Of a stretch of DNA of 64,000 nucleotides, positions 1 through 64,000 are shown piece by piece (position 1 is the stretch's first letter; each line of letters begins with the position of its first letter). The translations under genes and the position numbers were made by a program. The notes below the pieces were generated by a model. It saw nothing but the letters and a program-made list of their open reading frames with translations. It searched no databases and was not told the DNA's origin. The stretch comes from Variovorax brevis (GTDB lineage: Bacteria; Pseudomonadota; Gammaproteobacteria; Burkholderiales; Burkholderiaceae_C): positions 186,001 through 250,000 of the forward strand of contig NZ_JASZYG010000006.1 of the NCBI RefSeq assembly GCF_030317105.1, written 5' to 3'.

Positions 1-10
1 GAGGCTGGGC

Positions 11-1093
11 TTGACCCTTGCGCTTGCGCGCATCGAACAGCGCGATGTGGGCCAGCTCGCCGATGGGCGCTTGGTGCGCGAATTCACGCTGCATGGCGCG
101 AGCGGCATTCGCCTGAGTGCGATCAACCTGGGCGGCATCGTGACGGCGCTGCATGTGCCGGACCGCGATGGACAGCTTGCCAATGTCGTGCTTGGCTGCG
201 CATCGCTACAGGACTACGAGACGCGCAATCCGCACTTCGGGACCATCGTGGGGCGCTATGGGAATCGCATTGCGCACGGACGCTTTTCGATTGAAGGTCG
301 CGAGGTGCAGTTGGAAGTGAACGACGGCAGGAACGCGTTGCACGGTGGCTTCAAAGGCTTTGGCAAGCGCTGGTGGGACATCGAGCCGGTGGCGATTGCC
401 GCGGACGGCAGCGTGGCGATCGAGTTGCGCTACACGAGCGAGGATGGCGAAGGCGGCTACCCAGGCCGGCTCGATGCGCGTGTGCGCTACACGTTGACGG
501 CACAGAACGAATGGCGCATCGACTACCACGCGACCTGCGACCAGTCGACCATCGTCAACCTGACGCATCACGACTACTTCAACCTGCGCGGCAGCGGGGA
601 TGTGTTGGATCACATGCTGACGATCGGCGCGAGCCGCTATTGCCCGGTGGATGACACGCTGATTCCTGAAGGCATCGCGCCGGTGGAAGGCACGCCCTTT
701 GACTTTCGCGAAGCGCGTCGCATCGGCGAGCGGATCCGGCAGTCGCATGTGCAGTTGCTGCGCGGGCGTGGGTATGACCACAACTTCGTGCTCGACGAAG
801 CGGACCCGAAGGCCCTGCACTTCGCTGCGCGGCTGGAAGATCCTGTTTCCGGTCGCACGATGGACGTGCTCACGACCGAGCCCGGCGTGCAGTTCTATTC
901 AGGCAACTTCCTGGATGGCACGCTGGTGAATTCCGCGGGCCAGGCCGTGCGGCAGGGCGATGGGCTGTGCCTGGAGACGCAGCACTTTCCGGATTCACCG
1001 AACCAGCCTTCGTTTCCTTCGACGGTGTTGGTGCCGGGGCAGGTGTTTGCCAGCACCACCGTGCATCGCTTCGGGTTGATGCGTCCGCGCTAG
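11..1093 (+). CDS. galM: Aldose 1-epimerase (galactose mutarotase)
   Basis: This enzyme interconverts the alpha and beta anomers of aldoses in the cytoplasm. The 360-residue product has the expected family length. Family landmarks are visible: NALHGG with H111, THHDYFNL with H186/H187, GYDHNF with D256, and the C-terminal LETQHFPDSPNQP block whose E322 matches the catalytic Glu of GalM. The start used is TTG at 11, with GAGG at 1-4 at a good distance. The frame stays open to the window edge, so an upstream start outside the window cannot be excluded. The TAG stop lies in CTAG (1090-1093), which also holds the stop of the convergent gene. Confidence 0.9.
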   Translation: MTLALARIEQRDVGQLADGRLVREFTLHGASGIRLSAINLGGIVTALHVPDRDGQLANVVLGCASLQDYETRNPHFGTIVGRYGNRIAHGRFSIEGREVQLEVNDGRNALHGGFKGFGKRWWDIEPVAIAADGSVAIELRYTSEDGEGGYPGRLDARVRYTLTAQNEWRIDYHATCDQSTIVNLTHHDYFNLRGSGDVLDHMLTIGASRYCPVDDTLIPEGIAPVEGTPFDFREARRIGERIRQSHVQLLRGRGYDHNFVLDEADPKALHFAARLEDPVSGRTMDVLTTEPGVQFYSGNFLDGTLVNSAGQAVRQGDGLCLETQHFPDSPNQPSFPSTVLVPGQVFASTTVHRFGLMRPR

Positions 1094-4000
1094 ACATTCA
1101 CCAGCGCCAGATAGTCCAGCAACGTCGACCCGCCCAAGGTCGCAAACGGCAACAACACCGCCTTGAGCAAGGGCTGCTGCCAGAACGGCGCAAACGCGCC
1201 TTCATGCAGGCTGTCCATTCGCGCGAGCAGCAGCGAAAGCTGCGCAGCCTTCGGCGGCTCCGGAGGCGGCACATGCTCGCACTTCCCGGGATCTTCGTCA
1301 GGCTCTTCGGACTCATCGTCAGGATCGTCGAACTGCCCGACTGGCGCGGCGCCAGCCGCCACCTCCTCCGCCTTCGGCTTCACATCTCCACTCACCCGCA
1401 CCAGCGCATCCCGCAGCAAATCCATCGCGTGCTCCCGCGACTTCTCCGCCGCAAAGCGCAGCGCCACCGCACACGCCAACGCAATCGACGCCCCCAGCAC
1501 CGACAAGACGATCCCCGTCGCCGGCATGTACCAGTCATCGAACGCCGCGCTGCGCGACAACAGGAACAGCGACAGCACGATGAAGGGAAAGTAGATCAAG
1601 CGCGTCACGCATTTCGTGCGCAGTGCGATGAACTCCAGGTCGATCCAGTTGTCCAGGTACGCGCGCGGCACGTGGAGGTCGTCCTCGAACTTCTCGACCG
1701 TTGATCGGGGCCAGTTGGCGCCGTGCACGCGCAGGCCGTGCACGAAGCTCACGCAGAAGGCGGTCGCGTCCACGACGAAGAAAACGAGGAAATACATCGC
1801 GAGAATCATGAGCGCGTGCAGCCATCGGTGGATGGAAAGCACGAGCGGGCCTCGCTGCGGAATGAACCAGCCGTCACGCATCGCCAGCCACAGCACGCCG
1901 CTGACGCACAGCGCAATGAGCACGCACGCCGTCGTGCGCGTGGCACGCGCGCTGATGCGGTTCTGCACGATGTAGCGGCGCCAGAAGATGATGGTGCCCG
2001 AGGTGCCGACGCAGCCCACCTTGCCCGCGCCCTCGGGTTGCGTGAAGCGGAACGAGAACATGTTGGCGACCTTCTTCCACCACGGCAGCCCGATCTCCGC
2101 CTTTCGCTGGTCCTCGATCAGTTGTCGCCGTGACTTGCGCAGCCTGAAGCGCAGGATGATGTCGTCGAGGTTCTCGCTCAGCGCCGACCATCCACTGAAG
2201 ATCATGTAGAGGCACAGCAGCAGGCTCAGGATGCGAATGCCTTCGGTCGGCCAGATGCTGATGCCTTCGAGCATGACAAGGGGCTTGCCTCCGGCCGTGA
2301 GCCATTGCGCAAAGCGTTCCCAGTTCGCCGCCAGCGCCATGGGAATCGCCACATGCAGCAAGAAGAGCAATGCGATGAGCCCAACCCAGCGCATGACGCG
2401 CTTGTCGCCTGTCACGCTGACGAACATGAAGTTGCGCAGCCGCTTGCGCACCGCCTGGCTGCTCGTGATCACCGGCAGCCACAAGGGCAGGATGAGCGCC
2501 GAGAACAGCGCGGCCATCGTGGCGAAGCGCATCTGCGGATAGGCCGGCGACGCCGATGGATGAATGCCGCCGCAGGCGTCCCACCGGGGCCCTTCGCACG
2601 GCTGGCGCGGGGCGCCCTTCTGGCCTGCCGTCGGCGCGACTGAGGGCATCACTTCTTGCGTCGGCGTGCTGTAGTCAAAAGCCGTGGTGCGCCCAATCTC
2701 AAAGAGCCGCGGCGGCTTGAACCACATGTTGATGCTGTCTTGCGGTGTCGCGGCCGCGTCCGATGCCGACGCATCGTGCGGCACGAGGGCGCGCCGTGCG
2801 TCGTCCATCGCAATCCTTGTCGAAAGAAACGCCGAGGTCTGGTAGCTGTCGCGAAACGGCGGCACGCCCGCCTGCAGGCGGTCACCCAGTCGCAAGCCGA
2901 AGTTCGAGCCCACGATGAGGTTGCGCGTCCAAGCCCGTTCGCGCGGATGCAGGTAGCGCGCATCGAGGTCGGTGGTGAAGAACATCGCATTGGGAAACTC
3001 CGGCTGCAGCGCCTGCAGCACCAGCAGCTTGTCGTGCACGTCCGAACCCAGCACGCCGATGGCGCGCAGGCCCTTGCCGTCGGAACTCGACTCTCGCAGC
3101 TGGCGGTCGAGTTCGCGCATGCGCACCGAAAGGCGGCGCAGGTAATCGAACTGGCTTTGGCCTTCCGCAATTTCGACGAAGGTGCCGTCGCGGCGGCGGT
3201 TGTCGTCCTTATTGCCGGCGCCGGACTTGTCCGAGGACGACTTCGATGCAGCGCCATCCGCGTTGCCCGCGGGGAGTTGGCCATCGATGCCGCGCACATA
3301 GGTGAACCGGTTCACGCAGAAGCCTTCTTCCTGCTTGCCCGCGCGGAATTCGCGGCGCAGCGTGCGGCCGTACAGGGTGTCCCATTCGGCAATCACGGCG
3401 ATATGGCTGAGCCCTTCGTCGTTGGGATGGGTCCTGTCGCACGCTTCGCCATACGCGGCACCCGAGGCCACCGTGCCCGCCGTGAGGCCGCGCAATTTCA
3501 GTTCGTCGATCAGGGCCTTGGCCAGCTTGTCGTCGTCGCCGATGGTGCGCACCAGGTGCACGTTGTTCTGCGCAAGGTAGGCCGACAAGGACAACTTGAG
3601 ATCCGCCTCCGGCAGGTTCGCGAAGATGCGCTCGTCGGGCGCCGTCGCGGATGCGGAATAAAAACGCAGCGGCAGGTTGGCGAACGACTTCCCGATCGCC
3701 TTGTCCGCACCCTGCTGGCGGAGCTCGTCGACCATGCTGCGAAGCTCGTCCGAGCCGCTGGGCCCGAGCACGCGCCAATTCACCTTCACCGGATCGAAGC
3801 GCGCGATCAGGTCGCGGATCCGGCCCAGCGGCCCGCCGGCAAAGATATTGCCGTCGAGCCACATCACGAGGATCAGCGGCTGGATCTCGTCGCCCTTGCG
3901 GGGCGTGCCGTCGATGGCGGGCTCGAACCACTCGAAGGGCACGATCTCCGGCAACTCCGGCGTTGGCGGGACGTCGACGCCCACGGGAAAGAAGTAACCC

Positions 4001-4458
4001 AGATGCTCGCTGTCCACCGGCGCGAGGCGGCTCGCGCTCAAGCCCGCGAGCACGGCATAGCGGGTGCGGCGACGACTCTCGATGTTGTCCGAGTAGGGGC
4101 CGCCGGGCAGCATCACGGCGAACACTTCCACCTTGCGGCCGCTCGTTGCCATGCGCGCGACGATGTCCTCGCGCAGCGCCCGTGCCGTGTGGCGCTTGTC
4201 GGCCTCGGCGGCCTTTTTGGCGTCGCGCTTGGCGGCTTCCTCGCGCGCCCGGGCGATGGCGCCAAAAGGGTCCTGCCACAGGCGAGCATCGACGTCCTGC
4301 ATCACGCTGGCTTGCTGGATGCGCGGTTCGTTCACCGGGAGCCGCGTGGTCTCCAGCGGCACATCGCGTATGAACAGCACGCCGGCGGTGAGCATCACGA
4401 TCGCGACGATGCCGCTCGAGGAGAACCCGCCGCCCGCCGACCTGGATTCCTTGTCCAT
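1090..4458 (-). CDS. Orphan 1122-residue multi-pass membrane protein of unknown function
   Basis: I do not recognise a named family. ATG at 4458 has GGAGGG six bases upstream and is preferred over an in-frame start 22 codons earlier. The product has one N-terminal membrane segment (about 14-30), a soluble region of about 600 residues, then about seven membrane segments (near 645-665, 690-710, 741-757, 842-862, 880-900, 953-970, 981-1001), and an acidic Pro-rich stretch near 1035-1070. In the soluble part, HIAVIAEWDTLYGR (352-365), AIGVLGSDVHDK (466-477) and AMFFTTDLDA (491-500) resemble the alternating strand-helix pattern of type I periplasmic-binding folds; that is inference. Its neighbours face away or converge, so it appears monocistronic. 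No catalytic motif was found. Confidence 0.75.
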   Translation of the reverse strand: MDKESRSAGGGFSSSGIVAIVMLTAGVLFIRDVPLETTRLPVNEPRIQQASVMQDVDARLWQDPFGAIARAREEAAKRDAKKAAEADKRHTARALREDIVARMATSGRKVEVFAVMLPGGPYSDNIESRRRTRYAVLAGLSASRLAPVDSEHLGYFFPVGVDVPPTPELPEIVPFEWFEPAIDGTPRKGDEIQPLILVMWLDGNIFAGGPLGRIRDLIARFDPVKVNWRVLGPSGSDELRSMVDELRQQGADKAIGKSFANLPLRFYSASATAPDERIFANLPEADLKLSLSAYLAQNNVHLVRTIGDDDKLAKALIDELKLRGLTAGTVASGAAYGEACDRTHPNDEGLSHIAVIAEWDTLYGRTLRREFRAGKQEEGFCVNRFTYVRGIDGQLPAGNADGAASKSSSDKSGAGNKDDNRRRDGTFVEIAEGQSQFDYLRRLSVRMRELDRQLRESSSDGKGLRAIGVLGSDVHDKLLVLQALQPEFPNAMFFTTDLDARYLHPRERAWTRNLIVGSNFGLRLGDRLQAGVPPFRDSYQTSAFLSTRIAMDDARRALVPHDASASDAAATPQDSINMWFKPPRLFEIGRTTAFDYSTPTQEVMPSVAPTAGQKGAPRQPCEGPRWDACGGIHPSASPAYPQMRFATMAALFSALILPLWLPVITSSQAVRKRLRNFMFVSVTGDKRVMRWVGLIALLFLLHVAIPMALAANWERFAQWLTAGGKPLVMLEGISIWPTEGIRILSLLLCLYMIFSGWSALSENLDDIILRFRLRKSRRQLIEDQRKAEIGLPWWKKVANMFSFRFTQPEGAGKVGCVGTSGTIIFWRRYIVQNRISARATRTTACVLIALCVSGVLWLAMRDGWFIPQRGPLVLSIHRWLHALMILAMYFLVFFVVDATAFCVSFVHGLRVHGANWPRSTVEKFEDDLHVPRAYLDNWIDLEFIALRTKCVTRLIYFPFIVLSLFLLSRSAAFDDWYMPATGIVLSVLGASIALACAVALRFAAEKSREHAMDLLRDALVRVSGDVKPKAEEVAAGAAPVGQFDDPDDESEEPDEDPGKCEHVPPPEPPKAAQLSLLLARMDSLHEGAFAPFWQQPLLKAVLLPFATLGGSTLLDYLALVNV

Positions 4459-4609
4459 GCCCGATCCCTCCGCCCACGAATGGAGGCATGCGCTCACTCT
4501 AGGCGCGCCGGGACGGTGGCGCATCCACCAAATAGCGGACGCGAGCGGCTATTTCTTTTGGACGGGGGCGGCCGCGAGCGACGCTGGCGCAATTCTTCGA
4601 GAATCATTC

Positions 4610-5317
4610 ATGCCCACACTTGTCCTGCTCCCCGGCCTCGCCTGCGACGAACGCCTCTGGGAAGCGCAGATGCCCGTCATCCCCGCCAGCCTCGCACCCC
4701 GGGTGAGCGACGCCCACATGCGCCACCCCCGCATCGAAAGCATGGCCTCGGCCGTCTTGCGCGAACATGCCGGGCCTCTGGTGCTGTGCGGTGCGTCGAT
4801 GGGCGGCATGGTCGCCATGGAAGCCGCGCGGCAGGCGCCCGAACGCGTGGCCGGCCTCGCCTTGCTGGGCACCAATGCGCGGGCGGAAACGCCGGAGTAC
4901 TACGACCTGCGCGCCTCGGCCATCGAACTCTTCGAGGCCGGCGACGTGCGCGAGGTGATCGAGCCCAACATCGCCTTTGCATTCCACCCGCGGCAGGCCG
5001 CCAACCAGACGCTCGTGCAGCGCTACCTGGACATCATTCTCGAAGCGGGCGCGCAGCAACTCATCCGCCAGAACCGCGCGCTGATGGAGCGTCCCGATGC
5101 CTGCGCCAACCTCCCGTCCTTGCGCTGCCCGGTGCTGGTGATGTGCGGCGACGCCGATCGCTTGACGCCGCCCGAATGCTCACGCGAGATCGCCAGGCTG
5201 GTGCCGCATGCCGAGCTGCACTGGGTGCCCGAGTGCGGCCACATGCTGACCATGGAAAAGCCGGCGCTGGTGAATGCGGCGCTGGGCCCCTGGTTGCGCC
5301 AGTTCGTGGCGCACTGA
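4610..5317 (+). CDS. Alpha/beta-fold hydrolase
   Basis: The 235-residue product is a small alpha/beta hydrolase without a signal peptide, so it is probably cytosolic. The triad is readable: nucleophile elbow GASMGG with S63, acid D183 in GDADRLTPPE, and H211 in ECGHMLTMEKP. LLPGLACDERLW near the N-terminus fits the oxyanion-loop strand. The ATG at 4610 gives a family-like start; the open frame continues far upstream, but that part is antisense to the 1122-residue protein. The substrate cannot be read; relatives include esterases and carboxylactone or ester hydrolases. It converges on pcp with a 2-base gap. Confidence 0.85.
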   Translation: MPTLVLLPGLACDERLWEAQMPVIPASLAPRVSDAHMRHPRIESMASAVLREHAGPLVLCGASMGGMVAMEAARQAPERVAGLALLGTNARAETPEYYDLRASAIELFEAGDVREVIEPNIAFAFHPRQAANQTLVQRYLDIILEAGAQQLIRQNRALMERPDACANLPSLRCPVLVMCGDADRLTPPECSREIARLVPHAELHWVPECGHMLTMEKPALVNAALGPWLRQFVAH

Positions 5318-5319
5318 CA

Positions 5320-6009
5320 TCAGGCGCTGCCGCGCCCGGTGCGGCGATCAGTGCAACTGACCCCCCCCTCGCGGATGTCCTCACGCACTTCGAGCGAAGT
5401 CCTGATCGCGATCCGCATCGCCTCGATGGCCGTCGCCTGCGCCAGACTGGGAACGCCGGGCAGGCGCGCCGCCTGCATCGGCAAATACGGGATGTGGATG
5501 AAGCCGCCACGCATGCCCGCCACCGGCCGCGTCACGATGCGATGCATCAGGCCGAAGAAGAGGTGGTTGCAGACAAAGGTGCCGGCCGTGTTGGACACCG
5601 AAGCCGGAATGCCCGCAGCCCGCAGGTCGCGCACGATGGCCTTGATGGGCAGCGTCGAGAAGTAGGCCGCCGGCGCGCCGTCGATCACCGGCGTGTCGAT
5701 CGGCTGGCAGCCCGCGTTGTCGCAAATGCGCCCGTCGTCCACGTTGATGGCCACGCGCTCCGGCGAAATCTCGCTGCGGCCGCCCGCCAGCCCGAGGCAC
5801 ACCACGAGTTGCGGTTGCAGGCTGTCGATGGCTTCATCGAGCGAACGCAGCGCCGCCCCGAACGCGCAAGGCATGCGACGCGCATGCACCAGCGCCATCT
5901 TGCCGTCGGCGCCCTCCCAGCCCCAGCCATGCAGCGCCCGCGCCACTTCCCACGAAGGGTTGATGGTGTCGCTGTCAAAAGGCTCGAAGCCGGTGAGCAG
6001 CACGTTCAT
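5320..6009 (-). CDS. pcp: Pyrrolidone-carboxylate (pyroglutamyl) peptidase, family C15
   Basis: It removes N-terminal pyroglutamate from peptides in the cytoplasm. The 229-residue product is slightly longer than the usual 215, with an extra charged tail. The catalytic triad can be placed: E84 in SPERVAIN, C147 in [12 protein letters not shown] and H172 in [24 protein letters not shown] is a typical family start. The start overlaps the stop of pxpA by ATGA (6006-6009), so translation is probably coupled. The 5-oxoproline it releases is the substrate of the PxpABC enzyme encoded just upstream, so the operon forms a short route from pyroglutamyl peptides to glutamate. Confidence 0.93.
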
Positions 6010-6743
6010 GTGGGCTTGACGGCGATGCCTTCGATGGCCAGCCGCTCGCGAATGCGCCGCGCGAATTCGAGCGCATGCGCCCCGTCGCCGTGCAGGCAGA
6101 CCGATTGCGCGTTGACGGCGACGGTGCTGCCGTCGATGGCCCGGACCTTGTGCTCGCGCACCAGCGAAAGCGTTTGCGCGAGCGACTGCTCTTCGTCCTC
6201 GATCAACGCGCCCGGCTGGCTGCGCGGGACCAGGCTGCCGTCGGGCATGTAGCCGCGGTCGGCAAACACTTCTTCCACCGGCTGCAGGCCGGCGCGCTGC
6301 GCGGCGGTGATCATGCCGCTGCCGGCGAGGCCGAAGAACTTCAGGCCGGGGTCGAAGCGGCGAACGGCCTCGCAGATGGCGTCGGCCAGCACCGGATCCT
6401 TGACGGCCTGGTTGTAGAGCGCTCCGTGCGGCTTGACGTGCGCCAGCGCGCCGCCTTCGGCCTTGACGATGGCGGCCAGCGCGCCGATCTGGTAGAGCAT
6501 CCCCGCGACAATCTCCTCGGGCGGCAGGTGCATCGTGCTGCGACCGAAGTTCTCGCGGTCCGGAAAGCTGGGGTGCGCGCCGATGGCGACGCCATTCTTG
6601 AGCGCCCATTGCACGCACTGGCGCATGGTCTGCGCGTCGCCGGCATGCCAGCCGCAGGCGATGTTGGCCGAACTCACCAGCGCCAGCAGCGCCTCGTCGT
6701 TGCCGGCGCCTTCGCCCAGATCGGCATTGAGGTCAATCTGCAT
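6006..6743 (-). CDS. pxpA: 5-oxoprolinase subunit A (LamB/YcsF family)
   Basis: PxpA works with PxpB and PxpC to hydrolyse 5-oxoproline to glutamate using ATP. The 245-residue product matches the family length and opens with the hallmark [36 protein letters not shown] and [10 protein letters not shown] follow, all conserved in LamB/YcsF proteins. ATG at 6743 follows GGAG about six bases upstream and lies inside the 3' end of pxpC (11-base overlap). The order pxpB-pxpC-pxpA followed by pcp supports a 5-oxoproline function over the older lactam-utilisation label. Confidence 0.93.
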
Positions 6744-7782
6744 CCTGCTCTCCTTCGGCTTCAGCTTCTTCTGCTTTCCCGGGCGGCGGGGCGATGGCAG
6801 CGGCTGAAGCCCAGTTCATGAGCGCGAGCCCCTGCGCCATCATCGAAAGATAGCGCTGCTGGTCATTCCATGCGGACAGTGCGGCTGCGGCATCGACTTC
6901 TTCGAGCCGCAACTCGCCGCCCAGCGGCGCCTGCGCCAGCTTCCAGAGGTCGGCGCGGATGACCACCGCAATGCGCGGATAGCCGCCCGTGGTCTGCGCG
7001 TCTCCCATGAGGATGATCGGCTGGCCCGAAGGCGGAACCTGGATGGTGCCGGGAATCACGCCCGCCGACAGCATGTCGGCCGAGCGCTTGCGCTTGAGTT
7101 CCGGGCCGGCCAGGCGGCTGCCCATGCGATTGCTTTGCGGCGTGATGCGCCACGTCTCGGTGCACAGCTGCTTGCGCGCCGCGATGGTGAACTGTTCGTT
7201 CTCAGGCCCCGGCAAGATTCGCAGGGTCGTCGCCGTACCTTCGCCGCCGCCGTCGGGGGCAAGAAGGCCGAAACGGCGGCGCTCCAGTTGTGCCGGCGTG
7301 AGCGCACTGGCGCCGACGGGCAGGCGGTCGCCTTTGCGCAGCGCCCGTCCTTCATGGCCGCCAAAGCCAGCTTTCAGGTCGGTGCTGCGCGAGCCAAGAA
7401 CGAGGGGCACGTCGATGCCGCCGGCCACCGCCAGCCAGGTGCGAAGGCCCGGCCTTTGCACCGTGCTCGCGCCGCCGAGCCTGAGGGTCTGGCCCGCGCG
7501 CACCGGCACGCTCCAGTAAGGCCACATCAGTTGCCCATCGAGCCGCGCACCAAAGGGGTCGCCGGCCAGCGCGATGCGGGTGGCTTCCTCGAAACGGATT
7601 TCGCACATGCCCATCGTGAGCTCGATGCCGGCCGCGCCATCGGCGTTGCCAACGAGCCGGTTGGCCAGCGTGAGCGCCATGACGTCGAGCGCGCCACCCG
7701 GACACACGCCCAGATGCCGATGGCCGTGGCGCCCCAGGTCCTGCACCGAGGCCAGCATGCCGGGCTTGACGACGACGATCAC
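6733..7782 (-). CDS. pxpC: 5-oxoprolinase subunit C (biotin-dependent carboxyltransferase-like)
   Basis: This is one of the two subunits that act with PxpA in ATP-dependent opening of 5-oxoproline. The 349-residue product has the family pattern [19 protein letters not shown] at the N-terminus and [20 protein letters not shown] in the C-terminal half, as in KipA/AHS2 proteins. It starts with GTG at 7782, in the GTGA overlap with the pxpB stop (7779-7782). No biotinyl-lysine motif is present, as expected; the old carboxyltransferase name is historical. The C-terminus carries a short Ala/Glu-rich tail. Confidence 0.92.
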
Positions 7783-8441
7783 GCTTCCACGCTTTCTGCC
7801 ACGAAGCGCACGCGGTCACCGGCCTTCAGCAGCGTGGGGCTTGGTGCCAGGGGATCGAATAGGGTGAGCGGCGTGCGACCGATGATTTGCCACCCACCCG
7901 GCGACATCGAAGGGTAGATGCCTGTCTGCTCACCGCCGATGCCCACCGAGCGCGCCGGCACCGCAAGTCGCGGCTCGTTGCGCCGGGGTGTGGCCAGTTC
8001 GGGCGGCAGTCCACCCATGAATGCAAAGCCCGGCAGGAAGCCAAGAAAGTAGACGACGTATTCGGCCTCGCTGTGGCGCCGCACGACCTCGAAAGGCGTG
8101 AGGCCGGTGTGCGCCGCGACGTCGGCGAGGTCGGGGCCATGCTCGCCCCCGTAAGCCACCGGAATCTCGATGAGCCGGCCCTCCATCGGCACCGCCTCGA
8201 TCGTGGGCCAGATCGCCAGCACGCGCAATTCAAGCTCCTGCGCATCGAGCAGCAGGGGGTCGAACATCAGCGTCAGGTTGTTCATGCCCGGCAGCAGTTC
8301 GCCCACGCCGGGCCAGGATGCCGCCTGCGAGGCCAGTGCCCAGAGTTTCTGTTGCGCCTCGAGCGTGGCGGGGCCCGGCAACTCGCAAAGCAGGGCCGCA
8401 TCGCCCAGCGAATGAAGGCGAGGCAGGCCGTCTTGCGTCAT
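7779..8441 (-). CDS. pxpB: 5-oxoprolinase subunit B (KipI/AHS1 family)
   Basis: PxpB pairs with PxpC and helps PxpA convert 5-oxoproline to glutamate. At 220 residues it is the usual length. Conserved KipI-family blocks are VAYGGEHGPDL, VYFLGFLPGFAFMGGLP, PRLAVPARSVGIGG and QTGIYPSMSPGGWQIIG. ATG at 8441 overlaps the coaD stop by ATGA (8438-8441). The gene is therefore read through from rsmD-coaD, an uncommon link between CoA synthesis and pyroglutamate use. Confidence 0.92.
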   Translation of the reverse strand: MTQDGLPRLHSLGDAALLCELPGPATLEAQQKLWALASQAASWPGVGELLPGMNNLTLMFDPLLLDAQELELRVLAIWPTIEAVPMEGRLIEIPVAYGGEHGPDLADVAAHTGLTPFEVVRRHSEAEYVVYFLGFLPGFAFMGGLPPELATPRRNEPRLAVPARSVGIGGEQTGIYPSMSPGGWQIIGRTPLTLFDPLAPSPTLLKAGDRVRFVAESVEA

Positions 8442-8938
8442 TCTCGCCCGAGGCTGCGCACCTTGGCGGCGAGCCGCGCCTGCACATGGGGAGAGACGAA
8501 CTTGTCGGTTTCGCCGCCGAGCACGGCGATCTCGCGCACGAAGGTGCTGGAGATGAACTGGTACTTGTCGCTGGGCGTGAGGAACACGGTCTCGACGGCC
8601 GGCATCAGCGAGCGGTTCATGCCGGCCAGCTGGAACTCGTAGTCGAAGTCGGTGACGGCGCGCAGGCCCCGCACCATGGCCTTGCCGCCGCGCGCAACGA
8701 CGAAGTCGCGCAGCAGGCCGGAGAAGCTTTCCACCGTGACCTGGTCGCTGTAGGGCGCAACGACATCGCGCGCCATCTCGATGCGCTCCTGCAGGTTGAA
8801 CAGCGTCTTCTTGTGATGCCCTGCCGCCACCGCGACGATGACCTTGGCAAAGAGCTGCGTGGCCCGTCGCACGACGTCCTCGTGGCCGAGGGTCATGGGG
8901 TCGAAGGTACCGGGATAAACCGCGATCACGCTGGACAT
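8438..8938 (-). CDS. coaD: Phosphopantetheine adenylyltransferase
   Basis: CoaD makes dephospho-CoA from 4'-phosphopantetheine and ATP, the penultimate step of CoA synthesis. The 166-residue product shows the nucleotidyltransferase TxGH motif in YPGTFDPMTLGH (T16, H19) and the family block FISSTFVREIA. ATG at 8938 is chosen because AGGAGG stands seven bases upstream; an in-frame start at 8962 would add eight residues without such a site. The neighbour rsmD is a common bacterial partner. Confidence 0.96.
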   Translation of the reverse strand: MSSVIAVYPGTFDPMTLGHEDVVRRATQLFAKVIVAVAAGHHKKTLFNLQERIEMARDVVAPYSDQVTVESFSGLLRDFVVARGGKAMVRGLRAVTDFDYEFQLAGMNRSLMPAVETVFLTPSDKYQFISSTFVREIAVLGGETDKFVSPHVQARLAAKVRSLGRE

Positions 8939-8958
8939 GTTGTTTCCTCCTGGGGCTG

Positions 8959-9636
8959 TCACGCTGCTGGCATGTTGTGTTTGTCGGCCGGATTATGTAC
9001 GCGCAATAGATGCGCGTGTACGGCTCCCGCTTTCAGGTAGCGAAAGACGGCCAGGCCCAGCGGGCCCAGCTCCTCGTCGGTCCAGCGGCGAGGCGATTCC
9101 AGGTAGACGGCGCCGTCTTCCCGCAGGGCGCGGGCGGCCGCCCGCAAGGCGGGTGCATAAAGCGCCAGGTTGTCGAAGGGCGGATCGATGAACACCGCAT
9201 GCTGGCTGCGCGGCTCGGTGCGCTCCAGCGCTGTGAGGCCGTTGCCGCGCTCGACGCGCACGGCCTGCGCGCCCAGCTTGGCCTGCACTGCCTTGAGTTG
9301 CGCGACCAGGGCGGCATCCTGTTCGCACAGAAGCACCGAGGTGGCACCACGCGAAGCAGCTTCGAATCCCAGCGCGCCGGTGCCGGCAAAGGCGTCGATG
9401 CACTGCCAGCCCGGGAGGTCGCCGCCACCGGCAGCGGCGATGCTGGCGAGCCAGTTGAAGAGGGTTTCGCGCACGCGATCCGGCGTGGGGCGAAGGCCCG
9501 GCTTGTCGGCAACGGCCAGGCGCGTGCGCTTCCATTCGCCGCCGATGATGCGTACTTCGTTGGCGTGCGCCGGGCGCGGTGGTCGGGGCTTGGCGGGGGC
9601 CTTGGGTTGTGTGGCGGTGGGGGGAGACTTGCGCAT
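8959..9636 (-). CDS. rsmD: 16S rRNA (guanine(966)-N2)-methyltransferase
   Basis: RsmD methylates G966 of 16S rRNA in the 30S subunit using SAM. The 225-residue product has a basic, Pro-rich N-terminal extension (1-25), the family opening VRIIGGEWKRTRL and LRPTPDRVRETLFNWL, the SAM-binding DAFAGTGALG (81-90) and the catalytic DPPF (151-154). It lies 20 bases upstream of coaD and about 30 bases downstream of the LysE-type gene, all on the minus strand. The ribosome site before ATG 9636 is weak. Confidence 0.95.
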   Translation of the reverse strand: MRKSPPTATQPKAPAKPRPPRPAHANEVRIIGGEWKRTRLAVADKPGLRPTPDRVRETLFNWLASIAAAGGGDLPGWQCIDAFAGTGALGFEAASRGATSVLLCEQDAALVAQLKAVQAKLGAQAVRVERGNGLTALERTEPRSQHAVFIDPPFDNLALYAPALRAAARALREDGAVYLESPRRWTDEELGPLGLAVFRYLKAGAVHAHLLRVHNPADKHNMPAA

Positions 9637-9666
9637 GCCCGCAAGCTTAAAGGCAACGCCGGAAGG

Positions 9667-10287
9667 TCAGGCGCCGGCCATGGCCCGTTGCGCCAGCAGG
9701 TAGGCCAGCAACAGCATCGTCGCGCCGATGAGCGCGTCGAGCACGCGCCAAGCACCGGGCCGCGCAAAGACCGGCGCGAGCATCCGCGCGCCAAAACCCA
9801 GCCCGAAGAACCAGACCACGCTGGCCAGCGAGGCACCCGCCACGAAAACACCCTTCAGCATGCCGGCGAACTGCGCGCCCACCGTGCCCACCAGCAGCAC
9901 CGTGTCCAGGTACACGTGCGGATTGAGCAAGGTAAATGCCGCCGCCTGCGCAAGCGCCGCCGCCACCGAAAAGGATTGCTTTCCGTTCGCCGCGTCGAGC
10001 GCTCCGGGCCGCCGGCTGCGCCACAGCGCGCGCAGGCCGTACACCAGCAGGAAGACCGCGCCGGCCACCGTGAGCCACTTGGCCAGTGCCGGACGGTCCC
10101 CGAGCGCTTGCGCCATGCCCGCCACGCCCGCGGCCATCAGCATCGCGTCGGCCAGAGTGCAGAACACGACGACCGGCAGCACGTGCTCGCGCCGCAACCC
10201 CTGGCGCAGCACGAACGCGTTCTGCGCGCCGATCGCCACGATCAGCGCGAAGCTCATGGCGAAACCGGTGCCGAACGCACCGGTCAT
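9667..10287 (-). CDS. LysE/ArgO-family amino-acid exporter
   Basis: This is a predicted inner-membrane exporter, of basic amino acids in characterised members. The 206-residue product has about six membrane segments and the family signature GAQNAFVLRQGLRREH near the N-terminus, plus LNPHVYLDTVLLVGTVG in the middle; both are typical of LysE/ArgO. ATG 10287 is used, with ATG ten codons later possible. The substrate (Arg, Lys or other) is not decided by the sequence. It sits between an M16 peptidase gene and rsmD, in a place where other Burkholderiales often have no gene. Confidence 0.88.
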   Translation of the reverse strand: MTGAFGTGFAMSFALIVAIGAQNAFVLRQGLRREHVLPVVVFCTLADAMLMAAGVAGMAQALGDRPALAKWLTVAGAVFLLVYGLRALWRSRRPGALDAANGKQSFSVAAALAQAAAFTLLNPHVYLDTVLLVGTVGAQFAGMLKGVFVAGASLASVVWFFGLGFGARMLAPVFARPGAWRVLDALIGATMLLLAYLLAQRAMAGA

Positions 10288-10304
10288 GGCTCCAGCGCCG
10301 AAGC

Positions 10305-11666
10305 TCAGGGCTTGGCCCCCACGATGACCGTCACCATGTCGTCGGGTTTCAGCTTGCGCGCGAAGGCGGCCTTGACGTCGGCCACGGTGACGGCGTTCAT
10401 GCGCGCCGTCCACGTGTCGAGGTAGTCCAGCGGCAGGTCGTTCCACGCGATGTTCGCGACGTTGCCCAGCAGCTTGCGGTTGCTGTCGAGCAGCAATGGA
10501 AAGCCGCCGATCAGGTTGTCCTTGGCGGCCTGCAGTTCGGCCGCGGTGGGGCCGTCGGCGACGAATCGGGCCAGCACGTCGCGCGAGACCTTGACCGCTT
10601 CGTCCGCCTGGTCGGGCCGCGTCTGGAAGCCGATGGTGAACGCGCCGGCGTGCAGGCCCGGCGAAAAGCCGCTGTAGACGCTGTACGCCAGGCCACGTTT
10701 TTCGCGCACCTGCTCGGTCAGGCGCGACACGAAGCCGCCGCCACCGAGGATGTAGTTGCCCAGCGTCAGCGCAAAGTGGTCCGGATCGCGGCGCGGGTAG
10801 CCCGGCTGGCCGATGAGCACATGCGCCTGCGCCGATGCAAAGGGAATGCGGTCGATCTTGGGCGCCGTGAGCGGCGCCACCTCGGGCACCGGCGGCAAGG
10901 GACTGCAATCGGCTTGCGCAGGCAGCCGCGCCAGCAGGGCCGTGGCGATGCTGTCCGCCTGCGCACGCGTGACGGCGCCCACGATGCTGAGCTTGGCGCG
11001 GCATGGTGCGATGAGGCGCGCGTAGGCCTTGCGTATCGCGTCGACGTCGATCTGCGCCAGCGTGCCCTCGGTCGTCTCCTGCCCGTAGGGATGCTGGCCG
11101 TAAACGTCGTGCGCATACGCGCGCCCGACGATCGTGGCCGGCTTGGTGTTCGCTTCCTTGATCGACGCATTGATGCGCTCGCGCTCGCGTTGCCAGATGT
11201 CTGTCGGAAAAGCGGGCTCGCCGATCTCGCGGGCCGCGAGCGCCACGGCCTTGTTCAGCAACTCGGGCTTGGCGAGGGTGCGCAAGGTAAAGCTCATGCG
11301 GTCGGTCCCCGCGCCCACGTCGAAGCTGGCGCCCAGGTCGGCCCATGCCTCTCCCAGTGCGTTCTCGTCCATGGCGGGGTCCGATCCCCTGGCGAGCACG
11401 CCCTTTTCAACCATGTCGGAGATGGCAGCTGCCAATCCCGCTTGCGCGGGTGGATCGCGGCGGCTGCCGGCGTCGAAATCGATCTCCACGTCGACGATGG
11501 GCAGCGCGTCCGTGGCAACGAGGTAGATCTTGGCGCCACTGGGCTGCGTCCAGTGCTCGATGGGCAGCGCGGCGTGCGCACCCAGCGTGGCGAAGGCGAC
11601 CCATCCGGCGGCGAGCAGGCGCAGCGATGCGGCCGCGAGCTTCATTTTGTTGTTGATAGCGGGCAT
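10305..11666 (-). CDS. M16-family peptidase-like protein, non-catalytic partner, exported
   Basis: This 453-residue protein has the pitrilysin (M16) fold but lacks an HxxEH zinc motif where its neighbour has one; DMVEKGVLARGS occupies that region. Family blocks GLAYSVYSGFSPG and RDVLARFV are present. A signal peptide ends near AHA (residue 32), so it acts in the periplasm. The start ATG 11666 overlaps the upstream stop as TGATG, and GGGGAG precedes it; ATG 11645 is an alternative. Paired active and inactive M16 proteins commonly form heterodimers, so this is probably the inactive half. Confidence 0.88.
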   Translation of the reverse strand: MPAINNKMKLAAASLRLLAAGWVAFATLGAHAALPIEHWTQPSGAKIYLVATDALPIVDVEIDFDAGSRRDPPAQAGLAAAISDMVEKGVLARGSDPAMDENALGEAWADLGASFDVGAGTDRMSFTLRTLAKPELLNKAVALAAREIGEPAFPTDIWQRERERINASIKEANTKPATIVGRAYAHDVYGQHPYGQETTEGTLAQIDVDAIRKAYARLIAPCRAKLSIVGAVTRAQADSIATALLARLPAQADCSPLPPVPEVAPLTAPKIDRIPFASAQAHVLIGQPGYPRRDPDHFALTLGNYILGGGGFVSRLTEQVREKRGLAYSVYSGFSPGLHAGAFTIGFQTRPDQADEAVKVSRDVLARFVADGPTAAELQAAKDNLIGGFPLLLDSNRKLLGNVANIAWNDLPLDYLDTWTARMNAVTVADVKAAFARKLKPDDMVTVIVGAKP

Positions 11667-13144
11667 CAGCGCATCTCCCCTTCACGTCCTGCCGCTTCGC
11701 GCGGTCTGCGATTCTTCTCGGGTGGCAAGGGTCGCAAGGTGGCCACGGTGAGCTGGTCGTCGCCGAAATAGCGTGCGGCCACGGCCTGCACCTGTTCGGG
11801 CGTGACGGCTTGGAGGCGCGCCATGATCTGTTCGCTGGCATTGAGCGGCAGGCCCTGGATCCAGTTGGCGCCCAGTTCGCGCGCCTGCGCCATCACCGAG
11901 TCGAGCTTGTAGGTTTCGCTGGCCTCCCATTGCGTCTTGACGCGCGCCAGTTCGGAGGCCGCCACGCCCTCCTTTGCGATGCGGGCAACCTGCGCGCGCA
12001 GCGCCGCCTCGACGGCTTCGGGCGTCTTGCCTGCGGCGGGAACACCGTCGAGCCCGAAGAGCTGCGGACCGCGTCCGACGAATCCTGCATAGGCGCCCAC
12101 CGAATCGGCCACCCGGTCACGGCCTTGCGTGAGCGAACGATCCAGCCGCGCGCCGGCATAGCCGTCGAGCACGGCGGAAAGCACCACCAGTGCGTACGTA
12201 TCGCTTGCTTCGTCGAGCTTGTCGAACTGCGGAATGCGAAAGACCAGCGACACATAGGACTGCTCGGCGGGCGCCTTGAATTCGACGCGGCGAATGCCGC
12301 GCTGCTCCGGCTCGGTGCGGGGCTTGCGCGCGGGCACGGCGCGCGCCGGAATGCTGCCGTAGTACTTCTCGGCGACCTTGCGCACCTGCGCGACGTCCAC
12401 ATCGCCGGCGACGACGATGGCGGCGTTGGCGGGCACGTACCAGCGCTTGTGGAAGTCGCGAACGTCCTCGGGCGTCATGGCGTCCAGGTCGCTCATCCAG
12501 CCCACGATGGGGCGGTGGTAGGGCGAGGCGACGAAGGTGGCGGCGTTCTGCAGTTCGCCCAGCAGCGAGCGCGGCTGGTCTTCGGTGCGCATGCGGCGCT
12601 CTTCCTTGACGACCTCGATCTCGCGCTTGAACTCGTCGTCCGGCCACTGGTTGTTGGCGAAGCGGTCGGACTCGAGCCGCATCACGTCTTCGAGCTTGCC
12701 GGCGGGAATCTGCTGGTAGTAGCCGGTGTAGTCGCGCGTGGTGAAGGCGTTTTCGCGTCCACCCAATGCCGCCACGCGGCGCGAGAACTCACCCGGCTTG
12801 ATGCGCGCCGTGCCCTTGAACATCATGTGTTCGAGCGCATGGGCGACGCCGGACGTGCCGTCCACTTCCTCCACCCCGCCGGCGCGCACCCACACCATCT
12901 GCACGGCGGTAGGGGCGCGACGATCGGGCTGCACGATCAGCGTCATGCCGTTGGACAGCGTGAACTGCTGGGCGCGCGTGGGCGCTGAAGGCAAGGTCGT
13001 GGTGACGACGGGGGTGTCGGTCGGCTGCGCGACAGCCGCGACGGGTGCCAAGGCCCCGAACGCTGCCGCCATCACCGCGGAGGACAAAAAAGCGGCCGCA
13101 AAGGGCCGCCGGACCGCTGTGCGGTGTGGCGAGGGCTGTTTCAT
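11666..13144 (-). CDS. M16-family zinc peptidase (pitrilysin/PqqL-like), exported
   Basis: This is a periplasmic zinc protease subunit of 492 residues. The inverted zinc motif HALEH (H102, E105, H106) is intact, with the third ligand probably E181 or E182 in VVKEERRM. The signal peptide ends around AVA-Q at residue 39. It overlaps the next M16 gene by TGATG, so the two are co-translated, which fits a catalytic/non-catalytic heterodimer. The start is only 29 bases from the ftsY start, read in the other direction. Confidence 0.93.
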   Translation of the reverse strand: MKQPSPHRTAVRRPFAAAFLSSAVMAAAFGALAPVAAVAQPTDTPVVTTTLPSAPTRAQQFTLSNGMTLIVQPDRRAPTAVQMVWVRAGGVEEVDGTSGVAHALEHMMFKGTARIKPGEFSRRVAALGGRENAFTTRDYTGYYQQIPAGKLEDVMRLESDRFANNQWPDDEFKREIEVVKEERRMRTEDQPRSLLGELQNAATFVASPYHRPIVGWMSDLDAMTPEDVRDFHKRWYVPANAAIVVAGDVDVAQVRKVAEKYYGSIPARAVPARKPRTEPEQRGIRRVEFKAPAEQSYVSLVFRIPQFDKLDEASDTYALVVLSAVLDGYAGARLDRSLTQGRDRVADSVGAYAGFVGRGPQLFGLDGVPAAGKTPEAVEAALRAQVARIAKEGVAASELARVKTQWEASETYKLDSVMAQARELGANWIQGLPLNASEQIMARLQAVTPEQVQAVAARYFGDDQLTVATLRPLPPEKNRRPREAAGREGEMR

Positions 13145-13173
13145 AGAATGGTTCGGATTCTAAGAACCCCCCA
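13145..13173. promoter_or_regulatory. 29-bp divergent spacer between M16 peptidase gene and ftsY
   Basis: Only 29 bases separate the two start codons, so each promoter must overlap the other gene. TAGAAT occurs on the plus strand at 13144-13149 and on the minus strand at 13157-13162, each placed as a possible -10 hexamer for the gene it points to. No good -35 was found for either. GGTTC (13150-13154) and GAACC (13064+100, i.e. 13164-13168) form a small inverted repeat. The assignment is tentative. Confidence 0.3.
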
Positions 13174-14553
13174 ATGTTCAGTTTCTTCAAGAAAAAACCA
13201 CCGACGGACGCAACCGCGCCTGCGGAGCCCGCGCTTGCGCCGCCTGCAGAGGCGCCTGCAACGCCGCCTGCGCCACCCGAGAAATCGCTGTTTTCGCCTT
13301 CGACGTGGTTCGGGAACAAGTCGGCGCCGCCTGTGGAAAGCGCGGAAGTGCTTGCGCCCGTGGCCGCGCCGGCGCCTATGGAATCCCCGACGCCGTTGGC
13401 GCCCGCCGCCGCACCCGCAGCACTGGCGCCTATACCGCCGACTGTCGCGCCCGCACCCGCACCCGCACCCGCACCCGCGCCTGTCGCGTTCGTCGCACCC
13501 GTCGAGGCGCCTGCACCCGCCTTTGCGCCACACCGGCCGCCAGCAGAAGCCCCGGTGTCGCCCCCCGTGTGGGCGCCCGCGCCGGTCGTGGCCCCGCCGG
13601 TTTCCGCGCCCGCGCCCCGGCCCGCCGCACCACCACCGCCACCTGCCGAACCCGAGCGCAAGCGCTGGCTCGACCGGCTCAAGAACGGCCTGAAAAAGAC
13701 CGGCACCAGCATCCAGGCCGTCTTCGTCAACGCGCAGATCGACGAAGACCTGTACGAGGAACTCGAAGCCTCCCTGCTGATGGCCGACACGGGCGTCAAG
13801 GCCACCGAATTCCTGCTGGAAGACCTGCGCCGCCGCGTGAAAAGCGCGATGGCGACCGACGCCGCGCAGGTCAAGGTGCTGCTCGCCGAGGCGATCGCGG
13901 ACCTGCTCAAGCCGCTGGAAAAGGCGCTGGTCATCGGCCAGTTCACCCCGACCGTCATCATGGTCGCGGGCGTCAACGGGGCGGGCAAGACCACCTCCAT
14001 CGGCAAGCTGACCAAGCACCTTGCCAACGAGGGCTGCTCGGTGCTTCTGGCCGCGGCCGACACCTTCCGCGCCGCGGCGCGCGAGCAACTGGGTATCTGG
14101 GCGGACCGCAACACGGTCGAGATCGTCAGCCAGGAAGGCGGCGACCCCTCGGCTGTGAGTTTCGACGCCGTGAACGCGGGCCGCGCGCGCGGCAAGGACG
14201 TGGTGCTGGTCGACACGGCGGGCCGCCTGCCGACGCAGTTGCACCTGATGGATGAACTCAGGAAGATCAAACGCGTGGTCGGCAAGGCCGACGCCACGGC
14301 GCCACACGAGGTGCTGCTGGTCATCGACGGCAATACCGGCCAGAACGCCCTCGCCCAGGTGCGCGCGTTCGACGACGCGCTGGGGCTCACCGGCCTTGTT
14401 GTCACCAAGCTCGACGGCACCGCCAAGGGCGGCGTGTTGTGCGCCATCGCCCGCGAAAAGCCGATTCCGGTTTACTTTATCGGCGTCGGTGAGAAACTAG
14501 AGGATCTGGAAACATTTGACGCCCGGGAATTCGCACAGGCACTTCTGGGCTGA
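13174..14553 (+). CDS. ftsY: Signal recognition particle receptor FtsY
   Basis: FtsY docks the SRP-ribosome complex at the inner membrane and works as a GTPase with Ffh. The 459-residue product starts MFSFFKKKP, followed by a low-complexity Ala/Pro-rich region to about residue 165 in place of the acidic A domain of E. coli. The N domain then begins (RKRWLDRLKNGLKKT). G-domain motifs are GVNGAGKTT (about 265-274), DTAGRLPTQ and TKLDGTAKGG. No clear ribosome site precedes ATG 13174. Its partner ffh lies 1.7 kb away on the other strand. Confidence 0.97.
   Translation: MFSFFKKKPPTDATAPAEPALAPPAEAPATPPAPPEKSLFSPSTWFGNKSAPPVESAEVLAPVAAPAPMESPTPLAPAAAPAALAPIPPTVAPAPAPAPAPAPVAFVAPVEAPAPAFAPHRPPAEAPVSPPVWAPAPVVAPPVSAPAPRPAAPPPPPAEPERKRWLDRLKNGLKKTGTSIQAVFVNAQIDEDLYEELEASLLMADTGVKATEFLLEDLRRRVKSAMATDAAQVKVLLAEAIADLLKPLEKALVIGQFTPTVIMVAGVNGAGKTTSIGKLTKHLANEGCSVLLAAADTFRAAAREQLGIWADRNTVEIVSQEGGDPSAVSFDAVNAGRARGKDVVLVDTAGRLPTQLHLMDELRKIKRVVGKADATAPHEVLLVIDGNTGQNALAQVRAFDDALGLTGLVVTKLDGTAKGGVLCAIAREKPIPVYFIGVGEKLEDLETFDAREFAQALLG
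13450..13478 (+). repeat. CCCGCA hexanucleotide microsatellite in ftsY
   Basis: Four full CCCGCA units and a partial fifth encode alternating Ala-Pro in the linker of FtsY. Length change by whole units would keep the frame. Confidence 0.85.
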
Positions 14554-14574
14554 TTTTCTCTGGGGCGCACCACG

Positions 14575-15039
14575 ATGAGCGACACCGCATTTCACGCATT
14601 CGAATCAGAGGGCCGCAAGGTCGACCGCCTGCTGGCGCACTATGGCGAAAGCCACCGCAACCACACCAATGAGCTGATCCACGTGGTCGCCATTCCGGCG
14701 ATCATGGTGAGCATCGTCGGACTGCTGTTCGCGCTGCATCCGTGGGTGGCCTACGCCTTCGTGGCGGCCAGCATCGTCTATTACGTGCGGCTGCGCTCGC
14801 CGGTGCTGCTGGCGGTCATGGCGGCGTGGACGGTCGTCATGTTCGCGCTGGTGTACGCCATGGGCGACAAGGTGTTGCCGATTTCGGCCGGCATCTTCAT
14901 CGTGGGCTGGATCTTCCAGTTCATCGGGCACAAGATCGAAGGCAAGAAACCTTCCTTCTTCGAGGACATCCAATACCTCTGGGTCGGCCCGCTCTTCGTG
15001 GCAGCCTGGCTGCTCCAGCGGCTCGGGATCCGCTGGTAG
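14575..15039 (+). CDS. Mpo1-like (DUF962/YGL010w) membrane protein
   Basis: This 154-residue protein has about four membrane segments and the DUF962 signature HYGESHRNHTNELIHVVAIP at the N-terminus and FIGHKIEGKKPSFFEDIQYL at the C-terminus. The best-known relative, yeast Mpo1, is an Fe(II) dioxygenase that alpha-oxidises 2-hydroxy fatty acids, with histidines as ligands. H22, H27, H29 and the later GHKIE histidine are candidates here. The bacterial role is not established. It follows ftsY by 21 bases and precedes the CIRCE-controlled rpoH. Confidence 0.88.
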   Translation: MSDTAFHAFESEGRKVDRLLAHYGESHRNHTNELIHVVAIPAIMVSIVGLLFALHPWVAYAFVAASIVYYVRLRSPVLLAVMAAWTVVMFALVYAMGDKVLPISAGIFIVGWIFQFIGHKIEGKKPSFFEDIQYLWVGPLFVAAWLLQRLGIRW

Positions 15040-15091
15040 CTCCGTTAGTAAATTTCTATCGACCAGATAGAAGTCCTCGGGAACCCTTTGT

Positions 15092-15118
15092 TTAGCACTC
15101 CCTCTAATCGAGTGCTAA
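15092..15118 (+). promoter_or_regulatory. CIRCE operator (HrcA binding site) upstream of rpoH
   Basis: TTAGCACTC, nine bases, then GAGTGCTAA is an exact match to the CIRCE consensus bound by the repressor HrcA. It ends 28 bases before the rpoH start. A weak -35-like TTGTTT (15088-15093) overlaps its left arm. AAGGAG at 15133-15138 is the rpoH ribosome site. The hrcA gene is not in the window. Confidence 0.95.
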
Positions 15119-15146
15119 CATCAGTGCCAACCAAGGAGTTTCCCCA

Positions 15147-16088
15147 ATGACAAGTCTGTCTGGAGCCTCTGCCAATCAACTCGCCGTCGCCAATCCATGG
15201 TCGATGGTGCCGCCGCTTGGCAATCTGGACGCGTACATCTCGGCCGCCAACCGGCTGCCGCTGCTCACCCTCGAGGAAGAGCAGGGTTTCGCGCGCCGAT
15301 TGCGCGACCACAATGACCTTGAAGCCGCCGGTGCGCTCATCCTGTCGCACCTGCGCCTGGTCGTCTCGATTTCCCGCCAGTACCTGGGCTACGGGCTGCC
15401 GCACGGCGACCTGATCCAGGAAGGCAACGTTGGCCTGATGAAGGCCGTGAAGCGTTTCGACCCCGACCAGGGCGTGCGGCTCGTGAGCTACGCCATGCAC
15501 TGGATCAAGGCCGAGATCCACGAATACATCCTGAAGAACTGGCGCATGGTCAAGGTCGCGACGACCAAGGCCCAGCGCAAGCTGTTCTTCAACCTGCGGT
15601 CCATGAAGCAGGGTTTCAAGGCCGACGCAGCCGCTGCCGACAGCGACACGCACCGCGACACCCTGAGCGCGAGCGAAGTCGACCAGATGGCAACGCAGCT
15701 CAACGTCAAGCGCGAGGAAGTGCTGGAGATGGAAACGCGCCTGTCCGGCGGCGACATCCTGCTCGACCCGAGCCCGTCCGATGACGGCGACGACGCCTTC
15801 GGGCCCATCGCCTACCTGGCCGACGCGTCGCAGGAGCCGACGGCACAGCTCGAATCGCGCCAGCGCGACCGCCTGTCGAGCGACGGCATCTCGACGGCGC
15901 TGCTGGCGCTGGACGACCGCAGTCGCCGCATCGTGGAAGAGCGCTGGCTCAAGGTGAACGACGACGGCTCGGGCGGCATGACGCTGCACGAACTGGCAGC
16001 CGACTACGGCGTGAGCGCCGAGCGCATCCGCCAGATCGAAGTCGCGGCGATGAAAAAGATGAAGAAGTCGCTGGCAGAATTTGCCTGA
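15147..16088 (+). CDS. rpoH: RNA polymerase heat-shock sigma factor (sigma-32)
   Basis: RpoH directs RNA polymerase to heat-shock promoters. The 313-residue product has region 2 (LILSHLRLVVSISRQYLGYG, DLIQEGNVGLMKAVKRFDP, YAMHWIKAEIHEYI), the RpoH box QRKLFFNLR (143-151) that distinguishes sigma-32 from other sigma factors, and region 4 ending in an HTH (DYGVSAERIRQIEVAAMKKM). AAGGAG lies eight bases before ATG 15147. The CIRCE element just upstream implies HrcA repression in addition to the usual post-transcriptional control. Confidence 0.97.
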   Translation: MTSLSGASANQLAVANPWSMVPPLGNLDAYISAANRLPLLTLEEEQGFARRLRDHNDLEAAGALILSHLRLVVSISRQYLGYGLPHGDLIQEGNVGLMKAVKRFDPDQGVRLVSYAMHWIKAEIHEYILKNWRMVKVATTKAQRKLFFNLRSMKQGFKADAAAADSDTHRDTLSASEVDQMATQLNVKREEVLEMETRLSGGDILLDPSPSDDGDDAFGPIAYLADASQEPTAQLESRQRDRLSSDGISTALLALDDRSRRIVEERWLKVNDDGSGGMTLHELAADYGVSAERIRQIEVAAMKKMKKSLAEFA

Positions 16089-16110
16089 ACCAGGCCCACC
16101 CCCGACTCTT

Positions 16111-16180
16111 GCTCACTTCGTGTAGCCGCATCCCCCCTCAAGGGGGCAACACCAGCGGCCCGGCGAAGCCGGTTCCGCGG
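16111..16180 (-). repeat. Interspersed GC-rich repeat, copy 1 (inverted relative to copies 2 and 3)
   Basis: This intergenic segment carries CACTTCGTGT, a C-run/G-run hairpin CCCCCC-TCAA-GGGGG and GCGGCCCGGC. The reverse complement of the insert inside mpl has the same blocks in the same order. It resembles repeats I associate with Comamonadaceae genomes. Confidence 0.7.
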
Positions 16181-16230
16181 TGTTTCCCGAACAGGCTTCG
16201 CGGAGCTTGCCCTTGAATTTTGGGTCCCCA

Positions 16231-16261
16231 AAAAAAAACCGGTGCTTGTCACCGGTTTTTT
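16231..16261. terminator. Bidirectional intrinsic terminator between rpoH and ffh
   Basis: ACCGGTG (16238-16244), loop CTTGT, CACCGGT (16250-16256) form a perfect 7-bp stem flanked by an A-run on the left and a T-run on the right. It can stop the convergent rpoH and ffh transcripts. Confidence 0.9.
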
Positions 16262-16271
16262 GTTGCGGTAG

Positions 16272-17669
16272 TCAAAACCGTGGCATTCCGCCGCCACCGC
16301 CCATCCCGCCGCCACCCATGCCCGGCATGCCCTTCATGCCACCCATGCGCTTCATCATCTTCATGAGGCCGCCGCCCTTCATCTTCTTCATCATGCCCTG
16401 CATCTGCTCGAACTCGTTGAGCAGGCGGTTCACTTCCTGAACCTGCACGCCGGCGCCGGCGGCGATGCGGCGCTTGCGCGTGGCCTTGAGCAACTCGGGC
16501 TTGCGGCGCTCCAGCGGCGTCATGCTGTTGATGATGCCTTCCTTGCGGCGGATGTCGCGTTCGGCGCGCGTGAGGTCGGCGTCGGTGGCCTTGGCGGCCA
16601 TCTGCTGGGGCAGCTTGTCCATGATGCTGGCGAGGCCGCCCATCTGCTTCATCTGCTGCAATTGGCTCAGGAAATCGTTGAGGTCGAAGCCGCCGCTCTT
16701 GACCTTGGCGGCGAGCTTCTGCGCCGCAGCCACGTCGACGCCGGCTGTGACCTGCTCGACCAGCGCCACGATGTCGCCCATGCCGAGGATGCGTCCTGCG
16801 TGGCGCTCGGCGTCGAACACTTCCAGCCCGTCGATCTTCTCGCTGGTGCCGGCGAACTTGATCGGCACGCCTGTGACATGGCGCACCGACAGCGCTGCAC
16901 CGCCGCGCGAATCGCCATCCGTCTTCGTCAGGATGATGCCGGTGAGCGGCAGCGCTTCCTTGAAGGCCTTGGCGGTGTTGATGGCATCCTGGCCCTGCAT
17001 CGCATCGACCACGAAGAGCGTCTCAACCGGGTTCAGCGCCTCGTGCAGCTGCTTGATTTCGGTCATCAGCACTTCGTCGATGGCCAGTCGTCCTGCGGTG
17101 TCGACCAACAGCACGTCGAAGAAGTGGCGGCGCGCATGGTCGATGGCCGCGCGCGCGATGTCCAGTGGCTTCTGGTCCGGCGTGCTCGGGAACCATTCGG
17201 CGCCGGCCTGCTTCGTCACCGTCTTGAGCTGCTCGATGGCCGCGGGACGATAAACGTCGCCCGACACCGTCAGCACCTTCTTCTTGCGCTTTTCGATCAG
17301 GTGCTTGGCGAGCTTGGCCGTGGTCGTGGTCTTGCCGGCGCCCTGCAGGCCCGCCATCAGGATCACGGCGGGCGGCTGCGCGGCGAGGTTGATGTCGGAA
17401 ACCCCCTCGCCCATGGTCGCGGCGAGTTCGCGGTTGACGATGCCCACCAGCGCCTGGCCCGGCTTGAGCGACCCAAGCACTTCCTGGCCGAGCGCCTTGT
17501 CCTTGACGCGGGCGACGAAGTCGCGCACCACGGGAAGCGCCACGTCGGCTTCGAGCAGCGCCATGCGCACCTCGCGCAACATGTCCTGCACGTTGGCTTC
17601 GGTGATGCGGGCCTGGCCGCTCATCTGCTTGACGAGCCGGGAGAATTTTTCGGTGAGGGCGGTGGCCAT
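16272..17669 (-). CDS. ffh: Signal recognition particle protein Ffh
   Basis: Ffh binds signal sequences on the ribosome together with 4.5S RNA and docks to FtsY. The 465-residue product begins MATALTEKFSRLVKQMSG. GTPase motifs are GLQGAGKTTT (about residue 105), DTAGRLAIDE and TKTDGDSRGG. The C-terminal M domain ends in a Met/Gly-rich tail (KMMKRMGGMKGMPGM...). ATG 17669 is preferred over an in-frame start 12 codons upstream because the extension is not family-like, although the ribosome site is weak (AAGG at a long distance). Confidence 0.97.
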   Translation of the reverse strand: MATALTEKFSRLVKQMSGQARITEANVQDMLREVRMALLEADVALPVVRDFVARVKDKALGQEVLGSLKPGQALVGIVNRELAATMGEGVSDINLAAQPPAVILMAGLQGAGKTTTTAKLAKHLIEKRKKKVLTVSGDVYRPAAIEQLKTVTKQAGAEWFPSTPDQKPLDIARAAIDHARRHFFDVLLVDTAGRLAIDEVLMTEIKQLHEALNPVETLFVVDAMQGQDAINTAKAFKEALPLTGIILTKTDGDSRGGAALSVRHVTGVPIKFAGTSEKIDGLEVFDAERHAGRILGMGDIVALVEQVTAGVDVAAAQKLAAKVKSGGFDLNDFLSQLQQMKQMGGLASIMDKLPQQMAAKATDADLTRAERDIRRKEGIINSMTPLERRKPELLKATRKRRIAAGAGVQVQEVNRLLNEFEQMQGMMKKMKGGGLMKMMKRMGGMKGMPGMGGGGMGGGGGMPRF

Positions 17670-17765
17670 GAGGGGTTGCCTTGTTGCCCGCGGCAGCAGG
17701 CGCAATGAGACGAGAAAGAAGCAAGCGCAGTATCAACGAATCGGGACGCCCTTCGCAGAACGCCG

Positions 17766-17848
17766 TGGAACCGGCTTCACCGGGCCACTGGCGTTGCCCC
17801 CGGCAGGGGTTGGCGAAGCGCAACGCAGTGCCCGAAGCCTGGGGGCGA
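17766..17848 (+). repeat. Interspersed GC-rich repeat, copy 2
   Basis: GGAACCGGCTT, CGGGCC, GTTGCCCCC-GGCA-GGGG, GCGAAGCG and a terminal TGGGGGC follow one another between the ffh start and the cytochrome-assembly gene. These blocks match copy 1 on the opposite strand. The repeat runs up to the start codon of the next gene and makes its frame look 58 codons longer than it is. Confidence 0.65.
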
Positions 17849-17854
17849 GCCCTT

Positions 17855-18673
17855 ATGATCCGACCAATGATTTTAGCGAGCCCCTCCCCACTCGGCGTGG
17901 CACTGGGCATCGCCACCGCGGTCGCCTATGGAATCACCGCCGCCGGCGCATCGCGGATGAGCCGCTCGGCAACGCAAACCCTTCTGGGCCTGGCCTGGCT
18001 GCTTCACGCCGTCGCGCTGGCGTGGGGGCTGACCGGCGGCGACCCGCGCTTCGGCTTTGCACCCGCGCTTTCGGTCACGGCGTGGCTGGTGCTGACCGTC
18101 TACGCCGTCGAAAGCCGGCTCTATCCGCACCTGAACGTGCGGCGCGTGCTGGCCCTGCTGGGTGCGGCCGCGGCTCTGCTCGCCGTCTCATTTCCCGGAA
18201 CCCCTTTGCACGTCAGCGCATCGCCTTGGCTGCCGCTGCATCTGGCGCTGGGCATCGCGTCTTACGGACTCTTCGGCGCTGCGGTGGTGCACGCATGGCT
18301 CATGTCGCGCGCCGAAAAGCAGATTCGCCGTGCCGACTCTCCCCCCGGCGGCCTGCCGCTGCTCACGCTGGAGCGCCTCACCTTCCGCTTCGTGACGGGC
18401 GGCTTCGTGCTGCTGACGGCCACGCTGGTGGCGGGCCTGCTATTCAGCGAAACGCTCTACGGCACGTCCGTCAACCACTGGAAGTGGGACCACAAGACCG
18501 TGTTCTCGGTGCTGGCGTGGCTGACCTTCGGCGTGCTGCTCATCGGGCGTGCGCGTTTCGGCTGGCGCGGCCGCAGCGCGACGCGCGTGCTGTATGCGGG
18601 CACCACGCTCTTGCTGCTGGCCTATGTGGGCTCCCGATTCGTCCTTGAAGTGGTCTTGCACCGAACGCCATGA
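17855..18673 (+). CDS. CcsA/CcmC-type cytochrome c assembly-like membrane protein (YpjD/HemX-like)
   Basis: The 272-residue, roughly eight-helix membrane protein belongs to the cytochrome c assembly family. The tryptophan-rich segment shortened to HWKWDHKTVFS (about 206-216) and conserved histidines fit haem-handling relatives. In many proteobacteria, including E. coli ypjD, a gene of this type stands divergently beside ffh, as here. The longer open frame to 17681 was rejected because its first 58 residues are translated repeat DNA; ATG 17867 is a second possible start. Whether it handles haem or supports divalent-metal efflux, as suggested for YpjD, is open. Confidence 0.85.
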   Translation: MIRPMILASPSPLGVALGIATAVAYGITAAGASRMSRSATQTLLGLAWLLHAVALAWGLTGGDPRFGFAPALSVTAWLVLTVYAVESRLYPHLNVRRVLALLGAAAALLAVSFPGTPLHVSASPWLPLHLALGIASYGLFGAAVVHAWLMSRAEKQIRRADSPPGGLPLLTLERLTFRFVTGGFVLLTATLVAGLLFSETLYGTSVNHWKWDHKTVFSVLAWLTFGVLLIGRARFGWRGRSATRVLYAGTTLLLLAYVGSRFVLEVVLHRTP

Positions 18674-18912
18674 AGTATTTGCTGGTCATCGCGGTGGTGT
18701 GGATCGCCTTCCTGATCTGGCGCCAGCGCCGGCGTGACGAGGCCCGTGCGGCCGCGCCGCCGCCCGCTGCGCCGCCACCGTCCATTCCGGCGCCGCAAGC
18801 CATGCTGCGCTGCGCCCATTGCGGCCTGCACCTGCCCGGCACCGACGCCATCAAGGGAAGCGACGGCCGCGACTACTGCAGCGCCGCCCACCGCCAGGCG
18901 GCCGAGGCATGA
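18670..18912 (+). CDS. PP0621-family small membrane-anchored zinc-ribbon-like protein
   Basis: This 80-residue protein has an N-terminal membrane anchor (YLLVIAVVWIAFLIW), a Pro/Ala linker and a CAHCGLHLP...YCSAAHR cysteine/histidine cluster that probably binds metal. The pattern matches the PP0621 family, whose function is unknown. It overlaps the upstream stop by ATGA (18670-18673) and the downstream kinase start by ATGA (18909-18912). The tight overlaps suggest co-translation with the PilS-type kinase. Confidence 0.85.
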   Translation: MKYLLVIAVVWIAFLIWRQRRRDEARAAAPPPAAPPPSIPAPQAMLRCAHCGLHLPGTDAIKGSDGRDYCSAAHRQAAEA

Positions 18913-20600
18913 CCCCGCTGTTGTGGTCGCGCGGCGAGTCCGCGACCGACTGGGGCACGCTCGGCGCCAACACCGGGAAGAGCTCGGCACTGCTACGGCT
19001 GTGGCGCGGTTTCATGACCGCGCGCTGCTTCGTGGCAGCCGTGCTGGTGACGCTGCAAGCCCTCACCATCGGCATCGCCCATGCCACGCCGCCCGCGCCC
19101 TTGTGGGTGTCCGGCGCATATCTGGTCGTGGCGCTGCTGGGCGCACGCTTCTTGCGCTTTCAACCGCCGCTGCGCAGCTTCGGCCTGGCGTGGATCGTCA
19201 CCATCGCCATCGATCTCAGCGTGTTTGCGCTTCTGCAGTTGCTGCAGGCCGGCAACATCAACTACACGCCGCTTTTTGCACTGCCTGTGCTGATGGCGGC
19301 CGTGCTGGGCACCGTTTCGGTGGGCTTGGGAACCACCGCCGCCGCCACGCTCCTGCTTCTGGGCGACGCCAGCTGGCACTGGATGCAGAGCCCGGGCGAT
19401 TCGTCCGCGCGATTCGTCCAGGCGGCCCTCACCGGCACGGGCCTTTTCGTGGTGTCGCTGCTCGCGCACGAGCTGGCGCTGCGGCTGGCGCGCGAGGAAA
19501 CGATGGCCCTGCGCAGCCGCACCACCGCGCGCATGCACGCGCTGGTCAACGACCTGGTGATCGAGACACTGAGCGAAGGCGTGCTCGTGGTCGATGCCAA
19601 CGGGCTGGTGCATGCGGCCAACCCCGCTGCCGGCGACATCCTCGGCAAGGACCTGGCCAACCTGCCCCTGCCCTTTGCGCTCGACGCCCATCCCGCGTGG
19701 CACGCATTGGCCGCACTGGCCTTGCAGACTTTTTCGCGAGGCAAGGGACAGTCCAAGGAAATCCCGATCGCGCAGATGCACGGCTCGCCCCTCGAAGTGC
19801 GCGTGCGCACGCGGCTCACGCCCGCTTCCGATCAACGCATCGATCGCCTGTGCGTCATGTTCCTGCAGGACCTGCGCGAACTGGAAGCGCGCATCCGCAC
19901 CGAAAAGCTCGCCGCGATGGGCCGCATGTCGGCCGCCGTGGCGCATGAAATCCGCAACCCGCTGGCCGCCATCACGCAGGCCAGCGCGCTGCTCAGCGAA
20001 GACCTGCTCGAGCCCGGACAGCGCAAGCTCACGGAGATGGTGCAGCACAACGCGCAACGCCTCGCCCGCATCGTGGACGACGTGCTGGACGTCTCCCGCG
20101 CACGCCAGCAGCGCATGCTTCCGCTGGGCGAACAGGTCACGCTCGACAGCACGGTGCGCACGCTCGCCGGTGAATGGGTGCAGCAGACGCAGCGCCAGGG
20201 CATCCTGCTGCAGCTCGACGCCGCCGGCCGCGACGTGCGCTTCGACGGGGAGCACCTGCGCCGCATCCTCGTGAACCTGCTGGACAACGCGGCACGCTAT
20301 GCCGGCGACCGTGAAGGCTCCATCCAGATCGCCACGCGCCAGTTGCCCAACGGCCGCGCCACGCTGCAGGTCTGGAGCGATGGCGCACCGCTCGAGGCCG
20401 CGGTGCAGCGGCACCTGTTCGAGCCCTTCTTTTCATCGGAGAGCCGCTCCAGCGGCCTGGGCCTCTTCATCTGCCGGGAACTGTGCGAAAGGCACGGCGC
20501 CACCATCGGCTATGACCGCCGCGCGCTCACCGCCAACGGGCCCGAAGGCAACGAGTTCCATGTCTCCTTCGCCTCCGCCGAGATGCGACTGACACAATAG
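18909..20600 (+). CDS. pilS: PilS-type sensor histidine kinase
   Basis: This is a membrane-bound two-component sensor of 563 residues. About six helices span residues 35-190, a PAS-like domain follows (ALVNDLVIETLSEGVLVVD), then the phospho-acceptor SAAVAHEIRNP (H346), the N box VNLLDN (455-460) and the G2 box SSGLGLF (514-520). The membrane layout and the adjacent sigma-54 activator match PilS/PilR, which controls type IV pilin genes in Pseudomonas. No pilin gene lies in the window, so the target is inferred. The start at 18909 overlaps the PP0621 stop. Confidence 0.9.
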   Translation: MTPLLWSRGESATDWGTLGANTGKSSALLRLWRGFMTARCFVAAVLVTLQALTIGIAHATPPAPLWVSGAYLVVALLGARFLRFQPPLRSFGLAWIVTIAIDLSVFALLQLLQAGNINYTPLFALPVLMAAVLGTVSVGLGTTAAATLLLLGDASWHWMQSPGDSSARFVQAALTGTGLFVVSLLAHELALRLAREETMALRSRTTARMHALVNDLVIETLSEGVLVVDANGLVHAANPAAGDILGKDLANLPLPFALDAHPAWHALAALALQTFSRGKGQSKEIPIAQMHGSPLEVRVRTRLTPASDQRIDRLCVMFLQDLRELEARIRTEKLAAMGRMSAAVAHEIRNPLAAITQASALLSEDLLEPGQRKLTEMVQHNAQRLARIVDDVLDVSRARQQRMLPLGEQVTLDSTVRTLAGEWVQQTQRQGILLQLDAAGRDVRFDGEHLRRILVNLLDNAARYAGDREGSIQIATRQLPNGRATLQVWSDGAPLEAAVQRHLFEPFFSSESRSSGLGLFICRELCERHGATIGYDRRALTANGPEGNEFHVSFASAEMRLTQ

Positions 20601-20604
20601 CGCC

Positions 20605-22137
20605 GTGAGCACTGCCCAACCTTCCACTTCGCGACCCGCCCAGATCCTTGTCGTCGACGACGAGCCGGACCTGCGCACGCTGTATGAACTGACACTATTG
20701 CGTGAGGGTTACCGCGTCGAGGCGGCAGGGACTGTTTCCGAAGCGTGGCAACACCTGGAAGCCAATCGCTTCGACGCCGTGATCACCGACATGCGCCTGC
20801 CCGACGGGTTGGGCATGGAGTTATTGCTGCGCATCCAGCAGGCCCAGCGCAGCGAGCGCTGCGTGGTCATGACGGCCTATGGCTCCGCCGAGAACGCGGT
20901 GGAAGCGCTGAAGGCAGGCGCTTTCGACTACCTGACGAAGCCGGTCGACCTCAAGCAGTTTCGCGCGGTGGTTGCCTCCGCCGTGCAAGAGCAGGTGCAG
21001 ACGGCACTGCCTGCCAAAACGCCCTCGCCCGTGGCCGACAGCGCCAAAGGCGACGTTGCCAGCGCCACCAGTGGGGCAGCGCTCGAACGGCTTGTCGGCA
21101 ACTCCGAGGCCATGCGTCTGGTGAAGGCGCGCATCGCCAAGGTGGCGCGCGGCATGGCGCCGGTGCTGGTGCGCGGCGAGTCGGGCACGGGCAAGGAGCT
21201 GGTGGCGCGTGCCGTGCACGCCTGCAGCCAGCGCAGCGAAGGGCCCTTTATCGCCGTCAACTGCGGCGCCATTCCAGAGAACCTGCTCGAAGCCGAATTC
21301 TTCGGCGCGCGCAAGGGCTCGTACACGGGTTCGGCCGCCGACCGCGACGGCTACTTTCAGGCGGCGCGCGGCGGCACGCTTTTCCTCGACGAAATCGGCG
21401 ACCTACCGCTTGCGATGCAATCCAAGCTGCTGCGCGCCATCCAGGAGCGCAGCGTGCGGCCCATCGGTTCGACGCAGGAAGACAGCGTGGACGTGCGCAT
21501 CGTCAGCGCCACCCACAAGGACCTGCAGGCCGAAGTGCAGGCGGGCGGCTTCCGGCAAGACCTTTTCTATCGCCTCAACGTGATCGAGATCGCGGTGCCC
21601 GCGCTGCGCGAGCGCCGCGAAGACCTGCCCGCCCTGTGCGACGCACTGCTCAAGCGCATCGCCCGCGACAGTGGCATGCCGGTGCCCACGCTCTCGCATT
21701 CCGTGCTGCAAAAGCTCGCGGCGCACCCGATGCGCGGCAACGTGCGCGAACTGGAAAACCTGCTGCACCGCGCGGTGGCGCTGACCGACGGCGATGAATT
21801 GCACCTCGACTTCGAAGCCTCCGATAACGCCATCGCCGACGAGACGGCCCAGCAGCTCGAAGCGGCGCTGGCTTTCGCTTCGGCCGAAGTGCCCAAGGCG
21901 GTGGAAGCACCTGCCGCGCAGGCGCGCGTGACGACGGTGCCCTCCGACCTGCAGGCCTACCTCGACCAGCAGGAGCGCGAGATCCTCGTGCGTGCGCTGC
22001 AGGAAAGCGGCTTCAATCGCACGGCAGCGGCGGCGCGCCTGGGCTTGAGCCTGCGGCAGATCCGCTACCGCATCGCCCGGCTGGCAATCGCCACGCCCAA
22101 CGGCGATGACGGCCCGGTCGGTGGCCCCGATGACTGA
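20605..22137 (+). CDS. pilR: PilR-type sigma-54-dependent response regulator
   Basis: The 510-residue product has a receiver domain (D18/D19, phospho-acceptor D62 in VITDMRLPDG, K112), an AAA+ domain with Walker A GESGTGKE (191-198) and LFLDEIGDLP, and a Fis-type HTH (FNRTAAAARLGLSLRQIRYR). The sigma-54 contact loop reads GSYTGS (238-243) where the canonical loop is GAFTGA. FFGARKGSYTGS and the following DRDGYFQAARGGTLFLDE closely follow PilR. GTG 20605 starts four bases after the kinase stop. Confidence 0.93.
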   Translation: MSTAQPSTSRPAQILVVDDEPDLRTLYELTLLREGYRVEAAGTVSEAWQHLEANRFDAVITDMRLPDGLGMELLLRIQQAQRSERCVVMTAYGSAENAVEALKAGAFDYLTKPVDLKQFRAVVASAVQEQVQTALPAKTPSPVADSAKGDVASATSGAALERLVGNSEAMRLVKARIAKVARGMAPVLVRGESGTGKELVARAVHACSQRSEGPFIAVNCGAIPENLLEAEFFGARKGSYTGSAADRDGYFQAARGGTLFLDEIGDLPLAMQSKLLRAIQERSVRPIGSTQEDSVDVRIVSATHKDLQAEVQAGGFRQDLFYRLNVIEIAVPALRERREDLPALCDALLKRIARDSGMPVPTLSHSVLQKLAAHPMRGNVRELENLLHRAVALTDGDELHLDFEASDNAIADETAQQLEAALAFASAEVPKAVEAPAAQARVTTVPSDLQAYLDQQEREILVRALQESGFNRTAAAARLGLSLRQIRYRIARLAIATPNGDDGPVGGPDD

Positions 22138-22735
22138 CCCTGCGCCGAAGGCCCAGGACGCCTTGTGGCAGTCCGGCTGGTACCGATTCGCCAAGCACCT
22201 GCCCTCTCCGAATTTCGGGCCGCGCCCCGCCGGCGCGCAGATCGACCTGATCGTGCTGCACTCCATCAGCCTCCCACCCGGACAGTTCGGCGGTGACGAG
22301 GTGCAGCAACTTTTCACCAACCAGCTGGACTGGGACGCGCACCCCTACTTCGGCCAGATCCGCGGCATGGAAGTCTCATCGCACTTCTACGTGCGGCGCG
22401 ACGGCGAGTTGTGGCAGTTCGTCGATTGCGACGAACGGGCATGGCACGCGGGCGCGTCGGCATGGCGCGGGCGCAGCAACTGCAACGACGACTCCATCGG
22501 CATCGAACTTGAGGGCATCGAAGGCGGCGTGTTCGAGGCCGCGCAATATGAAACGCTGGCCAGCCTGATGCCGGCGCTGGCGCAGCGCTACCCGATTTCC
22601 TTCGTCGCCGGGCACGAACACATCGCGCCGGGCCGCAAGTTCGACCCCGGTTCCGGCTTCGATTGGCGGCTACTTCGGGAACATCTGGCGTGGCGTTCTG
22701 AGGTCTTTCCCGAAGCGTCGATAATCGCCCGCTGA
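22130..22735 (+). CDS. ampD: 1,6-anhydro-N-acetylmuramyl-L-alanine amidase AmpD
   Basis: AmpD cleaves the peptide from anhydro-muropeptides in the cytoplasm during cell-wall recycling. The 201-residue product has the N-acetylmuramoyl amidase fold with zinc ligands H44 (IVLHSISLPPGQFGG), H162 (GHEHIAPGRK) and D172 (DPGSGFDW); the ten-residue spacing of the last two equals that in E. coli AmpD. ATG 22130 lies inside the pilR 3' end. It links functionally to mpl at 40.7 kb, which reuses the tripeptide AmpD releases. Confidence 0.94.
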   Translation: MTDPAPKAQDALWQSGWYRFAKHLPSPNFGPRPAGAQIDLIVLHSISLPPGQFGGDEVQQLFTNQLDWDAHPYFGQIRGMEVSSHFYVRRDGELWQFVDCDERAWHAGASAWRGRSNCNDDSIGIELEGIEGGVFEAAQYETLASLMPALAQRYPISFVAGHEHIAPGRKFDPGSGFDWRLLREHLAWRSEVFPEASIIAR

Positions 22736-22953
22736 ATTTTCTTAATCGATGCGCCGCAGGCGATGGTTCACCAGCACCTCGTGTGCGCCGAACCTCAGAT
22801 TCGCCGGGCAGAGCAACCATGCGGCTTGCGCGCCCAAATCGGCCGGCAAGCCCCGTCATCCCTCACTTCAATTACCGTAATCGAGACGTGGCGTGCGTAT
22901 TTCCGATACGCCGCGATAAGGGTGTTCCATTGAATCATTGAAAATTGTCAAAA

Positions 22954-22969
22954 ACACTACATCTAGTGA
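22954..22969 (+). promoter_or_regulatory. NrdR box 1
   Basis: ACACTACATCTAGTGA is a near-palindrome close to the NrdR box consensus (ACACTATATATAGTGT). NrdR represses ribonucleotide reductase genes when deoxynucleotides are plentiful. Confidence 0.88.
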
Positions 22970-22985
22970 TTGTGTGGCCCTTCGC

Positions 22986-23001
22986 ACACCAGATATAGTG
23001 C
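22986..23001 (+). promoter_or_regulatory. NrdR box 2
   Basis: ACACCAGATATAGTGC is the second NrdR-like site. It lies 32 bases downstream of box 1, about three helical turns, the arrangement expected for cooperative NrdR binding. Confidence 0.88.
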
Positions 23002-23096
23002 TTGCACCGCACGGCTATGGCATGTAACCGGCAGCCTGCGCAAGCGGCGTTTTTGATGCCGTCAATCACAACAATAGTCGCAAAGAGGACCAACGA

Positions 23097-26015
<2,919 letters not shown>

Positions 26016-26090
26016 GACGACTGTGATTCGCTGCATCGCCTGACACAACGCGATGCATGCGAACAACATAAGAACAAGATAAATCGAGCT

Positions 26091-26122
26091 CGATGTGAAC
26101 GAGCACTTTTCAACTCACATCG
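26091..26122 (+). other. Inverted repeat in the nrdA-nrdB spacer
   Basis: CGATGTGA (26091-26098) and TCACATCG (26115-26122) are perfect inverted arms 16 bases apart in the AT-rich 138-bp spacer. It may form an mRNA hairpin or be an operator; there is no T-run, so it is not an intrinsic terminator. Confidence 0.4.
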
Positions 26123-26153
26123 TTGCTCACATAATTTGAGCATTGGATTTTTT

Positions 26154-27392
26154 ATGTTGACCTGGGACGACGAAGTCAAGCCCTCCTCGCCGAAGGACAT
26201 GCAACTAGGATTGCAGCATTCATCGAACAGCGACGCGCCGATCAGCCGCTCGATGGAACTCCCGACTTCGCAAATTGCCCCCGCCGTGCGTGTGCTGGAC
26301 GACGGCGCAACAGTTGCACAACACCCCGTCAGCACTTCGGCTTCCACGCCAGTGGCTGCACAACCTGCCGTTGCACGCCGCGTGCGCGCAGACGACAAGC
26401 GCATCATCAACGGCCAGACCGACGTCAACCAGCTGGTGCCCTTCAAGTACAAGTGGGCCTGGGAAAAGTATCTCGCCACCTGCGCCAACCACTGGATGCC
26501 GCAAGAGGTGAACATGACGCGCGACATCGCGTTGTGGAAAGACCCGAACGGCCTCACCGAAGACGAGCGCCGCATCGTCAAGCGCAACCTCGGCTTCTTC
26601 GTGACCGCCGACTCGCTGGCCGCCAACAACATCGTGCTGGGCACCTATCGCCACATCACGGCGCCCGAGTGCCGCCAGTTCCTGCTGCGCCAGGCCTTCG
26701 AGGAAGCGATCCACACGCACGCCTACCAGTACATCGTCGAGTCGCTCGGCCTGGACGAGAGCGAGATCTTCAACGCCTACAACGAAGTGGCGTCGATCCG
26801 CGAGAAGGACCAGTTCCTGATCCCCTTCATCGAGGCGATCATGGACCCGAACTTCCACACCGGCACGCCCGAGAACGACCAGACGCTGCTCAAGTCGCTG
26901 ATCGTGTTCGCCTGCCTGATGGAAGGTTTGTTCTTCTACGTCGGCTTCACGCAGATCCTCGCGCTCGGCCGCCAGAACAAGATGACGGGTGCCGCAGAGC
27001 AGTACCAGTACATCCTGCGCGACGAGTCGATGCACTGCAATTTCGGCATCGACCTCATCAACCAGCTCAAGCTCGAAAATCCGCACCTGTGGACCGCCGA
27101 GTTCAAGGCAGAGATCAAGGCCCTGTTCCTCAGGGCCGTCGAACTCGAATACCGCTACGCCGAAGACACCATGCCACGTGGCGTGCTCGGCATGAATGCC
27201 TCCATGTTCAAGGGCTACTTGCGTTACATTGCGAACCGTCGCGCAACGCAGATCGGCCTCGAAGCGCTCTTCCCGAACGAGGAAAACCCGTTCCCCTGGA
27301 TGAGCGAAATGATTGACCTGAAGAAAGAGCGCAACTTCTTCGAAACCCGCGTGATCGAGTACCAGTCGGGTGGCGCACTTTCTTGGGATTGA
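26154..27392 (+). CDS. nrdB: Ribonucleoside-diphosphate reductase beta subunit, class Ia
   Basis: NrdB carries the diiron-tyrosyl radical cofactor used by NrdA. The 412-residue product has an unstructured N-terminal extension (1-75) and then the ferritin-like fold. Metal ligands and radical residue follow E. coli spacing: D153, E184 and H187 (EEAIHTH), radical Y191, and [10 protein letters not shown] for the second Glu/His pair. ATG 26154 is used (MLTWDDE), although the ribosome site is poor and a TTG lies 18 bases upstream. Translation may depend on nrdA mRNA structure. Confidence 0.96.
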
Positions 27393-27588
27393 GTTTCGCG
27401 ACAAACGACAAGAAAACGAATTCAGGAATTGCCCTTGGCGCCGATCGCACCGAAGAGTGTGGCGTCCGGGGTTCAGGTGTTCATGGCGCTGGGGCAAAGA
27501 TCCCAACACCATGAATCGCTTCACGGCTCACAAGAAGTTGTGGAGTGCTTCAAGAGGTTGATTTTTCAACTTGATCAAGGAGAAAGAA

Positions 27589-28053
27589 ATGGCAACTGCA
27601 AAGAAAGCGCCGGCTAAGAAAGCCGCTGCGAAAAAGGCTCCGGCAAAGAAGGTCGCTGCGAAGAAGGCTCCGGCCAAGAAGGTAGCAGCCAAGAAGGCGC
27701 CGGCCAAGAAGGTCGCTGCCAAGAAGGCTCCGGCCAAGAAGGTAGCGGCGAAGAAGGCTCCGGCGAAGAAGGCCGCAGCGAAGAAGGCTCCCGCCAAAAA
27801 GGTAGCGGCCAAGAAGGCGCCTGCCAAGAAGGCAGCAGCCAAGAAGGCCCCTGCGAAGAAGGCTGCGGCCAAGAAGGCGCCGGCGAAAAAGGCAGCGGCC
27901 AAGAAGCCCGCTGCCAAGAAAGCTGCGAAAAAGCCTGCTGCCAAAAAGGCCGCGAAAGCGCCCGCTGCTGCAGCCGTCGCCCCTGCCCCTGCGGCACAGA
28001 CGACGCTGAACCCCCAGGCAGCATGGCCGTTCCCGACGGCCAGCAAGCCCTGA
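27589..28053 (+). CDS. Histone H1-like Ala/Lys/Pro-rich DNA-binding protein
   Basis: This 154-residue basic protein probably binds DNA nonspecifically. After MAT it consists of ten decapeptide repeats of the form AKKAPAKK(A/V)A, two degenerate PAAKKAA units, an Ala/Pro linker and the non-repetitive tail [15 protein letters not shown]. The repeats resemble eukaryotic H1 tails and bacterial AlgP/HctB-type proteins; the tail looks conserved in Comamonadaceae. AAGGAG (27577-27582) precedes ATG 27589, so this start is firm. A strong terminator follows. Confidence 0.9.
27598..27897 (+). repeat. Ten tandem 30-bp units in the histone-like gene
   Basis: Each unit encodes [10 protein letters not shown] or [10 protein letters not shown] with third-position drift. 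The order of A/V variants (A, V, V, V, V, A, V, A, A, A) suggests past slippage or unequal exchange. Unit loss or gain keeps the frame. Confidence 0.95.
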
Positions 28054-28074
28054 GTCGTTCAACGGCTGAAAAGC

Positions 28075-28112
28075 AAAAAAGCCCGGCACCGCAAGGTGTC
28101 GGGCTTTTTTTT
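28075..28112. terminator. Bidirectional intrinsic terminator
   Basis: GCCCGGCACC (28081-28090), loop GCAA, GGTGTCGGGC (28095-28104) with one G-T pair; an A-run lies before and a T-run after it. It closes both the histone-like gene and the minus-strand operon ending in the PfkB kinase. Confidence 0.93.
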
Positions 28113-28126
28113 GAGCTCGCGCGCGA

Positions 28127-29029
28127 CTACAGGTCGAGTTCGCCGCGATTCACTTCATAGTTCTGCGGACCGCGCTGCGCGATCTTGAGCGCGCCGATCT
28201 TGTTGCCCAGCGCTGCGCACTTCTCAAGCGGCCAGCCTTGCTCGAGGCCATAGAGCAACGCACCGCGCCAGGCGTCGCCGCAACCCGTGGGATCGACGAC
28301 CGCCTTGGCCTTGACCGCCTGCACGCGCGTCATCTCGCCGCCCACCCACACTTCGCAGCCCTCGGCGCCGAGCGTGACCACGAGGCCACGCACGCGGCGC
28401 GAGATCTCCGCGCTGTTCCAGCCGGTGCGCTCGCTGAGCATCTTGCCTTCGTAGTCGTTCACCGTGACCCAGTCAGCCAGCGTCACGAAATGCGCGAGCT
28501 CGTCGCCGTCGAACATCGGCAGGCCCTGGCCCGGATCGAACACGAAGGGAATGCCGGACGCCTTGAACTGCTCGGCGTGCTGCAGCATCGCGTCGCGGCC
28601 GTCGGGCGCGATGATGCCCAGGCGGATGTCGTCGCGCGGCTGGATCTTCGTGATGTGCGCCTGCTGCATCGCGCCGGGGTGAAAGGCCGTGATCTGGTTG
28701 TTGTCGCGGTCCGTCATGATCATGGCTTGCGCGGTGTAGGTGTCGCTCACTTCGCGCACGAACTCGGTGGAGATGCCCAGGCTGCGCATGCGCGCGAGGT
28801 AGTCGGCGCCGTCGCTGCCCACGGTCGCCATCGGCAAGGCGCGACCGCCCAGCGCATTGAGGCTGTACGCGATGTTGCCGGCGCAGCCACCGAAGTCCCG
28901 CCGCAGCGCGGGCACCAGGAAGGACACATTGAGGATGTGGAGTTGTTCTGGAAGGATCTGGTCCGCGAACCGGCCTTCGAACGTCATGATGGTGTCGAAG
29001 GCGAGGGAGCCGCAAATCACTGTTGCCAT
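28127..29029 (-). CDS. PfkB-family carbohydrate kinase, adenosine kinase-like
   Basis: The 300-residue product is a ribokinase-fold ATP-dependent kinase. RDFGGCAGNIAYSL (44-57) is the substrate-side signature and DPTGCGDAWRGALLYG (246-261) the PfkB signature with catalytic D252. The N-terminal run GRFADQILPEQLH...NVSFLV and AFHPGAM are strikingly like mycobacterial adenosine kinase, so a nucleoside substrate is favoured, as inference. It is the last gene of the acc-prmA minus-strand run, 56 bases after the DUF3426 gene. Confidence 0.88.
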   Translation of the reverse strand: MATVICGSLAFDTIMTFEGRFADQILPEQLHILNVSFLVPALRRDFGGCAGNIAYSLNALGGRALPMATVGSDGADYLARMRSLGISTEFVREVSDTYTAQAMIMTDRDNNQITAFHPGAMQQAHITKIQPRDDIRLGIIAPDGRDAMLQHAEQFKASGIPFVFDPGQGLPMFDGDELAHFVTLADWVTVNDYEGKMLSERTGWNSAEISRRVRGLVVTLGAEGCEVWVGGEMTRVQAVKAKAVVDPTGCGDAWRGALLYGLEQGWPLEKCAALGNKIGALKIAQRGPQNYEVNRGELDL

Positions 29030-29085
29030 GAGTTAAGCCCTGGTGTGAGTGGGTGAGGAAAATTGAGCCGGCGCGGTGCGCGTGC

Positions 29086-30366
29086 TCAAGGATAGAAAGC
29101 AATCAGGCGATAGCCGGAAACGGGTGGCAAGGCGGCTGCATCGCCGCCGCCAAGTTCCACCGACAGCGAAGCCGTGCGTTCGGCGCTCGCGCCAAGAACG
29201 GGCGGTGCGCCGAACTGCGCCGGCGTCAGCACGCGTCGCACGACCGCACGCTCGTCGGTGTCGAGCAAGCTCAGTTCGATGGCAGGCATGGCCAGCGGCA
29301 CACGTGCGCCATTGCGCAAGGTGAACAGGAGCCGGTAGCCATCGCCCTCCTTCTCGCGCGTGAACGATGCACCTTCGATGGTGATGGAGCCGATCTGCCG
29401 CAAGGCAGAAAGCTCGCAGTTCGTCCAGCGGCACAGTTGCTGAAGCGCGGGCCGCAGTTCCGGTTGGCTCGCAGCGATGGCATCGCGCTCGTGGCGAACG
29501 ATCTGGAGAAGCAAGGCCACGAAGGCGACGACGCACAAGACCGCCCACGCCACGCGCATTCCGCGGGCACGCCTGGAGGAATCCGCAACGGGCGGGTCCG
29601 CGAAAGACACGGGCGCCGAAGGTTCGTCGAGCGCCGGCGTGACGGGTTCGTCTTCGTCTTCAGCCGCCTTCACCAAGCTGTGGGCAGCGCCTTGCACCTC
29701 GCGTTCGCGCTCCTTTTTCTCGGCCCGCTCCTTGCGCAAGGCCTTGACCCGCTCGCGCCGCAGCGCCTTTTGCAACTGGGCGTTGACCGCGTCGTCGATG
29801 GGCGACGGCACGAGCAGTGGCGGCGGCTCGGGCGAATCCATGTGCGGATCGACACGGGCCGTATTGCTGGGCACTTCGAGCGCGGTCCACTCCGAGATCA
29901 GGGGCTCGCCGCTCCACCAGGGCTCTTCATCGTCCTTGGAACGGGCCGGCCGCGCCTTGTCTTGCGTCGACGAAGCTTGGCTGCCCGCGAGCGCATCCTG
30001 TGCCGCAGGTGGCGCAACGGTTGGCAGTGGCGAGGGCTTGGGCCCGAGGTCGAGGATGTCCGCTGCAGGCCACGACATGGCCGGCAGCTTCATGCCGGTC
30101 GAGAGCGAGGGTGCGGGCTCCGGCGCTGGCAGCGGCGTCTGTTGCGCAGGCTCGGCTTGCGCTGCTTCGCGCGGCGCAGCAGGTGCGGACGAAGACGGCG
30201 TCGGGGCGATGGCCATTCCTTCTTCGTCGGCCTCCTGCAAGTCGGCCGTGGCGTCGAAGACCTGGCTGCAGCGCCCGCAGCGAACCCAACCATCGGAAAT
30301 GCGAAGCTGGTCCCGGACGACCTTGAATGCAGTCGCGCAGGTGGGGCAGCGGGTAACAAGACTCAT
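29086..30366 (-). CDS. DUF3426 zinc-ribbon membrane protein
   Basis: This 426-residue protein begins with an MJ0042-type zinc ribbon (C7-x2-C10 and C30-x2-C33), followed by a long Pro/Ala and charged linker, a Lys/Arg/Glu-rich helix (about 205-225), one membrane segment (about 271-290) and the DUF3426 domain outside the membrane (LRNGARVPLAMPAIELSLLD). The topology would place the zinc ribbon in the cytoplasm. ATG 30366 starts exactly at MSLVTRCPTC. Its position after prmA is common in betaproteobacteria; the function is unknown. Confidence 0.88.
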   Translation of the reverse strand: MSLVTRCPTCATAFKVVRDQLRISDGWVRCGRCSQVFDATADLQEADEEGMAIAPTPSSSAPAAPREAAQAEPAQQTPLPAPEPAPSLSTGMKLPAMSWPAADILDLGPKPSPLPTVAPPAAQDALAGSQASSTQDKARPARSKDDEEPWWSGEPLISEWTALEVPSNTARVDPHMDSPEPPPLLVPSPIDDAVNAQLQKALRRERVKALRKERAEKKEREREVQGAAHSLVKAAEDEDEPVTPALDEPSAPVSFADPPVADSSRRARGMRVAWAVLCVVAFVALLLQIVRHERDAIAASQPELRPALQQLCRWTNCELSALRQIGSITIEGASFTREKEGDGYRLLFTLRNGARVPLAMPAIELSLLDTDERAVVRRVLTPAQFGAPPVLGASAERTASLSVELGGGDAAALPPVSGYRLIAFYP

Positions 30367-30436
30367 CTGGCGCAAATTGTAGAGGCGCCTTCCGGTGCCG
30401 CGCACGCGTCGGCCGCGTGCGGCAAGGCCGGCGAAC

Positions 30437-31321
30437 TCACTTGCGCGCCGTCATGAGGATCCAGCCGTCCTCGCTGTCGCTGACTTCCAGTTGAACCCAG
30501 GGGGCGTACGCGGCCTTCAACTCGTCGGCTTGCCGCTCCAGGATGCCCGCCAGCACCAGCGCGCCGCCTTGGGCGACGTGGTTGCACAGCAAAGGTGCGA
30601 GGACCTTGAGCGGCGTAGCGAGGATGTTGGCCAGCACGGTGTCGTATTCGCCGTGGGCGGCCTCTGGAAGGCCGGGCGAGAGCTGCACGTTGTTGGCATC
30701 GGCGTTCAGGCGCGTGGACTCCACCGCGGCTTCGTCGATGTCGACCGCGTCGATGCGCGTCGCGCCGTACTTGGCTGCGCCGATCGCGAGGATGCCGGAG
30801 CCGCAGCCATAGTCGAGCACGCTCTGGCCCTGGAGGTTGCCGCGCGTTGCGATCCAGCGCAGGCACATGCGCGTCGTGGGATGCGTGCCGGTGCCGAAGG
30901 CCAGACCCGGATCGAGCCGGATCACCTGGCGCGCCTGCGCGGGCGGCTCGTGCCACGTGGGCACGATCCAGAAATCAGGCGTGATCTCGACAGGCGCGAA
31001 CTGCGATTGCGTGAGTCGCACCCAGTCCTGCTCGGGCACGTTGGCCACGCCGAGCAACTGGCAACCCTCGAAGAAGTCCTGCACTTCCAGCACGTCTGCT
31101 GCGCCACACGCCTCCGATTCCGTCGGAAACAGCGCGATGACGCGCGAGCGCTCCCAGCCGTCCTTGGGCGGCGGCATGCCCGGCTCGCCAAACAAGGCGT
31201 GCTCGGCGTCGGTCTGCGCGTCGGCGTCTTCGACCGAGACGCTCAGGGCGTCGAGCGCATCCAGCGCATCGCTCAGGATCTCGATGCGGTCTTCAGGCGC
31301 CAGCAGACGCAGTTCAAACAC
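30437..31321 (-). CDS. prmA: Ribosomal protein L11 methyltransferase
   Basis: PrmA trimethylates ribosomal protein L11 using SAM. The 294-residue product has the typical N-terminal substrate domain and the methyltransferase blocks DPGLAFGTGTHPTTRMCL, VLDYGCGSGILAIGAAK and VLANILATPL. It starts with GTG 31321, 16 bases after accC. The accB-accC-prmA order is widespread in betaproteobacteria. Confidence 0.97.
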   Translation of the reverse strand: MFELRLLAPEDRIEILSDALDALDALSVSVEDADAQTDAEHALFGEPGMPPPKDGWERSRVIALFPTESEACGAADVLEVQDFFEGCQLLGVANVPEQDWVRLTQSQFAPVEITPDFWIVPTWHEPPAQARQVIRLDPGLAFGTGTHPTTRMCLRWIATRGNLQGQSVLDYGCGSGILAIGAAKYGATRIDAVDIDEAAVESTRLNADANNVQLSPGLPEAAHGEYDTVLANILATPLKVLAPLLCNHVAQGGALVLAGILERQADELKAAYAPWVQLEVSDSEDGWILMTARK

Positions 31322-31337
31322 GGTGGGGCCTTGCTGT

Positions 31338-32687
31338 TCAGCGGTTGTGGGCCGCCAGCCACTCTTCCAGGTAGTGGATGTTGGTGCCGCCGCTCATGAA
31401 CTTGGCATCGACCATCAACTCGCGATGCAGCGGGATGTTGGTCTGGATGCCTTCGATCACGGTCTCGTTGAGGGCCGTGCGCATGCGCGCCAACGCCTCT
31501 TCGCGCGTGTCGCCGTGAACGATGATCTTGCCGATCATCGAGTCGTAGTTCGGCGGCACGAAATAGTTGGTGTAGACGTGCGAGTCGACCCGAACGCCCG
31601 GACCACCCGGCGGATGCCACATGGTGATGCGGCCCGGCGACGGGGTGAACTTGTACGGGTCTTCCGCGTTGATGCGGCACTCGATCGAATGGCCACGCAT
31701 CTGGATCTGGCGCTGCGTGAACGGGAGCTTCTCGCCCGCCGCCACCATGATCTGCGTCTTGACGATGTCGATGCCGGTGGTGAACTCGGTGACCGGGTGC
31801 TCCACCTGCACGCGCGTGTTCATTTCGATGAAATAGAACTCGCCGTCTTCATAAAGGAACTCGAAGGTACCGGCGCCGCGGTAGCCGATCTTCTTGCAGG
31901 CGGCTGCACAGCGCTCGCCGATCTTGTCGATCAGCTTGCGAGGAATGCCCGGCGCCGGCGATTCCTCGATGACCTTCTGGTGGCGCCGCTGCATGGAGCA
32001 GTCGCGCTCGCCCAGGTAGACCGCGTTCTTGAACTTGTCGGCCAGGATCTGGATTTCGACGTGGCGCGGGTTCTGGAGGAACTTCTCCATGTACACCGCG
32101 GCGTTGTTGAACGCAGCGCCGGCCTCGGCCTTGGTCATCTGGATGGCATTGACCAGCGCAGCCTCGGTGTGCACCACGCGCATGCCGCGTCCGCCACCGC
32201 CGCCCGCGGCCTTGATGATGACGGGGTAGCCAATGGCGCGCGCGATGCGCTTGTTGACCGCCGCGTCGTCCGACAGTTCGCCTTCGGAGCCGGGCACGCA
32301 AGGCACGCCGGCTTTGATCATGGCCTGCTTGGCCGAGACCTTGTCGCCCATGATCCGGATGGATTCGGGCGTGGGGCCGATGAACTGGAAGCCGCTTTGC
32401 TCGACACGCTCGGCAAAGTTGGCGTTCTCGCTCAGGAAGCCGTAGCCGGGGTGGATCGCCTCGGAATCGGTCACTTCGGCCGCCGAAATGATGGCCGGCA
32501 TGTTCAGGTAACTTTGACCCGAGGGGGCGGGGCCGATGCAAACGGCCTCCTGGGCCAGCTTGACGTACTTGGCTTCGCGGTCGGCTTCCGAATACACCAT
32601 GACCGCCTTGATGCCCAGCTCGCTGCAAGCGCGCTGGATTCTCAGGGCGATTTCGCCGCGGTTGGCGACAAGGATCTTTTTAAACAT
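31338..32687 (-). CDS. accC: Acetyl-CoA carboxylase, biotin carboxylase subunit
   Basis: AccC carboxylates the biotin on AccB, the first step of fatty-acid synthesis. The 449-residue product has the ATP-grasp glycine loop [27 protein letters not shown] and [19 protein letters not shown] stands five bases before ATG 32687. Between accB and accC is a partial copy of the accC start, so accC no longer follows accB directly. The start codon overlaps the end of that mini-ORF, which may couple its translation. Confidence 0.97.
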
Positions 32688-32805
32688 GGCGTCCTCCGCG
32701 GCTCATCGCCCGCGTGCTGGCGCACGCCAGTGCAATTTGCCGGGCTTCGCCCGTCCGCGCCGGGGCGCGAACTCCCCGATTCGCGACAAGGATCTTCTTG
32801 AACAT
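32680..32805 (-). pseudogene. Remnant duplicate of the accC start (41-codon mini-ORF)
   Basis: ATG 32805 lies two bases after the accB stop and opens [11 protein letters not shown], identical to the first residues of accC. It then runs into unrelated sequence (VRAPARTGEARQ...) and stops at TAA 32680-32682, inside the first codons of accC. About 33 bases at each end are homologous, flanking about 90 bases of inserted sequence that holds the perfect hairpin CTGGCG-CA-CGCCAG. It looks like an insertion that duplicated the target start. It may be translated as a leader. Confidence 0.8.
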
Positions 32806-32807
32806 GC

Positions 32808-33260
32808 TTACTCGATGACGAACAGCGGCTGGCCGTATTCGACCGCTTGACCGTTTTCGCCGAGGATCTGCGTGACGGTGCCCGACTTGTCGGCTTCGAT
32901 CTCGTTGAGGATCTTCATGGCCTCGATGATGCAGATCGTGTCGCCTTCCTTGACCTGCGCGCCGATTTCAACGAACGGTGCCGCGCCGGGGCTGGACGAA
33001 CGGTAGAAGGTGCCTACCATCGGGGACTTGACGATGTGGCCGGCGGGGGCGGCTGGTGCCGCGGCCGGTGCCGCCGCGGCGGGCGCTGCTGCCGCAGGCG
33101 CTGCGGCCGGCGCAGCCAGCGTTTGCACGTACTGAACGGGGGCCGCTGCACCGCCACCCTTCACGATGCGAACTTTGCCTTCGGCCTCAGTGATTTCCAG
33201 TTCGGAAATATTGGATTCAGACACCAGGTCGATGAGTGTCTTGAGTTTGCGCAGATCCAT
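32808..33260 (-). CDS. accB: Acetyl-CoA carboxylase, biotin carboxyl carrier protein
   Basis: AccB carries the biotin that shuttles carboxyl groups from AccC to the carboxyltransferase. The 150-residue product has an N-terminal alpha/beta start ([13 protein letters not shown]), an Ala/Pro hinge (about 49-73), and the biotinyl domain with [11 protein letters not shown]116 is the biotin-acceptor lysine. GGAG lies four bases before ATG 33260. A 102-base spacer separates it from the upstream TlpA-like gene and could hold the acc promoter; none was firmly identified. Confidence 0.97.
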
Positions 33261-33362
33261 GGGACTCCATCGCCGGCTTGACGCCGATCATTATTTAACT
33301 CGCCTGAAAATCGGCTTATTTCGGCGTACGCACGCCAAATGCCTGACTGGTGGAGTCGGATT

Positions 33363-33911
33363 CTAACCGTGAAAAAGCTCACGCCGCCACGTGTCCAGGT
33401 CGCTCTGCTCCAGCTTCCCCATTTTACGGGCCGTAATCTTGCCGTCCGCGCTGACGACCAATGTGAATGGAAGTCCGCCGCCGGTATTTCCCAACTCGCG
33501 CAGCAGTTCCGTGCCTTCAAGCCCCGCCAATCCGATGGGATACGAAACGGGCGTGCGCTGCAGGAACTTGCGCACCGAACTGGGCTGATCGATGGCAAGA
33601 CCCACGATTTGAACGCCGTTGCCGCCACTTTCCTTGAAGAAGCGGTCAATCATGGGCATTTCTTCAACGCAGGGGGCGCACCACGTCGCCCAGAAGTTGA
33701 TCAGCAACGGCTTCATGCGCAGCGATGCCAGGGCGATTTCACCGCCCTCGGGCCGCTCGAACTTCTTGTCCCAGAAATCGCTCGCCACGGAATCCTTGCC
33801 GCCCGCGGCCTCACCCTTGCGGCTCCACCAGGCACCGCCGGCACCCGCCGCAGCCGCCAGCACCGCAACGGCGCCGAACAGCCAGTTTCGGCGACTTGAC
33901 GGCGAATTCAC
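33363..33911 (-). CDS. TlpA/ResA-like membrane-anchored thiol-disulfide oxidoreductase
   Basis: The 182-residue product has an uncleaved N-terminal anchor (about 10-29) and a periplasmic thioredoxin fold with active site WCAPC (77-81) and the cis-Pro loop GGGLPFT. It probably reduces disulfides in the periplasm, for example on apocytochrome c, as inferred from family. GTG 33911 is the start: it overlaps the stop of the upstream gene as GTGA (33908-33911) and has AAGGA upstream. No ccm or ccs operon adjoins it. Confidence 0.92.
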   Translation of the reverse strand: MNSPSSRRNWLFGAVAVLAAAAGAGGAWWSRKGEAAGGKDSVASDFWDKKFERPEGGEIALASLRMKPLLINFWATWCAPCVEEMPMIDRFFKESGGNGVQIVGLAIDQPSSVRKFLQRTPVSYPIGLAGLEGTELLRELGNTGGGLPFTLVVSADGKITARKMGKLEQSDLDTWRRELFHG

Positions 33912-34504
33912 GAATTTTCCTTTTCGATCAGCCGGCGCAGCGCTGCCAGATTTCCGCGCGGGACGCGGCCTTGTGCGTCCGGCTTGAGGGCGCCGCGCAG
34001 GTCGTCCAGGTCGTACACCAGCAGGTGCACGCCGATTTCCTCGCCCAGTGCACGGCTGGCAACGTGCATGCTCAGGGCTTCCACCTGCTCGCCATGAAAG
34101 CCCGTGACCATGCGCGGTTCGTAGTCCACGTGGTGATCGATGAGGGCAATTTCCGCCGATTTGGAGTCGTCGCAGAACAACTGGATGTAGATATCCGACA
34201 GGCGCGTGGCCGTGCCGTGCCATACCGCGCCGCCAATGTGGGGCCGGAAGGCCGCCATGTGCTCCATCCACTCCAGCGCCAGCACGCGAAGCGCGTGGAG
34301 CTCCTGCGGTTGCGAGTCGGCGCAATACAACGCAATGTAGTCACGCACTTCCACCTCGACCTCGTCGTTGTTGGGCAGGGCGGTACGGCTCGAGAGGCCC
34401 AGGTCGCGCAGCGCGCGCCGCTTGGCCGGGCCGTATTCCAGCCCCTCCTCAACGATGAGGCGTGCAGCGCATGCGGCGATTTCCCGCTTTGAGGAATTGT
34501 CCAT
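33908..34504 (-). CDS. Conserved hypothetical protein, nucleotidyltransferase-like appearance
   Basis: This 198-residue protein is one I recall as conserved in Burkholderiales without an assigned role; some databases mislabel relatives as muramate ligases. The N-terminal part is a helical all-alpha block (AARLIVEEGLEYGPAKRRA). GTATRLSDIYIQLFCDDSKSAEIALIDH looks like a degenerate nucleotidyltransferase GT...D pattern. ATG 34504 is used because MDNSSKRE is family-like; ATG 34528, just after the EamA stop, is an alternative. It overlaps the TlpA-like gene. Confidence 0.72.
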   Translation of the reverse strand: MDNSSKREIAACAARLIVEEGLEYGPAKRRALRDLGLSSRTALPNNDEVEVEVRDYIALYCADSQPQELHALRVLALEWMEHMAAFRPHIGGAVWHGTATRLSDIYIQLFCDDSKSAEIALIDHHVDYEPRMVTGFHGEQVEALSMHVASRALGEEIGVHLLVYDLDDLRGALKPDAQGRVPRGNLAALRRLIEKENS

Positions 34505-34531
34505 CGGGCCATTTTGCCCGTGACGCATCAA

Positions 34532-35473
34532 TCACAGAAGGCCGCGTGCTTTGCGCGGGCCCGTCGCCCATGCCAACGCTCGCGTGGCGAGGCCCTGGTT
34601 GGTGACCAAACCCAGCAGAACGCCGGCTGTTCCCAGCCATTGCGCGGGCGTTGGCTTTTCGCCGAAGCAAATGGCCGCCGCCGCGAGCCCGACCACCGGC
34701 ACCAGCAGGGAAAAGGGAACGATGCGCCCCGCCGGATGCCGCTGCAAGAGCCGCGTCCACAGGGTGTACGCGAGCAGCGTGGCGAACCAGGCGAGGAAGA
34801 GCACGGCCAGCACTGCCCGCCCATCGAGACTTGCCAGCTGGTGAAGCACGCTGGACGGTCCGTCCATGGCCAGCGCCAGCGAGGCAAAGGGCAACACCGG
34901 AAAGATGCTGCTCCACACGATGAAGGCGAACGGGTCGTAGCCCGGCGCAGCGCGCACCGCAAAGCGCACCACCACGTTGGAGCTTGCCCACATGAACGCG
35001 GCCGACAAGGTCAGGATGAAGCCGATCAGCGTCATCTGCCCCGGGCCGTCCCCGTGCGCCATGGCGATCACCAGCAAGCCAGCGAGCGCAACGGTGAGGC
35101 CCAGCCACTGGTTGCGGCCCGCCTTTTCGCCCAGCAACGGACCGGCCAGCAGCAAGGTGAAGAAGGCTTGGGTCTGCATCACGACCGAGGCCATGCCTGC
35201 CGTCATGCCCAATTGCAAGCCGAGGAACAGGAGCCCGAACTGCCCGAGCCCCTGCGCCAGGCCGTAGCCGGCCAGGAAGCGCCAGGGCAATGCTGGGCGC
35301 GAGACGAACAGCAGCAATGGAAAGGCCGCGGCGGCAAAACGCAACGCGCCGAGCAGCATCGGGCCCAGCGTGTGCAGCCCCACCTTCATGGCGACGAAAT
35401 TCAAACCCCAGATCAACACCACGCCCATCGCGCGGAATGCGTCGCCGCGGCTCAGGCCGCCTGTAGCGCTCAC
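34532..35473 (-). CDS. EamA-family (drug/metabolite transporter) permease
   Basis: The 313-residue membrane protein has about ten helices in two EamA repeats (GVVLIWGLNFVAMKVGLHTLGP and FILTLSAAFMWASSNVVVRF). The members exported or imported are mostly amino acids or metabolites; the substrate cannot be read. It starts with GTG 35473 after GGAGG seven bases upstream. The 58-base gap before the epimerase gene contains a GC-rich REP-like stretch (CTACGCGCTGCGGCGCGATC...). Confidence 0.9.
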   Translation of the reverse strand: MSATGGLSRGDAFRAMGVVLIWGLNFVAMKVGLHTLGPMLLGALRFAAAAFPLLLFVSRPALPWRFLAGYGLAQGLGQFGLLFLGLQLGMTAGMASVVMQTQAFFTLLLAGPLLGEKAGRNQWLGLTVALAGLLVIAMAHGDGPGQMTLIGFILTLSAAFMWASSNVVVRFAVRAAPGYDPFAFIVWSSIFPVLPFASLALAMDGPSSVLHQLASLDGRAVLAVLFLAWFATLLAYTLWTRLLQRHPAGRIVPFSLLVPVVGLAAAAICFGEKPTPAQWLGTAGVLLGLVTNQGLATRALAWATGPRKARGLL

Positions 35474-35531
35474 TGGGAAGCCTCCGCGCTACGCGCTGCG
35501 GCGCGATCGCCTTCGGGCGGCCGGGCGGCGA

Positions 35532-36536
35532 TCATGAAGCGATCTGGCCCATGCGCAGGCTGTGCGCCTTGCGTGCCGCCTTGAAAGCCAGGAACGCCTC
35601 GAGGCTGGACTTGCGGGGCACGTAGCCGAATTCCGTCTTGAGTCGGTAGTTCGACAGCACCGGCCGGTAGCGCAGGAAGTCGAGCTGTTCCGGTCCGTAG
35701 CGGCTGACGCGAAGGCGCGAGCCCACTTTCAGCGCCAGTCGCAAGACGGGTGCAGGAATGGAGAGCATGGGCTTGCGCAACAGCGCTGCAATCTGCGGCA
35801 GCGTGAGCGCGCCGTCGCCGGCCACGTTGAAGCAGCCCGCGCGCCCGCTGGTGATCGCATGCACGATGCAGCCGGTGACGTCTTCGTCCCAGATGAACAC
35901 GAAGGGGCTGTCGCTGCCGCGAATGGCCAGGATGCGCGGCTTGTCGAACAGCGCGGTGATCTGGTTGTTCACGTGCTCGCCGAGGATGGTGCCGATGCGC
36001 AGCACCGTCTGGCGCAGCGCCGGGTGCTTCGTGCGGAAGTCCGCCAGCATTTCCTCGACCAGGCGCTTGTGATGCGAATAGGCAAAGGCCTCATTGCCGC
36101 GCAGCGCCTGGCTCTCGTCGATCCACGCGGGGTTGTCGACGTGATAGCCATAGGCCGCGCCACTGGAGGACACGACGATGTGATGAACGCCCGTGGCCAC
36201 GCAGGCCTCGAGCACGTTCTTCGTGCCCAGCACGTCGACCGAATACTCGAACTCGCGCGTGCTGCCCGCACCGGGCGTGACGATCGAGGCCAGGTGCACC
36301 ACCGCGTCGATGCGGTGCTGCGCCATCACCTCGCGCACGTCGGGCGCGCGCACGTCACCCACGGCATAAACAACGCCGGGAACGCGGCGCACCGCGGGAA
36401 CCTCACGCACATCGAGCGCGACGACGGAATCGATATCGGGCAAGCGCGCCAGTGCGGAAACGACCGTGCGTCCAAGAAAACCATCGGCACCCGTGATCAA
36501 CACGCGCCGGGCCAAAACAGGCAAAGAGAAATCCAT
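35532..36536 (-). CDS. NAD(P)-dependent epimerase/extended SDR
   Basis: The 334-residue product has the extended-SDR nucleotide motif TGADGFLG (15-22), VVHLAS, SSSGAAYGY and the catalytic Y152-x3-K156 (YSHHK). It resembles sugar-nucleotide epimerases and 3beta-hydroxysteroid dehydrogenase-like reductases. It begins six bases after the transporter gene and looks like the end of the SDR-monooxygenase-transporter transcription unit. Confidence 0.9.
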   Translation of the reverse strand: MDFSLPVLARRVLITGADGFLGRTVVSALARLPDIDSVVALDVREVPAVRRVPGVVYAVGDVRAPDVREVMAQHRIDAVVHLASIVTPGAGSTREFEYSVDVLGTKNVLEACVATGVHHIVVSSSGAAYGYHVDNPAWIDESQALRGNEAFAYSHHKRLVEEMLADFRTKHPALRQTVLRIGTILGEHVNNQITALFDKPRILAIRGSDSPFVFIWDEDVTGCIVHAITSGRAGCFNVAGDGALTLPQIAALLRKPMLSIPAPVLRLALKVGSRLRVSRYGPEQLDFLRYRPVLSNYRLKTEFGYVPRKSSLEAFLAFKAARKAHSLRMGQIAS

Positions 36537-36542
36537 TGAAAC

Positions 36543-37475
36543 TCAGGCCGAACGAGCGGCAGACGAAGATGAAGAAGGTGTGAGCGGACGACGCGCCCAC
36601 CACGCAGCGAGCCCGAGGCCCGCGATGATGTCCCAGAAGCCCCAGACGCCGGCCACCACGGCCATGCCACCCAGTCCTCCGAAGAAGCTGAAAATCAGGA
36701 CGAGTCCCAGGCCCGCATTGCGAATGCCGACCTCGAAGCTGACGGCCCTGCGGTCGTACTCCGCCAGGCCCGTCACCGTGGCACAGGCGTAGCCGGTGGC
36801 AAAGGCCAGTGCGTCATGCAGGATCACGGCCAGCAGCACCAGCGTCACGTAGTCGAGAAAGTAGCGCCAGTTGCCCGCCACCGCGCCCACGATGAAGCCG
36901 ACCAGGCACAGGAAGCTCAGGATGCGCACCGGCTTGGTCACGCGTTTGGTCAGCGCCGGCCAGTAGTGCGCCACCGCCAGGCCCAGCACGAAGGGCACGC
37001 CGATGATCGCGATGATGTGCATGACCATCTCCGAAGGGTCGAGCGCAATCGTCTTGAGCAAGGCCGACGCCGTCGGATGAATGCCGCCCCAGAACGCGAA
37101 GTTCAGCGGCATCACGAAGATCGAGATCAGGTTCGAAATCGCCGTCATCGACACCGACAGCGCCACGTTGCCCCCTGCCCGGTGCGTCAGGATGTTCGAC
37201 ACGTTGCCCGGTGGGCAGCACGCCACGAGGATCATGCCCAGCGCAATGCTGGGCGCCGGCTTGAGCAGCAGCGTGAGGCAGAACGTGACCGCAGGCAGCA
37301 CCAGGAACTGCGCTGCAATGCCCGCCGCCATGGCCACCGTCATGGTGCCAAGCCGCTTGAAATCCGCCACGCGCGTGTCCAGCGCAATGCCGAACATCAG
37401 AAAGCCCAGCACGGCATTGAGCGCAACCAGCGAAGCCGGATTGAAGTTGAGGCGCACCTCGTCGACGGGCAACAT
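36543..37475 (-). CDS. Bile acid:sodium symporter (BASS)-family transporter
   Basis: The 310-residue protein has about nine membrane helices and the BASS family blocks CCPPGNVSNILTHRAGGNVALSV and SFEVGIRNAGLGLVLI, which form the sodium-binding core. Members carry bile acids, pantoate, pyruvate or other organic anions. Its place between a flavin monooxygenase and an SDR suggests uptake of the compound that these enzymes modify. A Ser/Ala tail ends the protein. The ribosome site is weak. Confidence 0.92.
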   Translation of the reverse strand: MLPVDEVRLNFNPASLVALNAVLGFLMFGIALDTRVADFKRLGTMTVAMAAGIAAQFLVLPAVTFCLTLLLKPAPSIALGMILVACCPPGNVSNILTHRAGGNVALSVSMTAISNLISIFVMPLNFAFWGGIHPTASALLKTIALDPSEMVMHIIAIIGVPFVLGLAVAHYWPALTKRVTKPVRILSFLCLVGFIVGAVAGNWRYFLDYVTLVLLAVILHDALAFATGYACATVTGLAEYDRRAVSFEVGIRNAGLGLVLIFSFFGGLGGMAVVAGVWGFWDIIAGLGLAAWWARRPLTPSSSSSAARSA

Positions 37476-37511
37476 GGGTTTTTCTTTCTTGTGATGGGAT
37501 GGGTTGCGGCT

Positions 37512-38843
37512 TCAGGCCAGCGCTGCCGAAGCCTGGCGCACCGCCCGACGGTACGCGTCCTTGTTGACGTAGTACGACATGCGCTCGAGCTTGAGGTAGG
37601 TGTAGCCGCCCGAGAGGTCAGGCGTCGGACCCGCCTTGGCCGCCTTCAGCGCAGCGGCTTGGGGCTTGCCTTCGGCCTGGGCCTTGAAGTAGCGCGCCAC
37701 CAGTTCGGCCTGCTCATAGCGGCCCTGCCAGCCGATGCCGCTCGCCTCGATCATGCCGAGCACCGCGAGGTTGTCGAAACCCGGCGCGAAGATGTTCAGG
37801 TAGAGCTTGGGCGCCATGCCCTCCCAATTCAACCACGTGCGGTCGATGAAAGGGTAGTGCAGCTTGTAGCCCGTCGCGCACAGGATCAGGTCGTAGTCGC
37901 GCGCGCTGCCGTCCTTGAAATGCACCGTGTCGCCATCAAGCCGCGCCACGTCCCCGCGCACGTTGATGTCGCCGTGGCCGATGTGGTGCAGGATGAGCGA
38001 GTTGACCACCGGGTGCGACTCGTACATGCGGTAGTCCGGCTTCGGGAAACCAAAGCGCACCGGGTCGCCGGTGAACCACTGCAGCACCTTGGCATCGAAG
38101 CGCTGCTTGATCCACGCCGGCAGCGGCCGCTTGCCGCCGAGCGTGTCGGCCGGCTTGCCGAAGATGTACTTGGGCACGAAGTAGTAGCCGCGACGCACCG
38201 AGATGTCGACGCTCTTGCCGTAATGCACGGCGTCCACCGCAATGTCGCAGCCGCTGTTGCCGGCGCCGACGATCAGCACGCGCTTGTCCTGGAAAAGACT
38301 CGCATGCTTGTACGCGGAGGTGTGCATCACATCGCCGTTGAAGTAGCCCTCGAAGCGCGGCATGCTGGGTTCCGACAGGGTGCCGTTGGCAATGATCACG
38401 CCCTTGTAGTCCGCGCTTTCCACGCGGCCGTCGCCCACGTCGATGCTCACGCGCCACAGCGTCGACGCGCCTTCGGTCACCGGCTCCACGCGCACCACGC
38501 GAACGCCGAAGCGGAAGTGCCGGCGCAGGTCGAAGTGGTCGGCGAAGTCGCTGAAATAGCGGCACAGCTCGGTGTGGCTGGGGTAGTCGGCCACGCTGTC
38601 GGGCATCGGGTATTCGGCGAACTCCGTGGTGCGCTTGGACGAGATCAGGTGCGCCGACTGGTACACCGTGCTGCGCGGGTTGCCGATGTTCCACAGGCCG
38701 CCGACGTCGTCGTAGGCCTCGAATCCCTGGAATGGAATGCCGAACTTCTGGAGGTTGCGCGCACCCGCCAGGCCCGAGGGGCCGGCGCCGATCAACGCGA
38801 TTTGCTGGTGCGTAGGCACAGGAACAGACACAGGGGTAGTCAC
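37512..38843 (-). CDS. Flavin-containing (Baeyer-Villiger type) monooxygenase
   Basis: This FAD- and NADPH-dependent oxygenase has 443 residues. Motifs are the FAD site GAGPSG (19-24), the FMO/BVMO fingerprint FNGDVMHTSAY (168-178) and the NADPH site GAGNSG (193-198). GTG 38843 is used because CGGAG stands ten bases upstream and it leads quickly into QQIALIGAG; a TTG 27 bases earlier is possible. Substrates of the family are ketones, sulfides or amines. It is read with the SDR gene upstream and the transporter downstream. Confidence 0.9.
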   Translation of the reverse strand: MTTPVSVPVPTHQQIALIGAGPSGLAGARNLQKFGIPFQGFEAYDDVGGLWNIGNPRSTVYQSAHLISSKRTTEFAEYPMPDSVADYPSHTELCRYFSDFADHFDLRRHFRFGVRVVRVEPVTEGASTLWRVSIDVGDGRVESADYKGVIIANGTLSEPSMPRFEGYFNGDVMHTSAYKHASLFQDKRVLIVGAGNSGCDIAVDAVHYGKSVDISVRRGYYFVPKYIFGKPADTLGGKRPLPAWIKQRFDAKVLQWFTGDPVRFGFPKPDYRMYESHPVVNSLILHHIGHGDINVRGDVARLDGDTVHFKDGSARDYDLILCATGYKLHYPFIDRTWLNWEGMAPKLYLNIFAPGFDNLAVLGMIEASGIGWQGRYEQAELVARYFKAQAEGKPQAAALKAAKAGPTPDLSGGYTYLKLERMSYYVNKDAYRRAVRQASAALA

Positions 38844-38873
38844 GAGAAACGAACTCCGGGGGGAAGACAACGA

Positions 38874-38896
38874 ACTGCGCGCGTTCAGCGCGCAGT
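38874..38896 (-). other. Hairpin between SDR and monooxygenase genes
   Basis: ACTGCGCGC, loop GTTCA, GCGCGCAGT is a perfect 9-bp stem that spans the SDR stop codon. There is no T-run, so an mRNA stability or processing element is more likely than a terminator. Confidence 0.55.
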
Positions 38897-39754
38897 CGAC
38901 TCAGTTTGTGAGGCGGCGCGCGGAGCGCCATGAGTGCTTGGCGTGGCAAGGCCAGGAAGACCGGGAATGGGCGTTGCGCCCGCTTCCCCGGGCCGCGGTT
39001 TGCGCGGCTGACGCAACAGCAATGCGTCATGCCAGCGCTCGGGCAACAGATCGAGCGCAGATGAAAGCCAGCCGATTTTTCGTGGAAGCACCAGTTGCTC
39101 GCGCCCTTCGGCCAGCGCACGAAGAATGGCTGCCGCTGCCTGTTCCGGCTCCATCAGGCCGGGCATGGCGAAATGGTTGCCAGCCGTCAGGGCCGTGCGC
39201 AGGTAGCCGGGGCTTACCGTGCACACGCTCAGGCCGGTGGGACGCAGTTCGGCGCGCAGGCTCTGCAGGTAGCGGATCAACCCGCCCTTGCTGGCGCAAT
39301 AAGCGCCGTTGCCCGGCATGCCGCGTCGGCCAGCAATGCTGGCGATGCCTGCCAGCACGCCATGGCCCCGCGCACGCATCGGCTTCAGGAAGGGTTGGAA
39401 GGTGGTGGCGACGCCGAGCAGGTTGATTTCGAGCATGCGCCGGAACACCGCCAGGTCGGACGCCTCGGCCGTGTCGAAGCCGCCGGCAACGCCAGCGTTG
39501 GCGATCACGGCATCGGGCACGCCGAAGGCTGCCATCCAGTCCGCCGCCATGGCCTGCATGGCCGCGGCATCACTCACGTCGGGCGTGTAGACGGCGCAGC
39601 GCGTGGGCGCCGTGGCAGCCAGTTTTTCCAGTGCGGTGCGGTCGAGGCCGACGAGCGCAACTTTGGCCCCGCGCGACAGCGCCGCCGACGCCATGGCACG
39701 GCCCAAGCCGCCACATGCGCCTGTAATAACGAGGTTGTCGAGTGTCAAATGCAT
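38885..39754 (-). CDS. Classical short-chain dehydrogenase/reductase
   Basis: The 289-residue NAD(P)-dependent oxidoreductase has TGACGGLG (11-18), NAG (86-88), S139 and the catalytic Y152-x3-K156 (YCASK). The last 40 or so residues are a Pro/Ala-rich tail beyond the usual fold. ATG 39754 is preferred to TTG 39757. It heads the minus-strand set read divergently from the IclR regulator, so it is the probable first target of that regulator. Confidence 0.9.
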   Translation of the reverse strand: MHLTLDNLVITGACGGLGRAMASAALSRGAKVALVGLDRTALEKLAATAPTRCAVYTPDVSDAAAMQAMAADWMAAFGVPDAVIANAGVAGGFDTAEASDLAVFRRMLEINLLGVATTFQPFLKPMRARGHGVLAGIASIAGRRGMPGNGAYCASKGGLIRYLQSLRAELRPTGLSVCTVSPGYLRTALTAGNHFAMPGLMEPEQAAAAILRALAEGREQLVLPRKIGWLSSALDLLPERWHDALLLRQPRKPRPGEAGATPIPGLPGLATPSTHGAPRAASQTESTAR

Positions 39755-39800
39755 CAAAATGTGTACCGCTAACCACCGATTTTAACAATTTTGAGAGACA

Positions 39801-39840
39801 ATCTCGGAATATTTATTAGTTTTGTTCCGGATTTCGAGAT
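39801..39840. promoter_or_regulatory. Candidate IclR-type operator in the SDR/IclR divergent region
   Basis: The AT-rich 91-base spacer contains nested inverted arms: ATCTCG (39801-39806) with CGAGAT (39835-39840), and CGGAA (39805-39809) with TTCCG (39825-39829). IclR regulators often bind such palindromes between themselves and a divergent target. The site is five bases from the regulator start, consistent with autorepression. Confidence 0.5.
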
Positions 39841-39845
39841 AGACA

Positions 39846-40634
39846 ATGGATTTTCCCGAATCAGCCAGCATTGATGAAGTCGAAACGGCCGCCACGCCCG
39901 GTCTTCGCTTACTGAATTTGCTCGAATTGGTTGCCTCTTCCGGCGAACCGCAAACCCTCGCGGAAGTCGTTCGAAGCAGCGGCCAACCCAAGCCATCGGT
40001 GCACCGGATGCTCCAGCAGCTGGAGGTCGGAGGCTTGCTGGCCCGCGGCGTCGATGCGCGGCGCTATGCCATCACCCCGCGCCTCATTCGTTTCGCCGAA
40101 ACGGTTCTGCGTGGCAGTTCCGCAACAGGTGTGCGTCATTCAGTGCTTCGCCAGCTTGTTTCCGATGTGGGCGAAACCTGCAACCTGACGGCCCTGTCGG
40201 GTGCTGAAGTGATCTACGTGGACCGCGTCGAAACTGCGTTCCCGCTGCGTCTTGAGTTGCGGCCGGGCTCGCGAGTTCCCCTGCACTGCTCGGCCAGCGG
40301 CAAATTGTTCCTGGCCAACCTGCCGCGCGCCCAGCGCGAGCGGCTGCTCGACGGCCTGTCGTATGAGCGATTCACCGCCCACACGCTCGATAACCGCGAA
40401 GCGCTGGAAGTCGAACTCGAACGCATCCGCGAAGAAGGCCACTCGGTCGACGCGGAGGAATTCATCGACGGACTGGTGTGCGTCGCCGTGCCGGTGCGTG
40501 ACGAACCGGCAGGCCCCGTACGCTGCGCCGTTGCACTGCAGGCGCCGGCCGTGCGCATGCCGCTGCCCAGCGCACTGCTGCAACTGGACAAGCTGCGCAA
40601 TGCAGCACAGGGAATCGCACGGGCGACTCGCTGA
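39846..40634 (+). CDS. IclR-family transcriptional regulator
   Basis: The 262-residue product has an N-terminal winged HTH (TLAEVVRSSGQPKPSVHRMLQQLE, about 37-60) and the IclR effector domain (VIYVDRVE, VPLHCSASGKLFLA, GHSVDAEEFIDGLVCVAVPV). It probably senses a small aromatic or carboxylic compound. It stands divergent from the SDR-monooxygenase-transporter-epimerase set and 37 bases before mpl, which is unlikely to be its target. Confidence 0.93.
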   Translation: MDFPESASIDEVETAATPGLRLLNLLELVASSGEPQTLAEVVRSSGQPKPSVHRMLQQLEVGGLLARGVDARRYAITPRLIRFAETVLRGSSATGVRHSVLRQLVSDVGETCNLTALSGAEVIYVDRVETAFPLRLELRPGSRVPLHCSASGKLFLANLPRAQRERLLDGLSYERFTAHTLDNREALEVELERIREEGHSVDAEEFIDGLVCVAVPVRDEPAGPVRCAVALQAPAVRMPLPSALLQLDKLRNAAQGIARATR

Positions 40635-40671
40635 GGCCGGGGGCCTGAAGGCCGACTTTTAGAATCGGCCG

Positions 40672-42156
40672 ATGCACATTCATATTCTCGGCATTTGCGG
40701 GACCTTCATGGGCGGCCTGGCCGCACTGGCCCGCGAAGCCGGCCACCGCGTCACCGGTTGCGACGCGGGCGTCTACCCTCCCATGAGCGACCAGCTTCGC
40801 GCCTTGGGCATCGACCTCATCGAAGGCTTCGGCGCCGACCAGATGGCGCTCAAGCCCGACGTGTACGTCATCGGCAATGTCGTCTCGCGCGCGCGCCTGG
40901 ACGACGGAAGCCCCAAGTTTCCGCTCATGGAAGCCATCCTCGACGCCGGCGCCGCGTACACCAGCGGTCCGCAATGGCTGGCGGAGCATGTGTTGCAAGG
41001 GCGCCATGTTCTGGCCGTGGCCGGCACCCATGGCAAGACGACCACGACGTCGATGCTGGCATGGATCCTTGAGAAGGCCGGCCGTGCGCCGGGATTTCTG
41101 GTGGGTGGCGTGCCGCTGGATTTCGGTGTGTCAGCGCGGCTCGGAAGCGGCGCCTGCTCGAGCGCAGTGCCGGGCCGCCCCAAGCAAGCGAGCGCCCCCT
41201 CGGGGGGCAGCGAAGGACACGAAGTGCCGAGCGTGGGGGCACCATTCGTCATTGAGGCAGATGAGTACGACACGGCCTTCTTCGACAAGCGCAGCAAGTT
41301 CGTCCACTACCGTCCGCGCACTGCGATCCTGAACAACCTCGAATTCGACCACGCCGACATCTTTGACGACCTTGCAGCCATCGAGCGCCAGTTCCATCAC
41401 CTGGTGCGCACGGTGCCAAGCTCGGGGCGCGTCGTCGTCAACGCGAAGGAAGAAAGCCTTCGTCGCGTGCTCGCGCAGGGTTGCTGGAGCGAAGTGGCCG
41501 GATTCGGCGGCAGCGGCGAATGGCAGGCGGAAGGCGCGCACGACGCATTCGACGTGATGCATGCCGGCCGCCTCGTGGGCCGCGTCGAATGGGCCTTGTC
41601 CGGCGAGCACAACCAGATGAACGCGTTGGCCGCCATCGCAGCGGCGCAGCACATCGGCGTCGATCCGGCCGAGGCGGCTGGCGCGCTGGGCACCTTCCGC
41701 AATGTTCGCCGACGCATGGAACTGCGCGGCACGGTGGAACGAGCCGGCGGCGCCATCAGCGTGTACGACGACTTTGCGCACCACCCGACGGCGATTCGCA
41801 CCACGCTCGACGGCCTTCGCCGCAAGCTGGACAACGAACATCGCAAGGCCGAGCGCATCGTTGCCGTGTTCGAGCCGCGCAGCAATACGATGAAGCTCGG
41901 CGCCATGGCGGCCCAATTGCCGTGGAGCCTGGAAGCGGCCGACCTGGCCTTCTGCCACACGGCGGGGCTGGGCTGGGACGCGGCGGCTGCACTCGCGCCG
42001 ATGGGTGCGCGCGCTCACGTCGCGGACGGCATCGATGCGCTCGTGCGTCAGGTCATCGAGGCCGTGCGACCCGGCGACCACGTCGTGTGCATGAGCAACG
42101 GCGGCTTTGGCGGCGTGCACCAGAAGCTGCTCGACGCGCTGGCCGCCAAAGTCTAA
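40672..42156 (+). CDS. mpl: UDP-N-acetylmuramate:L-Ala-gamma-D-Glu-meso-DAP ligase, with repeat insert
   Basis: Mpl joins recycled murein tripeptide to UDP-MurNAc, a salvage step downstream of AmpD. The 494-residue product has the family start HIHILGICGTFMGGLA, the P-loop GTHGKTTT (118-125), VIEADEYDTAFFDKRSKF and LNNLEFDHADIF. It is about 30 residues longer than usual: residues 161-190 (ACSSAVPGRPKQASAPSGGS...) break the normal run from SARLG into FVIEADEYD and are encoded by an interspersed repeat. The catalytic parts on either side are intact, so the enzyme is probably active. Confidence 0.95.
   Translation: MHIHILGICGTFMGGLAALAREAGHRVTGCDAGVYPPMSDQLRALGIDLIEGFGADQMALKPDVYVIGNVVSRARLDDGSPKFPLMEAILDAGAAYTSGPQWLAEHVLQGRHVLAVAGTHGKTTTTSMLAWILEKAGRAPGFLVGGVPLDFGVSARLGSGACSSAVPGRPKQASAPSGGSEGHEVPSVGAPFVIEADEYDTAFFDKRSKFVHYRPRTAILNNLEFDHADIFDDLAAIERQFHHLVRTVPSSGRVVVNAKEESLRRVLAQGCWSEVAGFGGSGEWQAEGAHDAFDVMHAGRLVGRVEWALSGEHNQMNALAAIAAAQHIGVDPAEAAGALGTFRNVRRRMELRGTVERAGGAISVYDDFAHHPTAIRTTLDGLRRKLDNEHRKAERIVAVFEPRSNTMKLGAMAAQLPWSLEAADLAFCHTAGLGWDAAAALAPMGARAHVADGIDALVRQVIEAVRPGDHVVCMSNGGFGGVHQKLLDALAAKV
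41152..41241 (+). repeat. Interspersed GC-rich repeat, copy 3, inserted in frame in mpl
   Basis: Ninety bases (30 codons) carry GCCGGGCCGCCCC, the hairpin GCGCCCCC-TC-GGGGGGC (41192-41208), GACACGAAGTG and GCGTGGGGGC. The same blocks are seen in copy 1 (reversed) and copy 2. The length is a multiple of three and the frame has no stop, so mpl stays open. Confidence 0.85.
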
Positions 42157-42167
42157 AGTGGGCGTCC

Positions 42168-42668
42168 ATGCAGGCGCGCGAACTCATTGACACCCTGCGG
42201 CTCGAGCCGCATCCGGAAGGCGGCTGGTACCGCGAAGTGTTTCGCTCCAGCTCAAGCGTCGCGCCCGTCGATGGCCGGCCGGCGCGCGACGCGCTCACCA
42301 CCATCTACTTCCTGCTCGAAGCCAACCAGTTCTCGCGCTGGCACCGGGTGCTGTCGGACGAAGTGTGGGTTCATGTTTCGGGCGCGCCCTTGGCGCTGTA
42401 CGTCTGCGATGCCGCATTGCGCACGGCGCCGGGCCTCTTCAAGATCGGGCCGGTGGATGTGCACGGCACGCATCCGCAGCATGTCGTGCCGGCCGGCCAG
42501 TGGCAGGCGGCGCGGCCGATCACTGCGCGTTCCGCCGACGACTACACGCTGGTGACCTGCACCGTCGGCCCCGGCTTCGACTTCAGCGACTTCTCGATGA
42601 TGGCGCCCGACAGCGACGAAGCACGGTCGATGCGTCACCACTGGCCGGATCTGGCGGCGTTGATCTGA
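42168..42668 (+). CDS. DUF985 cupin protein
   Basis: The 166-residue product has the DUF985 (cupin_5) opening LEPHPEGGWYREVFRS and a cupin barrel (LTTIYFLLEANQFSRWHRV, DEVWVHVSG). Yeast YML079w is a structurally known relative; its ligand and activity are unclear. It starts 11 bases after mpl and converges on aroG with a 9-base gap. Confidence 0.9.
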   Translation: MQARELIDTLRLEPHPEGGWYREVFRSSSSVAPVDGRPARDALTTIYFLLEANQFSRWHRVLSDEVWVHVSGAPLALYVCDAALRTAPGLFKIGPVDVHGTHPQHVVPAGQWQAARPITARSADDYTLVTCTVGPGFDFSDFSMMAPDSDEARSMRHHWPDLAALI

Positions 42669-42677
42669 AAGTTGGGT

Positions 42678-43796
42678 TCAGCCTCGGCGTGCCCTGACGG
42701 CGCGCGACAGGGTATCGAGCATCTGCACCGAATCATCCCAGCCGATGCACGCGTCGGTGATGCTCTTGCCGTACTCCAGGTCCGCGACCTTGTTCTTGCC
42801 CGGCGTGAACTTCTGTGCGCCGGCGACCAGGTGGCTTTCGACCATGACGCCGAACACGCTCTTCGACCCTGCGGCGATCTGGCTGGCGATGTCCGTCGCC
42901 ACTTCCATCTGCTTCTGGTGCTGCTTCGAACTGTTGGCGTGGCTGCAATCCACCATCAGCGTGGGCGGCAGCTTCGCCGCCGTGAGGTCCGCGCAGGCCT
43001 GCGCCACGCTGGTCGCATCGTAGTTGGGCGCCTTGCCGCCGCGCAGGATGACGTGGCAATCGGAGTTGCCGTTGGTCTGCACGATCGCCACTTGGCCGTT
43101 CTTGTGCACCGACAGGAAATGGTGCCCGCGCGCCGCCGCCTGGATCGCATCGGTGGCGATGCGGATGTTGCCGTCGGTGCCGTTCTTGAAGCCTATCGGC
43201 GCGGAAAGACCGGACGCCAGTTCGCGGTGCACCTGGCTCTCGGTCGTGCGCGCACCGATGGCGCCCCACGCGATCAGGTCGCCGATGTATTGCGGGGAAA
43301 TCACGTCGAGGAACTCGCTGCCGGCCGGCAGGCCGATGCGGTTGATGTCGATGAGCAGCTGGCGCGCCATGCGCAGGCCTTCGTCGATGCGATAGCTCTC
43401 GTCGAGGTACGGGTCGTTGATGAGGCCCTTCCAGCCCACCGTCGTGCGCGGCTTCTCGAAATAGACGCGCATCACGATTTCCAGCGTGTCGGCGTACTTG
43501 TCGCGCTCGACCTTCAGGCGGCGGGCGTAGTCCAGCGCCGCAGCCGGGTCGTGGATCGAGCACGGGCCCATGACCACGAGCAGGCGATCGTCCTTGCCCG
43601 TCATGATCTTGTGGATCGATTTGCGCGTGTGGGTGATGAGCGACTCCACCGGCGTCCCGCGGATCGGGAAGAAGCGGATCAGATGTTCCGGAGGGGGCAG
43701 CACGTTGATGTCCTTGATGCGTTCGTCGTCGGTCTTGCTGGTCTTTTCGACTTGCGCATACCAGGCGTCGCTGGCGGAGGCGGTGTTGTGGCTCAT
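42678..43796 (-). CDS. aroG: 3-deoxy-7-phosphoheptulonate (DAHP) synthase, class I
   Basis: This enzyme condenses phosphoenolpyruvate and erythrose 4-phosphate, the first step of aromatic amino-acid synthesis. The 372-residue product is of the AroF/AroG/AroH type: VVMGPCSIHD, RVYFEKPRTTVGWKGLINDP, GFKNGTDGN and VDCSHANSSKQHQ, which holds the metal-binding residues. AAGGA lies eight bases before ATG 43796. The leader upstream encodes a Phe/Tyr/Trp-rich peptide and a terminator, so attenuation by charged aromatic tRNA is the likely control. aroE lies at 50.5 kb on the other strand. Confidence 0.97.
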   Translation of the reverse strand: MSHNTASASDAWYAQVEKTSKTDDERIKDINVLPPPEHLIRFFPIRGTPVESLITHTRKSIHKIMTGKDDRLLVVMGPCSIHDPAAALDYARRLKVERDKYADTLEIVMRVYFEKPRTTVGWKGLINDPYLDESYRIDEGLRMARQLLIDINRIGLPAGSEFLDVISPQYIGDLIAWGAIGARTTESQVHRELASGLSAPIGFKNGTDGNIRIATDAIQAAARGHHFLSVHKNGQVAIVQTNGNSDCHVILRGGKAPNYDATSVAQACADLTAAKLPPTLMVDCSHANSSKQHQKQMEVATDIASQIAAGSKSVFGVMVESHLVAGAQKFTPGKNKVADLEYGKSITDACIGWDDSVQMLDTLSRAVRARRG

Positions 43797-43842
43797 CGGA
43801 TCGTTCCTTCTTCGGTGTCGTCTTGCTTGAAATGAATGGGGC

Positions 43843-43878
43843 AAAAAAAAACCGCCGGGGCTTTTGGCACCGGCGGTT
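43843..43878 (-). terminator. Attenuator of aroG
   Basis: On the minus strand AACCGCCGG pairs with CCGGCGGTT (9-bp stem, 11-base loop), followed by a run of nine T. It stands between the leader peptide stop and the aroG ribosome site. The 5' arm CCGCCGG (43870-43876) can instead pair with CCGGCGG inside the leader (43924-43930), forming an antiterminator. Confidence 0.9.
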
Positions 43879-43904
43879 TTGGGAGGTTCTTTTGTCTGCT
43901 TGCT

Positions 43905-43979
43905 TTACGCGCGCGCCTCTCGTCCGCCGGATACCGGGAACCAAAAGTACGAAAAGAAAAAGGCACGAAGGGCTGACAT
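43905..43979 (-). CDS. Aromatic-residue leader peptide of aroG
   Basis: A 24-codon frame starts MSALRAFFFSYFWFP and ends before TAA 43905-43907. Seven of residues 7-14 are Phe, Tyr or Trp (five Phe, one Tyr, one Trp). The arrangement is like pheL and other attenuation leaders: uncharged tRNA would stall the ribosome on these codons, leaving the downstream CCGGCGG free for the antiterminator. The ribosome site is poor and the promoter was not found with confidence; TTGCGA (44014-44019) is a weak -35 candidate. Confidence 0.85.
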   Translation of the reverse strand: MSALRAFFFSYFWFPVSGGREARA

Positions 43980-44086
43980 GAGCCGCGAATGTAGCACGGG
44001 CTTCGGCTTGAGATCGCAAATGCTTGTAACGCCCGACGGCAAACCACGGCAATCTGCCGTGCCCGCCCCGACCGCGCGCAAGGCGC

Positions 44087-45547
44087 TCAAGCCGTGCCGC
44101 CGACGGTCAGGCCGTCGATGCGCAGCGTCGGCTGGCCCACACCCACGGGAACGCTCTGGCCTTCCTTTCCGCAGGTGCCGACACCGCTGTCGAGCGCCAT
44201 GTCATCGCCGATCATGGTCACGCGCTTCAACGCATCGGGACCGTTGCCCACGATGGTCGCGCCCTTGACCGGGTACTGGATCTTGCCGTTTTCCACCCAG
44301 TAGGCCTCGCTCGCAGAGAACACGAACTTGCCGCTGGTGATGTCGACCTGACCGCCGCCGAAGTTGGTGGCGTACAGGCCCTTCTTGATGCTGGCAACTA
44401 TTTCCTTGGGGTCCTTGTCGCCGCCGAGCATGTAAGTGTTGGTCATGCGCGGCATCGGCACGTGGGCATAGCTTTCGCGGCGGCCGTTGCCGGTTGGCTT
44501 GACCTTCATCAGGCGCGCGTTGAGCGAATCCTGGATGTAGCCCTTGAGAATGCCGTCCTCGATGAGCACGTTGCGCTGGCTGGCGTGGCCTTCGTCGTCG
44601 ACGTTGAGCGAGCCGCGGCGGTCGGCGATCGTGCCATCGTCGAGCACCGTGACGCCCTTGGCCGCCACGCGCTGGCCGATGCGGCCGGAAAACGCACTCG
44701 ATCCCTTGCGGTTGAAATCGCCTTCCAAGCCGTGGCCCACCGCTTCGTGCAGCAGGATGCCGGGCCAGCCCGGGCCGAGCACGACCGTCATTTCGCCGGC
44801 AGGGGCGGGACGCGATTCGAGATTGACCAATGCAGCATTCACGGCTTGGTCGACATAGCTCGCGATGTGCTCGTCGTCGAAGTAAGCGAGGCCGAAGCGC
44901 CCACCGCCACCGCCCGATCCCACTTCGCGGCGGCCGTTCTGCTCGGCGATCACCGTGACCGACAAGCGCACCAGCGGCCGCACATCGGCGGCCAGCGTGC
45001 CGTCGGCGCGGGCCACGAGCACCACGTCGTATTCGCTGGCCAGGCCGGCCATGACCTGCGCCACGCGCGGGTCGCGCGAGCGGGCGAGCTTTTCGACTTT
45101 TTCGAGCAGCTTGACCTTGGCAGTGCTGTCCAGCGTCGAAATGGGGTCGATGCCACCGTAAAGCGAGCGGCTCGACGCGATCTTGCGCGTTGCCATCTTG
45201 GCCTTGCCATTGCGGCCCGCCGACGAAATGGAGCGAACGGTGCGCGCCGCGTCCAGCAAGGAGGCTTCCGAGATGTCGTCGGAATAGGCAAAGGCCGTCT
45301 TTTCGCCGCTCACCGCGCGGACACCCACGCCTTGGTCGATGCTGAAGCTGCCCGTCTTGACGATGCCCTCTTCCAGGCTCCAGCCTTCGCTGCGCGTGTA
45401 CTGGAAGTAAAGGTCGGCATCGTCGACCTTGTGCGCGGTGATTTCCGCGAGCGCCTTGGACAGGTGCGACTCGTCGAGTCCGAAGGGCGTGAGCAGGAGT
45501 TGCTGCGCCGTGGCCAGGCGCTCGATGGTGGGTTCGCGAGAGATCAT
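44087..45547 (-). CDS. tldD: Metalloprotease TldD
   Basis: TldD, with TldE/PmbA, degrades unfolded peptides and matures microcin-like peptides in the cytoplasm. The 486-residue product has the zinc motif HEAVGH (about 267-272) in WPGILLHEAVGHGLEGDF and the C-terminal GTCGKEGQ cysteine region. The tldE partner is not in the window. It follows rodA by 33 bases and precedes the aroG leader on the same strand. Confidence 0.96.
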   Translation of the reverse strand: MISREPTIERLATAQQLLLTPFGLDESHLSKALAEITAHKVDDADLYFQYTRSEGWSLEEGIVKTGSFSIDQGVGVRAVSGEKTAFAYSDDISEASLLDAARTVRSISSAGRNGKAKMATRKIASSRSLYGGIDPISTLDSTAKVKLLEKVEKLARSRDPRVAQVMAGLASEYDVVLVARADGTLAADVRPLVRLSVTVIAEQNGRREVGSGGGGGRFGLAYFDDEHIASYVDQAVNAALVNLESRPAPAGEMTVVLGPGWPGILLHEAVGHGLEGDFNRKGSSAFSGRIGQRVAAKGVTVLDDGTIADRRGSLNVDDEGHASQRNVLIEDGILKGYIQDSLNARLMKVKPTGNGRRESYAHVPMPRMTNTYMLGGDKDPKEIVASIKKGLYATNFGGGQVDITSGKFVFSASEAYWVENGKIQYPVKGATIVGNGPDALKRVTMIGDDMALDSGVGTCGKEGQSVPVGVGQPTLRIDGLTVGGTA

Positions 45548-45580
45548 CGGTCCATTGTAGGGACCGCGTCCAATTCGCGC

Positions 45581-46753
45581 CTAACTCAAGTGATCGGGGC
45601 TTTTCGCCGCCATTTTCTTCGCGCGCGAGATCGACATCAGGATGCCCAGCCCCAGCCCCAGCGTCACCATGGCGGTGCCGCCATAGCTGATGAAAGGCAG
45701 CGGCACGCCCACCACGGGCAGGATGCCGCTCACCATGCCCATGTTCACGAAGGCGTAGGTAAAAAAGATCATCGTGACCGCGCCGCCGAGCAGGCGCGAG
45801 AACAGCGTCGGCGCGTCGATGGCGATGAACAGGCCGCGAATGATCAGGAAAATGAACGAGGTGATGAGGAACAGGTTGCCCGCCAGACCAAATTCCTCGG
45901 AATAGGCCGCAAAGATGAAGTCGGTGGTGCGCTCGGGAATGAACTCCAGGTGCGTCTGCGTGCCCTGCATGAAGCCCTTGCCGCCCACGCCGCCCGAACC
46001 GATGGCGATCATCCCCTGGATGATGTGAAAGCCCTTGCCCAGCGGGTCCTTGCCCGGATCGAGCAGCGTGCACACGCGCTGCTTCTGGTAGTCGTGCAGG
46101 ATGCGCCAGTCGAAGCCGTCCGCGCACAGCGTGGATTCATAGCCCACGATCAATGCCACGGCGATGATGCCGAGCACGAAGGGCGGCACGATCAGCTTCC
46201 ACGGCAAGCCGGCAAAGAAGATTACCGACATGCCCGCCGCCAGCACCAGCAGCGAGGTGCCCAGGTCGGGCTGCTTCATGATGAGGCCCACCGGCACCGC
46301 CAGCAGCAGCGTTGCCACAATGAAGTCGAGCGGCCGCAATGCGCCCTCGCGCCGCTGGAACCACCACGCGAGCATGAGCGGCATGGCGATCTTGAGGATT
46401 TCGCTGGGCTGGATGACCACGCCCACGTTGATCCAGCGTTTGGCCCCCTTCTTGGTCAGGCCGAACATCGCCACTGCAATGAGCAAGGCCACACCCACGG
46501 TGTACAGCGGCACCGCAAAGGCCATGATGCGCTGCGGCGGCACCTGCGCGACCACGAACATGAGAAAGCCCGCGATCAGCATGTTGCGGCCGTGGTCGGC
46601 AAAGCGGGTTCCGTGGTCGTAGCCCGAGGAATACATCGTCACCATGCCGGCGCAGGCGAGCAGGAAAACGGCAAAGGCCAGAAAGCCGTCATAGCCCTGG
46701 AAAATGGGCGCAATTCGACGCGCGAAAGAAGGCTGGTTGAACACGGCTGACAT
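45581..46753 (-). CDS. rodA: Rod-shape SEDS glycosyltransferase RodA
   Basis: RodA polymerises lipid II during lateral wall growth with PBP2. The 390-residue product has about ten helices; KQPDLGTSLL (160-169) and the catalytic-loop FIPERTTDFIFA with D278 match RodA rather than FtsW. PSEILKIAMPL and LPFISYGGT are SEDS landmarks. The usual mre/mrdA genes do not precede it within the window, where a plus-strand esterase diverges. The second SEDS protein, FtsW, lies at the right edge. Confidence 0.96.
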   Translation of the reverse strand: MSAVFNQPSFARRIAPIFQGYDGFLAFAVFLLACAGMVTMYSSGYDHGTRFADHGRNMLIAGFLMFVVAQVPPQRIMAFAVPLYTVGVALLIAVAMFGLTKKGAKRWINVGVVIQPSEILKIAMPLMLAWWFQRREGALRPLDFIVATLLLAVPVGLIMKQPDLGTSLLVLAAGMSVIFFAGLPWKLIVPPFVLGIIAVALIVGYESTLCADGFDWRILHDYQKQRVCTLLDPGKDPLGKGFHIIQGMIAIGSGGVGGKGFMQGTQTHLEFIPERTTDFIFAAYSEEFGLAGNLFLITSFIFLIIRGLFIAIDAPTLFSRLLGGAVTMIFFTYAFVNMGMVSGILPVVGVPLPFISYGGTAMVTLGLGLGILMSISRAKKMAAKSPDHLS

Positions 46754-46934
46754 GGGCCGGAATTATCGGCGCCCTGCTGGCATGCCTTGGAGACATGGGG
46801 CGAATTCATGCGTTGCGATGCAGATGTTTCGCGGCCGACTTCACACCAAAGTTCACACATTGCTTGCCAGACCGGGATCGACGTTCCGTTCAAGCCACCA
46901 TGGCGCGACGCCAACGCGCGATAGCATCGCGTCC

Positions 46935-47522
46935 ATGCCGACCACCCACCTGCTCTACCTCCACGGATTCCGCTCGTCGCCTCACTCCGTGAAGGCCAGG
47001 GTCATGGCGGCGCGGATCGCGCAGCAGCATCCTGCGGTGCACTGGTGGTGTCCGCAGCTTCCGCCCTCGCCGCAGGAGGCGATGGCCCTCATCGAAAACG
47101 GCATCGCGGACTGGCCGCGCGAGTCGATGGCGGTGGTCGGCTCGTCGCTCGGCGGTTTCTACGCAACCCATGTCGCCGCGCAAACGCAGTGCCGCGCCGT
47201 GCTCCTGAACCCCGCCGTGTACCCGGCACGCGACCTGGCGCGCTACATCGGCGACCAGACGCAGTGGCACGACCCCTCGGAGCACTTCTATTTCAAGGCG
47301 GAGTACATCGAAGAACTGCGCGCTCTCGAAATCGACACCCTGGCCCGGCCCGAGCGCTGCCTGGCCATCATCGCCAAAGGCGACGAAGTGCTGGATTGGC
47401 GCGAAATGACGGCCCGCTACCCCGGCAGCCGGATCGACCTGCTGCCCGCCGGCGATCACGCCCTGTCGGATTTTGAAACGGCCCATCTGGCGCAAGTCAT
47501 CGAGTTTCTGGACCTCGCCTGA
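46935..47522 (+). CDS. YqiA-like (UPF0227) esterase
   Basis: The 195-residue alpha/beta hydrolase has LYLHGFRSSP, the nucleophile elbow GSSLGG (S71), KGDEVLDW with the acid, and GDHALSDF (H175). These are the hallmarks of the YqiA family, which hydrolyses short acyl esters and CoA thioesters in vitro. ATG 46935 gives the family start MPTTHLLYLHGF; the frame is open further upstream without family likeness. The 180 bases before it, divergent from rodA, show no clear signal. Confidence 0.9.
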   Translation: MPTTHLLYLHGFRSSPHSVKARVMAARIAQQHPAVHWWCPQLPPSPQEAMALIENGIADWPRESMAVVGSSLGGFYATHVAAQTQCRAVLLNPAVYPARDLARYIGDQTQWHDPSEHFYFKAEYIEELRALEIDTLARPERCLAIIAKGDEVLDWREMTARYPGSRIDLLPAGDHALSDFETAHLAQVIEFLDLA

Positions 47523-47583
47523 GGCCAAAACGGACCGCCGTCTGGCGCCGGAAACTGGCCGGGCCGCATGTGACAATCGCGGA

Positions 47584-49650
47584 ATGTTTGTATTGTTCGA
47601 AGAAGCCGGCAAGTACCTGGGTGGCCGCGTGCTGTCGGAGGCGGAAGCCTCCGCGCAGGTGGAGCTTGAGACCGGCAAAAGGGTCAAGGTCAAGGCAGCC
47701 AACATCGTGCTGCGTTTCGAAAAACCCTCGCCTGCCGAGTTGCTTGCCGAGGCGCGAACGCTGGCCGCCGCCATGGACCTCGACCTCGCCTGGGAGTTCG
47801 CGCCCGAAGGGGAGTTCGGATTCGGCGATCTCGCCTCCGACTATTTCAGCGCCAAGCCGACGCTGGCGCAGCAGGCCGCCGCCCTGCTCGCCCTGTTCGA
47901 GGCGCCGCACTATTTCCGTCGCGCCGGCAAGGGCCGCTTCAAGAAGGCGCCCGAGGAAATCCTGCAGCAGGCGCTGGCCGCCATCGAAAAGAAGAAGCTC
48001 GTCCAGGCGCAGATTGCCGAATGGGCCGCGCAGCTGAGCGAGGGCACCTGCCCCGCGCCGGTGCGTGAACAGCTCTACAAGATCCTGTTCAAGCCGGACA
48101 AGAACGCCGCCGAATACAAGGCCGTGGTCGAGGCGTCGCGCGCATCGCACCGTCCGCCGCTGGAACTGCTGGAACGCGCGGGCGCCATCGACTCGGCCTA
48201 CCAGTTCCACTGGCGCCGCTTCCTGTTCGAGAACTTCCCCAAGGGCACCGGCTTTCCGCAACTGGCGGCACCAGCCATCAACGACGCATTGCCGCTCGCC
48301 ACGGTGCAGGCCTTCTCGATCGACGATTCGCACACCACCGAAATCGACGACGCGCTCTCGGTGCAGGGCCTGGGCACCGGCACGATCACGGTCGGCGTGC
48401 ACATCGCGGCGCCCGGCCTGGCGCTGACGCCGGGCAGCGCCATCGACCAGGTGGCACGTTCGCGCATGTCGACCGTCTACATGCCGGGCCACAAGATCAC
48501 GATGCTGCCCGACGATGTCGTGGCGGCGTACACGCTCGAAGAAGGGCGCGATTGCCCCGCCGTGTCGCTCTATGCGCGATTCGACGAAGCCACGCTGGCG
48601 CTGCAAGGCACCGAAACGCGCTTGGAGCGCGTGCCGATCAGCGCCAACCTGCGGCACGACAAGCTTGACGCCCACGTCACGCAGCCGTGGTTGGAAGACG
48701 CGTCCCACGCCGTCGACGGCGTGCCGGAGCCGGCCGCCAGCCTGCGTGAGCCGCTGTCCTTCCTGTACCGGCTGGCCAAGCACCTCAAGGCGCAGCGCGA
48801 AGTGGTGCGCGGCAAGCCCGAGAGCTTCAACCGGCCCGACTACACCTTCCGCCTCGTCGGCAACGACGGCGAGCCCGATGGCAGCGAGCAGGTGCAGATC
48901 GGCACGCGCCAACGCGGCGCGCCGCTGGACCTGATCGTGTCTGAAGCCATGATCCTGGCCAACAGCACCTGGGGCGGCTGGCTCGGCGAGCTGGGCGTGC
49001 CCGGCCTGTACCGCAGCCAGGCCAGCCTGGCGCCCGGCATCAAGGTGCGCATGGGCACCAAGGCCCTGCCGCACGCGGGCCTGGGCGTGAAGAGCTACGC
49101 CTGGAGCACCTCGCCGCTGCGCCGCTACACCGACCTGGTGAACCAGTGGCAGATCATCGCGGCCGCGCGCCACGGCAAGACGGCCGCGCTCGCCGCACCC
49201 TTCAAGCCCAAGGACGCGGACCTGTTCTCGATCCTCTCCGGTTTCGACGCGGCCTACAGCACGTACAACGGCTACCAGGGCGCGATGGAGCGCTTCTGGA
49301 CGCTGAAGTACCTGGCGCAGGAAGGCATCACCGAGCTGGACGCGACCCTGATGAAAGACTTGCCCAATGGCGCCTTGGCGCGCGCCGACTCGTTGCCGCT
49401 GGTGTTCGCCGTCACCGGCACGCAGGGCCTGGCGCGTGGCGCGCACGTGCGCGTGCGGCTCGGCGAGATCGATGAGATTTCGCTGGACGTCCACGGCACC
49501 GTGATCGAGCGCCTCGACGCCACCCCGGCCGAAGCTGCCGCCGAAGACGACAGCGGCGAAGAGGAAGAAGTCGCCGGCCCCATCGCCATCGCCGTGGACC
49601 TGGCGGATGGTGAAGGCAACGAAGCCACCCCCGAGAACGCACCCGCATGA
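47584..49650 (+). CDS. RNB-domain exoribonuclease (RNase II-like)
   Basis: This predicted 3'-5' exoribonuclease has 688 residues. The N-terminal 230 residues are helical and do not look like standard cold-shock domains; the RNB domain begins near FSIDDSHTTEIDDALSV (about 245-260), whose aspartates bind the catalytic magnesium. YMPGHKITMLPDDVV, SEAMILANSTWGGWL and the STSPLRRYTDLVNQ block with the conserved Arg follow, then an S1-like tail and an acidic C-terminus. It overlaps the TonB-like gene by ATGA. It may be RNase II or a distinct betaproteobacterial variant. Confidence 0.9.
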   Translation: MFVLFEEAGKYLGGRVLSEAEASAQVELETGKRVKVKAANIVLRFEKPSPAELLAEARTLAAAMDLDLAWEFAPEGEFGFGDLASDYFSAKPTLAQQAAALLALFEAPHYFRRAGKGRFKKAPEEILQQALAAIEKKKLVQAQIAEWAAQLSEGTCPAPVREQLYKILFKPDKNAAEYKAVVEASRASHRPPLELLERAGAIDSAYQFHWRRFLFENFPKGTGFPQLAAPAINDALPLATVQAFSIDDSHTTEIDDALSVQGLGTGTITVGVHIAAPGLALTPGSAIDQVARSRMSTVYMPGHKITMLPDDVVAAYTLEEGRDCPAVSLYARFDEATLALQGTETRLERVPISANLRHDKLDAHVTQPWLEDASHAVDGVPEPAASLREPLSFLYRLAKHLKAQREVVRGKPESFNRPDYTFRLVGNDGEPDGSEQVQIGTRQRGAPLDLIVSEAMILANSTWGGWLGELGVPGLYRSQASLAPGIKVRMGTKALPHAGLGVKSYAWSTSPLRRYTDLVNQWQIIAAARHGKTAALAAPFKPKDADLFSILSGFDAAYSTYNGYQGAMERFWTLKYLAQEGITELDATLMKDLPNGALARADSLPLVFAVTGTQGLARGAHVRVRLGEIDEISLDVHGTVIERLDATPAEAAAEDDSGEEEEVAGPIAIAVDLADGEGNEATPENAPA

Positions 49651-50504
49651 ACCTGCGCGACTTCAGCACATTGCAGATTGCGCTGGGCGTCTCGATCCTG
49701 GCGCATGCGGCCCTGCTCGCGGTTCGCTTTGCCGATCCGCAAGCCTTCAACCGCGTGTTCGAGGACACGGCGCTGGAAGTCATCCTGGTCAACGCCAAGA
49801 CCAACGAGAAGCCCGACAAGGCCAAGGCGATTGCGCAGGCCTCGCTCGCCGGCGGCGGCGACCTGGAGCGCGGCCGGGCCACCAGCCCGCTGCCGCCCTC
49901 GGCATTCACCGCCGTTGGCGATTCGATCGACGACGCGCAGCGCCAGATCGAATCCATGCAGGCGCAGCAGATGATGATGCTGGCGCAGATCAAGAAGCAG
50001 CTCGCCGCCCTCCCCCCACCGGACCCGCGCAATCCGGGCAACCCGGCCGAGCAGTCGGCGCAGGAAGAAAAGCGCAAGCAGCTCGTCGAACTGCTGGCCG
50101 AGATCGAGCGCCGCGTGAACGAAGAAAACGCGCGTCCCAAGAAGCGCTACGTGAGCCCCGCCACGCGTGAAGCGGCCTATGCGGTGTACGTCGACTCGCT
50201 GCGCCGGCGCATCGAGGCGCGCGGCACCGAACACTTCCCGGAAGCGGCGGGCAAGAAGATGTACGGCGAACTCACCATGCTGGTGACGGTCAATTTTGAC
50301 GGCAGCGTCCTGGGCACCGAAGTGGTGGAATCTTCGGGCAACACGCTGCTGGACCGGCGTGCGCAAGCCATCGTGCGCAGCATCGGCAACTTCGGCAAAT
50401 TCACGGATGCGATGCGGCGGCAAACCGACCAGATCGTGCTGCCCTCGCGCTTCAAGTTCACGCGTGACGAAACGCTCGAGGCACAGCAGCTTTCGGCGCG
50501 ATAA
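49647..50504 (+). CDS. TonB-family protein
   Basis: The 285-residue product has one N-terminal membrane anchor (about 10-27), a charged, Gln/Pro-containing spacer with a coiled-coil-like stretch (DDAQRQIESMQAQQMMMLAQ), and a C-terminal TonB domain (KKMYGELTMLVTVNFDGSVLGTEVVESSGN). It would pass energy from the inner membrane to an outer-membrane partner, but no exbB/exbD genes are adjacent. Its start overlaps the RNB gene stop (49647-49650), so the two are co-translated. Confidence 0.88.
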   Translation: MNLRDFSTLQIALGVSILAHAALLAVRFADPQAFNRVFEDTALEVILVNAKTNEKPDKAKAIAQASLAGGGDLERGRATSPLPPSAFTAVGDSIDDAQRQIESMQAQQMMMLAQIKKQLAALPPPDPRNPGNPAEQSAQEEKRKQLVELLAEIERRVNEENARPKKRYVSPATREAAYAVYVDSLRRRIEARGTEHFPEAAGKKMYGELTMLVTVNFDGSVLGTEVVESSGNTLLDRRAQAIVRSIGNFGKFTDAMRRQTDQIVLPSRFKFTRDETLEAQQLSAR

Positions 50505-50530
50505 ACAACAGAACACAGGGAGACGGGGCC

Positions 50531-51367
50531 ATGGACCTCTATTGCGTGATGGGCCATCCTGTGGAGCACAGCCGCTCGCCCTGGATCCATGCCCGCTTTG
50601 CCGAGCTGACAGGCCAGCGCCTCGAATACGGCCGCCGCCTGGTGCCGCTCGATGGCTTCCGCGAAGCTATCGAGGCCTTTCGCGGCGAGACGGCGGGCAG
50701 CGCGCGGGGCTGCAACATCACCGTTCCCTTCAAGTTTGAAGCCGCCGAAGCCGCCCAGCACCTGAGCCCGCGCGCCGCGCTGGCGCAGGCGGTGAATTGC
50801 CTGTCCTTCCGCGACGATGGCATCCACGGCGACAACACCGATGGCGTGGGGCTGGTCAATGACATCACGCAACATGCAGGCGTTTCGCTGAACGGGCGCG
50901 ACGTGCTGTTGATCGGCGCCGGCGGCGCGTCGGCCGGCGTGCTCGGACCGCTGCTGGAATCGGGCGCCCACCGCGTGGTGGTGGCCAATCGCACACTGTC
51001 CAAGGCCATCTCGTTGGTGCAGCGACACGCGGCGGTGGCGCTGCCGCATCACGCGGACCTGGAAGCGCAGTCGCTGCAGACCGTGCAGGGCAGCTTCGAC
51101 GTGGTCATCAACGCGTCGGCATCCAGCCTGTCGGGCGGCGAGGTGCCTGTGGCGGCCAGCGTGCTCAAGCCGGGTGCATTGGCCATCGACATGATGTACG
51201 GCCCGGCTGCGGCCGGGTTCCTTGCCTGGGCGCGCGGGCATGGCGCCACGCCGCGCGACGGACTGGGCATGCTCATCGAACAGGCGGCCGAGGCCTTCTT
51301 CATCTGGCGCGGCGTGCGCCCGCCGTCCGCCCAGGTGCTGGCCGAGTTGCGCGCAATCGTGGGCTGA
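50531..51367 (+). CDS. aroE: Shikimate dehydrogenase
   Basis: AroE reduces 3-dehydroshikimate to shikimate with NADPH. The 278-residue product has the substrate motif GHPVEHSRSP (usually N at the first position), catalytic K68 in NITVPFKFEA, D104 in HGDNTDGVG, and the NADPH loop LIGAGGASAG. GGGAG stands upstream of ATG 50531. It belongs to the plus-strand run of wall and lipid genes, and shares the aromatic pathway with aroG at 42.7 kb. Confidence 0.96.
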   Translation: MDLYCVMGHPVEHSRSPWIHARFAELTGQRLEYGRRLVPLDGFREAIEAFRGETAGSARGCNITVPFKFEAAEAAQHLSPRAALAQAVNCLSFRDDGIHGDNTDGVGLVNDITQHAGVSLNGRDVLLIGAGGASAGVLGPLLESGAHRVVVANRTLSKAISLVQRHAAVALPHHADLEAQSLQTVQGSFDVVINASASSLSGGEVPVAASVLKPGALAIDMMYGPAAAGFLAWARGHGATPRDGLGMLIEQAAEAFFIWRGVRPPSAQVLAELRAIVG

Positions 51368-51386
51368 TCGACGAACTCTCCATCGG

Positions 51387-52136
51387 ATGCGGGCCATTTT
51401 TCGTTGGGTGCTGTGCCTGTTGCTGGCAGCGATCGCGCTCGAAGTCTTCTTCGTGGCGCGCATCGCGGTCATGGCGGCCATCGACCCGGAGTCGACCGCG
51501 TTCCAGCGCTCGGAAGCCTGGCAGATTGCGACGAACGGCCGCGCCAACGGCGACAAGGCGTGGGCGCAACGATGGGTGCCCTACGACCAGATCTCGGACT
51601 CGCTCAAGCGTGCCGTGATCGCCAGCGAGGATGGTGAGTTCCTGTATCACCAGGGCGTGGAATGGGAGGCCATCGAAAAGGCCCGTGAACGCAATGCCAA
51701 GGCCGAAGAACTTGCCGCACGGCGCGCTGCGCAAGCCGCGCGCACCGGCAAGCCCGTGCGTGCGCCCAAGCTGCGCGGCGGCTCGACCATCACGCAGCAA
51801 CTCGCGAAGAACCTGCTGCTGTCGGGTGAACGCACCATGGTGCGCAAGGGGCAGGAGCTGGTGTTGGCCACCACGCTCGAACTGCTGCTGAGCAAGCGGC
51901 GCATCCTGGAGATCTACCTCAACAACGTCGAATGGGGCGAAGGTGTGTTCGGTGCCGAAGCCGCGGCCCAGCGCTACTTCAGGAAGCCGGCGTCGCGCCT
52001 CAATGCAGGCGAGGCGGCGCGCCTTGCCGTCATGCTGCCGAGTCCCAAGTTCTTCGAAGGCCGACCGGGTTCGGCTTATCTCGCGAGCCGCACCGCCACC
52101 ATCGTGGCGCGAATGCCATCGGCTGACTTACCCTGA
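51387..52136 (+). CDS. mtgA: Monofunctional peptidoglycan glycosyltransferase
   Basis: MtgA polymerises glycan strands from lipid II at the outer face of the inner membrane. The 249-residue product has an N-terminal anchor (about 6-30), the GT51 catalytic Glu in ASEDGEFLYHQG (E81) and RGGSTITQQLAKNLLL. A charged Ala/Arg-rich insert (about 105-130) separates the two motifs and is longer than in E. coli. It starts 19 bases after aroE. Confidence 0.95.
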   Translation: MRAIFRWVLCLLLAAIALEVFFVARIAVMAAIDPESTAFQRSEAWQIATNGRANGDKAWAQRWVPYDQISDSLKRAVIASEDGEFLYHQGVEWEAIEKARERNAKAEELAARRAAQAARTGKPVRAPKLRGGSTITQQLAKNLLLSGERTMVRKGQELVLATTLELLLSKRRILEIYLNNVEWGEGVFGAEAAAQRYFRKPASRLNAGEAARLAVMLPSPKFFEGRPGSAYLASRTATIVARMPSADLP

Positions 52137-52171
52137 TCGACGCGTGGGCCTTGGCCCGTATCATCGCGGCC

Positions 52172-53035
52172 ATGCTTGCGAAGATTGTCGGTTGGATATT
52201 GTTGGCCCTCGTGCGATTGCTGACCGGCGCACAAGCGAGGTGGTGGGGCTGCCCGCCCAAGGCCGAACGTCGCATCTACTTCGCCAATCACCAGAGCCAT
52301 CTCGATCTCGTGATGATCTGGGCGGCCTTGCCTGAAGAGCTGCGCAGCATCACGCGGCCGATTGCAGCGCGCGACTATTGGGCCAACACGCCCGTCAAGC
52401 GCTGGATCACGACCGAAGTCTTCAACGCGATCTATGTGGAACGCGGTGGCAGTGCGCCGGTGCCCAAGGATCTCGACACGCCGCCGCCGGTGCACGCCGC
52501 GCCGAAGGAGCGTATCGACCCGCGTTTCGATGCCGAGGCCTTCGCGCCGGAGGCTGCGATGACGGAGTCGGTGGCGAACGGAACGGCGGTTTCCGGCTCG
52601 CCCGCCTTCGCGCCGGCCGAATCCTCTTCCGGTGTCTTCCAGGCTGAACTGCCGCTGTCGGCGCCCGCTGAAAGCATCGAGCCCATCGCCACACCCGGCA
52701 CCGCCGAGGCGCTGTTGCCCTTGCAGCCCTTGATCGACGCGCTGCAGAGCGGCGACTCGATCATCATCTTTCCCGAAGGCACGCGTGGCCACACGGGCGA
52801 GCCGCAGAAGTTCAAGTCGGGCCTGTTCACGCTGGCGCAGATGTTCCCCGAGGTCGTGCTCGTGCCGGCCTGGATCGACAACGTGCAGCGCGTCATGCCC
52901 AAGGGAGAAGTGGTGCCCGTGCCCATCCTGTGTTCCGTGACTTTCGGCGCGCCCATCCAGCTGGAAGAAGGCGAAGAGCGGCGGCCTTTCCTCGATCGCG
53001 CACGCGAGGCAGTCATCGCGCTGCGGGACGTGTAG
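52172..53035 (+). CDS. plsC: 1-acyl-sn-glycerol-3-phosphate acyltransferase, with internal insert
   Basis: PlsC makes phosphatidic acid. The 287-residue product has the NHQSHLD motif (H40, D45), the substrate motif RPIAARDYW, NAIYVERGG and FPEGTRG (200-206). About 75 low-complexity residues (about 95-172, rich in Ala, Pro, Ser and Glu) separate the third and fourth motifs; most homologues have only about ten there. ATG 52172 is used; TTG 52151 is a less likely start. The downstream gene uses its product. Confidence 0.92.
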   Translation: MLAKIVGWILLALVRLLTGAQARWWGCPPKAERRIYFANHQSHLDLVMIWAALPEELRSITRPIAARDYWANTPVKRWITTEVFNAIYVERGGSAPVPKDLDTPPPVHAAPKERIDPRFDAEAFAPEAAMTESVANGTAVSGSPAFAPAESSSGVFQAELPLSAPAESIEPIATPGTAEALLPLQPLIDALQSGDSIIIFPEGTRGHTGEPQKFKSGLFTLAQMFPEVVLVPAWIDNVQRVMPKGEVVPVPILCSVTFGAPIQLEEGEERRPFLDRAREAVIALRDV

Positions 53036-53044
53036 GCGCACACC

Positions 53045-54034
53045 ATGAACCAGTACTTGCGCAGCCTCACGCCGACACAGCAGGTCGGCGCCCTCTTTCT
53101 CATCGTCTTCGGCTTGCTCGCGCTCGTGAGCTTGAGCACCCTGCTGCTTTCCCTGCGGGAACGCCGCAATCCCATCCATGACGAAGCATGGCAACTGGAG
53201 CTCGACCATTCGCGCGCCCTGTCGCGCACCACCTGGTTCATGGTGATCGTGTTCTGGGTCGGCTGGGCGCTGGGGCCGACCGTCGCGACGATCCTGTTCG
53301 CGCTGCTGTCCTTCTTTGCCTTGCGCGAGTTCATCACCCTTTCGCCCACGCGGCGCGGTGATCACCGCAGCCTGCTGCTGGCTTTCTTCGTGATCCTGCC
53401 GATCCAGTTCTGGCTGGTGGCGACGGCGAAGTTCAATCTCTTCACGGTGTTCATCCCCGTGTACGTGTTCCTCGCGATTCCCGTGGTGAGCGCGCTGGCG
53501 GACGACCCGAGCCACTTCCTGGAGCGCAACGCGAAACTGCAGTGGGGCATCATGGTCTGCGTGTACGGCCTGAGCCACGTGCCGGCCCTGTTGCTGCTGG
53601 AGTTTCCGGGCTACGAAGGCAAGAGCGCGTTCCTGGTCTTCTACCTGGTGGGTGTGGTGCAGACCTGCATGATCGTGCAGCACCTGCTGGCCCGGCGGAT
53701 GGACCGCAAGCCTTTCGCGCCCAACGTGAGCCGCAGCTTCAACTGGACGACTTGGGGCATTGGCCTGGCGGTGGCCTGCGTGGTGGGCGCGCTGATCTCG
53801 TTCATCACGCCATTCAAGTTTGGCCAGGCCATGGCGATGTCACTGATCGCCTGCGTGTCGGGCTCGATGGGCCATCTGGTGATGAAGGCGCTCAAGCGCG
53901 ACCGCGGAATTCCGAACTGGGGACGGCGCGGCGTGGGCGTGACCGGTGCCAACGGCTTGCTCGACCGCGTCGACGCGCTGTGCTTCGCGGCGCCGATCTT
54001 CTTTCATTCGGTTCGCTGGTACTTCGGGGTTTGA
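53045..54034 (+). CDS. cdsA: Phosphatidate cytidylyltransferase (CDP-diacylglycerol synthase)
   Basis: CdsA turns phosphatidic acid and CTP into CDP-diacylglycerol for phospholipid synthesis. The 329-residue product has about eight helices and a C-terminal variant of the CdsA signature: [14 protein letters not shown] followed by [17 protein letters not shown], with the conserved D-R-x-D. The PlsC-CdsA pairing (9-base gap) makes consecutive steps. It resembles the longer CdsA-like subgroup rather than the E. coli enzyme. Confidence 0.9.
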
Positions 54035-54041
54035 GGCATTC

Positions 54042-54584
54042 ATGAGAATTCTCGGCATCGACCCCGGCCTGCAAACCACCGGCTTCGGCGTGATCGATGC
54101 CGATGGCCATGCGTTGAACTACGTGGCCAGCGGCACCATCAGCACCAGGCACATGGTGGGCGGCGAACTCGCGTTGCGGCTGAAGGTGCTGTTTGACGGC
54201 ATCGGTGAGATTTCCGAGCGCTACCGGCCCGACGCGGCGGCGGTCGAGATCGTTTTTGTGAACGTCAATCCGCAGTCCACGCTGATGCTCGGGCAAGCGC
54301 GCGGTGCGTGCCTGACGGCGTTGGTGATGAACAAGCTGAGCGTGGCCGAATACACCGCTCTGCAGATGAAGCAGGCCGTGGCGGGGCACGGCAACGCAGC
54401 GAAGGCGCAAGTGCAGGAGATGGTGAAGCGCTTGTTGAATCTGCCCAAACCGCCCGGCGCGGATGCGGCCGACGCGTTGGGCATCGCGATCACGCATGCG
54501 CATGTGGGCAAGTCGATGGCGCGCTTGGGGGCGGCGGTGACGCGTGGATCAGGTGGGGGTTACCGCCAAGGCCGCACCCGCTGA
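54042..54584 (+). CDS. ruvC: Holliday junction resolvase RuvC
   Basis: RuvC cuts Holliday junctions during recombination repair. The 180-residue product has all four catalytic acids: D7 ([10 protein letters not shown]), E69 (AVEIVFVN), D141 and D144 (DAADALGIA). The tail [22 protein letters not shown] ends in YRQGRTR. The last 120 bases (from 54465) are repeated 269 bases downstream as a non-functional copy. ruvA and ruvB are not in the window. Confidence 0.96.
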
Positions 54585-54733
54585 CCGGATTTTCTCCCTC
54601 CCCTCCCGGGGGAGGGCCGGGGTGGGGGCGCTGGGCGGTGGAACTATTGGGGCGATTGAAACGCTGCATGCCCCCATCTCAACCTTCCCCCGGCGGGGGA
54701 AGGAGCAAGACCAAGACTCAGGCGACCCGCTCG
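54465..54733 (+). repeat. Tandem duplication, copy 1 (ruvC 3' end, REP doublet, end of membrane gene)
   Basis: The unit begins in ruvC at GCGGCCGACGCG, includes the ruvC stop and the REP doublet, and ends with bases that on the minus strand read AERVA-stop, the last codons of the small membrane protein gene. The copy after it repeats the same order with an offset of 269 bases. Confidence 0.93.
54594..54706. repeat. REP doublet (REPIN-like), first copy
   Basis: A left palindrome (CTCCC...CCGGGGGAGGG...GGTGGGGGC, 54594-54631) faces its reverse-complement relative (GCCCCCATCTCAACC...GGGGGAAGGAG, 54667-54706) across about 35 bases. Two REP-type sequences in inverted orientation form a REPIN-like unit. 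Confidence 0.7.
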
Positions 54734-54853
54734 GCGGCCGATGCGCTGGGCATTGCGATCACGCATGCGCATGTGGGCAAGTCGATGGCGCGCTTGGGGG
54801 CGGCGGTGACGCGTGGATCAGGTGGGGGGTTACCGCCAAGGCCGCACCCGCTG
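54734..54853 (+). pseudogene. Duplicated ruvC C-terminal fragment
   Basis: [20 protein letters not shown] and the following residues are repeated without any ruvC start or catalytic N-terminus. An extra G shifts the frame, so the tail reads GLPPRPHPL in place of GYRQGRTR. It is not expected to be translated. Confidence 0.85.
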
Positions 54854-54863
54854 ACCGGATTTT

Positions 54864-54980
54864 CTCCCTCCCCTCCCGGGGGAGGGCCGGGGTGGGGGCG
54901 CTGGGGGGTGGAAAGTGCTGGAGCGATTGAACCGCTGCCGTGCCCCCATCCCAACCTTCCCCCGAAAGGGGAAGGAGCAA
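54864..54980. repeat. REP doublet (REPIN-like), second copy
   Basis: The left palindrome is almost identical to the first copy; the right one carries CCCCCGAAAGGGG where the first has CCCCCGGCGGGGG, a loop change that keeps pairing. It lies between the ruvC fragment and the convergent membrane gene. Confidence 0.7.
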
Positions 54981-54989
54981 AACCACACG

Positions 54990-55166
54990 TCAGGCGACGC
55001 GTTCGGCGATCAAAACTGCAAAGAACCCAAGCGCCGCCAGCAACGTCCACTTGAGCACAACCCACCCAAATCGCCGGTACCTGACCTGCCCCGTGCCCAC
55101 ATAAAAAACAAAGGACACGCCCGCCACCAGCAACAGCAGCAGGATGGCCCAGCGAAAAAGGAGCAT
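54990..55166 (-). CDS. Small two-helix membrane protein
   Basis: The 58-residue product starts MLLFRWAILLLLLVAGVSF and has a second helix VVLKWTLLAALGFFAVLIA, joined by a short basic loop (GTGQVRYRRFG). It begins 16 bases after the lpxC stop on the same strand, so it is the last gene of the dcw transcription unit. No function is known to me. The duplicated last five codons (AERVA) at 54718-54733 support that this end is a real gene end. Confidence 0.7.
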   Translation of the reverse strand: MLLFRWAILLLLLVAGVSFVFYVGTGQVRYRRFGWVVLKWTLLAALGFFAVLIAERVA

Positions 55167-55182
55167 GTGCGGGTGATCGGCC

Positions 55183-56106
55183 CTACCAGGCCTGTGCCAC
55201 TTCAGCGAAGCCGCGCGGCGCATCCGCCTCGTCTTCGAAAGTCACGATCTCGTAGGCGTCTGAATGCGCCAGCAGTTCGCGCAACAGCAGGTTGTTCAAC
55301 GCGTGCCCCGACCGGAAGGCCGTGTACGCCGCAAGCATCGGCTTGCCGATGATGTAGAGGTCGCCCATGGCGTCCAGGATCTTGTGCTTGACGAACTCGT
55401 CGTCATAGCGAAGCCCGCCGGCATTGAGGACCTTGGTGTCGTCCATCACGATGGCGTTGTCCAGACCACCGCCCAGCGCCAGCCCTTTGGAACGCATGTA
55501 TTCGACTTCCTTCGTGAAGCCGAAGGTGCGCGCACGCGCAATGTCGCGGCTGTACGAACCGCTGCCCAGATCGAACTCCACGCGCTGCCCCGTCGAATTC
55601 ACGACGCGGTGATCGAACTCGATCTGGAACGTGAGCTTGTAGCCGTGAAAGGGCTCCAGCCGCGCCCATTTTTCATTCGCGCCCTCGCCCTCACGCACCT
55701 CGACGGGCTTGAGCACCTTGATGAACCGGCGTGGCGCCTTCTGCAGCACGATGCCCGCGCTCTGGAGCAGAAACACGAATGACGACGCCGACCCGTCAAG
55801 AATCGGCACCTCGTCCGCCGTGATGTCGATCAGAAGGTTGTCGATCCCCAAGCCGGCACATGCCGACATGATGTGCTCGACCGTCTGCACCTTCGCCCCA
55901 CCCCGCGAAATCGTCGAGGCCAGCCGCGTATCGGTCACAAACTCCGCTTCCATCGGAATCTCCACCGGCTCCGGCAGATCCACGCGACGAAAGATGATGC
56001 CCGTATCCGGCGGCGCCGGACGCAAGGTCAGCTCCACGCGCTGCCCGCTGTGAAGCCCCACGCCCACGGCGCGGCTGATGGATTTGAGGGTTCTCTGTTT
56101 CAGCAC
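55183..56106 (-). CDS. lpxC: UDP-3-O-acyl-N-acetylglucosamine deacetylase
   Basis: LpxC performs the committed step of lipid A synthesis. The 307-residue product matches E. coli (305). Zinc ligands are H78 (VEHIMSA), H241 and D245 ([12 protein letters not shown]), and H268 (FRSGHALNN) is the catalytic His. GTG 56106 is chosen because it gives the family start (V/M)LKQRTLK; an upstream in-frame ATG would add 20 unlike residues. A long palindrome separates it from ftsZ. Confidence 0.97.
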
Positions 56107-56191
56107 GGTCCCGATTTTAGGAGCCCGCGCCATCCAGCGCACCCTTTCCCTCGCTATGACCCCCATAGCCCCCCTTTCACACCCCCCAGCC

Positions 56192-56316
56192 GATTGATGG
56201 TGCGAAAAGCGTAGCGAGCGCCCCGAGGTCGCACCGAGCAGCGCAGCCGTACTCTTGTACGGCGAGCAGCACAGGTGCGAGATCGGGGCGCGCAGTAGCT
56301 TTGCGCGCCATCAATC
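56192..56316. repeat. Long imperfect palindrome between ftsZ and lpxC
   Basis: Two arms of about 60 bases pair around a TCTT centre: GATTGATGG at one tip with CCATCAATC at the other, then GCGCCCCGA with TCGGGGCG, TCGCACC with GGTGCGA, and GCCGTAC with GTACGGC at the centre. It ends one base from the ftsZ stop. It could terminate or attenuate ftsZ transcripts, or be a MITE-like relic. Confidence 0.88.
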
Positions 56317-56317
56317 A

Positions 56318-57529
56318 TTAGTCAGCTTGGCGGCGGAGGAACGCGGGGATCTCGAAATCGTCCATGCCGCCGGACGACAACGCATCCACCTTGGCCGCAG
56401 CCATGGTCCGATTCGTGCGCCAAACGCTAGGCACCGACATGCCGTCGTAGTTCGGCTGGCCGCTGTTCGCCGCCGCCCCCGAAGCCGCGCCCAAAGCCGG
56501 CATCACGTACCCCACGTTGTCCGTGCCCGTCTTGCGGATCACTTCCAGCTGCGGCGCACGGTTCGCGCTTTGGCGCGACAGCCCGGTGGCCACCACGGTC
56601 ACGCGCATTTCATCGCCCAGCGTTTCGTCGTAAGCCGCGCCATAGATGACGTGTGCATCCGGCGACGCATAAGCGCGAATGGTGTTCATCGCCAGCTTCG
56701 ATTCGCTCAGCTTCAGCGAGCCCTTCGATGCCGTCACCAGCACCAGCACGCCCTTGGCGCCCGACAGGTCGATGCCTTCCAGCAGCGGGCAGGCCACGGC
56801 CTGCTCAGCCGCAATGCGCGCGCGGTCCGGGCCGTTGGCCGCAGCCGTGCCCATCATCGCCTTGCCTGGCTCGCCCATGACGGTGCGCACGTCTTCGAAG
56901 TCGACGTTCACGCCGCCGTACTCGTTGATGATTTCCGAGATGCCGCCGACGGCATTCTTCAGCACGTCGTTGGCGTGCGCGAACGCTTCATCCTGCGTGA
57001 CGTCTTCACCCAGCACGTCGAGCAGCTTTTCATTGAGCACCACGATCAGCGAATCGACATTCGCTTCCAGTTCGGCCAGGCCCTGGTCCGCGTTGGTCAT
57101 GCGACGGCCGCCTTCCCAGTCGAAAGGCTTGGTCACCACGCCCACCGTGAGGATGCCCATTTCCTTGGCCACGCGCGCGATCACCGGTGCCGCACCGGTG
57201 CCCGTGCCACCGCCCATGCCGGCCGTGATGAACAGCATGTGCGCGCCGTTGATGGACGCGCGGATTTCATCGACGGCGGCTTCGGCGGCATCGCGGCCCT
57301 TCTCCGGCTTGCTGCCGGCGCCCAGGCCACTGGTGCCCAGCTGGATCACCTTGTGCGCATTGCTGCGCGTCAAGGCTTGCGCGTCCGTGTTGGCACACAC
57401 GAACTGAACGCCCTGCACCCCGCGTTCGATCATGTGGGCCACAGCGTTGCCGCCACCGCCACCGACACCGATCACCTTGATCTGCGTGCCTTGATTGAAT
57501 TCTTCGACTTCGATCATTTCGATGCTCAT
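56318..57529 (-). CDS. ftsZ: Cell division GTPase FtsZ
   Basis: FtsZ polymerises into the division ring. The 403-residue product has the tubulin signature GGGTGTG (106-112), the T7-loop region NVDFEDVRTVM, a variable linker (about 315-385) and the conserved tail DFEIPAFLRRQAD that binds FtsA and other partners. AAGGAG lies six bases before ATG 57529, which decides against an in-frame start 15 codons upstream. The 186-base gap from ftsA may hold a separate ftsZ promoter, though none is evident. Confidence 0.98.
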   Translation of the reverse strand: MSIEMIEVEEFNQGTQIKVIGVGGGGGNAVAHMIERGVQGVQFVCANTDAQALTRSNAHKVIQLGTSGLGAGSKPEKGRDAAEAAVDEIRASINGAHMLFITAGMGGGTGTGAAPVIARVAKEMGILTVGVVTKPFDWEGGRRMTNADQGLAELEANVDSLIVVLNEKLLDVLGEDVTQDEAFAHANDVLKNAVGGISEIINEYGGVNVDFEDVRTVMGEPGKAMMGTAAANGPDRARIAAEQAVACPLLEGIDLSGAKGVLVLVTASKGSLKLSESKLAMNTIRAYASPDAHVIYGAAYDETLGDEMRVTVVATGLSRQSANRAPQLEVIRKTGTDNVGYVMPALGAASGAAANSGQPNYDGMSVPSVWRTNRTMAAAKVDALSSGGMDDFEIPAFLRRQAD

Positions 57530-57715
57530 CTGTAACTCCTTGAATTTGCAGTTGCCGTTATTGCTGTGAATCAATTGCTTTTTGTTGCTCTACTACTACT
57601 TCCGAACCGAACCCGGTTGACCACTAAGGCGGACCCGTGCGCCGCCATCGTTCGTTGAAATGCAGCGGGGGACTGCCACGCGCAAGCCAGAGTCGGTGGT
57701 GGGTGCGGAACATCG

Positions 57716-58945
57716 TCAGAAGTTCCCCACGATGAAGTCCTTGAAGCGGCCGAAGGCGGTCTTCACGGAGCCGCTCTTTTGCGCCACCTTGTAGCCGCGC
57801 ATGCGCGCAAAGCGCGCCTCTTCGAGCAGGCCCATGACTGTCGCCGCACGGGGCTGGGCCACCATGTCGGACAAGGCGCTGGAATACTTCGGAATTCCGC
57901 GGCGAACGGGCTTGAGGAAGATGTCTTCGCCCAGCTCGATCATTCCCGGCATCACCGCGCTGCCGCCGGTGAGCACCACGCCGGAAGAGAGCACTTCTTC
58001 GTAACCCGACTCGCGCACCACCTGCTGCACGAGCGAAAAGATTTCTTCGACGCGCGGCTCGATCACGCCCGCCAGCGCCTGCTTGCTCAGCATGCGCGGG
58101 CCGCGATCGCCCAGGCCCGGCACTTCGACCTGCGTGTCCGGATCTGCCAACAGTTGCTTGGCATAGCCGTTCTCGACCTTGATGTCTTCCGCGTCCTTCG
58201 TCGGCGTGCGCAAGGCCATCGCGATGTCGCTGGTGATGAGGTCGCCCGCGATCGGGATCACGGCCGTGTGGCGAATCGCACCGTTGGTGAAGATGGCCAC
58301 GTCGGTGGTGCCGGCACCGATGTCCACCAGCACCACGCCCAGTTCGCGTTCGTCTTCGGTCAGCACCGCCTGGCTCGAGGCCAGCGGGTTGAGCATCAAC
58401 TGGTCGACTTCCAGGCCGCAGCGGCGCACGCACTTGATGATGTTCTCGGCCGCGCTCTGGGCGCCGGTCACGATGTGCACCTTGGCTTCGAGCCGCATGC
58501 CGCTCATGCCGATGGGCTCCTTCACGTCCTGCCCGTCGATCACGAATTCCTGCGGCTCCACCAGCAGCAGCCGCTGGTCGCTGGAGATGTTGATGGCGCG
58601 CGCCGTCTCCACCACGCGGGCCACGTCCGCCGGCGTGACCTCTTTGTCTTTCACCGCGACCATGCCGCTGGAGTTGATGCCGCGGATGTGGCTGCCGGTG
58701 ATGCCGGTGTAGACGCGGCTGATCTTGCAGTCGGCCATCAGCTCGGCCTCCTTGAGCGCCTGCTGGATGCTTTGCACCGTGGCGTCGATGTTCACGACGA
58801 CGCCACGCTTCAAGCCATTGCTCGGGGCAATGCCCAGCCCCGCGAGCTTGAGTTCGCCGTTGGGCAGCACTTCGGCCACCACCGCCATCACCTTGGCGGT
58901 GCCGATGTCGAGGCCAACAACCAGATCTTTGTAGTCTTTGGGCAT
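57716..58945 (-). CDS. ftsA: Cell division protein FtsA
   Basis: FtsA, an actin-like ATPase, tethers FtsZ to the membrane. The 409-residue product has LVVGLDIGTAKV (phosphate 1), VLVDIGAGTTDVAIF (phosphate 2), GVVLTGGSAVMPG (adenosine motif), and the inserted 1C domain in the usual place. The C-terminal amphipathic helix is FGRFKDFIVGNF. It lies 24 bases after ftsQ. Confidence 0.97.
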   Translation of the reverse strand: MPKDYKDLVVGLDIGTAKVMAVVAEVLPNGELKLAGLGIAPSNGLKRGVVVNIDATVQSIQQALKEAELMADCKISRVYTGITGSHIRGINSSGMVAVKDKEVTPADVARVVETARAINISSDQRLLLVEPQEFVIDGQDVKEPIGMSGMRLEAKVHIVTGAQSAAENIIKCVRRCGLEVDQLMLNPLASSQAVLTEDERELGVVLVDIGAGTTDVAIFTNGAIRHTAVIPIAGDLITSDIAMALRTPTKDAEDIKVENGYAKQLLADPDTQVEVPGLGDRGPRMLSKQALAGVIEPRVEEIFSLVQQVVRESGYEEVLSSGVVLTGGSAVMPGMIELGEDIFLKPVRRGIPKYSSALSDMVAQPRAATVMGLLEEARFARMRGYKVAQKSGSVKTAFGRFKDFIVGNF

Positions 58946-58969
58946 GAATGAGAGGTCCTCGGTATTCGC

Positions 58970-59767
58970 TTATTTCTTCTTGGGGTCGGTCTTCTTGGGG
59001 TCGACCACGACCGTGGTGACACCGCGCAAGCGCAGTGCGTACGCATCCTTGTGGCGAAGGTCCGCGCCTTCGACCGAATCCAGTGTTCGGCCGTACTGGC
59101 CGGCCACTTGCCGCACCGACGTGAGGAAGCGCTGCGTGCGCGCAGCCACCTCCTCCGCCTGGCCACGGCCCAGTTCAACCACCGCACCGGTGTCGAGCTT
59201 CGCTTCCCAACTTCCGCGCGAGGACAGCGTGAGCTCGTCGATGGCGAGGTCGTAGGGCTTGAACAGCGGCTCCAGCACGCGGTACATGCCCAGCACCTGG
59301 CCGGCCTGCTCGGCCGGTCCGTCCAGGCGCGGCAGGGCATCGTCCACCTCGGCCACGTTGGCTTCGAACACCTCGCCGAAGCCGTTGATCAGTTTCGATT
59401 CCGACTCATCGCCCCAGTGCGCGACCGGCACCTGCTCGGTGAGCGTGGCGCGCAGCTTGTTCGGGAACTCGCGGCGTACCACGGCCTTGCGCACCCACGG
59501 CACGGATTCGAACGCGGCGCGGGCACGCGCCAGGTCGACGGTGAAGAAATTGCCCGTCAACTGCGGTGCCACGTTGGCGCGCAGCGTGACGGCGCTGTTG
59601 TGCGTGACTTCCCCATCCACCTTGATGCTGGTCAACGGGAAGAAGGGTTGGCGCAAGCCCCACCACACGCACGCCGCCAGCAACATGAGACCGCACAACG
59701 CAAACAGGAGCGTTGCCACGATGTTCATGAGCCTGACGTCGAACGGGACGGGGATGCTGTCGGCCAT
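58970..59767 (-). CDS. ftsQ: Cell division protein FtsQ
   Basis: FtsQ is a bitopic scaffold of the divisome. The 265-residue product starts MADSIPVPFDVRLMN, has one membrane segment (about 16-35), a POTRA domain (SIKVDGEVTHNSAVTLR...) and a C-terminal beta domain ending in a Lys-rich tail (DPKKTDPKKK). ATG 59767 is two bases after the ddlB stop, with GGAGG 12 bases upstream; the longer frame runs into ddlB and is rejected. Confidence 0.95.
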   Translation of the reverse strand: MADSIPVPFDVRLMNIVATLLFALCGLMLLAACVWWGLRQPFFPLTSIKVDGEVTHNSAVTLRANVAPQLTGNFFTVDLARARAAFESVPWVRKAVVRREFPNKLRATLTEQVPVAHWGDESESKLINGFGEVFEANVAEVDDALPRLDGPAEQAGQVLGMYRVLEPLFKPYDLAIDELTLSSRGSWEAKLDTGAVVELGRGQAEEVAARTQRFLTSVRQVAGQYGRTLDSVEGADLRHKDAYALRLRGVTTVVVDPKKTDPKKK

Positions 59768-59769
59768 TT

Positions 59770-60759
59770 TCAGTTGCCGCCTCCACTGGTTTCGGCCGGC
59801 GATGCGGAGTCCAGCGTCGCCGAGGCCAGCACCCGCACGCACAGGTCTTCATAGCTGATGCCCGCCGCGCGCGCCGACATCGGCACCAGCGAATGGCTGG
59901 TCATGCCCGGCGAGGTGTTCATCTCGAGCAGGAAAGGCTTGCGATCGCTCGCGCGGATCATCACGTCGGCGCGGCCCCAGCCGCGGCAGCCGAGGGTGCG
60001 GTAGGCGGCCAGCGAGATGTGCTGGATTTCGCTTTCGAGTTCGGGCGCGAGGCCGCTCGGGCAGTGGTACTTCACGTCGTCTGTGAAGTACTTGTTCTGG
60101 TAGTCGTAGGCGCCTTCGGGTGCGGCGATGCGCACCACCGGCAGGGCTTGCGCATACTGGCCGGAGCCCAGCACGGCGCAGGTGACTTCCTCGCCTTCGA
60201 TGAACTCCTCGCACAGCACGTCGGAGTCGAACTGCGCGGCGAGCGCGACGGCGTCCTTCATCTCCGAATAGCCGTTCACCTTGGTGACGCCGATGGATGA
60301 GCCTTCGCGCGGCGGCTTGACGATGAGGGGCAGGCCGAGCACGTCCGGCACCGCGCGCACCTGCTCGATGCTTTGCTGGTCGAAGGCCAGGCGCGCATAG
60401 CGCGGCGTGGGCAGTCCGTCCGCCACCCAGATGCGCTTGGTCATGACCTTGTCCATGGCCACGCTGGAAGCCATGACGCCCGAGCCGGTGTAGGGAATGC
60501 CCAGCAATTCCAGCGCACCCTGCACCGTGCCATCTTCGCCGTGACGACCGTGCAAGGCGATGAAGCAACGCGCAAATCCCTCGCGCTTGAGCTCGACCAG
60601 GTCACGCTGCGACGGGTCGAAGGAATGCGCATCCACGCCCTTGGCGCGCAAGGCGCCCAGCACGCCGGTGCCCGACATGATCGAAATTTCACGCTCGGCC
60701 GAGCTTCCGCCCATCAAGACGGCGACCTTGCCAAAACGACTGATATCCACGGCGCTCAC
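59770..60759 (-). CDS. ddlB: D-alanine-D-alanine ligase B
   Basis: DdlB joins two D-Ala residues for the wall pentapeptide. The 329-residue ATP-grasp product has [41 protein letters not shown] and [14 protein letters not shown], which place the Ddl active site. It starts with GTG 60759 in a GTGA overlap with murC. Confidence 0.97.
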
Positions 60760-62204
60760 GCTGGCGCTCCTTTTCCTGCATTGACATGAACGGCGGGTGC
60801 AACCCCGCCCAACTCGACGACCCTGGCGGGTACGGCACCGATCGAACCTGCGCCCATGCAGATCACGACATCGCCGTCGCGGGCGTTGTCCAGGATGGCC
60901 TGGGGCATTTCGGTGATGTCATCGACGAACACCGGCTCGACCTTGCCTGCCACGCGCAGGGCGCGCGCCAGCGAACGGCCGTCCGCGGCCACGATGGGCG
61001 CTTCGCCCGCCGCGTAGACCTCGCCCAGCAGCACGGCGTCGGCTTGCCCGATGATCTTCACGAAGTCCTCGAAGCAGTCGCGCGTGCGGGTGTAGCGGTG
61101 CGGCTGGAAGGCCAGCACCAGGCGTCGCCCCGGAAAGGCGCCGCGCGCCGCCGCGATGGTGGCGGCCATCTCCACCGGGTGATGGCCGTAGTCGTCGATC
61201 ACCGTGAAGCTTTCGCCGTTGCGCTGTGGCACGGCGACGTCGCCGTAGCGCTGGAAGCGGCGGCCGACGCCCTTGAAATCGGCAAGTCCGCGCTGCACGG
61301 CTTCGTCCGCGATGTTGAGTTCGACCGCCATCGCGATCACCGACAGCGCGTTGCGCACGTTGTGCTCGCCCGGCAGGTTCAAGGTGATGGGCAGGTCCGG
61401 CAGCGTGACGCCGTTGCGGCGCTGCACGGTGAAGTGCATTTGTCCGCCCACGGGGCGCACGTCCACGGCGCGAACCTGCGCGTCTTCGTTGAAGCCGTAG
61501 CTCGTGACCGGGCAGGACACGTGCGGAACGATCTCCCGCACCGCTGCGTCATCGGTGCACAGGATGGCCACGCCATAGAAGGGCATGCGGTGCAGGAAAT
61601 CGACGAAAGCCCGCTTGAGCCGCGCGAAGTCGTGCCCGTAGGTTTCCATGTGGTCGGCATCGATGTTCGTGACCACGGCCATGACGGGCAGCAGGTTCAG
61701 GAACGAGGCGTCCGATTCGTCGGCCTCCACCACGATGTAGTCGCCGCTGCCCAGTTGCGCATTGGTGCCCGCGCTGTTGAGCCGGCCGCCGATGACGAAG
61801 GTCGGGTCGAGCCCCGCCGCCGCCAGCACGCTCGCCGCGAGGCTGGTGGTGGTTGTCTTGCCATGCGTGCCGGCGATGGCGATACCCTGTTTCAGCCGCA
61901 TCAGCTCTGTCAGCATCAGCGCACGCGGCACGATGGGGATGCGTTTCTCGCGGGCCGCGAGCACCTCGGGGTTACTGCCCTGCACGGCGGTGGAGGTGAC
62001 CACTGCGTCCGCGCCGGCGATGTGCGCGGCGTCGTGGCCGACGTGCGTCGTGATGCCCAGGCCCGCGAGTCGGCGCAGCGTCGCGCTGTCGGCCAGGTCG
62101 GAGCCCGAAATCTTGTAGCCCAGGTTGAGCAGCACCTCGGCGATGCCGCTCATGCCCGAGCCGCCGACACCGACGAAGTGAATGTGACGAATCGCGTGCT
62201 TCAT
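60756..62204 (-). CDS. murC: UDP-N-acetylmuramate--L-alanine ligase
   Basis: MurC adds L-Ala to UDP-MurNAc. The 482-residue product has [17 protein letters not shown], the P-loop GTHGKTTTT (112-120), [11 protein letters not shown] and [10 protein letters not shown]. It overlaps murG by ATGA (62201-62204) and ddlB by GTGA. mpl is its recycling paralogue elsewhere in the window. Confidence 0.98.
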
Positions 62205-63259
62205 TTGGCCAACTCCTCGCAGGCACGGACGACCTCGATAACCGCTTCGGTCTTTTGCAGGCTCTTGGCCTTGATGGCGCGCTCCAGCAGGGCGGCCCTG
62301 TGTGTCTTTTGCAGCAAGTCGGAAAGCAATTCAGGAGTGAGTTCGGACTGTTGAACGAGCCAGCCGCCACCGTTGTCGACGAGAAATCGCGCGTTGGTGG
62401 TCTGGTGGTCGTCGACAGCCGACGGAAAGGGAACGAACAGCGCCGCCGCGCCCACCGCCGCGATTTCGGTCACGGTGCTGGCGCCGGCGCGCGCAACGAT
62501 GAGGTCCGCCGCGGCATAGGCGTCGGCGGTCTCCTCGATGAAAGGCGTGAGTTCGGCTTCGACGTTCGCGGCCGCATAGTTGGCGCGCAGTTCGTCGATC
62601 TGTTTGGCGCCGCTTTGATGCAGCACGACGGGGCGCTCACCGGGGGCGATGCGCGCCAGCGCCTGGGGCACGATGCTGTTGAGCGCCTTGGCGCCCAGGC
62701 TTCCGCCGACCACCAGCAGCTTGAGCGGGCCGGTGCGGCCAGCAAAGCGCGCAGCCGGATCGGGCTGCGAAAGGAAGGCGGCGCGCAGCGGGTTGCCGAC
62801 CCACTTGGCGTTCTTGAGCACGTTGGGGAAAGCCGTGAACACGCGGTCGGCCACGCTGGCCATGACCTTGTTGGCCAGGCCGGCCACCGAGTTCTGCTCG
62901 TGCAGCACCAGCGGCTTGCCCAGCAGCACGCTCATCATCCCGCCCGGAAAGCTGATGTAGCCGCCAAGGCCAACCACCACATCAGGCTTGACGCGGCGAA
63001 CCACGGCAATGCTCTGCCAGAAGGCGCGCAGCAGGCGCATCGGCAGGAAGACCAGCGTCGTGAGGCCCTTGCCCCGCACGCCGCCGAACTGCACCGCCTC
63101 GAATTCGAAGCCGCGCGGCGGCACGAGTTGCTGCTCCATGCCCGTGGGCGCGCCCAGCCAGTGCACACGCCAGCCGCGTTCGCGCAGGGCTTCGGCAACG
63201 GCGAGGCCCGGGAAGATGTGTCCCCCGGTTCCGCCCGCCATGACAAGGGCCGTTTTCAC
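62201..63259 (-). CDS. murG: Lipid II-forming N-acetylglucosamine transferase MurG
   Basis: MurG adds GlcNAc to lipid I at the cytoplasmic membrane face. The 352-residue GT28 product has [42 protein letters not shown] and [10 protein letters not shown]. It starts with GTG 63259, overlapping the ftsW stop as GTGA (63256-63259). Confidence 0.97.
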
Positions 63260-64000
63260 ACGCGCCCTCCCCGCATCAACACCCTGTTCTCGTAGTCGAT
63301 CCGCAGAACGATCGCGAGCGCAATGAGATTCATGATGATGGCCGAGCCGCCAAAGCTCATCAGCGGCAGCGTCAGCCCCTTGGTGGGCAAGGCCCCCAGG
63401 TTCACGCCCATGTTGATGAAGGTCTGGAAGCCGATCCACAAGCCGATGCCCTGGGCCACGAGACCAGAGAACACGCGGTCGAGCGCAATGGCCTGGCGGC
63501 CGATGTGCATGATGCGGCGCGTCATCCAGAAGAACAGGATGATGGCCGTCAGCACGCCCACCAGTCCGAACTCCTCGCCGATCACCGCCATCAGGAAGTC
63601 GGTGTGCGCTTCGGGGAGCCAATGCAGCTTCTCGACGCTGCCGCCGAGGCCCACGCCGAAGATCTCGCCGCGTCCGATCGCGATCAGCGAATGCGACAAC
63701 TGGTAGCCCTTGCCGAGCGCGTTGTGCTCGCTCCACGGATCGAGGTAGGCAAAGATCCGCTCGCGCCGCCACGGCGAAGACGCGACGATCATCCCGAAGG
63801 CCACCACCACCAGCGTGGCGATCACGAAGAACATCCGCGCGTTGACGCCGCCCAGAAAGAGGATGCCCATCGCGATCACCGCGATGACCATGAAGGCGCC
63901 CATGTCCGGCTCGGCCAGCAGCAGCATGCCGACCACCACGACCGCCACGCCCATTGGCAGCACCGCGCGGAAGAAGCGCTCCTTGATCTCCATCTTGCGC
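63256..64000 (-). CDS. ftsW: Divisome SEDS glycosyltransferase FtsW, 5' part outside the window
   Basis: The last 247 or so codons of ftsW are visible; the frame runs open past the right edge and the real start lies outside. FtsW polymerises septal peptidoglycan with Fts[49 protein letters not shown] and [11 protein letters not shown] are SEDS landmarks, and the position next to murG identifies FtsW rather than RodA. About six membrane helices are in the visible part. Confidence 0.96.

Follow-up and report, generated by a model that had tools for sequence, protein, structure and literature searches.

A predicted ribosome-mediated attenuator with mixed aromatic codons in front of a DAHP synthase gene of Variovorax brevis and its relatives

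The minus strand of the window (the whole 64,000-nucleotide stretch of Variovorax brevis DNA analysed here) carries a short ORF rich in aromatic codons, followed by an intrinsic terminator and then by a DAHP synthase gene, and we regard it as very likely that the ORF and terminator together act as a ribosome-mediated transcription attenuator of that gene. The parts of the element are present and conserved, their link to the gene is kept, and the two strands of the proposed antiterminator (regions 2 and 3) pair in a coordinated manner across species. It appears to regulate the entry step of aromatic amino acid synthesis; almost all genomes of the window's family have it, and its occurrence in the order is patchy.

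The locus is read on the minus strand throughout. The upstream gene, an ORF at 44087..45547 that we take to be tldD-like, lies outside the switch; a relative of it is found in the fetched flank of 64 of 80 loci. A predicted extended -10 promoter element, TGCTACATT (43988..43996), whose motif is kept across leaders, is separated by eight bases from the ATG of the leader ORF (43905..43979; ATG at 43979, stop codon TAA at 43907-43905). This ORF of 24 codons, MSALRAFFFSYFWFPVSGGREARA, has a conserved aromatic core, includes five Phe codons, one Tyr and one Trp, and is predicted to be leaderless. Region 1 (TACTTTTGGTTCCCGG, 43934..43949) spans the codons Tyr11-Phe12-Trp13-Phe14-Pro15 and can pair in folds with region 2 (CCGGCGGACGAGAGG, 43916..43930), the predicted 5' strand of the antiterminator, which includes CCGGCGG at 43930-43924. 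Region 3 (CCTCCCAAAACCGCCGG, 43870..43886) is the partner of region 2 by alignment, pairing test and folds, and its CCGCCGG part doubles as the 5' arm of the terminator (regions 3:4, 43843..43880, from sequence and fold). The terminator consists of AAAACCGCCGG and TGCCAAAAGCC, with CCGCCGG at 43876-43870, then CCGGCGG as the 3' arm (43858-43852) and nine T (43851-43843). The ATG of the presumed regulated gene, a DAHP synthase of the AroFGH type (42678..43796), is at 43796, 46 bases past the T-run. A preliminary description of this locus had placed the ORF, arms, terminator and gene at these same coordinates, and the complementarity that it saw between 43930-43924 and 43876-43870 is correct.

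Taken by itself the window gives little indication of such an element. The single-sequence fold of its leader is unremarkable (z -1.37), and a generic scan listed just a shorter hairpin overlapping the terminator, the sole terminator-like site in 43500-44400, so that the evidence for the leader rests on comparison with related genomes. A known riboswitch or T-box was set aside, as the attenuator and riboswitch families of Rfam 15 (T-box, amino acid leaders and others) gave no match at gathering score anywhere in the window.

The downstream protein scores 536.9 bits against the aroFGH model TIGR00034 (cut-off 173.2) and 553.2 against the narrower AroG model NF006723, under its cut-off of 568. 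The nearest named relatives of the gene are from Variovorax (L004 and L005, 88-89% identity), and its best match is a proteobacterium MAG (L003, 91%). The source genome has a second DAHP synthase (L002, G000:C12:905820-906866) that is 56% identical, and no aromatic-rich leader was found upstream of it; the switch is thus carried by one of the two copies in the genome. Searches with the leader pattern and with the covariance models each gave one match in the source genome, with no repeat elsewhere. We note also a small ORF, MFIHHVTQTGQGRGAWPWRTPSSLTV, upstream of trpE in the same genome (L243, G000:C16), which is located about 11 nt past a TATAAA and with its two Trp codons is a weak candidate for a Trp leader.

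For comparison, 111 loci were assembled: 80 from protein matches, 29 from genomes of the family, and the genome's own two copies. An automatic rule, requiring an upstream ORF with at least five aromatic residues in nine codons, was passed by 103 of them; two more, L063 and L066, were included manually, and for L070 the wrongly picked ORF was exchanged manually. Leaders are missing from the paralog L002, from L076, L079 and L082 (Polynucleobacter) and from L077 (Cupriavidus), the last four having DAHP synthase genes close to those of the family yet no leader, and L027 was left out because its contig ends at the gene. A terminator is present between leader ORF and gene in 104 of the 105 leaders; L037, with none between the leader and its extrapolated gene start, was dropped, and removal of ten near-identical sequences left 94 for alignment A1. 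The covariance model built from A1 (R1) has six base pairs and is in effect a sequence profile. It matches 288 of 298 genomes of the family (260 of the 266 of good quality), which, R1 having been trained on the family and its kin, is a measure of prevalence rather than an independent discovery. Among the ten genomes with no R1 match, G055, G161, G205 and G242 also gave no DAHP synthase match, and G202 and G276 lack the R1 match despite a good match to DAHP synthase.

A more scattered distribution is seen in the order. R1 matches 75 of 300 order genomes, and a DAHP synthase gene is downstream in 72 of the 76 loci fetched from these matches, the other four (L183, L185, L186 and L188) matching only the 3' part of R1. 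The automatic ORF rule was passed by 69 of the 72, including L163, probably with a wrong ORF, and L172, L184 and L187 have fewer than five aromatic residues by this rule. A second model, R2, was built from 84 leaders, 20 taken from the 111 loci and 64 from order loci (three of these from the window's family). Of 299 order genomes, 76 have a full-length R2 match scoring over 40 bits (nine of these genomes belong to the window's family) and the remaining 223 have none; four weaker full-length matches, at 31-34 bits, all fall in one family. The order sample was drawn evenly from groups, and these counts are not natural frequencies. Across the wider class, 2 of 271 genomes outside the window's family match R2 in full, both of family f63, whose enzymes group in the tree with some of family f4.

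Of 130 order genomes searched at the protein level, 99 have a DAHP synthase, and 28 of these 99 have a full-length R2 match above 40 bits. In 40 of the other 71 we inspected the region upstream of the best copy, taking one or two genomes for most families. None of these 40 DAHP synthase genes, some of which encode distant enzymes (down to 35% identity), is preceded by an aromatic-rich leader, the highest content being four aromatic residues in nine codons; three of the control genomes (G311, G319 and G342) have short partial R2 matches elsewhere. The element therefore seems to be patchy in the order and, where it was not found, to be truly missing and not just diverged. In a quick tree of 118 DAHP synthases, 73 of which have a leader, the leader label requires 11 changes, compared with a mean of 36 for shuffled labels; a good many of the forks in this tree are open, and its root is disturbed by one long branch.

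Several enzymes depart from this grouping. Those at L245, L253, L261, L269, L274, L278 and L284 have no leader but stand among leader-bearing ones, and their genomes (G299, G315, G329, G350, G373, G397 and G361) are of 1.7-2.2 Mb, as if genome reduction had cost them the switch; among the enzymes that lack a leader, L260 (5.6 Mb) and L281 (3.7 Mb) do not fit this pattern of small genomes. A Solimonas contig (L040, 2317-3619) carries a DAHP synthase 80% identical to that of the window, together with the leader and with no tldD-like gene in the flank, and in the two f63 loci (L189 and L190) leader and gene group with family f4. Transfer of the gene together with its switch is the probable explanation of all three.

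These distributions also bear on a simpler reading, in which the hairpin does no more than end transcription of the upstream tldD-like gene, the ORF in front of it having arisen by chance. No other terminator is in view for the upstream gene, since the sole site of this type listed in 43500-44400 overlaps the hairpin. However, the leader model matches 288 of the 298 family genomes, the leader is kept where the fetched flank has no tldD-like gene (for example L038, L040 and L052, some other such loci being short contigs), and a conserved -10 element lies between the upstream gene and the hairpin. Given this conservation, the tldD-less loci and the 40 control genes, the combination of chance ORF and upstream-gene terminator was rejected as hardly credible, and we return to the attenuator.

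The motif TGNTANNNT is present in 92 of the 94 leaders with its last T 6-9 nt ahead of the ATG, and a gap of 6-10 nt is seen in 0.43% of shuffled upstream sequences; the two exceptions (L055 and L095) have the motif, with an earlier ATG 10 or 8 nt after it. The generic scan of this region of the window listed no sigma-70 promoter and found no -35 box. From the usual spacing between a -10 box and the first transcribed base, transcription would be expected to start at about 43979-43982, at the ATG or 1-3 nt ahead of it. A start inside or downstream of the leader, which the preliminary description had named as evidence against an attenuator, is not indicated, the -10 box predicting a start at the ATG or just ahead of it. 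With the start at or just before the ATG the leader ORF would be leaderless rather than absent, and a Shine-Dalgarno-like motif precedes just 1 of the 94 leader ORFs as compared with 69 of the 94 DAHP synthase genes. This near-absence, together with the spacing of the -10 box, suggests that the leader ORF is probably leaderless in the window's family; in other families a -10 motif at the same distance is present at some loci and missing from others. Leaderless mRNAs do occur in the beta-proteobacteria, as excerpts of three reports indicate: in Cupriavidus metallidurans they account for 4.67% of the primary starts (PMC7563307), in Burkholderia cenocepacia transcription of 72 genes begins exactly at the start codon (PMC4603805), and in Neisseria gonorrhoeae only three are named in the portion available (PMC4176332).

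The 104 leaders of the window's family and its near kin all contain Phe, with Tyr in 102, Trp in 98 and all three in 97, and the three residues together make up 31% of leader residues. Judging by these codons alone, Phe, Tyr and Trp may all count as inputs. The composition differs in other families, for which 60 leaders were counted (the 72 order loci less L163, L184, L187 and nine loci of the window's family): Phe is present in 60, Tyr in 55, Trp in 25 and all three in 24. A version of the attenuator that senses Phe, or Phe and Tyr, with the lone Trp codon being incidental or kept for RNA pairing, is accordingly a serious competitor, although we hold it to be somewhat less probable than not. 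The window itself has five Phe codons to one Tyr and one Trp, 35 of the 60 other-family leaders have no Trp and 5 no Tyr, and the codons that flank Trp are nearly fixed, as if for RNA reasons, with TTT before it in 90 of 98 leaders and TTC after it in 78 of 98 (four long window genes use TTT 18 and TTC 52 times); within region 1, TTTTGGTTC is kept at the nucleotide level across aligned leaders. The aroR leader of Corynebacterium glutamicum likewise answers to Phe and not to Tyr, according to an extract of one report (PMC11802643). Against this, in the family and near kin Trp is kept in 98 and Tyr in 102 of the 104 leaders, and the Trp codon sits where a stalled ribosome would just free region 2, its first base being 15-18 nt from GGCGG in 79 of the 89 leaders with Trp ahead of the arm.

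Four order leaders (L156, L166, L168 and L172) have Phe but neither Tyr nor Trp, as in MSKPAASFFFFGFFLPLAEGIDRRC of L156, and provide a natural Phe-only version for comparison. In L056, L066 and L070 (the last from Aquabacterium commune) His takes some of the aromatic positions, as in RYHFWHFHIQHL of L066; their region 2 reads GGCGC, and the stretch after it differs from that of other leaders but still pairs, as in the fold of L056. The leaders form a natural series of Phe plus Tyr plus Trp, Phe plus Tyr, and in a few cases Phe only, and so lend themselves to direct study of leaderless initiation and of amino acid specificity.

The core of region 2, GGCGG, is present in 86 of the 94 leaders and as close variants in the other eight. 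Counting the variants, this arm is in frame 0 in 81 leaders and in frame 2 in 13, and is therefore conserved as RNA and not as peptide; the leader stop codon starts 6 to 31 nt past the start of GGCGG. This arrangement is relevant to another explanation, in which the nascent peptide, in the manner of TnaC, arrests the ribosome from within the exit tunnel in response to a free amino acid, so that codon starvation plays no part. The strong conservation of the aromatic core sequence would fit such a peptide, but the residues ahead of Tyr-Phe-Trp-Phe vary among F, Y, A, S and G, and the two frames and variable stop distance leave no fixed arrest site near the peptide end. We consider arrest of this type improbable, and favour codon-dependent stalling at an RNA switch.

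The predicted antiterminator extends beyond the seven bases of CCGGCGG:CCGCCGG, with a GAGAGG-like stretch after GGCGG pairing with bases upstream of CCGCC, and this stretch and its partner differ together in some species. Duplex energies were compared in all 94 leaders for true and exchanged partners, with fixed anchors and with segments that do not overlap, namely what remains of region 2 and the stretch ahead of CCGCC. The mean is -10.38 kcal/mol for true partners and -8.90 for all mismatched ones; partners drawn from the ten most similar leaders give -9.35 (sd 0.26), and none of 5000 draws reaches the true mean. True partners lose their advantage among leaders with a similarity above 0.3, and, taken one by one, only 40 of the 94 leaders beat 95% of their dinucleotide shuffles. 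A first version of the test, with misplaced anchors in some rows, gave a like result in which a shifted control was also positive, and the difference was smaller when short segments were used. RNAalifold gave no consensus structure for a MAFFT alignment of regions 2-3 and only six terminator pairs on A1, perhaps because the spacing varies.

A hairpin between regions 1 and 2 is seen in a sample of folds, in which region 2 can pair with the aromatic codons. The 1:2 pairing has no covariation: 4169 of 10000 permutations do equally well, and the true partners are outdone by partners taken from similar leaders. Folding under constraint serves to illustrate the attenuation model and does not amount to proof of it: when region 1 is masked and region 4 is still to be transcribed, the best fold is the antiterminator in 94 of 94 leaders; with the bases masked to 10 nt past the stop codon, the terminator forms in 94 of 94; and of the 94 naked leaders, 50 pair region 2 with region 1 and 33 pair it with region 3. 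Sequence, pairing test and folding agree with an antiterminator that overlaps the leader ORF and excludes the terminator.

The likely mechanism is that RNA polymerase starts at or beside the leader ATG, as the -10 box suggests, and that for this reason the ribosome would load on the bare 5' end with no Shine-Dalgarno sequence. A shortage of charged Phe-, Tyr- or Trp-tRNA would stall the ribosome at the aromatic codons, most usefully at Tyr11-Phe12-Trp13-Phe14, which overlap region 1. Region 2 (CCGGCGG...GAGAGG) would then be left free to pair with region 3 (CCTC...CCGCCGG), and this 2:3 pairing would block the terminator and allow the DAHP synthase gene to be transcribed. With the usual ribosome footprint, the 15-18 nt between the Trp codon and GGCGG mean that a ribosome waiting at Trp13 would just free region 2, and that one paused at Tyr11 or Phe12 would in addition occupy region 1; this predicted geometry is that of classical attenuation. 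Where aromatic amino acids are plentiful the ribosome would reach the stop codon and cover part of region 2, regions 3 and 4 would pair, and transcription would presumably end at the T-run. If the leader were untranslated, region 2 could fold back on region 1 and termination would again be favoured. The preliminary description had proposed an attenuator of this type, and that reading gains support from the conservation of leader, arms, terminator and gene link; alignment for the aromatic codons and both arms, which it had suggested as a check, was carried out here and yielded matches in 288 of 298 genomes, 94 aligned leaders and the coordinated 2:3 pairing. Its proposal that a ribosome at the stop codon covers the arm is approximate: by the footprint usually assumed, such a ribosome would cover the GAGAGG half of region 2 and only part of CCGGCGG.

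Speculatively, and with rather more doubt than confidence, the single leaderless ORF could be viewed as a three-input gate, in which too little charged tRNA for Phe, for Tyr or for Trp would by itself open the way into the shikimate pathway. In this view, loading on a bare 5' end would couple the switch to the state of 70S initiation, and the terminated leader RNA or the peptide might act elsewhere as those of trpL do in Sinorhizobium. In E. coli this entry step is served by three separately regulated DAHP synthases. Alternatively, the leader RNA, once terminated, might act mainly in trans as a small RNA, with its cis effect secondary. A precedent is Sinorhizobium meliloti rnTrpL, an attenuator RNA that starts at the leader ATG and acts in trans in the portion of the report available (PMC7298713), but attenuation in cis accounts for the conserved features and we think a primarily trans role quite unlikely here. 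The leaders may also serve engineers of aromatic products.

The element is thus of a known kind, a ribosome-mediated attenuator as predicted, and is marked out by its mixed aromatic codons, its probable leaderless ORF and its pathway-entry target. The pheL-pheA and trpL-trpEDCBA systems of E. coli act on terminal branches, and each has one amino acid as its signal and a leader ORF led by a Shine-Dalgarno sequence; the Variovorax leader, unlike these, precedes a pathway-entry enzyme, mixes Phe, Tyr and Trp codons and has no Shine-Dalgarno sequence. It resembles them, as they are described in excerpts of PMC5343134 and PMC11802643, in having a leader peptide, alternative terminator and antiterminator, and cognate codons beside the pairing region. 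Among the matches listed in the open-licence literature we found no description of the element in beta-proteobacteria; subscription papers could hold one. The closest published case found, likened here by its reported codons alone, is the aroR-aroF attenuator of Corynebacterium glutamicum, reportedly described by Neshat et al. in 2014. Both have a leader peptide with Phe and Tyr codons (Phe-Tyr-Phe in aroR) ahead of a DAHP synthase gene, and, in the parts of the sources at hand, stalling on aroR enhances transcription under Phe limitation (PMC11802643, PMC7356990). The actinobacterial system differs in that only Phe-Tyr-Phe is reported for it, and Tyr availability is without effect in the section available (PMC11802643).

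Putative attenuators are also given for aroA(I-alpha)-tyrA operons of Vibrio and for other tyrA operons (Table 7 of PMC1173090, in the portion available). The Vibrio cases share with Variovorax a predicted attenuation of an operon that starts, by gene name, with DAHP synthase, but they are computed and tied to tyrA, and the rows available include no stand-alone beta-proteobacterial DAHP synthase gene. For the gyrA-serC-pheA-tyrA supraoperon of Bordetella parapertussis the same table gives a computed attenuator, which may be a further case among aromatic genes of the beta-proteobacteria. The TyrR and TrpR regulons are described for gammaproteobacteria lineages in the part of PMC5343134 at hand. 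The leaderless trpL of S. meliloti (rnTrpL/peTrpL) differs from the Variovorax leader in controlling trpE(G) and in having a reported 5' end where that of Variovorax is predicted, but, as far as the available portion of PMC7298713 describes it, the two are alike in an RNA that begins, or in Variovorax would begin, at the ATG of the leader ORF.
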